Made by a program: the position numbers and the translations under genes. The notes beneath the pieces were generated by a model that saw only the letters and a list, made by a program, of their open reading frames with translations, was not told the DNA's origin and did no database searches. Shown piece after piece: positions 1 to 32,025 of a stretch of 32,025 nucleotides of DNA. The stretch spans positions 1 to 32,025 of the forward strand of contig JAQCCA010000005.1 in the NCBI GenBank assembly GCA_027621155.1, in the 5' to 3' direction. Origin of the DNA: Pseudomonadota bacterium. Lineage in GTDB: Bacteria > Pseudomonadota > Gammaproteobacteria > Francisellales > Francisellaceae. Position 1 is the stretch's first letter. The number at the start of each line of letters is the position of its first letter.

Positions 1-75
1 TGTTTCAGATGGGTAGGGTTCTTTTTGGCTTGAGTTTGTGAAATTGGGTGATTTAAGGGCAAAAGAGGTTGAAAA

Positions 76-282
76 ATGTTAAGCGGCACTAGTAAAAACA
101 TGATTGAAAACAAAGAAAAGTTACAACAATTAATTGCTTATAACAAGCAACTGCAAAAGAGCAAACACGACCAGTTAATGGCAAACAAGTATCACAGCAA
201 TGGCTTAGACGCAATCTATGTTGCGATTGAAAAAGCCAAACAAAATAAAAGTCAAAAAGCACAAAAAAAAGGGAGTAAATAA
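76..282 (+). CDS. small hypothetical protein, Lys/Gln-rich
   Basis: 68-aa ORF, AGAGG upstream of the ATG, ends directly before the next ORF; no recognised family. Confidence 0.55.
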   Translation: MLSGTSKNMIENKEKLQQLIAYNKQLQKSKHDQLMANKYHSNGLDAIYVAIEKAKQNKSQKAQKKGSK

Positions 283-756
283 ATGGCAAAGTTAAATTCA
301 CAAGCATCAAAAATAGCCACCTTAAATATCAAGGATGGATTGCACCATTTTAAGATCAATCGCTACAAAGAGTTCACCACTAAAAACAATGATATTGGCA
401 TCGCTATTGGTTTTGATTTAGCCGATCAAGAGGGCGGTCATGGTAAATGCTCAGACCTATTTATTATTAATGATAAACAACAACATAGATTAATGCGTCT
501 ACTTGAAGCATGCGGACAGGAAAGCCTTTGGGATAAAGGTGAGGTGACAGAGCAAGACTTAATGGGGCAAGAAGGATTTTGTGAAATTACTATTGTTGAA
601 AACAAAGACGAAAAGACAAAACTGCAATACCCGCATGAAATCAAAGTAAGCCATTACTACGTCAACGGTGAGCTTGAGTTTAGCAATGAGAATGAAGCAG
701 ATAATGACTCTAGTGATGATGAGCTATTTAGCGAGTCAGAAGAAATAGCGCAGTAG
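283..756 (+). CDS. hypothetical protein, possibly ssDNA-binding/DUF669-like
   Basis: 157-aa ORF with GGGAG SD; compact N-terminal domain and acidic C-terminal tail (EADNDSSDDELFSESEE) as often seen in SSB-like proteins; family assignment tentative. Confidence 0.5.
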   Translation: MAKLNSQASKIATLNIKDGLHHFKINRYKEFTTKNNDIGIAIGFDLADQEGGHGKCSDLFIINDKQQHRLMRLLEACGQESLWDKGEVTEQDLMGQEGFCEITIVENKDEKTKLQYPHEIKVSHYYVNGELEFSNENEADNDSSDDELFSESEEIAQ

Positions 757-774
757 CAGATAGGATTACAGGTC

Positions 775-1047
775 ATGCGTAAAAGCCCCTACATTAACTT
801 TTTAAATGCACGTTCCATTTTAGGCAATAGCTCCAAGGCATTGTCTGAGTTGGACGACATGGAGCAGATTATTCGCTTTTTGGCTGAGGGTGATAGATAT
901 GACGAAATTGCTTCAAAAAAACAAATGCCTGTAGGTTCGATTAAGCGCAAATGCACTGAAATCAGAGAGCATTTTCACTGTAAAACCAATGCGCAATTAG
1001 TTTATAAATACGTTAAGGGTGAGATCGATGTTTTTAGACTCATTTAA
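775..1047 (+). CDS. stand-alone LuxR-type HTH protein, candidate tra regulator
   Basis: 90 aa; 'IIRFLAEGDRYDEIASKKQMPVGSIKRKCTEIREHFHCKTNAQLV' resembles the LuxR C-terminal HTH (LAEG..xxEIA....SxGTVKxxxxxIxxKL....RAQ). Confidence 0.6.
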   Translation: MRKSPYINFLNARSILGNSSKALSELDDMEQIIRFLAEGDRYDEIASKKQMPVGSIKRKCTEIREHFHCKTNAQLVYKYVKGEIDVFRLI

Positions 1048-2353
1048 ACCATTCAATTACAGCAATTCGCTTTTTGACTCTATTGCGCTATTGGTTTCAC
1101 AGACTGATTTAAATAGCGTAAGCAGTGACGAGCGATCAGCCATTGCTGAGTTTCTCAAATTAATGTCATTTAAAGACGAGAATGCAGCAAGGTTGAGTGA
1201 TGAGTATCTCACAAGTCAGCAAATCATTTTAAGACTTGAAAATAGTGAAAGCCAGATAGTTGATACGGTTAAATCAATTATTGATCACCCAATACTTAGT
1301 TTTGTGCAAATTGGGTTAAGTAATATGGTCTCGGCTCAAAATGAAGATACCCAGACAAGAACGCTTATTTTTAAATTAAATGAAGTGCAAAGTAACTGGC
1401 TAAGTGTCGATACATTTATGCGTAATGTTATTTTTGTTAGCAGTAAAATCTATGGCATTAATCAGTATATAGACAATATTAAACGTGCTGAATTGGACGT
1501 TGATAAAATAGCGCAAAACTGTGTTTTTATTCAAGATTCAGTCGCTAACATATCCAGAGACTTATTGGCGACAGGTAGGCTTAAATCAGCAGAATTGTTA
1601 TTAAGATCATATGATAAATTCTGCAAAGCGATTACTGTAATTTACAGTAAGGCTGAGCTTAATCATGACATTTTAATGACCTATAAAATGGCAGAAGCCA
1701 ACAAGCCAAAGAGAGATCAAAATTACAAATCCAACAAAGCATTAACTAGTCCATTAAACACAATATTTGATGCCAATTATGACAGTCTTGAGTTAGATAC
1801 ATCACTGCACTTCTCATTTGACGATATGCAGGCAAAGGGGTGGTTAAATCTTAATGATTATGACAACTACAGCGCTGAGTTATCTGTTTATACCAATACA
1901 GGCAAACCAAGAAAATTTGAGCATAAGGATGTTATTGCACAATATCAAAGAGTCCATGACAAAATAGACGATATGCGCCTATTTGCAGGTGAAAAATTAA
2001 ACTATGCACTCGCTGAGTTTGACCGCCTGTTAAAGCTTACTTTAAAAACGAAAAGCTATTCTCACGCCATGATTGGCGAGATTAATGGCATCTTATCAAG
2101 CTTCATGCAGTCAATCTCTAACGTATCAAAAGACGAAAGCGTCTATTCAATTATTCGCGAAGCCTGTGAGCTTAAAAGGGTGATTTCGAAACTTGCCCAT
2201 ATTAAAACAAAAAAAGCTCAACAGGCTAAGGCAACCAAGGTTATTCAGACTGGGAGTGAAATTAATAATGATTTCTTTCAGGCTGAAAACGTCACAGGTT
2301 CAACGCTAGAAACAACTCAAACAATCAAACAAGAGGAGATAATACATGGGTAA
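1019..2353 (+). CDS. hypothetical protein, large mostly helical ORFan
   Basis: 444-aa ORF; overlaps the previous ORF; ATG at 1028 behind GGTGAG may be the true start. Confidence 0.65.
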   Translation: MRSMFLDSFKPFNYSNSLFDSIALLVSQTDLNSVSSDERSAIAEFLKLMSFKDENAARLSDEYLTSQQIILRLENSESQIVDTVKSIIDHPILSFVQIGLSNMVSAQNEDTQTRTLIFKLNEVQSNWLSVDTFMRNVIFVSSKIYGINQYIDNIKRAELDVDKIAQNCVFIQDSVANISRDLLATGRLKSAELLLRSYDKFCKAITVIYSKAELNHDILMTYKMAEANKPKRDQNYKSNKALTSPLNTIFDANYDSLELDTSLHFSFDDMQAKGWLNLNDYDNYSAELSVYTNTGKPRKFEHKDVIAQYQRVHDKIDDMRLFAGEKLNYALAEFDRLLKLTLKTKSYSHAMIGEINGILSSFMQSISNVSKDESVYSIIREACELKRVISKLAHIKTKKAQQAKATKVIQTGSEINNDFFQAENVTGSTLETTQTIKQEEIIHG

Positions 2354-2564
2354 TTTTACCGAACTCAGATCAAGCAATCGCCTAAGTTACATTTGGCTTA
2401 TGGTAACTATTTTCTGTGGTGTGGCATCGCTTTATTTAATTATAGAGCGCAGCGGTCACACACCAGATAGTAGTTTATTCGCTATAAACCAATTGCTGAT
2501 TGGGCTGACATTTGGTGCTGGTATTGTGACAGCAATTACACGTTTCACACAAAAAAATAAGTAA
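2346..2564 (+). CDS. small membrane protein, two predicted TM segments
   Basis: 72 aa; GAGGAG SD; overlaps the upstream stop by 8 nt; two hydrophobic stretches. Confidence 0.6.
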   Translation: MGNFTELRSSNRLSYIWLMVTIFCGVASLYLIIERSGHTPDSSLFAINQLLIGLTFGAGIVTAITRFTQKNK

Positions 2565-2603
2565 TAAGTTTTGTATTAAATTAATAAAAGAGGAGTAAAA
2601 ACA

Positions 2604-2912
2604 ATGGCATTTAATAAAATAAAACGTATCGAATTAATAGCTGCAACACTGTTATTACCATTTCTGGCGTTGGCATCAACAACCGCAGGTAGTGTTGATT
2701 TGACAGGGATGCTTGGCTTCATGAGTGGATTAAGCACATCGCAAACTGGGCAAGTTATTACCTATGTAGGTTTCTTTGGTGGCTTGGTCACTTTGCTTTT
2801 CTCGCAACAAAAGTTATGGGGAATTATGTCGATGGCAGGTATTCCGCTCATCATTAACTACGCACCTGCTGCATTGATTGCATTATCTGGTGCGGGTGCA
2901 GTGATCCATTAA
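2604..2912 (+). CDS. candidate conjugative pilin (TraA-like)
   Basis: 102 aa; N-terminal signal-like segment with ALA-S; two hydrophobic segments; immediately upstream of traL as in F; GAGGAG SD. Confidence 0.6.
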   Translation: MAFNKIKRIELIAATLLLPFLALASTTAGSVDLTGMLGFMSGLSTSQTGQVITYVGFFGGLVTLLFSQQKLWGIMSMAGIPLIINYAPAALIALSGAGAVIH

Positions 2913-2923
2913 TCAAACAACTA

Positions 2924-3283
2924 TTGGGGGAAGTCATGTCAGAGCTTCATGTTAGTGAGAAAAAAAGACGTATCTACACGGGCATTGAAGAACCTGCCTT
3001 ATTGCTTTTTTGGACAATCAATGAAATTGCTGTATCCATGACGATTTGGTTCATTGTATCCAAGGCGTTAGGCAGTTATATGATCGGTATGTTTGTTGGA
3101 ATATCTATTTTATTTTTGCTGTTAACTATTCGCGATGAACACGCAGCAAGGGGTTCTGGGATGCACTTTTTCCATTTATTAGGGGTCTGGAAAGGTGGTA
3201 AATCTTTAGTTGGCAAGGTTTATAAAAAAAGAGCAGATATAAAAAAATTTCCCCCTGCCAGTATTACACGGTTTGAGGTTTAA
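2924..3283 (+). CDS. traL: TraL family conjugal transfer protein
   Basis: small protein with a central hydrophobic hairpin and 'GSGMHFFHLLGVWKG' tail typical of TraL; followed by TraE. ATG at 2936 is an alternative start. Confidence 0.75.
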   Translation: MGEVMSELHVSEKKRRIYTGIEEPALLLFWTINEIAVSMTIWFIVSKALGSYMIGMFVGISILFLLLTIRDEHAARGSGMHFFHLLGVWKGGKSLVGKVYKKRADIKKFPPASITRFEV

Positions 3284-3288
3284 AAAGA

Positions 3289-3879
3289 ATGATTGATAAG
3301 TTAAAAACAAAAGTAAGCCAGTCGATAAAACACAGCGAGTTGACCTCTCACGCACAAATGTTAAAACAGATAAAGGTACAAAAGCTCACCCTTATTACGT
3401 TCGCTATTGTCATTGCATTACTATGTTGGACAATCCATTTAAGCCAGTCTAATCAGTTTGTGATTGTGAAAAATGGCAAAGAAGTCTATCAGTATGGCAG
3501 CAACTGGGCTTCGACTAATGTTTTTGAAGATGCTGCACTCACGGATGCTAACCTGTTCTTTAACATCACACCTAGCAACGCCAAAATTCAGGGGGAGTTG
3601 TTTTTAAATACGGTGGCACCATCGCTTTATGATGCAGCCACCAACTTAGTGAAAACACATATCAACGATTTAAAACAAAACCACTATTCAATGAGTTTCC
3701 AACCAGATTTTACTAAATCAACCTTTAACAAAAAAGGTGATGTCAAATTAGTTGGCAGTTTAATCAAATATCAAGGTGGTATGACGGAGAAACCTCAGCA
3801 AATGACAATATACGCCCATTACTCAGTAATTTTCGGCACCGTACAAAAGACCGACTGGAGAATTGTTTATGAAGCTTAA
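3289..3879 (+). CDS. traE: TraE family conjugal transfer protein
   Basis: 196 aa; single N-terminal TM, then a periplasmic domain with TraE-like layout; between TraL and TraK. Confidence 0.75.
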   Translation: MIDKLKTKVSQSIKHSELTSHAQMLKQIKVQKLTLITFAIVIALLCWTIHLSQSNQFVIVKNGKEVYQYGSNWASTNVFEDAALTDANLFFNITPSNAKIQGELFLNTVAPSLYDAATNLVKTHINDLKQNHYSMSFQPDFTKSTFNKKGDVKLVGSLIKYQGGMTEKPQQMTIYAHYSVIFGTVQKTDWRIVYEA

Positions 3880-4849
3880 ACAATATGCAGTCGTTGCACT
3901 TGCTCTGGGGTCTGGCGTTTCTCACGCAGAGAATATCATGAGTTTTACAGGTAAAGATCAACCAGTTAAATCAAGTCCTGTGCCTACAAATAATCTCCAA
4001 GCCGATAATGCAAGCAAACCTAATACAGATAATATCTTAAAAGATAAATCATTAGACTATCAGGTAAATACAGCGAATTACGCATCTGCAATTAATCCAA
4101 CCGTTTTGTATTTTGACGTTGCCGTGTCTAATATCACTCAGCCACCTAACCAACGCTTACAATTGACTTATGTTAGCGACAAAGAGGTTATGTTTAATCT
4201 TCACGGTGTAGATTCAGCGCATTTAATCGTTAATTTTAAAGACGGTAGACAGCCTGCCATTTTAACCTTTCAACAGGGTGTAGTTGGGTCACGTGTTTAT
4301 CATGTTGGCAGTGATATAACAGGCGGTATTGATTTAACGCACGCGGTAGACAAAGATGCTTCCAATGATATTTACAGCGCGATCACTAAGCTTTTTTCAA
4401 TGCAGATAGCCTACAATGTAGGTGACTCCAAGGATTTCAGCCAATACTTTTCAACCGTTGGTTTAAATCTGCTTTGCACTAAAGATAAAGACAGCAATAA
4501 GCTTGATTTGTCAGGTTATGGGATTTTTAGCGATGTGGCACAAAAGCTCTTGTGCAACCCAGAGGTGAAGTCAGTATCGTTTAAGGATGTGAACGTTTAT
4601 AAAAACTCAAGCTTTGAATTATTGAATTTCAATGCGTGCGCTAATGACAGTTCAGGCTTCCTTACTGCCCAATCTTTTAATTTCAATGCCAAGGATGTTG
4701 CGATTAACCTTTCAGCGCCAAATACCATTTTACAGAAAGGGCAGTGCTCAAGTGTTCAAATCTTACGAGTGATTAAAGCGTATGATGCCAACCATTTACA
4801 AGGCATTTTAAAACCATTTTCACCAAAGGGGATGAACAATGGCAAATAA
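3863..4849 (+). CDS. traK: TraK-like conjugal transfer protein, secretin-like
   Basis: 328 aa; signal peptide (start probably ATG 3869); position between TraE and TraB. Confidence 0.7.
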   Translation: MFMKLKQYAVVALALGSGVSHAENIMSFTGKDQPVKSSPVPTNNLQADNASKPNTDNILKDKSLDYQVNTANYASAINPTVLYFDVAVSNITQPPNQRLQLTYVSDKEVMFNLHGVDSAHLIVNFKDGRQPAILTFQQGVVGSRVYHVGSDITGGIDLTHAVDKDASNDIYSAITKLFSMQIAYNVGDSKDFSQYFSTVGLNLLCTKDKDSNKLDLSGYGIFSDVAQKLLCNPEVKSVSFKDVNVYKNSSFELLNFNACANDSSGFLTAQSFNFNAKDVAINLSAPNTILQKGQCSSVQILRVIKAYDANHLQGILKPFSPKGMNNGK

Positions 4850-6389
4850 CAACAAGAAAAATCTATTTGAAACCATTAAAAGCGGGTTATCTGGGTTAAA
4901 TAAACCAAAGGTTAAAAATGTCAGCCCAAAAGGTCAGGCAAAAAGCCCTGCTTTTAAAGTTGGAATTATTGCTGTTGCTGTGATTGGTGTGTTATCCATT
5001 GCGTTAAGTGGCAATAAAAAAGAGAGCAATAGCATGCTTCCTCAAACCTCACAAGCAAAATCAGATGCACAAGCTTTCTCGCAGACTGGTTCGGGTGATG
5101 CCAAAGAGAACTGGCGATTACAGGAACACAATAATATTCAGGATATGAAATCACAATTGAGCAGTCTTGAAGATCAGATCAAGAAAATGTCCGAGTCTAC
5201 TGCATCCCAAGAGGCTCAATACAAAGCTGATAAGGCAAAACAAGCACAACTTCAAGCAGAACAGTCTGCACAAGTAGAGCAGCTTAAAAAAGAGAATGAA
5301 CTACTGAAATTAAAAAGCAAAGAGAGCAAAACAACAAAAACATCAAACAGTAGTGATGCTTTAGCTAATGCACAAGTTGGGAATGTTGGCTATGGTCAAA
5401 CCTATGCAACTTCACTTGATGTGCAATATGCCCCAAGCAAGCATAAAGCAGATACGGTGCCACAGGCATTAAAGAAAAACCCAATTGCAGGTTACTTGCC
5501 GCTCTCATTTTTCAGAGGCTATTTGCTTTATGGGTTTGATGCACAAACTGGATCATTTGCCCAAAAACAAGAACAGCCTGTTTTAATTCAGGCGACCACT
5601 AATGCAGTTTCACCGAATGGTCATGTGTATGATGGCATTAAAGGATGCTACATCACCGGCAAAGCGCTAGGTAATCTAAGCTCAATGCGAGTTCAGGTTA
5701 AGTTAATCAGTATGGAATGTTTAAATAGTGACGGTCGTTGGATGGTATCCAGTGGTATTAAAGGTAACTTGGTGGACTCAGATGGTTATTTAGGTTTGCG
5801 CGGTAAATATGTATCACATCAAGGCAGCAAGTTAGCGATGGCATTCTGGGCTTCTGTTTTCCAGTCCGCAGGCAATGTATTCCAAGCATCACAAGGCACA
5901 ACCTTTTTAAACCCAATGTCAGGCACAACATCCATGCCATTAGTTGTCACCAATCCAAGCGCTGCGGGGATGACTGCTTTAGGTGGTGGTATCTCAGGTG
6001 GTGCGGGTATGTTGTCACAGTTTTATTTAGAACAAGCCAAACAAATGTCACCTGTTTTAAGAGTTGCAGGCGGTAGAACGGTTGAGATCAACTTAACGCA
6101 GGGCGTTGTGTTGAAATGGCAAGATCGAGCATCTCCGATGATACCAGATGACACACAATCAACGACTGCGCGTTTTAATAATGGTGGAGGCGCTGAGCCT
6201 GAGCATATTTATGACCCAATCCCCAAGGATCAAAGAAAAACACCGCAGTTGATCAGTAGCTATGATGATGGCAGTAATCCATCAAATATGACGAATGATC
6301 AGATGAGTGCCAAGGTTGATCAATACATGAATGCAGCCAATAACACAAATGCTTATGTTAACCAAATTAAAAAACAACACCAACAATAG
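4839..6389 (+). CDS. traB: TraB (VirB10-like) conjugal transfer protein
   Basis: 516 aa; N-terminal TM, coiled coil, VirB10-like core 'GHVYDGIKGCYITGKALGNLSSMRVQVKLISMEC...DGYLGLRGKYVSHQGSKLAMAFWASVF'. Confidence 0.88.
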   Translation: MANNNKKNLFETIKSGLSGLNKPKVKNVSPKGQAKSPAFKVGIIAVAVIGVLSIALSGNKKESNSMLPQTSQAKSDAQAFSQTGSGDAKENWRLQEHNNIQDMKSQLSSLEDQIKKMSESTASQEAQYKADKAKQAQLQAEQSAQVEQLKKENELLKLKSKESKTTKTSNSSDALANAQVGNVGYGQTYATSLDVQYAPSKHKADTVPQALKKNPIAGYLPLSFFRGYLLYGFDAQTGSFAQKQEQPVLIQATTNAVSPNGHVYDGIKGCYITGKALGNLSSMRVQVKLISMECLNSDGRWMVSSGIKGNLVDSDGYLGLRGKYVSHQGSKLAMAFWASVFQSAGNVFQASQGTTFLNPMSGTTSMPLVVTNPSAAGMTALGGGISGGAGMLSQFYLEQAKQMSPVLRVAGGRTVEINLTQGVVLKWQDRASPMIPDDTQSTTARFNNGGGAEPEHIYDPIPKDQRKTPQLISSYDDGSNPSNMTNDQMSAKVDQYMNAANNTNAYVNQIKKQHQQ

Positions 6390-6402
6390 GCAGGTTGAAA
6401 AG

Positions 6403-7017
6403 ATGACCAGACTAAACGCAAAACAACGGAGTAAACACAGCCTTGTCTTATCGATCATGGTATCGATGGCACTGTTAAGTGGCTGTGCAATGGATATGAA
6501 GTACGATTGCCCATTAGGTGGCAATGGCTCTCAATGTATGAGTGAACCGCATATTTACAAAGCAGGATACAATAATCCAACAGATGCAACGTATGTCACA
6601 AACGCAGGTGACCACACAGAATCAACTGCACCACAAAAAGAAACGCAAGCTATTAATCAGTCCCAATCTCAAGGGGGAAATTTGCTTGCCAGTGCTTTCT
6701 CCAATCAACAGAAGCAAGCCAATCTAATTGCAGAAAGCTTGGATACCACAGGAGATATTGCAACTGTTGACACTAGTGCAGGGCTTTATCGTTACCGCGC
6801 CCCTGTGATTTATCAAACATGGGTTAACTCTTATGTTGATAGCAACAGTGACAGTTTAATTAACGCGCATACTTACAACTGGGTTTACCGCCATTCAGGA
6901 TGGCAAACCCCGCTTAATTCAAGCGTTATTGAATCAAGTGATACCAATCAAAACTTAAAGCCTATTTCTATTACGGACACACAGGCGATTAATCAGGCAA
7001 CTAAAGGGAGTGCATAA
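6403..7017 (+). CDS. traV: TraV-like outer-membrane lipoprotein
   Basis: start revised from 6331 to ATG 6403 behind AGGTTGAAAAG; lipobox LLSGC; 'KYDCPLGGNGSQCMS' TraV-like N-terminus. Confidence 0.8.
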   Translation: MTRLNAKQRSKHSLVLSIMVSMALLSGCAMDMKYDCPLGGNGSQCMSEPHIYKAGYNNPTDATYVTNAGDHTESTAPQKETQAINQSQSQGGNLLASAFSNQQKQANLIAESLDTTGDIATVDTSAGLYRYRAPVIYQTWVNSYVDSNSDSLINAHTYNWVYRHSGWQTPLNSSVIESSDTNQNLKPISITDTQAINQATKGSA

Positions 7018-7641
7018 GTGAATATTAATCTACTACCGATTACTTTAATACTTGGCTTATCAGGCTGCGCTTCAACACATGTTATTAAAGACAAAGATGC
7101 ACCGATTAACTACAGCTATGCTGTTTATAACATCACTAGCAAGCCTATATCTCTAACGAGTGCTTTTAATGACATTAAAGTTTACTTTAATCAATATGGT
7201 AGTGATGTTGAGGTCAGCACAGCCGCAGCTGCTTACCCATTGCCAATTAAGCCGAATCATTTTCAAAAAGTAAGTGCTAGCTTTTTTAAAGGCGGTTTCA
7301 AACTAGATAGTCAAGGCGATACGCTTGCTGCTTGTAAGGGGTCTGTTTTTAAATCAACGTACACCGTCAAAGATGTTAAGACTTTAATGTGTGTTTTTGC
7401 TTATCAAAAAGGCTATAGCGTCAACTTTATTTCACAAACACATGATATTGATTGGTCGTCAATGAATCAGCCATCTATTTATGGAGCGCAACTGATAGCA
7501 AATGATTTAACTGCCAAGTCGGTATCGCAACATGCGCTAGGAATAATAACTGATGCACTCAATCAAGAAGCAGCATTGCAAAATTATTACCCAGTAGCAA
7601 CTCAGCCAAAAAACCTGATTCAAAGTAGCGAGGTGAAATAA
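7018..7641 (+). CDS. uncharacterised lipoprotein between TraV and TraC
   Basis: GTG start directly after the traV stop; lipobox LSGC; stop overlaps the next start. Confidence 0.65.
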   Translation: MNINLLPITLILGLSGCASTHVIKDKDAPINYSYAVYNITSKPISLTSAFNDIKVYFNQYGSDVEVSTAAAAYPLPIKPNHFQKVSASFFKGGFKLDSQGDTLAACKGSVFKSTYTVKDVKTLMCVFAYQKGYSVNFISQTHDIDWSSMNQPSIYGAQLIANDLTAKSVSQHALGIITDALNQEAALQNYYPVATQPKNLIQSSEVK

Positions 7642-10406
7642 TGTCAAACAGTTGGCTTAAAACAAAGTTTAAAAATCTTAAAATATCTACGGTTGATAAA
7701 GCTCGCCCAAAAGAGTTGCCGCCTAAGTTAAATCTAAAGCAAATGCAAATGACATTGGATAGATTCCCATTATCTGCGTGGTTACCGTATGACACAGTTG
7801 AGGACGATGGTATTTGGGTCGATGATAACCCAGAGGGTGTGCCAAGCTTTCTATTTGGTTTTGAGTTTGAACCGTTTTTATCGGTTGGCGAAAAAACCGA
7901 GCTTGCTTTAGAAAGTCTTTTGGCAGATTTACCTAGGGGAACAATTGCCCTAAGTGTTCGTTCAACGACAGGTGCCATTCATCATGACATCAAAGACTGG
8001 TACGTGTCACAAAGGCGCTCATTAAATCCAATGTATGAGATGATCGCCAAAGAACGTTCAAAGTTTTATGTTGATTGGTCAGAGAAGAAGTTTGATGCAA
8101 TTACAGGGTCAAACTATCGTCCACGCAAAATACGTTATCATTTTTTTGTAAAAACTGCACCAACTCAGGGCGAGCATACGCAAGAAGATTACGAAAGAGC
8201 ATACAAAGATGCCCAAAAGCTAAAAAGTCAGGTGATTGCAGCACTAAGTAATGGTGGGTTTTCTATTCGTCAAAAAATGTCAGGTGCCGCTATTTATACC
8301 TTTATTCATGACAGGCTTAACCTGTCATTAGATAGTAGAGAGTTAGCTAGTAAGAAGCACTCAACACAGGTCACGCCATCAAGTAGTACAATGCAAGATA
8401 AGCGTATCACAGTTAGCGTCAACGATGATGGTATGATTGAATCGCTTAACAAAGAGACAAATCAAAAAGTTTACTCTAATGTATTAACGGTGACTGAGTT
8501 TGATAATGAAAATAACATTTATCTTGCCAGTTTCAATGACGCTGTTTGCTCCGTTAAAGATGTTAACGGCTACGTTGGTGGTGATATTTATGCATACTCC
8601 ATTTTTGAGTCCTTGAATTATAAGGAAGATGTGAGTTCAGGGACTGCTTTAAAGATGGTTTCTGGTGAGAAAGGGGCAGAATTTGAAAGCAATCGCTTTA
8701 TTTCAATGTTTGTTAAGGGCAATAAAGAAAAACGCGAAAAATTAAGCATGGCGCATTATAAATTTGCCAAAGAGAAGCAAGTGCCGGTGCGTGTTTTATC
8801 AGGCGTTATCTTATCTAATACTGATTTAGACGAGTTAGAACGTGATACTAAAAAAGTAATGTCACGTTATGGTAATATTGGCATTACGCTTTATAAAGAA
8901 GATACGATTGGCTTTGACGTATATCTTGCATCATTAGCAGGATTTTTTAGAAAAGATATGGATGGCGCTGATACGGGTTTGCAAAGATCACTTACGATGA
9001 CAGCTTTTAACGCAGGGCTTTTTATGCATTGTGTTGGAGCATGGTCTGGTAATCATCCATCATGCGGTGGCGCTTTAACAATGAATCGCTTAGGCGGGGT
9101 TAGTGTTCTGGATATTTTTAACGATTGCGGCTCTAACTTTAACATGTTTGTGGCAGCTGATTCGGGGTCAGGCAAATCCTTTTTTGTAAACGAAATTGTC
9201 CGCTCGATTCTCTCCAAGGGCGGATATGTTCGTATTATTGATGCGGGGCGTTCTTATCAGACGTGTTGCGAGCTTGTCGGTGGCAAAGTTATTGAGTTTG
9301 GTGATGGCTCTGATATGTGTATTAATCCCTTTGATGGCATTTATGACAGAAAACAGCTTGAGAGCGAGGAGCTTGATCATTTGACTTCGGTTTGCCTGCA
9401 AATGGCATTTCCTGAAACCTATGGTGACTTAAACCAGACAGGTGGCAAACAAATGGAAGTTAAAGAAGATGAGCGCAAGGTCATTCAACGTTTAATTCCA
9501 GAAGCATGGGAGTTGTGTATGCAAGACAATCGCACCATGTCTGTGCGTGATGTCCGAAACGCTATTATTCGTGAATATGAAGAGTTAGAGAAAGCCGTTC
9601 TATCCAATGAACGACTTGCCACACAAAAGCGCCTTGCCTGCTATGAATCATTAATCAATAACCTTTACGATTGGGCAGAGGGGGCTAGATCAAGATGGGT
9701 GGTTGGGCAGTCAAATCTAAGTTTTGACAATCCTTTTATTATTTTGGAGTTGGATGGCTTAGATACTGATTTAGAGTTGCGTTCAATCGTGATTAATCTG
9801 CTTTTAAACAAACTCACAGAAGAAATGTACGTGCGTGGTGTGCGTGACCCAGAAACAGGTGAGACACTTGAGAAGCTTTTAGTGTTGGATGAGGCATGGG
9901 ATTTGATTAATCGCCCTGCCAGTGCGGTTTTTATGGAGAAAGCGTCAAGACGTGTGCGTAAGTATCAAGGCTCAATGGTGATTTTGACTCAAAAACTCAC
10001 CGATGCGATTTCATCGGCAGGTAAAACGATTATTAATAACTCCAACCTTGTGGTGGTTATGAAACAAAACGCCAAAGCCGTTGAGGAGGCAATAGACGAC
10101 AAATTAGTTGACTTTAGTGAGGTTCACAAAGAGTTAATAGGTGAAGTTCGCAAAACCAATGACTTTTCGGAGTTTTTTGTGCTTAACAAGATGAATCACA
10201 TGTACGGATTGTTGCGCTTTAAAACCGATGCATTCAGTTACTTGCTTTTCACTTCCAAAGTGAAAGAAAAAGACGAGATTGCCAAGCTTGTTAAGCAAGG
10301 ATATAGCAAACAGGAAGCGTTAGTTCAATTAGCATCTCGCGTTAAGCAAGCCACGATGTTTAATGATGACGTTGAAAATGAGGGGTTAGACGATGAAGCT
10401 GCTTGA
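7641..10406 (+). CDS. traC: TraC, F-type T4SS ATPase (VirB4-like)
   Basis: 921 aa; Walker A 'AADSGSGKSFFVNEI', Walker B 'LLVLDEAWDLI', conserved 'RKYQGSMVILTQ'. Confidence 0.95.
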   Translation: MSNSWLKTKFKNLKISTVDKARPKELPPKLNLKQMQMTLDRFPLSAWLPYDTVEDDGIWVDDNPEGVPSFLFGFEFEPFLSVGEKTELALESLLADLPRGTIALSVRSTTGAIHHDIKDWYVSQRRSLNPMYEMIAKERSKFYVDWSEKKFDAITGSNYRPRKIRYHFFVKTAPTQGEHTQEDYERAYKDAQKLKSQVIAALSNGGFSIRQKMSGAAIYTFIHDRLNLSLDSRELASKKHSTQVTPSSSTMQDKRITVSVNDDGMIESLNKETNQKVYSNVLTVTEFDNENNIYLASFNDAVCSVKDVNGYVGGDIYAYSIFESLNYKEDVSSGTALKMVSGEKGAEFESNRFISMFVKGNKEKREKLSMAHYKFAKEKQVPVRVLSGVILSNTDLDELERDTKKVMSRYGNIGITLYKEDTIGFDVYLASLAGFFRKDMDGADTGLQRSLTMTAFNAGLFMHCVGAWSGNHPSCGGALTMNRLGGVSVLDIFNDCGSNFNMFVAADSGSGKSFFVNEIVRSILSKGGYVRIIDAGRSYQTCCELVGGKVIEFGDGSDMCINPFDGIYDRKQLESEELDHLTSVCLQMAFPETYGDLNQTGGKQMEVKEDERKVIQRLIPEAWELCMQDNRTMSVRDVRNAIIREYEELEKAVLSNERLATQKRLACYESLINNLYDWAEGARSRWVVGQSNLSFDNPFIILELDGLDTDLELRSIVINLLLNKLTEEMYVRGVRDPETGETLEKLLVLDEAWDLINRPASAVFMEKASRRVRKYQGSMVILTQKLTDAISSAGKTIINNSNLVVVMKQNAKAVEEAIDDKLVDFSEVHKELIGEVRKTNDFSEFFVLNKMNHMYGLLRFKTDAFSYLLFTSKVKEKDEIAKLVKQGYSKQEALVQLASRVKQATMFNDDVENEGLDDEAA

Positions 10407-10872
10407 TAGAGTATATCAAATTGCCATTATTTTTATTATTAGCATGATTGCTGCATTTACTGTTATGAAACTAACAGTCAATCAACATGACGACACCATT
10501 TATGTTGTCGATTTGGCGCGGATTTCTAATGCTGAGAATATGGTAGCAATTAAGGCACAACAAAATAAGTCTTGGATGGATGTCGTCAGTTATGCTGGCA
10601 AAGATGTTAAGGGCGTTATTCAGAAGCTTGCTAATGGTCATACGGTTATTGTAAAACAGGCAGTTGTTACAGGGACTGGGAAGCAGATTGATATTACTGA
10701 TAATGTATTGCAGGCGTTGAGCTTGCCGCTAAAAACCCCTGCGTATATTCCGTCAAGAAACAATACGCTTTTGGGTGTAAAAGCGCCATCACAAGATGAA
10801 ATCAACGCACAAGTTGATTCACGCAAAGATGATCAATCTAAAACATCAGATTCAATATTCCCATTACAGTAG
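10393..10872 (+). CDS. trbI: TrbI-like (F-type) protein
   Basis: 159 aa; single N-terminal TM, 'VVDLARI' segment; located after TraC as in F. Confidence 0.6.
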   Translation: MKLLDRVYQIAIIFIISMIAAFTVMKLTVNQHDDTIYVVDLARISNAENMVAIKAQQNKSWMDVVSYAGKDVKGVIQKLANGHTVIVKQAVVTGTGKQIDITDNVLQALSLPLKTPAYIPSRNNTLLGVKAPSQDEINAQVDSRKDDQSKTSDSIFPLQ

Positions 10873-10880
10873 GTGGTAGC

Positions 10881-11453
10881 ATGCTTAAATTTATCGGTAT
10901 TCAGGAATCATGTAACCGCCTTTGGTGGGCAGGACGAGCATTTATTATCTTGCTAATTGCATTATTTGTACTGGTGTATGGCATTAAATGGCTTGGGTTT
11001 AGATTAAATGAAACTGATTCCATGCCCAAAGGTATTTATCATTTTACGCTGCTATCTCCATCAAGTAATAACCAGACCAAAGATGGCAGTACCGTGTTAA
11101 TTACGCAAGACACCAATAACCCCATATATATGCTAGGTGTTCAGCGTGGCTATGATCCTTATGGTGTTGATTTGATTAAAAAAGTCATTGGCGTACAAGG
11201 GGATCATGTTTCAGTTGATGGCAACACGGTTAAAGTGTGCCAAAATGAAAGCGGACACTGTTATGAGTTACCTTGTCTGACACAAGATGCTCAAGGACAT
11301 GCTTTGCACTGCACTGATTTTCAGGGTGTCATTCCAAAGGGTAAGGTGTTTGTTTATGGCGAGAGTTCAAAACTGTCTTTTGACTCACGTTATTTTGGTT
11401 TGATAGATACACAATATATTCAGGGAGTTGGCAGTTTGTGGTGGAATTGGTAG
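10881..11453 (+). CDS. S26-family conjugative signal peptidase (TraF/TrhF type)
   Basis: 190 aa; N-terminal TM, 'NETDSMPKGIYHF' Ser motif, 'DLIKKVIGVQGDHVSV' Lys motif, 'GKVFVYGES..SFDSRYFG'. Confidence 0.88.
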   Translation: MLKFIGIQESCNRLWWAGRAFIILLIALFVLVYGIKWLGFRLNETDSMPKGIYHFTLLSPSSNNQTKDGSTVLITQDTNNPIYMLGVQRGYDPYGVDLIKKVIGVQGDHVSVDGNTVKVCQNESGHCYELPCLTQDAQGHALHCTDFQGVIPKGKVFVYGESSKLSFDSRYFGLIDTQYIQGVGSLWWNW

Positions 11454-11467
11454 CAGAATCAATGATC

Positions 11468-11476
11468 TGTGGATAA
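11468..11476 (-). promoter_or_regulatory. consensus DnaA-box 9-mer (TTATCCACA on minus strand), copy A
   Basis: TGTGGATAA read directly; function not shown. Confidence 0.5.
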
Positions 11477-11684
11477 CTTTTCAAAATTTGCTAAATACAC
11501 GTGTTTTTGCCAACTTTTCTAAAAAATATTAATGTTTTTTATTTTTGAAAACCCTTTATTTATATGGGTTTCATGGGGTGTTGAAAAACTTTTTTCAATT
11601 ATTTTACGATTCTGAACCAAAGTTACATACTTAGACTTTGTATCGTTTTACATTACCTGCAAACAGCAATCTGCGAGGAAATCC
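11468..11684 (+). repeat. conserved tra leader element, copy A
   Basis: 217 bp from TGTGGATAA to the ATG at 11685; aligns almost without gaps to copies B and C; AAACCC/GGGTTT inverted repeat at 11549-11571. Confidence 0.9.
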
Positions 11685-12308
11685 ATGCTTTATTTTTTAA
11701 CCATAACACATCACAGCGTCATGCAGAAAATGCAAACATTTGTGCGTATTCTACTTATAGCAAGTGCGCTTTTAACATCATCACTTTGTTTTGCGCAAAC
11801 AGGAGTTGTTGAGGTTGCTAACTTTTACTGCCCGCACTGTTATTCGGCAGAAAAGTACACGCAAGACTTGCGACAAACCCTTGAAGCCAAAGGCGATAAA
11901 TTTCAGTTTGTACCTTGGTTTGTTGATGCAAAAAGCGAGCAGGCAGCGCTTATCTATCTATCGGCTAATAAGCCTATACAGGATAAGTTGCGTTTAGGGT
12001 TATTTACCGCAGCGAATGCCGGTGCTGATTTTAGCACGGGATTTAAAGGTTGCACCAGTATCAACATGTTTATGCCAGAGTATAAGGTGAAAAGCTGTAC
12101 TGATTCGCTCATGAATAATAAAGCAATTGATGTTCTTAAAAAGACAATGACGCTTTTAAAAGTCGCCTACAACGGACAGCTTAGCAATCTGGTATTCCCT
12201 ATTTTTATCGTCATTAAAGACAACAAAGTGATTGGCAAAATTAGTTATGCCGACACAAGCGACTTAAAGTCATTGATCAACAACGTTAAAACCATGCTTG
12301 AGGTGTGA
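11685..12308 (+). CDS. DsbA-like periplasmic thiol oxidoreductase
   Basis: 207 aa; signal peptide; 'ANFYCPHCYSAEKY' CPHC active site and a cis-Pro-like region 'LVFPIFIV'; start supported by the leader ending here with GAGG. Confidence 0.85.
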   Translation: MLYFLTITHHSVMQKMQTFVRILLIASALLTSSLCFAQTGVVEVANFYCPHCYSAEKYTQDLRQTLEAKGDKFQFVPWFVDAKSEQAALIYLSANKPIQDKLRLGLFTAANAGADFSTGFKGCTSINMFMPEYKVKSCTDSLMNNKAIDVLKKTMTLLKVAYNGQLSNLVFPIFIVIKDNKVIGKISYADTSDLKSLINNVKTMLEV

Positions 12309-12311
12309 ATT

Positions 12312-13382
12312 ATGGCGGATTTCAAAAAGAAATTATTTTCATTAAGTGTTGCTCTTTTTACTACGTCATTAGCAAGCAACTATGTTTTTGCAGATACCGC
12401 AATCAACCCCAACACTGGCGGGTATTATTTTTATGAGCAGAACGATCTAACACCTGCACAAAAGCTTATGCTTTCACCTCAGCGTTTGCCTCATAGTCAA
12501 ATGCCAATGCCAAAAAGTAAAAAAGAGCGATGCGATAACCCCGATCAATGGTCTGTAGACTGTGGGTTTATTGACCCAAAAGGCAACTTTGATTTTGAGC
12601 AAAAGCAAATGCATAAATTATTGCAAAATCAGTCAATGAATCCCAATGATCCCAATGCCGTTTATCAGTGGCAGCGTTTTAATATGTGGATGGTCAACCA
12701 GGCGACACAGGCGGCTTATATGTCGGCATATAACCGTTTGCAGCATCCTGATATTAACCCTGCTATTAGCTTGCCAACGTCACAATTTGGTAACTTATTA
12801 ATGAAAGGCTTAAATGAAGCAGGTGAAAAAGCCATGTTTAAAAAGCTTGCTGAATCGAGTATTCTCATATTCTTCACGCGTCACGGTGCTGAGAATACCA
12901 AGTATTACTGCCCTGTGTGTAAGGCGATGGCTTCAATTATGCTTATGGTGCAGCATGATACAGGTATCACAACTTATGAAGCTTCCTTAGATGATAAGCA
13001 CTTTGATGTGTTTAAACACTTTGAAGATAACAGCAAAAAGGTTCGTGTTTTTGACCCTAAAACAGGACAGTATCTTAATGAAAGCCGCTCAACTATTATG
13101 GCGCAATTACTACACGTTAAAATTGTGCCGACTGTGTTTTTATTCCTCAAAGGTGATCCAAAAACAGGAAAAGGGGCGACAATGGTTCGTGTATCTATTG
13201 GCGCGGAGTCCGCAGACACAATAGAAACGCGCATTTTGAACTTTGCTCATGCCATTCAAAAGGCATTCACCGAGCAGGCTAAAAAAGGCTTGCAACAACA
13301 AGGAGTTATTTCTCCAGACTTCTCAGATACAGAACCTAATTTCTGGGCAACGCATAACACAGCTACAGAGGGAGAGGCATGA
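12312..13382 (+). CDS. traF: TraF, F-type pilus assembly protein (thioredoxin fold)
   Basis: 356 aa; 'GGYYFYE' N-terminus, 'SILIFFTRHGAENTKYYCPVCKAMASIM' with CPVC. Confidence 0.88.
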   Translation: MADFKKKLFSLSVALFTTSLASNYVFADTAINPNTGGYYFYEQNDLTPAQKLMLSPQRLPHSQMPMPKSKKERCDNPDQWSVDCGFIDPKGNFDFEQKQMHKLLQNQSMNPNDPNAVYQWQRFNMWMVNQATQAAYMSAYNRLQHPDINPAISLPTSQFGNLLMKGLNEAGEKAMFKKLAESSILIFFTRHGAENTKYYCPVCKAMASIMLMVQHDTGITTYEASLDDKHFDVFKHFEDNSKKVRVFDPKTGQYLNESRSTIMAQLLHVKIVPTVFLFLKGDPKTGKGATMVRVSIGAESADTIETRILNFAHAIQKAFTEQAKKGLQQQGVISPDFSDTEPNFWATHNTATEGEA

Positions 13383-15043
13383 TGTTATTCAAATCAATCA
13401 GTTCAACTAAAAAGCAAAGTAATAAAAAATTGAATAAAAGATACTCATTCAAAAAATCGCTATCAACCGCATTATTGTGTGGTGTTTTTCTGGGAACAAG
13501 TATTAATCAGGTCTATGCCGATGACTTCTCAGATGCCTTTAACTATTTAATGTCTAGTGGCAATCCCGCTATTTATAACACAGAAGTAAGAGGGTTTGCG
13601 ACAGGTGGTAGTTTTGATTTAATTATTCCGCAACGATCTGTCACCATTATTTCTCTCACTGCGCCATCAATTGACGTTGGTTGTGGTGGTATTTCAGCTT
13701 TTTTAGGTGGTTTTAGTTATATTAACCTAGATGTATTTATTAATCTTTTAAAAAATATTGCCACGAGTGCCTTGGGGTATGCCTTTATTCTGACGCTTGG
13801 CGTATTATGCCCTATTTGCAAGAGTGTGATGGAGGGCTTACAAAAAGCCGTACAAATGGCAACTTCATTAGCGCTTAACTCGTGTAACTTTGGTGTTGGT
13901 TTAGTGAATGAAGCAATAAATAGTTCAGACTCTCTCAAGAAATATGTCAATAGTGCAGGTGCTGCGGCTGATAGTAACTCTGGTCAAGATAATGGCTTTT
14001 TATCATCGATGAATAACATTGCAGGTGATTTTAGCAAAGGCATGGATAAATTTAACAATTGGGTAAATAAAATCAGTAACACTAAACTTCAAACGCAAGA
14101 GCGTAATAAAATTGGTCAGGGCGCACATATGTGGAATGCGTTACCAGAGCTTGATGATGCCCAAAAATCCTTACTATTATCATTAACAGGGGACACAAAC
14201 ACCTATATACAAAGTGGTACACAACCCATCATTGTTGAGATCATGCCAACGCTATCAGCAGATGAGCTAGCCAATTTACTCGTCTATGGTGCGGATTCAA
14301 ACAATAATCAAAATGTTCATTTATTGGGATGTACGCAATACGATAACACAGCAAAAGACTTTTGCACCAAGGTAGAAGAAGTGCCTGTTAAAAACTCATT
14401 CTGGGCTAAGTCATCACAGGGCAAGACCTTTGGAGGTATTGATTTATTCCAGTATGGCTATTATGGCGCTGTATATGCCTTACTTATGCAAGCTATATAT
14501 GCGGCTGAAAGCAACGAAGACTTAGGCTACAGCTCAGGGTTTAATTTGCAGTTACCTGCTCAATATGGCGCAGCAACATTACACCCTAGTTTTAGCAAAG
14601 CGCAAATCCTTGGTTTCTTAAACTCATCTCCTTTGCCGTTATATCAGGCGGTGAATATTGCGGGATGGTCGTTATCAGGTGGCGCAGATGTCGCAAAGCA
14701 GATGATCAGTAATGTCGCCTTATTAGTTGCCAAACAGTTCGCTTACTCATTTATTGAGCATGATGTTTTAGATCTTACCAATGCAACACAAACGGGTTTA
14801 AAGCAAGGTGAAAATACTGGTAGCTCAGGCGTTAATAAAAAACTCTATGCTGATTTAAAAAAATCGCTTGATAGCATTCGTATGCAGATAACGCAAAATG
14901 TTACTGCCATTTCCAGTGACTTTGAATTTCAGCAAGGTTGGATTGGTCAGCTTCATCAAGTCCAGTCTGAGCTTTATTCGCAGGCAGTACAATCTGGTAT
15001 TGCAGGCAACATGGCGTTCACCAATAAACTAAGCGTTCAATAG
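13379..15043 (+). CDS. traH: TraH, conjugative pilus assembly protein
   Basis: 554 aa; 'DVGCGGISAFLGGFSYIN' and 'LCPICKSVMEGLQ' TraH motifs; ATGA overlap with traF. Confidence 0.93.
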   Translation: MMLFKSISSTKKQSNKKLNKRYSFKKSLSTALLCGVFLGTSINQVYADDFSDAFNYLMSSGNPAIYNTEVRGFATGGSFDLIIPQRSVTIISLTAPSIDVGCGGISAFLGGFSYINLDVFINLLKNIATSALGYAFILTLGVLCPICKSVMEGLQKAVQMATSLALNSCNFGVGLVNEAINSSDSLKKYVNSAGAAADSNSGQDNGFLSSMNNIAGDFSKGMDKFNNWVNKISNTKLQTQERNKIGQGAHMWNALPELDDAQKSLLLSLTGDTNTYIQSGTQPIIVEIMPTLSADELANLLVYGADSNNNQNVHLLGCTQYDNTAKDFCTKVEEVPVKNSFWAKSSQGKTFGGIDLFQYGYYGAVYALLMQAIYAAESNEDLGYSSGFNLQLPAQYGAATLHPSFSKAQILGFLNSSPLPLYQAVNIAGWSLSGGADVAKQMISNVALLVAKQFAYSFIEHDVLDLTNATQTGLKQGENTGSSGVNKKLYADLKKSLDSIRMQITQNVTAISSDFEFQQGWIGQLHQVQSELYSQAVQSGIAGNMAFTNKLSVQ

Positions 15044-15054
15044 GGAGAGGATTT

Positions 15055-18018
15055 ATGGCAAGCGCTTTTGATATACAGGTTTTAGGTTCAGGGCACATGT
15101 ATGTGTCATTGTTGCAGAATATTTCAACAGTAATGCTGCATTCAAATCTTTATAACGCTTTTATTTGTATTATGCTGTTTTTAGGATTTTATAGCTTTGT
15201 TTTTGCGGCAGCCAAGCACGGAGGTATCTCGGTTCAAGCGGTGATGCAGAAGTTTTTAGCATGTGTCATTTTGATTTATATCATGACAAAAGTATCGGTA
15301 AACGTGCTGATCATCGATGAATTCGATGCCAAACAAACGCAAGCGGTTCCTGATGTTCCGCTAATATTGGCATTGCCTGAATGGTTTGTGCATAAGATTG
15401 GTTTTTATGGCGCTGAAATTATTGGCGAGTTGTCCTCAAAAAGTGGGTTTATGCCAACAGACTTAACGCCAACTAGTGGTGTGCCACTATCAATAGCGCC
15501 CGCTATGATTGCTGATGCGTCACAGTACGAGATAGCCGATCCAATATTTAAAGCTTCACTTTCAAGATATATGCTTGATTGTATATTGCCCAATAAAAAC
15601 TTTAATGTCGGCAACTTATATACTTCAGGCACCTTGTGGAATGACATTAAAGACATGCAGCCAAACAAGGCATTATCCACCGTCTGGTTTGGGGATTCTG
15701 GCACACCGAATACGACAGGCGAAGTCCTAAGCTGTGGCGATGCACAAAAGAAAATCGCGCCTGTTATGGCACAGCTTTCTAACAAAGTCACTGATGATTT
15801 TATCAAGCAAAGCACCGTATCGATTGCCCCTAACGTTTTTCAAAGTATCATCCAATATTATGGTGGACAGGGTGCGACTGGCTCAGACATGATTTTACAA
15901 TCTTCAATGATTGGCATGTTAAACACAACCATTCCAGAAGCCATGATTGCATCAAGCAAAAGCCAAGTGCTTTATGATCAGTTGGCATCACAGCGCGCAG
16001 CAAAACAGGCGTTTTCATCTTGGTCGATTGAAGCATCATCTTTTAGCAGCACCTTTGGATATCTGTTGGTGGTTATTGATGTTTTGGGGATTGTCCTTGG
16101 GATTATCGTTTTTCCATTTGTTTTTGTGCCATTTTTCTTTTCACTGGTTAGAAACTATTTAATGCTACTGGCATTTATCCCGCTAGCAACCATTGGCTTA
16201 GCCGTTGCCGCAGTGATTGGGACTTATGCTAACAAAGGGTCTTTGGCTATGCTTGATGGTGGAGGGCTAACGCTATCCAATCATATGGCTGTCACGCAGG
16301 CTGCAATCAAAGCCTATCAATCTATTTACATCTATCAGTATATGTCAGTAACCGTTGCCGCAGGTTTGGCTTTTGGGATGACGTTTATTGGCTCTCGGAT
16401 CATGTCTGGTGGCAATGCAATGGAGTATGCCAAACAAAACGCAGCACAAGCAGCACAAAGCAGCTACACAGGTGCAGATACTCGTAGCATGGCAAATGAC
16501 ACGATGAATAAACATAATATTGCCACGGAAACTTTAGCGGGTGTTTCAAGCTACAAGCAGAGCCATACTGGCGGAAATCCATTGATTGACTACCAAGGCG
16601 GTGGTGTACAAACTAGCTCTAATGGTGCGATGATAAGAAATCAGACAACGACAACAACGACCAGTACACACAGCGATAATTCAGGAGTCACTAATACTGT
16701 TAATAACGATACATCACACAGTGACAAATACAGCACAGGTCAAACGATTAGCCAGTCGCTAGCAAGCAATGAGGCAATTAAAACAGCGCTAAGTGGCAAA
16801 GGTTTAAGAGGTGCGGGATTATCCGCAGCTTATGACGGATGGTCAGCAATGACGGATAACATGCCAGATATGGTGCCATCGATGGTTAAAGATCAAATGG
16901 CATCACAGATTAAAAGTGGCGTTAGCGATACGCTCAAAGCAGATGAATATGGTCAGATGGCTAATCAGGCAAAACTGGATGGCAATACTCAGCTCTATGA
17001 TCAGTACAGTCAAACATCGCAAGAATATAAAACCTCAGCCCAAGATCATTATGCTGACGCGGTTAAAACAGGTGAAGCAGCCAAAGCAAGCAATAGTGAT
17101 CTATCAGGTTGGGATGTTGCCAAAGAAGTTGCTGTAGGTGCAGGTACGCTAATTGCAGGTGCTGCTATTGATGCTGCGGGTGTTGTTGGAGAAGTTGGCA
17201 CACTGGGTGCTGCTACACCATTAGTTGCAGGCGCTGAAATTGCCGGCACATCAATGATTGCAGCAGGCGCAGGTAAAATTATGCAATATGGTGGACGACT
17301 TGCTAGCGAAGCCACAGGCTTAATGACTGGCGCAATGGAAAAGCTTGGGCTGAAAGGTGCATCAAAATCAGTTACAGAGGGAATGGAATCAACCATTGCA
17401 CGTCAAACACATACGTTTGATGAAGCCAAAGGCACATGGATTAAAGATTCTGCGCGTGTGCGTGATCTGAAAAATGAAACCGTTGGGCATGGTGAGCGCT
17501 TTGATGTGAAGCAATATGAAAAGGATTTAGCAGATGCTCAAAAAGGCGGTTGGCAACGTTTTAAAGAAAGTAGAGCAGGTAAAGTTGCAGGCGGGTTGAT
17601 GAAAGAGTTTAATAATGGTTATGAGGAAAGTTGGGGTGGAACCACTTATTCCCAACTAGACACCAAAAATCAGCAGCAACATAACGTTTCAGATGATAGA
17701 ACTAGACGCTTTGGCGCGGGATACTCTCAAGGCTCCAGTGACAGTATCACTACGACATCGACAACGACTTCAACGGTTCAAATGCCTACTTACCCAAGCC
17801 AAGGCAAAACGGCATTGCAATTAGCGCAGGAAAACTATGATAGAACTTTTGGAAATCAAGTTGCTACGGGTGATATAATGAATGATCAACGTGATACATC
17901 TGATTATGGTAAGCACCAACAATCATTTGATGGAAATTCCGATAAAGTGAAAGAAAAGCTTAATGATAGGGCAGGATCAGCTTGGCAAGTTAGGAAAGTT
18001 GATAAAATGTCAGATTAA
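15055..18018 (+). CDS. traG: TraG, mating-pair stabilisation protein
   Basis: 987 aa; N-terminal multi-TM domain, long soluble C-terminal part; follows TraH. Confidence 0.88.
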   Translation: MASAFDIQVLGSGHMYVSLLQNISTVMLHSNLYNAFICIMLFLGFYSFVFAAAKHGGISVQAVMQKFLACVILIYIMTKVSVNVLIIDEFDAKQTQAVPDVPLILALPEWFVHKIGFYGAEIIGELSSKSGFMPTDLTPTSGVPLSIAPAMIADASQYEIADPIFKASLSRYMLDCILPNKNFNVGNLYTSGTLWNDIKDMQPNKALSTVWFGDSGTPNTTGEVLSCGDAQKKIAPVMAQLSNKVTDDFIKQSTVSIAPNVFQSIIQYYGGQGATGSDMILQSSMIGMLNTTIPEAMIASSKSQVLYDQLASQRAAKQAFSSWSIEASSFSSTFGYLLVVIDVLGIVLGIIVFPFVFVPFFFSLVRNYLMLLAFIPLATIGLAVAAVIGTYANKGSLAMLDGGGLTLSNHMAVTQAAIKAYQSIYIYQYMSVTVAAGLAFGMTFIGSRIMSGGNAMEYAKQNAAQAAQSSYTGADTRSMANDTMNKHNIATETLAGVSSYKQSHTGGNPLIDYQGGGVQTSSNGAMIRNQTTTTTTSTHSDNSGVTNTVNNDTSHSDKYSTGQTISQSLASNEAIKTALSGKGLRGAGLSAAYDGWSAMTDNMPDMVPSMVKDQMASQIKSGVSDTLKADEYGQMANQAKLDGNTQLYDQYSQTSQEYKTSAQDHYADAVKTGEAAKASNSDLSGWDVAKEVAVGAGTLIAGAAIDAAGVVGEVGTLGAATPLVAGAEIAGTSMIAAGAGKIMQYGGRLASEATGLMTGAMEKLGLKGASKSVTEGMESTIARQTHTFDEAKGTWIKDSARVRDLKNETVGHGERFDVKQYEKDLADAQKGGWQRFKESRAGKVAGGLMKEFNNGYEESWGGTTYSQLDTKNQQQHNVSDDRTRRFGAGYSQGSSDSITTTSTTTSTVQMPTYPSQGKTALQLAQENYDRTFGNQVATGDIMNDQRDTSDYGKHQQSFDGNSDKVKEKLNDRAGSAWQVRKVDKMSD

Positions 18019-18024
18019 CCAAAA

Positions 18025-18558
18025 TTAAGGTTTCATCGTCCATTCATTATGTATGTGGCACCATGTGACGCCATCGCTGAAGATAGGGTCTTGTTTCTTT
18101 CTAAAGGCATCATACTTAGCATTAGTTAAGTAGAATTCTATCAACTTAATAGCAACAACCTCTTTCCTCAAAGGCACAACCAAAGCCAACATCTTAATTG
18201 CAATCAAATAGTAGATAACCACATTATCAAGTGCAGGAACAGTCAACGCTAAATATCCAAGCACTGCAATAAATGCCAAACATCTAAATACATAATGACC
18301 TCGTGCTACAGGTGCGTAGTAAAAAATCATATTATGTCGGCTAGGATTGATAAACGCCAATAACGCCCTGAGCCACAGTAAGCCATACATGACAATTAAA
18401 ACGACCTGAGTTGCTTTTGCATCACTTAATGGAATCAATTTGCCTTGCGTGGTAAAAAAGTAAACAATGCCATAAAAAGCAGTCGCCAGTAGCATGTAGC
18501 ATGCAAAGTTATCCCTCAGGCTGCCTTTGTAAGGTCTTTTAAAGTTTTTATAAAACAT
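18025..18558 (-). CDS. small polytopic membrane protein, unknown
   Basis: start revised from 18594 to 18558 (MFYKNFKRPYKG) because GGAGACAGGG precedes that ATG; about 177 aa with four hydrophobic segments. Confidence 0.65.
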   Translation of the reverse strand: MFYKNFKRPYKGSLRDNFACYMLLATAFYGIVYFFTTQGKLIPLSDAKATQVVLIVMYGLLWLRALLAFINPSRHNMIFYYAPVARGHYVFRCLAFIAVLGYLALTVPALDNVVIYYLIAIKMLALVVPLRKEVVAIKLIEFYLTNAKYDAFRKKQDPIFSDGVTWCHIHNEWTMKP

Positions 18559-18575
18559 TTTCCCTGTCTCCGTTT

Positions 18576-18830
18576 TTAGTAATGGAATCGGCATTTAACT
18601 ATACTCAATATTCCATCCTCATATTTATATACAAGCCTGTGTTCACGATCAATTCGCCTCGACCAATATCCTGCCCAATTATGCCTTAGTGGTTCTGGAT
18701 CACCAATACCATCAAATGGATTGCGCATTGTGTCCTTGATGATTTGATTAATACGCTTTAGCCTTTTTTTGTCATTTTGCTGCCAGTATAAATAATCATC
18801 CCAAGCATGTGTAGACCACGCTAAAATCAT
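18576..18830 (-). CDS. yoeB: YoeB-family toxin (Txe/YoeB mRNA interferase)
   Basis: 84 aa; 'WSTHAWDDYLYWQQNDKKRLKRINQIIKD..RNPFDGIGDPEPLRHNWAGYWSRRIDREHRLVYKYEDG..I.KCRFHY' is the full YoeB signature. Confidence 0.96.
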   Translation of the reverse strand: MILAWSTHAWDDYLYWQQNDKKRLKRINQIIKDTMRNPFDGIGDPEPLRHNWAGYWSRRIDREHRLVYKYEDGILSIVKCRFHY

Positions 18831-18833
18831 TTT

Positions 18834-19091
18834 CTAATCTTCAATTAGCTTATGCTTTACACCTAAGCCTTGCTCAATTTCATTGATAGATTCATTTAAT
18901 CTTTTAGCATTATTAGCGCTAGACATTAAATAGGCAGTTTCTTCGTAAGATCGATAATCATCAAGAGACATAACAACGATTGCTGCTTTTTCGTTACCTC
19001 TAGTTACGATCATTGGCTTATGATTGCTCGTTACTCTATCCATCGAAGCAGCAAGTTTACTTCTAAACTCACTGAAATTTATAGTATACAT
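18834..19091 (-). CDS. yefM: YefM-family antitoxin (Phd/YefM)
   Basis: 85 aa; 'MYTINFSEFRSKLAASMDRVTSNHKPMIVTRGNEKAAIVVMSLDDYRSYEETAYLMSS' is canonical YefM. Confidence 0.96.
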   Translation of the reverse strand: MYTINFSEFRSKLAASMDRVTSNHKPMIVTRGNEKAAIVVMSLDDYRSYEETAYLMSSANNAKRLNESINEIEQGLGVKHKLIED

Positions 19092-19120
19092 ATTCAGACC
19101 TCATTGTTTAAATCGAATAA

Positions 19121-19138
19121 TGTACCTCAATATGTACA
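19121..19138. promoter_or_regulatory. candidate YefM-YoeB operator
   Basis: TGTACC (19121-19126) and TGTACA (19133-19138, within AATGTACATT-type palindrome), 12 bp centre to centre, upstream of yefM. Confidence 0.65.
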
Positions 19139-19145
19139 TTAAATA

Positions 19146-19175
19146 TTGAAAAATATCAAGCTATATATTTATAAA
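19146..19175 (+). promoter_or_regulatory. candidate sigma70-type promoter for the helicase gene
   Basis: TTGAAA, 18-bp spacer, TATAAA; upstream of 19245. Confidence 0.35.
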
Positions 19176-19244
19176 CTGAGATTTAGTACAATCGTTAAAT
19201 TCTAATTTGCAAGTAATGCCTAAGGCATGTAAAGGAAGCTCTTA

Positions 19245-22112
19245 GTGCCAATTTCATCAATAAAAAAATTCAGTAAGAATAAAATTCAATTAGCTAATGA
19301 CGCAATAATAGATATATTGGACATGAACAATGTGCATGTCCGTAGCCTATATGTATTCGGATTGATAAAGTTTGAAGTCAATGAAGAACAGTTTAGAATC
19401 CTAGTACCAAATAGTAGTGTCACAAAAATAATATCCATACTCGAAAAGTTTTATCGCACCACAGCTAACAAAGAAGAGTTTTATGCTAAATTCAGCAAAA
19501 AACACATGAGTATTAAACATGCGATTGATTTATTTTCTAAAATGCAACGAAGCTATATAAATAGCAAGCTTTATAATGCATATCTGGGAGAACATAAAGC
19601 TGCTTTGACGTATGCCTCGAAAGTTACTAGGACATACGGTTACGATGATTATAAAAAATGTATAAAACATGCTAAATTAATATTAAAGCCATCCTATCTT
19701 GAACAATGTAATAAGCATTACATTTCAAAATCAAAGCAAATCTATTCGCAGTTTTTCAAAGAGGTTGAAAGTTCACCATTAAACGAAGATCAGCAGGATG
19801 CTGTATTAACTGATGAAGACATTACAATTGTTCTTGCTGGTGCTGGCAGTGGCAAGACTTCTGTTATATCAGCTAAAGTTGCTTTCATATTAAATAATTA
19901 TCTAGCTAACCCAGATGAAATTCTTGTTATGGCATTCAACGCAGATGCAGCAATGGAATTAAAAGAGCGAATTTCTAAAATAGCAGATCATGGGAGCGGT
20001 GTTGAGATTGGTACTTTTCACCGAATAGGCAATAAGTACCTTAGAATGGATAAAAAAAACACTACTTTGGTCGATGAAAATAAGATTAAAAAAAAGGCGA
20101 TACTTTCACAACTCTTAATATCACGATTTAAATCCGATGATTTATTTTTTTATAAATACCTAGAGGCATTCTACATCTGTAATTGTCATATTGAGGCTCA
20201 CAAACACAAAACTAAAAAAAGTTATACGGAGGCATGTAGATATGCTGATTTAGTCACATATCAATCAGAGACTGTAAAATCAACGGAAGAGCTATCAATA
20301 GCAAACTTTCTGTATATAAACGGGGTGAACTATATTTATGAAAAAAAGTATGAGCATGTAGATTACAACTACACTCCTGACTTTTACTTACCTGATTACG
20401 ATATTTATATTGAGCATTATGGTGTTGACAGATCGTATAGAGCGCCAAATTGGTTTAGCAATCCTAAGAAGTACGCTGACGATATTTTTCGTAAGAGAAA
20501 AGTCCACTTAAAGCATGATACAATTTTAGTTGAGACATATAGCTACATGTTTTATGAGGGAAATATCTTTGATGAGTTAAGGTCAAGGCTTACAGCATTA
20601 GGTGTTGAATTTAAAAACGCCATAAAATATGACTCTATTGATAATCTCTTGGCTTTAGAAAATAAAGCGTATAAGTTGCATCAAACATTTGATATTGTTT
20701 GCGGGACTATAAGTCAATATATGGCAAATAATCTAAGCTATGAATATTTATTAGATAAAGCCAACAAACATTCCTCCAGAGTGAAGCTCATGCCTTATTT
20801 GAAAGTATTCCCAGAAATTTACAATATGTACATAAGCTATTTGTCAAAAAGAAACATGATTGACTTCGATTTAATGATCATGGAAGGGATTGAAAATATC
20901 AAATCATTTAACACTAGCCATTATAAGTATATTATTGTTGATGAATGCCAAGATTTTTCAAAGGGACGGTTGGATATAGTTAAGGCATTTAAGGACAATA
21001 GCCATGAGAATGTAAAATACTTTTTTGTTGGAGATGACTGGCAGTCTATAAACAGGTTTGCTGGCTCCAATATGGTTTTGATGCAATCAAAAGAAGATCT
21101 AGCTATGTTAGGTTGCCAAAAAACAGTTAAATTAAAAATGACCTATAGATACCCGCAATCAGTTGCGGATGTAAGTAGCTCATTCATAACTAAGAACGCT
21201 CGACAAATTAAAAAAGAAATTTTATCCCCAAAAATCTCTAAGGGTAAGAGTTTCCATATAAGACACCTTAAGAAAGGAGTTAGTGAGATTGATGAAATCC
21301 TTAATTGCGTTGAAAATATACTTGCAGGTAAAGATTCTTCAATAGTGTCAATATTAATACTTGGGAGATATGCAAAGTATACGTTAAACGGTGATCAAGC
21401 CTCAGGCAATAACTTTTGGATGAAAAAATTTCAGGAAATTGGATATCAGGTCGAAACCAATCACAACGATAAATTTGTCTGTATAAGCAAAAATGGCAAG
21501 AAAGCAAAAATAAGAGAGCTTACTATTCATAAAAGCAAAGGACTTGGGGCAGATCATGTTATCGTGAGAGGCTTAAGTGGCATTATAAGAGGATTTCCAT
21601 CTAAAATAGAGAGCGATCCAATAATAGAGCTTTTTTTGCCATACGTTGATGATTATCCATATTCTGAAGAAAGAAGATTGTTTTATGTTGCTATTACTAG
21701 AACTAAAAATGATGTCTACATGGTTGTTGATAGCAAAAACCCATCAATATTCTCCCTAGAAATTCAAAGGGACTACAAGGAGTACATAGACTCTAACCAA
21801 GAGTTATGTTCAAATTGTGATATTGGCTATTTAAGTATTTCACCTAAAGGCTTTAAAAAGTGTAGCGCCTGCGGATTATCACTATTTCGTTGTTCTAAAT
21901 GCAACACAGGGTGTATTTCACCAGTATATAACGATGCTAAATGCAGCAATAAAGAGTGTGATAATGTAGCCAAAAAATGCCCATCATGCAATATAGGTTT
22001 TTTAGTACCTAGAGAATCTAACAAGGGTGATAAAATAAGTAGGTTTTTTGGATGTTCAAATTATGCTACTGAAGTAAGGTGCAGGTATACCGATACCGAA
22101 AGTGTATTTTAA
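19245..22112 (+). CDS. UvrD/HelD-like SF1 helicase with apparent PD-(D/E)xK nuclease motif and Cys-rich zinc-ribbon C-terminus
   Basis: 955 aa, GTG start; Walker A 'LAGAGSGKTSVIS', 'IVDECQDFS', 'VGDDWQSINRFAGS', 'TIHKSKGLGADHVIV', 'RRLFYVAITRTK'; 'YTPDFYLPDYDIYIEHYGVD'; 13 Cys in the last ~100 residues. Confidence 0.9.
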   Translation: MPISSIKKFSKNKIQLANDAIIDILDMNNVHVRSLYVFGLIKFEVNEEQFRILVPNSSVTKIISILEKFYRTTANKEEFYAKFSKKHMSIKHAIDLFSKMQRSYINSKLYNAYLGEHKAALTYASKVTRTYGYDDYKKCIKHAKLILKPSYLEQCNKHYISKSKQIYSQFFKEVESSPLNEDQQDAVLTDEDITIVLAGAGSGKTSVISAKVAFILNNYLANPDEILVMAFNADAAMELKERISKIADHGSGVEIGTFHRIGNKYLRMDKKNTTLVDENKIKKKAILSQLLISRFKSDDLFFYKYLEAFYICNCHIEAHKHKTKKSYTEACRYADLVTYQSETVKSTEELSIANFLYINGVNYIYEKKYEHVDYNYTPDFYLPDYDIYIEHYGVDRSYRAPNWFSNPKKYADDIFRKRKVHLKHDTILVETYSYMFYEGNIFDELRSRLTALGVEFKNAIKYDSIDNLLALENKAYKLHQTFDIVCGTISQYMANNLSYEYLLDKANKHSSRVKLMPYLKVFPEIYNMYISYLSKRNMIDFDLMIMEGIENIKSFNTSHYKYIIVDECQDFSKGRLDIVKAFKDNSHENVKYFFVGDDWQSINRFAGSNMVLMQSKEDLAMLGCQKTVKLKMTYRYPQSVADVSSSFITKNARQIKKEILSPKISKGKSFHIRHLKKGVSEIDEILNCVENILAGKDSSIVSILILGRYAKYTLNGDQASGNNFWMKKFQEIGYQVETNHNDKFVCISKNGKKAKIRELTIHKSKGLGADHVIVRGLSGIIRGFPSKIESDPIIELFLPYVDDYPYSEERRLFYVAITRTKNDVYMVVDSKNPSIFSLEIQRDYKEYIDSNQELCSNCDIGYLSISPKGFKKCSACGLSLFRCSKCNTGCISPVYNDAKCSNKECDNVAKKCPSCNIGFLVPRESNKGDKISRFFGCSNYATEVRCRYTDTESVF

Positions 22113-22136
22113 TCTACCATATTGACACACCAACTC

Positions 22137-22145
22137 TGTGGATAA
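22137..22145 (-). promoter_or_regulatory. consensus DnaA-box 9-mer, copy B
   Basis: TGTGGATAA read directly; function not shown. Confidence 0.5.
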
Positions 22146-22353
22146 CTCTCCAAAATTTGCTAAATTCCCTATTTTTGGTAGTCAATCATAAAAATATTTA
22201 AATTTTTTTGTTTTCTTAAACCCTTATAAAAAAAGGGTTTAATCAAGGCATAAAAAACTTTTTTCAATTATTTTGCCATTCTGAACCAAAGTTACATACT
22301 TAGACTTTGTATCGCTTTAAATTACTCGCAAACGACAAATTGCGAGGAAACTA
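22137..22353 (+). repeat. conserved tra leader element, copy B
   Basis: 217 bp from TGTGGATAA to the traW ATG; 79 contiguous nt (22252-22330) identical to copy C; TAAACCCTT/AAGGGTTTA perfect 9-bp inverted repeat 22217-22241. Confidence 0.92.
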
Positions 22354-23076
22354 ATGCGACATTTACTCATAAAACTAACCACGCTTTCACTCATAGCTAA
22401 TCAAGCATTAGCTTATGATTTAGGCGTACATGGCACAACTTTTCCAATTAAAGAGATTAATCTAAAAGACGTTATTGTCCAACAGGGCAGTGCCGTTGAT
22501 TGGGATGCTGTTGGCAATAAGATAAAAAAGTCAGCACATGGCTATTTGGATGACCTACCTAATCAGACATCAACCATAAATACTGAAAACAAAACCGTTT
22601 ACTATGATCCATCTATTAAGATGAATCGTGATATATATACCTCAAGCGGTCAACTTCTTTATAAAAAAGACACATGGTTTAATCCGCTTTGGAAAACACG
22701 TCAAATCTGGGCACCTAACATGCTTGTGATTGACGGTGAGGATAAAGCGCAAGTTAAATTTGCTTTGGCTGCGCTTAAACAACATCGAAACGATCTTGAA
22801 ATTGTCTTTACCAATGGCAAACCGACAGAGCTTGCCAAAAAAATCAACGTGCCAGTTTACTATGCCAATGCGCCAATGGTTAAACAGTTCCATATTCATA
22901 GCGTGCCGACAATGATTGGTCTTGGGGTTGGTGATCATTATTACGATTTAATGCAGATGCAGTTTAGTGAGCCGTATTATTTGGGGTTAATTGATAAATG
23001 TTGGCATGGTTGCACGGATAAAGTCATTCAATCCTATATTCAAACACACGCAAACAAAGGGGACGATCATGTTTAA
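22354..23076 (+). CDS. traW: TraW, F-type pilus assembly protein
   Basis: 240 aa; signal peptide then 'YDLGVHGTTFPIKEINLKDVI' (TraW N-terminus), 'TWFNPLW', 'VPTMI'; followed by TraU. Confidence 0.88.
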   Translation: MRHLLIKLTTLSLIANQALAYDLGVHGTTFPIKEINLKDVIVQQGSAVDWDAVGNKIKKSAHGYLDDLPNQTSTINTENKTVYYDPSIKMNRDIYTSSGQLLYKKDTWFNPLWKTRQIWAPNMLVIDGEDKAQVKFALAALKQHRNDLEIVFTNGKPTELAKKINVPVYYANAPMVKQFHIHSVPTMIGLGVGDHYYDLMQMQFSEPYYLGLIDKCWHGCTDKVIQSYIQTHANKGDDHV

Positions 23077-24088
23077 AAAGTTTACAAAAGGAAAAAAAGC
23101 ACTAATTGCATGTTCATTTATACTTAGCCTGTTATCAGTGCAGCAAAGTTTTGCTGTTGGTGAAGCTTGTCACGGACGTTTTTTAAATCCAATTACTGAC
23201 ATTAACTGGAATCTTGTTTTTCCGATTAAGGTTGCGGGTGTGCCTATCTCTGGTGGTGGCAGCAATGAATCACCGTTAGCGATTACCTCGCCTGTTTGCA
23301 TTTGCCCGGGACACATCTTCGGTATACCGACTGTGGGAATCATGATGACATTCCATGAGCCACTTTACATCGAGGAAATTGCGAGAAACGCAGGCTGTTT
23401 ATCATCAATTGGAGGTGTCTCCATAATGGAGGGTTATCATAACGAGGACTCGGAGCATAAAGAGGGGGCTGGCGGTATCAGTCGTTGGCAAATTCACTGG
23501 ATGGAGTATCCAGTATTTGCCATTCTCCAGCTTTTTCAAGACCTAACTTGTGTTTCTGGCGGTGGGTTTGCAGTTGCATATATGACTGAAATTGATCCAA
23601 CTTGGCAAAATGATTTATGGGGGTCTGTGATGTCACCTGAGTCTGTTTTGTTTGCTAATCCTATTGCTCAAAGTGCTTGTATAGCGGATGCAATTTCATC
23701 TACTTTTCAGTTTCCATTAGATGCGGAGTTTTGGTGTGCAGGTACGTGGGGCAGTGTTTACCCATTTACTGGTAATTCAAATGTGGACGTTGGAGCTGAC
23801 CAATCAGCCGAAAATGTCGGTGCTAAGTTTATGGCAAAACTAGCACGTGTTGGCATGTTATGGGACACCGTTGGACAGTGGGCGATGTGTTCACCTGTGC
23901 CTAATCCTATCTGGGTAAAGAGTGAGTTTACGATTGACCCTGTGTATCCCATGATACGCCACGGCATGGGTATGCCAATCGGTGCAGCGCCTGCGGTTTA
24001 TTTAAATATTCCGCCACAGCAGTATCCGAGCATGGAGAATATCAATCAGCTGATATTTCAGGAGCAGCAATGTTGCATACATATTTAA
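23069..24088 (+). CDS. traU: TraU, F-type conjugal transfer protein
   Basis: start revised from 22991 to ATG 23069 overlapping the traW stop; 'CHGRFLNPITDINWNLVFPIKVAGVPI' and 'CICPG..FGIPTVG' TraU signatures. Confidence 0.93.
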   Translation: MFKKFTKGKKALIACSFILSLLSVQQSFAVGEACHGRFLNPITDINWNLVFPIKVAGVPISGGGSNESPLAITSPVCICPGHIFGIPTVGIMMTFHEPLYIEEIARNAGCLSSIGGVSIMEGYHNEDSEHKEGAGGISRWQIHWMEYPVFAILQLFQDLTCVSGGGFAVAYMTEIDPTWQNDLWGSVMSPESVLFANPIAQSACIADAISSTFQFPLDAEFWCAGTWGSVYPFTGNSNVDVGADQSAENVGAKFMAKLARVGMLWDTVGQWAMCSPVPNPIWVKSEFTIDPVYPMIRHGMGMPIGAAPAVYLNIPPQQYPSMENINQLIFQEQQCCIHI

Positions 24089-25002
24089 AAGACCAGTTAT
24101 TATTAACCAACGATCTATATAAAACCTTATTAAGCAGCCTAAGGTTTCAATTAAGAATTAAGTCAAACTGGCTTAACATATTAATGGTTATTACTATGTT
24201 AATGACTATAGCTATAAGCATTTTGTTAGCAGTAGATATGATTCATTTTAAAGCTTTATGGTGTTTAGGATTATGCATTTTGTTTTGGTTTATAAGCCCA
24301 CGTGATAGTAAAGCAGAAAGCATCTCATTGTACTTTATGTTGGTGTTTTTTAGTTTTACGTTTTGGCTGCCAATACTCGCTAATCTGCCTTATAGTCCAC
24401 TACCTACCCAAGATCATTTAATGGCATTAATAGAGTCACCTATAAAGGGTTTATATATCACATTGGTTGATTTTATAAATAAAAATCAACTTTATCAAAG
24501 TGTGGCATTGTTCTTTTATAACAGTGTGCAGTATTACCTTATTTTAGGGGTTATATATGCATTTATATTCGAGCATGCCAATATAAAAAAATATGTTTTT
24601 ATTTTTTTACTGTGCATTTTATTTGGCACCATCATAAGTTACTTGTTACCTGTAATAAGCCCAATAGTGAGTTATGGTAAATCGCATTATAACGACTATA
24701 TGGTCAATCTATTTAATCATTATATCGCAATGCGTAATGGTGCTAATTTAGTTATTTATGACGAGGTAAGTATGCCATCATGGCACTACTTATTTGTGTT
24801 ATGTTCAATGACGCTAGTAACCCAAGGAATTGCCAAATACGTTTACCGCTTATATGGCGTTATTATTTTAATATCAGTTGTTCTTTTAGGTTGCCACTAT
24901 CTTGCTGATATTGCTGCATCTATCACTTTATTTTTATTAATTAGCTCCTTATCTCGAAAATTAGAAACTAACATAAAACCATTTAAAATGGAGAAAATAT
25001 GA
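24070..25002 (+). CDS. polytopic membrane protein with PAP2/Aur1-like phosphatase motifs
   Basis: 310 aa, multiple TMs; 'MPSWHYLF' (PSxH) and 'GCHYLADIAAS' (H-x3-D) resemble PAP2 motifs C2 and C3; overlaps TraU and TrbC. Confidence 0.6.
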   Translation: MLHTYLKDQLLLTNDLYKTLLSSLRFQLRIKSNWLNILMVITMLMTIAISILLAVDMIHFKALWCLGLCILFWFISPRDSKAESISLYFMLVFFSFTFWLPILANLPYSPLPTQDHLMALIESPIKGLYITLVDFINKNQLYQSVALFFYNSVQYYLILGVIYAFIFEHANIKKYVFIFLLCILFGTIISYLLPVISPIVSYGKSHYNDYMVNLFNHYIAMRNGANLVIYDEVSMPSWHYLFVLCSMTLVTQGIAKYVYRLYGVIILISVVLLGCHYLADIAASITLFLLISSLSRKLETNIKPFKMEKI

Positions 25003-25931
25003 AATTATTATTTGCATTAATGGCAGTATATACGCCATTTTTATACGCCTTAAACAATCCATATTCACCAGATGAAATAGGTGTTTATAATCAATTAAAT
25101 GGTGATTTAAATACCAATAAAAAACAATTAGAATCAAAAAACAAAGGCATTAATGAGGCATTTAAACTGTTTCAAAATAGCAACATAGAACATCCTAAAT
25201 TAAGTGATAAATACATCGATATCGCTTCTGAAATATCGGGTAAAAGCAAGGGTATCATTACTGAGAATATCGGGAAAATGCACCATGACAAAAAGACAAC
25301 TAAAATCTATTATTTTATCAGTTTCTCCATGCCAGAAAGCTTAATAAAAGCCTATCTTTTAGATGCTATTTGGACTGGTGGCAGTGTTATTATTAAGGGC
25401 ATATTGCCTAAGTATGACAATATTTATAAGTTTGTTGGTGATAAGTTAAAGCCACTTGTTTATGGTAATCAAATGGCAGCTATTGAGATTAATCCTAATC
25501 TTTTTGAAATGTATAATATCACCAAAGTTCCGAGCATTGTTGTTACTCAAAACAACAAACTAAGCGGATGCAATCCATTAAATGATACTGGGTTTAGTGC
25601 AACCGAAACGTGCGCTCAACTACCAGAAAAAAGCTACTATAAAATATCTGGCAATATTGATACTACGCAACAACTAGAAACCATTAGAGACGCAGGATGT
25701 CCTTATGTTACTTCATTCATTAAACGCTTAGATGGGCTGCAAGATAGAATGCAAACAAGTGGATTTTCATTAGATGGAAATAACACAGATTGGGCGAGTG
25801 CGCCAATGCCATTAAGTAAAGATCAGATTAAGCGAAATTTGCAAATGATAGGGCTGGATATAAGCGGGATGTCAGTTGGCAGTAGTGAGCTTATAGATCA
25901 AATAAAGTCACGTGGAGATATGCCCAAATGA
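24999..25931 (+). CDS. trbC: TrbC, F-type pilin assembly protein
   Basis: 310 aa; 'IYYFISFSMPESLIKAYLLDAIWTGGSVIIKGILP' and 'YNITKVPSIVV' TrbC_Ftype signatures. Confidence 0.85.
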   Translation: MKLLFALMAVYTPFLYALNNPYSPDEIGVYNQLNGDLNTNKKQLESKNKGINEAFKLFQNSNIEHPKLSDKYIDIASEISGKSKGIITENIGKMHHDKKTTKIYYFISFSMPESLIKAYLLDAIWTGGSVIIKGILPKYDNIYKFVGDKLKPLVYGNQMAAIEINPNLFEMYNITKVPSIVVTQNNKLSGCNPLNDTGFSATETCAQLPEKSYYKISGNIDTTQQLETIRDAGCPYVTSFIKRLDGLQDRMQTSGFSLDGNNTDWASAPMPLSKDQIKRNLQMIGLDISGMSVGSSELIDQIKSRGDMPK

Positions 25932-26392
25932 TGTATTTTGAGAAGACTTCAATTCCGCATCATTTTCCTTCACCTTTTCCGCTAAAAATACAGGCTATAA
26001 AGCCTTTTAGTGTATGCTTTACAGGTATATTAGAAAAATCGGGATTAGGTGCTGTTTTAGATGCAAAAAGCACATGCTATTTTTTAGGGAATTGGCAATG
26101 GACTGGCTTTCCTTTTAAAATTCCCTCAATAAGTCCTTCTGATTTTCCGCTTTTGGCTAGCCATTTAGCCCATATACATAAAGTATTTAATAAGATTTAT
26201 GTTCACTATATATCTGCTTTAAAAAGCAATAAAAACACGAGTAAACGCAAGAGAAACTCGCTTGTTTGGTCAAAAGGAATAGCTTTCCCGTTGTTTTTCC
26301 GCTTATTGGTCTCATTAAATAGTCTTATAAAAGCTATATACCACAAGCCTTTTAGTGAAATAGCTTCATATAGAGTTAAGTTAAAAATTTAA
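25928..26392 (+). CDS. hypothetical protein, ORFan
   Basis: 154-aa ORF with ATGATG overlap to trbC stop; no recognised family; unusual composition. Confidence 0.45.
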   Translation: MMYFEKTSIPHHFPSPFPLKIQAIKPFSVCFTGILEKSGLGAVLDAKSTCYFLGNWQWTGFPFKIPSISPSDFPLLASHLAHIHKVFNKIYVHYISALKSNKNTSKRKRNSLVWSKGIAFPLFFRLLVSLNSLIKAIYHKPFSEIASYRVKLKI

Positions 26393-26421
26393 AGTAAAAA
26401 CCGTCTAATATTATAGGAGAA

Positions 26422-27198
26422 ATGAATATGTATAAGAGTCAAGAAATCGGAGTAGATAATAGAAGAGTGCTAAACAGGGCGCAAGAGCAGATTGTTGAGT
26501 ATCTGGCAAGGGTGCCATACATAACCCCACGTCACTTAGTTAATTGCTTTCATGTGGCAAAAACACAAGCGTACGATAACCTAAATAAACTGTCTGAAAT
26601 GGGGTATGCGAAAAAGACAACTTTCTCAAACGCAGAGGAATTTTACGCTAACATTAACATTTATAAAATCACCAAAAATGCTTTTGATGAAGTCACAAAA
26701 GATGAACCTGATAGCGAATATTTTCAAACAGGAACACCGAAAATAACAGCAGAAACTCCGCATAGAGATATGCTCACTTTATTTATTGGTTATCTGATTA
26801 ATAATCACTATTCATTTGATAACATCAATAATGAAGTAAGTCGATTTTATGGTAAGCATAAAAAAATCTGTTCGGACATTATAGCGGTTAAAGGAAACAG
26901 TAAATATGCCTTTGAATATGATCGTACTGCCAAAAAGTCTGAGTATTATAAATTGATTATGACCACGTACCTATATGCCATTTATCTTAATGAGATAACC
27001 GCATTAACTTATATCGTTAATAACTCGACTAACACGGAACATTTCAAAGAAAAAATACTAAAAGAGGTTCAATTTATTTACGACCCTAAAACAGGACAAA
27101 AGATTGATATGACTAAGCACTTTGATCGTATCTTTGTAAAGAATATTGATCAGTTTAAATATGAGGTACAACAACCACTGGCAACGTGGGAGGTTTAA
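26422..27198 (+). CDS. candidate MOB_C-type (CloDF13 MobC-like / replication-relaxation) relaxase
   Basis: 258 aa; N-terminal winged-HTH-like region, then nuclease-like 'CSDIIAVKGNSKYAFEYDRTAKKSEYYKLI' (D...E-x-D...K); directly followed by a T4CP; start may be ATG 26428. Confidence 0.6.
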   Translation: MNMYKSQEIGVDNRRVLNRAQEQIVEYLARVPYITPRHLVNCFHVAKTQAYDNLNKLSEMGYAKKTTFSNAEEFYANINIYKITKNAFDEVTKDEPDSEYFQTGTPKITAETPHRDMLTLFIGYLINNHYSFDNINNEVSRFYGKHKKICSDIIAVKGNSKYAFEYDRTAKKSEYYKLIMTTYLYAIYLNEITALTYIVNNSTNTEHFKEKILKEVQFIYDPKTGQKIDMTKHFDRIFVKNIDQFKYEVQQPLATWEV

Positions 27199-27202
27199 GA
27201 CA

Positions 27203-29719
27203 ATGTTTGCAATAGATAAGCGTTTAATTAAAAAACATGACGAAAGTACTTTAGCTTATCTTGGTCGTGTTATTATAATACCGCTGCTTTTAATTATTTC
27301 TGCTGTTTGGTATTTTACTCATGAATACTATTACTTACCTGCTTATGAGTGGTTAGCTGATCTTGCTGCTAATAGTTCCTATGGATTATATAAATTAATT
27401 GCTTTATCAGTATTTTTATTTCTACTGCTTTGTTATCTTAAATTTATCCGATTAGATTATGGTGCAAATCAAAAAACCAAAGGTAAATATTTTTATTTAT
27501 ATCGCTATATATGCTTTGCACTAGAGTTTGTTTTAGTAATTAATACGATGTGCTTTTTATTTGGCATTATTGGTTATTTAAGATTTTCAATTGTGACTAC
27601 AATTTATCATCTAGGTTGGCATTTTGAAGAGTTCACTGCAACCGCAATATCGCATTATCTTAATGAATATTTTGCAGGTAATAATTACACTGCGGGAGAC
27701 GTTTTTTTATATTATTCATTTTTGCCCGCAACCATTATTTTATTGGCTTATAAATTGTGTTATAACTCAATTAGAGATATGTTGTTTAATCGTTTTAATG
27801 TTCGCCTTTCTAGGAAAATGCAGAAACGTGTTAATGACAATTATAAAAAAGAAAACATAACCATGTCTGATGTTGATGAGGAATACAAAGAACTAGAGAA
27901 AGTGGCAAAAACAAAAGTATTTGACCCACTTAAATATGTGTTTGATAAAGACATGTATAAGTTAATTACTAAAGCACGATCAAATAATTACACTCAATTA
28001 AATTTACCAGAAAGGAAGTTAAATAGTGTGAGTAAATTATTGGCGGATCACTTTAAGTCAAACGGATTACTTGTCGGATTAAACCAAAATGATGAGCCTG
28101 CTTATATCAGTTATGACACATGGCAGACATCGCATACCTCAATTTGTGGTCTAACAGGTAGAGGAAAGGGGGTTGTAAGTGGTTGCTTATTAACACAAAA
28201 TATCTGGTTAGGTTTTGCCAATATTATTTGTGATCCTAAAAAGAATGGTGGGGATCAATGGTTGTTCTATGTGATGCACGAAATGTTGCAATGTTATAAC
28301 GCGATATATGGTACGAACCGTAAAGTTCACTACATCAATTTAAACATCAGTGAGCCGCAGTTAAATCTGCTAAAAGGGATCACCAAGCTTGAATTTAAAG
28401 AGTGCTTATCCGCAGGTTTTAACCTTGTAATGAAAGATACCGATGCTGACCATTATCGCAAGAATGATATTGAGCAGATGGAGTATTTATCAGAATTAAT
28501 CGATAGCGTTAAGTCCATGCCAGAGTATTGGGAGAATCTTTATGCTAACCATTTGGATGACTTGTTAAACCCATCCTCAAAAATCAAACCAGAGGAAAAG
28601 GTTTACGATGATATTGTCAAAAATCATATTTCATCTTTCAGTCGTGACTTGCGTTCGTTAGCTTTGATGCCTGTACTTAGAACTGACGAGGGTATTGATC
28701 TTGAAGCAGCTATTTTAAATGGTGATGTTATTTATATTAACGGTTCATCTGACAGTACAAATATTAAACGTCTACAAAAGATGCTGCTACATCGTTGCAT
28801 TCAAATTGTCGCTAAAACAGCGAACAACAAGCAACGTCCACATGTGACTTTCTTCATTGACGAGACAACTTACTTTTTATCACGCCCCTTGAAAACGGCA
28901 GTAAGCACTATTCGTGACCAACGCGCCAATTTCATTTTCAACTATCAAGGCATTGATAACTTACGCGATGTTTCAGAAAGTGACCCATCATTAGATGGCG
29001 CTGTGATCCAGTCGGTCATTTTAAATAACTCAGGCACCACCTTGGTTTACAAGGTTAATCATGAGCCAACACGTCAGTGGGCAGCAAAGATGACAGGCGA
29101 AAAGATTGTTAATGCAGTCAGTAAAGAAATCGAGGGCGTTTCGGGTGATTATGGCACGATTGATGCCAGTGGCAAGTTGAAGATTAACCCGAAAAAAGAA
29201 TCTAAATTTCACGCTAACGTATTTGGTTTACTGCCTAAGCGCGTAGGGGTGATGTTTGGTGATGATCCCGCACAGTTGATTTTTACCAGTCCAGTTGGTG
29301 TTGAGCCTGATTATGATTCAAGAGCAATTACGCGTTATAACACCTACAAAATGAAGTCATATTTTTTCAGATTGCCAAGTGTTGATGGTGAAGCACCAGA
29401 AGACATAAATAACGAGCCAAGCGATATTGAAGTAAGTAAAGCAAACGAGGTAAAAAGTGTAATTAACACAAGGAAAGTCAAAACACCAAATCAAGCAAAC
29501 AGCACGGTAAAACCAAAAGCATTTAAGCCCAAAACCAAGAAAGGAGAAACGCCAGAAGTAGAGCAAGATGATCTACCAAGTATTCATGATATTTTTGATC
29601 TTTTTGATGACGAGTCAGAAGTTAACGCAGTATCCAATGTGGCGGAAAAACCAACAGCAAGTAATCAAAAATCGATAAATCCAAAATTCCCGACCAAGGT
29701 TAAAAAAGCCAAAAAATAA
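27203..29719 (+). CDS. type IV coupling protein (TraD/MobB-like ATPase)
   Basis: start revised from 27146 to ATG 27203 after the relaxase stop; N-terminal TMs; Walker A 'ICGLTGRGKGVVSG', Walker B 'VTFFIDETTYFL', 'RDQRANFIFNYQG'. Confidence 0.85.
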   Translation: MFAIDKRLIKKHDESTLAYLGRVIIIPLLLIISAVWYFTHEYYYLPAYEWLADLAANSSYGLYKLIALSVFLFLLLCYLKFIRLDYGANQKTKGKYFYLYRYICFALEFVLVINTMCFLFGIIGYLRFSIVTTIYHLGWHFEEFTATAISHYLNEYFAGNNYTAGDVFLYYSFLPATIILLAYKLCYNSIRDMLFNRFNVRLSRKMQKRVNDNYKKENITMSDVDEEYKELEKVAKTKVFDPLKYVFDKDMYKLITKARSNNYTQLNLPERKLNSVSKLLADHFKSNGLLVGLNQNDEPAYISYDTWQTSHTSICGLTGRGKGVVSGCLLTQNIWLGFANIICDPKKNGGDQWLFYVMHEMLQCYNAIYGTNRKVHYINLNISEPQLNLLKGITKLEFKECLSAGFNLVMKDTDADHYRKNDIEQMEYLSELIDSVKSMPEYWENLYANHLDDLLNPSSKIKPEEKVYDDIVKNHISSFSRDLRSLALMPVLRTDEGIDLEAAILNGDVIYINGSSDSTNIKRLQKMLLHRCIQIVAKTANNKQRPHVTFFIDETTYFLSRPLKTAVSTIRDQRANFIFNYQGIDNLRDVSESDPSLDGAVIQSVILNNSGTTLVYKVNHEPTRQWAAKMTGEKIVNAVSKEIEGVSGDYGTIDASGKLKINPKKESKFHANVFGLLPKRVGVMFGDDPAQLIFTSPVGVEPDYDSRAITRYNTYKMKSYFFRLPSVDGEAPEDINNEPSDIEVSKANEVKSVINTRKVKTPNQANSTVKPKAFKPKTKKGETPEVEQDDLPSIHDIFDLFDDESEVNAVSNVAEKPTASNQKSINPKFPTKVKKAKK

Positions 29720-29755
29720 CCAAAAAACACCCAAAACAAAACATAGGAGTAAAAA

Positions 29756-30586
29756 ATGAAAAAACTATTATCAACTATTCTGGTATCAGTAGCATTAATT
29801 GGGGCAGTTAACGCAGACACACACAAAGCCAGTGATAACTTTAGTGCAGATCAACAGGTTCAAATAGGTAAAATAGCCGCTCAATATCTCATTGACCACC
29901 CCGAAGTATTAATGCAAGCCGCACAAAAACTTCAAGAAAAACAAATGGCAGCACAGCAAAATGCAATGACAACTGCTGTTATTAAGAATGCAGATAAGTT
30001 ATTGGATACTAAAACCACGCCAACCGCAGGGAATGAAAAAGCTGATATTACCGTGATCGAGCTATTTGACTATGAATGCGTCTATTGTCATAAAGCTGCA
30101 CCACATATTGAAAAGCTGATGCAAAACAATAAAGATGTGAAGTACGTTTTCCAAGAATTTCCAATTTTCAGCGCTCGTTTTGAGGGTTCTAAACTTGGTG
30201 CCGAAGCTGCCTTTGCAATTTATAACCTTTACGGCAGTGAAGCTTATATGCAATTTCATAATGCGTTAATGCTTGGCAAAAATGCCAATAAAGACGAAGG
30301 TAAGCTTAAAAAGGATGACATCATGGATGCAGTTAAGGCAATCAAAGGCGTTGATGTTTCTAAAGTTGAATCATACATGAAAAAAGAATCACCTGCCCTT
30401 ATTCAAGCATCGATGGAATTAGGTCAATCATTAGGACTGCAAGGCACACCTGCATTTATCGTTATGCCAACACATGGCGCTAACGCGATGAATACCAAAG
30501 TAATCGGTGGTTATGTCGGTTATGACGTTTTACAAGACGCATTAAATCAGGTTAAAGCGGCTATCAACGCTGATAGCAAGAAGTAA
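29756..30586 (+). CDS. DsbA-family (Com1-like) thiol oxidoreductase
   Basis: 276 aa; signal peptide, helical N-terminal extension with 'YLIDHPEVL', 'ELFDYECVYCHKAAPHIEKL', 'LGLQGTPAFIVM' cis-Pro loop. Confidence 0.9.
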   Translation: MKKLLSTILVSVALIGAVNADTHKASDNFSADQQVQIGKIAAQYLIDHPEVLMQAAQKLQEKQMAAQQNAMTTAVIKNADKLLDTKTTPTAGNEKADITVIELFDYECVYCHKAAPHIEKLMQNNKDVKYVFQEFPIFSARFEGSKLGAEAAFAIYNLYGSEAYMQFHNALMLGKNANKDEGKLKKDDIMDAVKAIKGVDVSKVESYMKKESPALIQASMELGQSLGLQGTPAFIVMPTHGANAMNTKVIGGYVGYDVLQDALNQVKAAINADSKK

Positions 30587-30632
30587 ATAAAATAAACAAT
30601 CAAACTACTAAACTACGCATAAGGAGAAAACT

Positions 30633-30869
30633 ATGCCAAGAAAGAAACTTAGTCCAATAGAACAGATCGAGCAATTAAAAAAAGAAGAAATTGCCATCAT
30701 TGCTAAACGTGAATCACTGATCACCAAGCGTTACCTTGAGATTGGTAAAATCGTTCACAAAGCAGGTCTTTTTGACATTGATAATAAAAAACTTGCTGAA
30801 ATTATTAACGCAGGCAAAGAATTGGTGCTTGATGACGCTAAGACGGAAAGTAAAGAAGAAGTCATGTAA
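30633..30869 (+). CDS. small conjugal transfer TraD-like protein
   Basis: 78 aa; 'KRYLEIGKIVHKAGLFDIDNKKLAEII' resembles the small TraD family (R.xIELGGLV.KAGL). Confidence 0.55.
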   Translation: MPRKKLSPIEQIEQLKKEEIAIIAKRESLITKRYLEIGKIVHKAGLFDIDNKKLAEIINAGKELVLDDAKTESKEEVM

Positions 30870-30904
30870 TCAAAATCAGGAGCAAATCTGAAAGCTAACC
30901 GCCT

Positions 30905-30913
30905 GTGGATAAC
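30905..30913 (-). promoter_or_regulatory. consensus DnaA-box 9-mer, copy C
   Basis: TGTGGATAA read directly; function not shown. Confidence 0.5.
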
Positions 30914-31119
30914 TTTTAAAAATTTGCTAAATTCTCTCATTTTTACATCCATCCCTAAAAATATTTAATTTTTTTCACTTTCTTAAACCCTTTATTTATA
31001 AGGCTTTTACTGGTGTTTAAAAAACTTTTTTCAATTATTTTGCCATTCTGAACCAAAGTTACATACTTAGACTTTGTATCGCTTTAAATTACTCGCATTG
31101 CAATCGCGCAGGAGTTGTT
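30905..31119 (+). repeat. conserved tra leader element, copy C
   Basis: 215 bp from TGTGGATAA to the ATG at 31120; 31019-31097 identical to copy B 22252-22330. Confidence 0.92.
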
Positions 31120-32025
31120 ATGCGAAGTAGTTACAGTAGATTTTTATATTCATTCCCTTTGTTTGTCATGGTATCGAGTATGCCATTTAACACAGGCTTT
31201 GCACTTGATAATGATATTGCCAATATGTCATTGTCCAAGTTGCAGGGCATCAATAGTGGCAATGCCGCTAACACGCAAGATGCGCTAGGTGTTGATGCTC
31301 ACGCTGTTGGTGATCAATCCGCAATGTCGGGTGACTCAATGGGCGCTGTTGGTAAGCGCTTTGCGAATATGACGCTAATAATGTCACCGCAATGCAGTAG
31401 TGATAGTGTTTTAAATGGCTTAGATGGCGCTATACTTAAGTTTCCATGCCAAAGTATAGCTACTGCTATTACAGGCGTTATTTGCTTGCCTAAATTAGCA
31501 GATTGTTCAGATGATAAAAACTTTGCACCAATTACAGTGCCAGTTGGCTCTAGCAAAAGTATCTATGGTTACGATTTCAGCGCAAGCTGTCAGGCAAATT
31601 GTACAATCAGAATGGCGCAAAATGGCGCTGTTATTACCAATGCTGACACCATCAATAGCCAGTCCAAGCAAGAAGCTGCTAAAAATGATCAGTACAACAT
31701 GGTCGCCCAAGGATACGTAGGTAAAGATGGCTATTCACAGCAACAGGCTTATCTATGGTCATTTGGCAAAGGTGGGGATAACGATGTTATTGGTACGCAG
31801 TGCATTAATGGCGCTGCGGGTTACTTAGACAGTGGAGAGTATCATACGTGCGATAACTCGCAATCTGGTTCATTCAAAACAGGATGCCATGAGGAAAAGA
31901 CATGTACTGATTGGAAAACAACAAGCCGTGATATAGATACCTATCATCAATGTACGTTGAAAGCAAAGGTTAGTGATGTTCAGTGCGACAAGGTTCCTGT
32001 TGTTACGGTTCAGGAAGTGGTTATC
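31120..32025 (+). CDS. traN: TraN-like Cys-rich exported mating-pair protein (truncated at the window end)
   Basis: open from ATG 31120 to the last base (302 codons), absent from the ORF track for lack of a stop; signal peptide, many Cys, 'CHEEKTCTDWKTTSRDIDTYHQC'; leader ends at this ATG. Confidence 0.7.
   Translation, partial: MRSSYSRFLYSFPLFVMVSSMPFNTGFALDNDIANMSLSKLQGINSGNAANTQDALGVDAHAVGDQSAMSGDSMGAVGKRFANMTLIMSPQCSSDSVLNGLDGAILKFPCQSIATAITGVICLPKLADCSDDKNFAPITVPVGSSKSIYGYDFSASCQANCTIRMAQNGAVITNADTINSQSKQEAAKNDQYNMVAQGYVGKDGYSQQQAYLWSFGKGGDNDVIGTQCINGAAGYLDSGEYHTCDNSQSGSFKTGCHEEKTCTDWKTTSRDIDTYHQCTLKAKVSDVQCDKVPVVTVQEVVI

Follow-up and report, generated by a model that had tools for sequence, protein, structure and literature searches.

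In SXT/R391 ICEs and IncA/C plasmids, SetCD and AcaCD, respectively, switch on several F-type tra operons through operators adjoining the -35 element (PMC4344509, PMC4207636). By analogy, these regulons are the closest known kind to the locus described here, an F-type transfer region on contig C67 of a metagenome-assembled genome (MAG). In both cases F-type transfer genes are split into operons, and in the known systems the promoters each answer one master regulator. SetCD- and AcaCD-dependent promoters share a short motif by the -35, whereas C67 contains copies of nearly the whole ~217-bp leader. On the IncA plasmid pRA1, the leaders of traL, dsbC, traN, and traF have no long stretch in common (the maximum is 51 nt at 73%, E = 0.055). 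A search of the MAG (90% complete, with the element cut) found no FlhC-family activator (PF05280), the E. coli control being positive, and no other candidate regulator emerged. No paper describing repeated tra leaders was found in the open-access literature.

Frpo/ssi promoters (PMC11541004) resemble the C67 leaders in that long non-coding leaders precede several genes of one conjugative element; the C67 leaders differ in lacking a consistent ssDNA fold and in preceding genes of the transfer apparatus. pRA1 carries a family of ~127-bp repeated leaders (24682-24807, 29004-29130, 33432-33489, 38318-38383, 41638-41674, and 46984-47090), up to 99% identical, that extend to the start codons of genes for an AAA-ATPase, a DUF3150 protein, and other non-tra functions. 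The resemblance to C67 is that near-identical leaders within a single F-type plasmid reach the start codons of genes unrelated to each other; the differences are that the pRA1 leaders stand before non-tra genes, are unrelated in sequence to those of C67, and fold strongly as ssDNA (one leader at z -4.3). The pRA1 repeated leaders are reminiscent of Frpo-type promoters.

The window analyzed here covers contig C67 in full (32,025 bp); both ends of this contig are cut, and the MAG it comes from comprises 286 contigs totaling 2.35 Mb. Its gene order begins with traL, traE, a trbI/traB-type gene, traV, traC, and an S26 peptidase gene, followed by leader A (217 bp, 11468-11684, plus strand) and, directly after it, module A (dsbA-like, traF, traH, and traG; 11685-18018, plus strand). 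The interval between traG and leader B holds a minus-strand yoeB-yefM toxin-antitoxin pair (18576-19091) and then a UvrD/Rep-type helicase gene (19245-22112) immediately 5' of leader B; in the sister element considered below an HTH/Gp49-type pair lies near the same place as yoeB-yefM, and pRA1 traF is likewise immediately preceded by a UvrD-domain gene. Leader B (217 bp, 22137-22353, plus strand) precedes module B, consisting of traW, traU, a PAP2-family gene, trbC, and one unnamed ORF (22354-26392, plus strand); beyond trbC the named genes are MobC-like, coupling-protein, and thioredoxin-fold genes and a 78-aa ORF. Leader C (30904-31119, plus strand) is followed by module C, a traN-like gene truncated by the contig end (31120-32025, plus strand). 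No leader copy lies ahead of traL/E within the window.

A repeat search of the window returns a single three-copy direct-repeat family (11466-11695, 22135-22364, and 30902-31131), and leader-against-leader blastn gives E = 1e-43 to 1e-53, bearing out a first-pass annotation of this DNA that had described a non-coding leader present three times and ending at the start codons of tra modules. Two of its measurements change: leader C begins at 30904 with a length of 216 bp (not 30905 and 215 bp), and the contiguous identity between B and C is 80 nt rather than 79; the approximately seven differences of A in this stretch are exactly 7 of 80. Overall pairwise identity among the three leaders is 77-81% by global alignment. 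All three copies in the MAG are non-coding and sit directly 5' of tra modules, and a search of the entire 2.35 Mb found no fourth. As previously noted, the downstream genes are not paralogues, encoding DsbA-like/TraF/TraH/TraG, TraW/TraU, and a TraN-like protein, the last 75% identical to its counterpart in the sister element.

Conservation along the leader is patchy, with a 5' block, a variable middle, a 3' core, and a gene-proximal end. The first 37 nt (block 1) are 81-84% identical between copies and contain the invariant CTGTGGATAACT, and the 77-nt middle is only 58-69% identical. The 80-nt core (11582-11661 in A, 22251-22330 in B, and 31018-31097 in C, all plus strand) is 91% identical between A and either other copy (73/80) and 100% between B and C (80/80); the contrast in identity between core and middle is significant (Fisher p = 1e-4 to 1e-9). 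In the last ~22 nt, A and B match at 16 of 23 positions and extend their similarity to 4 nt before the ATG, but comparison with C gives 4 of 22. The earlier statement that similarity stops at the start codons is thus valid for A and B and not for C, whose last ~22 nt are unrelated; B and C do have in common ATGCGA across the start codon. A leader peptide was considered and rejected, since no long open frame reaches the gene start.

The core includes a predicted σ70-like promoter on the plus strand, TTTACG-N17-CATACT in copy A (11603-11631) and TTGCCA-N16-CATACT in copies B (22273-22300) and C (31040-31067), placed 46-47 nt 5' of the ATG. Bare matches to the σ70-like consensus are at chance level for the composition of the region (about one expected per region), and it is placement within the conserved core that supports the promoter prediction. 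Adjoining the predicted -35 is a AAAAAACTnTTTTCAAnTnTTTT box (22252-22274 in B and 31019-31041 in C, plus strand), which has one mismatch in copy A; the box occurs in B, C, and both leaders of the sister element and in no other fetched locus, the pattern having been derived from these same sequences. An invariant dyad, CAAAGT-N11-ACTTTG, spans the predicted -10 (11618-11640 in A, 22287-22309 in B, and 31054-31076 in C).

The reading favored here, with a probability of about 0.72, is that each copy is a promoter-operator cassette that would restart transcription at its tra module; the three modules, which other genes keep apart, may thereby answer one shared signal. The earlier proposal of a shared promoter/5'-UTR cassette survives in its promoter part, which is the best reading because there are only three copies, each is 5' of a tra module, and the strongest constraint falls on a promoter-sized core; its 5'-UTR part is weak, with RNA structure unconserved and the RBS-proximal segment of C different. 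In the proposed mechanism the core would act as the promoter, with TTGCCA or TTTACG as -35, CATACT as -10, and transcription beginning ~47 nt 5' of the ATG. Immediately 5' of the -35, the A/T box may bind the RNA polymerase α-CTD or an activator, and the dyad over the -10 may bind a repressor or an activator; the distal DnaA box and palindrome described below would be accessory sites confined to the C67 element.

The same MAG contains a sister element on contig C55, whose TraU is 91% identical to that of C67 and whose DNA is 67-77% identical across most of the transfer genes. C55 has its own ~205-bp leader, one copy ending at the start of traW (25765-25969) and a second running from 33253 to the contig end; the two copies are 99% identical (125/126 nt). 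The contig breaks inside the second copy (33378), and contig C88 starts with the last 62 nt of the leader (62/62 identical) followed by a traN-like gene encoding a protein 75% identical to that of C67; from this leader overlap, C88 is inferred to continue C55. Because C55 breaks within a repeated leader, similar leaders may go unseen at the contig ends of other MAGs. No leader precedes dsbA in C55, the junction that matches copy A. Two further observations concern these transfer loci: the C67 coupling protein (27146-29719) is just 23% identical to that of the sister, compared with 91% for TraU, so the coupling-protein region seems to have been replaced; and a third F-type transfer locus in the same MAG, on contig C149, is distant (TraU 36%) and has no repeated leaders.

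Between C55 and C67 the leaders can hardly be aligned, so each copy resembles the others of its own element far more than it resembles its counterpart at the matching junction of the other element. The best alignment covers ~27 nt and includes the AAAAAACTnTTTTCAAnTnTTTT box next to the -35; homology of the leaders rests on this match, which is equalled by 4-8 of 500 shuffles under strict alignment. The pattern implies either concerted evolution, by gene conversion of ancestral copies, or independent duplication into the same two junctions. The copies would have arisen through duplication, and their likeness may be kept by gene conversion or strong selection.

Beyond this MAG, a survey by self-comparison of 36 transfer-gene loci from the source MAG and other genomes finds long leader repeats at gene starts in three elements: C67, C55, and G054, from another gammaproteobacterial family, in which a 180-nt leader (93% identical) stands before traA/L/E (137-aa ORF-traL-traE) and traD-traI. 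Shorter upstream motifs are repeated in G128 (61 nt, 84%, before two transfer-region ORFs) and in G274 (67 nt). Many of the loci are fragments, and the survey frequency is therefore a rough lower bound. On these comparisons, repeated tra leaders are uncommon yet recurrent, and their sequences are unrelated. One traU homologue (G285:C50:17946-19010) contains two in-frame stop codons. The C67 leader DNA has no blastn match in plasmids, its 32-nt core has none in viral contigs, which also yielded no TraU relatives, and no full copy occurs in 32 family genomes, where there are only 26-37-nt matches, most to the palindrome and several in coding DNA. A search with a sequence model of the leader gave only weak matches in related loci, and those inspected fall within ORFs.

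The likeliest alternative, though itself improbable, is that the leaders are DnaA-linked regulatory or replication elements; because the distal half (DnaA box, A/T-rich DNA, and palindrome) is origin-like, they would link DnaA to tra transcription or to synthesis of the complementary strand. Block 1 opens with a perfect DnaA box, TTATCCACA, on the minus strand of each copy (11468-11476 in A, 22137-22145 in B, and 30904-30912 in C). CTGTGGATAAC occurs four times in the MAG, once per leader and a fourth time 5' of dnaA, where 14 nt equal copy B. The variable middle contains the palindrome AAACCCTT-N7-AAGGGTTT, perfect in B (22218-22240) and with one mismatch in A (11549-11571) and C (30985-31007); it was rejected as an intrinsic terminator, there being no T-run and no terminator found by a terminator scan. 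Palindromes within two mismatches of the leader's are found 5' of dnaA in 5 of 20 family genomes, compared with a mean of 0.08 in a simple shuffle control. In the family, exact palindromes are rare; outside the leader, they are located upstream of dnaA (G015:C1:282201), beside a replication-like iteron array and an AAA_25 gene (G011:C3:375891), and, in two further genomes, within or near coding DNA. Against a DnaA-linked role, however, each leader copy has only one DnaA box, exact boxes in the genome are in slight excess (32 versus 24 for a control pattern), the leaders of the sister element and of G054 have no DnaA box with fewer than two mismatches, and conservation is greatest in the promoter core rather than in the DnaA-box half. 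The DnaA box is treated here as an accessory feature of the C67 element.

Folding predictions bear on two further alternatives. A structured leader RNA (riboswitch, thermometer, attenuator, or sRNA target) governing translation of the three modules would fit the RBS hairpin CTCGCAA/TTGCGAG of copy B and the extension of conserved sequence to ~20 nt before the ATG. This reading is very unlikely: the leader has no Rfam match, RNA fold z-scores of the 3' part are -3.4 in B but 0.2 in A and -0.1 in C (-1.7, -0.9, and +1.0 in the 5' part), the covariation term is unfavorable (+1.34 kcal/mol), and the RBS-proximal part of C is unrelated to the other copies. The hairpin is not kept in A or C, and since folds are inconsistent between copies it is not a shared feature. 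With folds unconserved and the RBS region of C unrelated, the conserved unit looks like DNA, a promoter plus operators, rather than a riboregulator. The other alternative is an ssDNA promoter of the Frpo/ssi type, in which the leader, once folded on the T-strand entering the recipient, would drive early expression there. Such promoters are common in leading regions (PMC11541004), the pRA1 leaders are of a similar general kind, and copy B has a strong plus-strand ssDNA fold (z -4.9); the chance of this reading is nevertheless slim, as the fold is not strong in A (z -1.7), C (+1.2), or the C55 leader (0.3), and the leaders precede mating-pore and mating-pair genes rather than early establishment genes. 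Least probable of all is a passive dispersed repeat or mobile-element remnant with no regulatory role, which could accommodate copy A being an insert relative to C55 but not copies that, instead of scattering without relation to tra starts in the manner of a many-copy MITE, number just three in the MAG, all at tra starts, with uneven constraint along each copy and the same arrangement in the sister element in nearly unrelated sequence.

The promoter-operator reading is thus preferred: a duplicated cassette probably wires the split tra operons together. A broader proposal, tentative and improbable as a whole, is that F-type elements repeatedly evolve whole-leader duplication, homogenized by gene conversion, to wire split tra operons, and that in C67 the DnaA box and palindrome would tie transfer genes to the host replication initiator. 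What is new is the duplication of whole leaders, their homogeneity within an element as against divergence between elements, and the recurrence of the arrangement in an unrelated element.

Conjugation operons need joint switching even where cargo genes lie between them. In known F-type systems it is provided by short operators that serve a master activator; here whole leaders are copied. Leaders that are alike within an element and almost wholly diverged between sister elements of one genome provide a measurable evolutionary signature; the leader set offers ready sequences for a regulator search, and the possible link through the DnaA box is directly testable.
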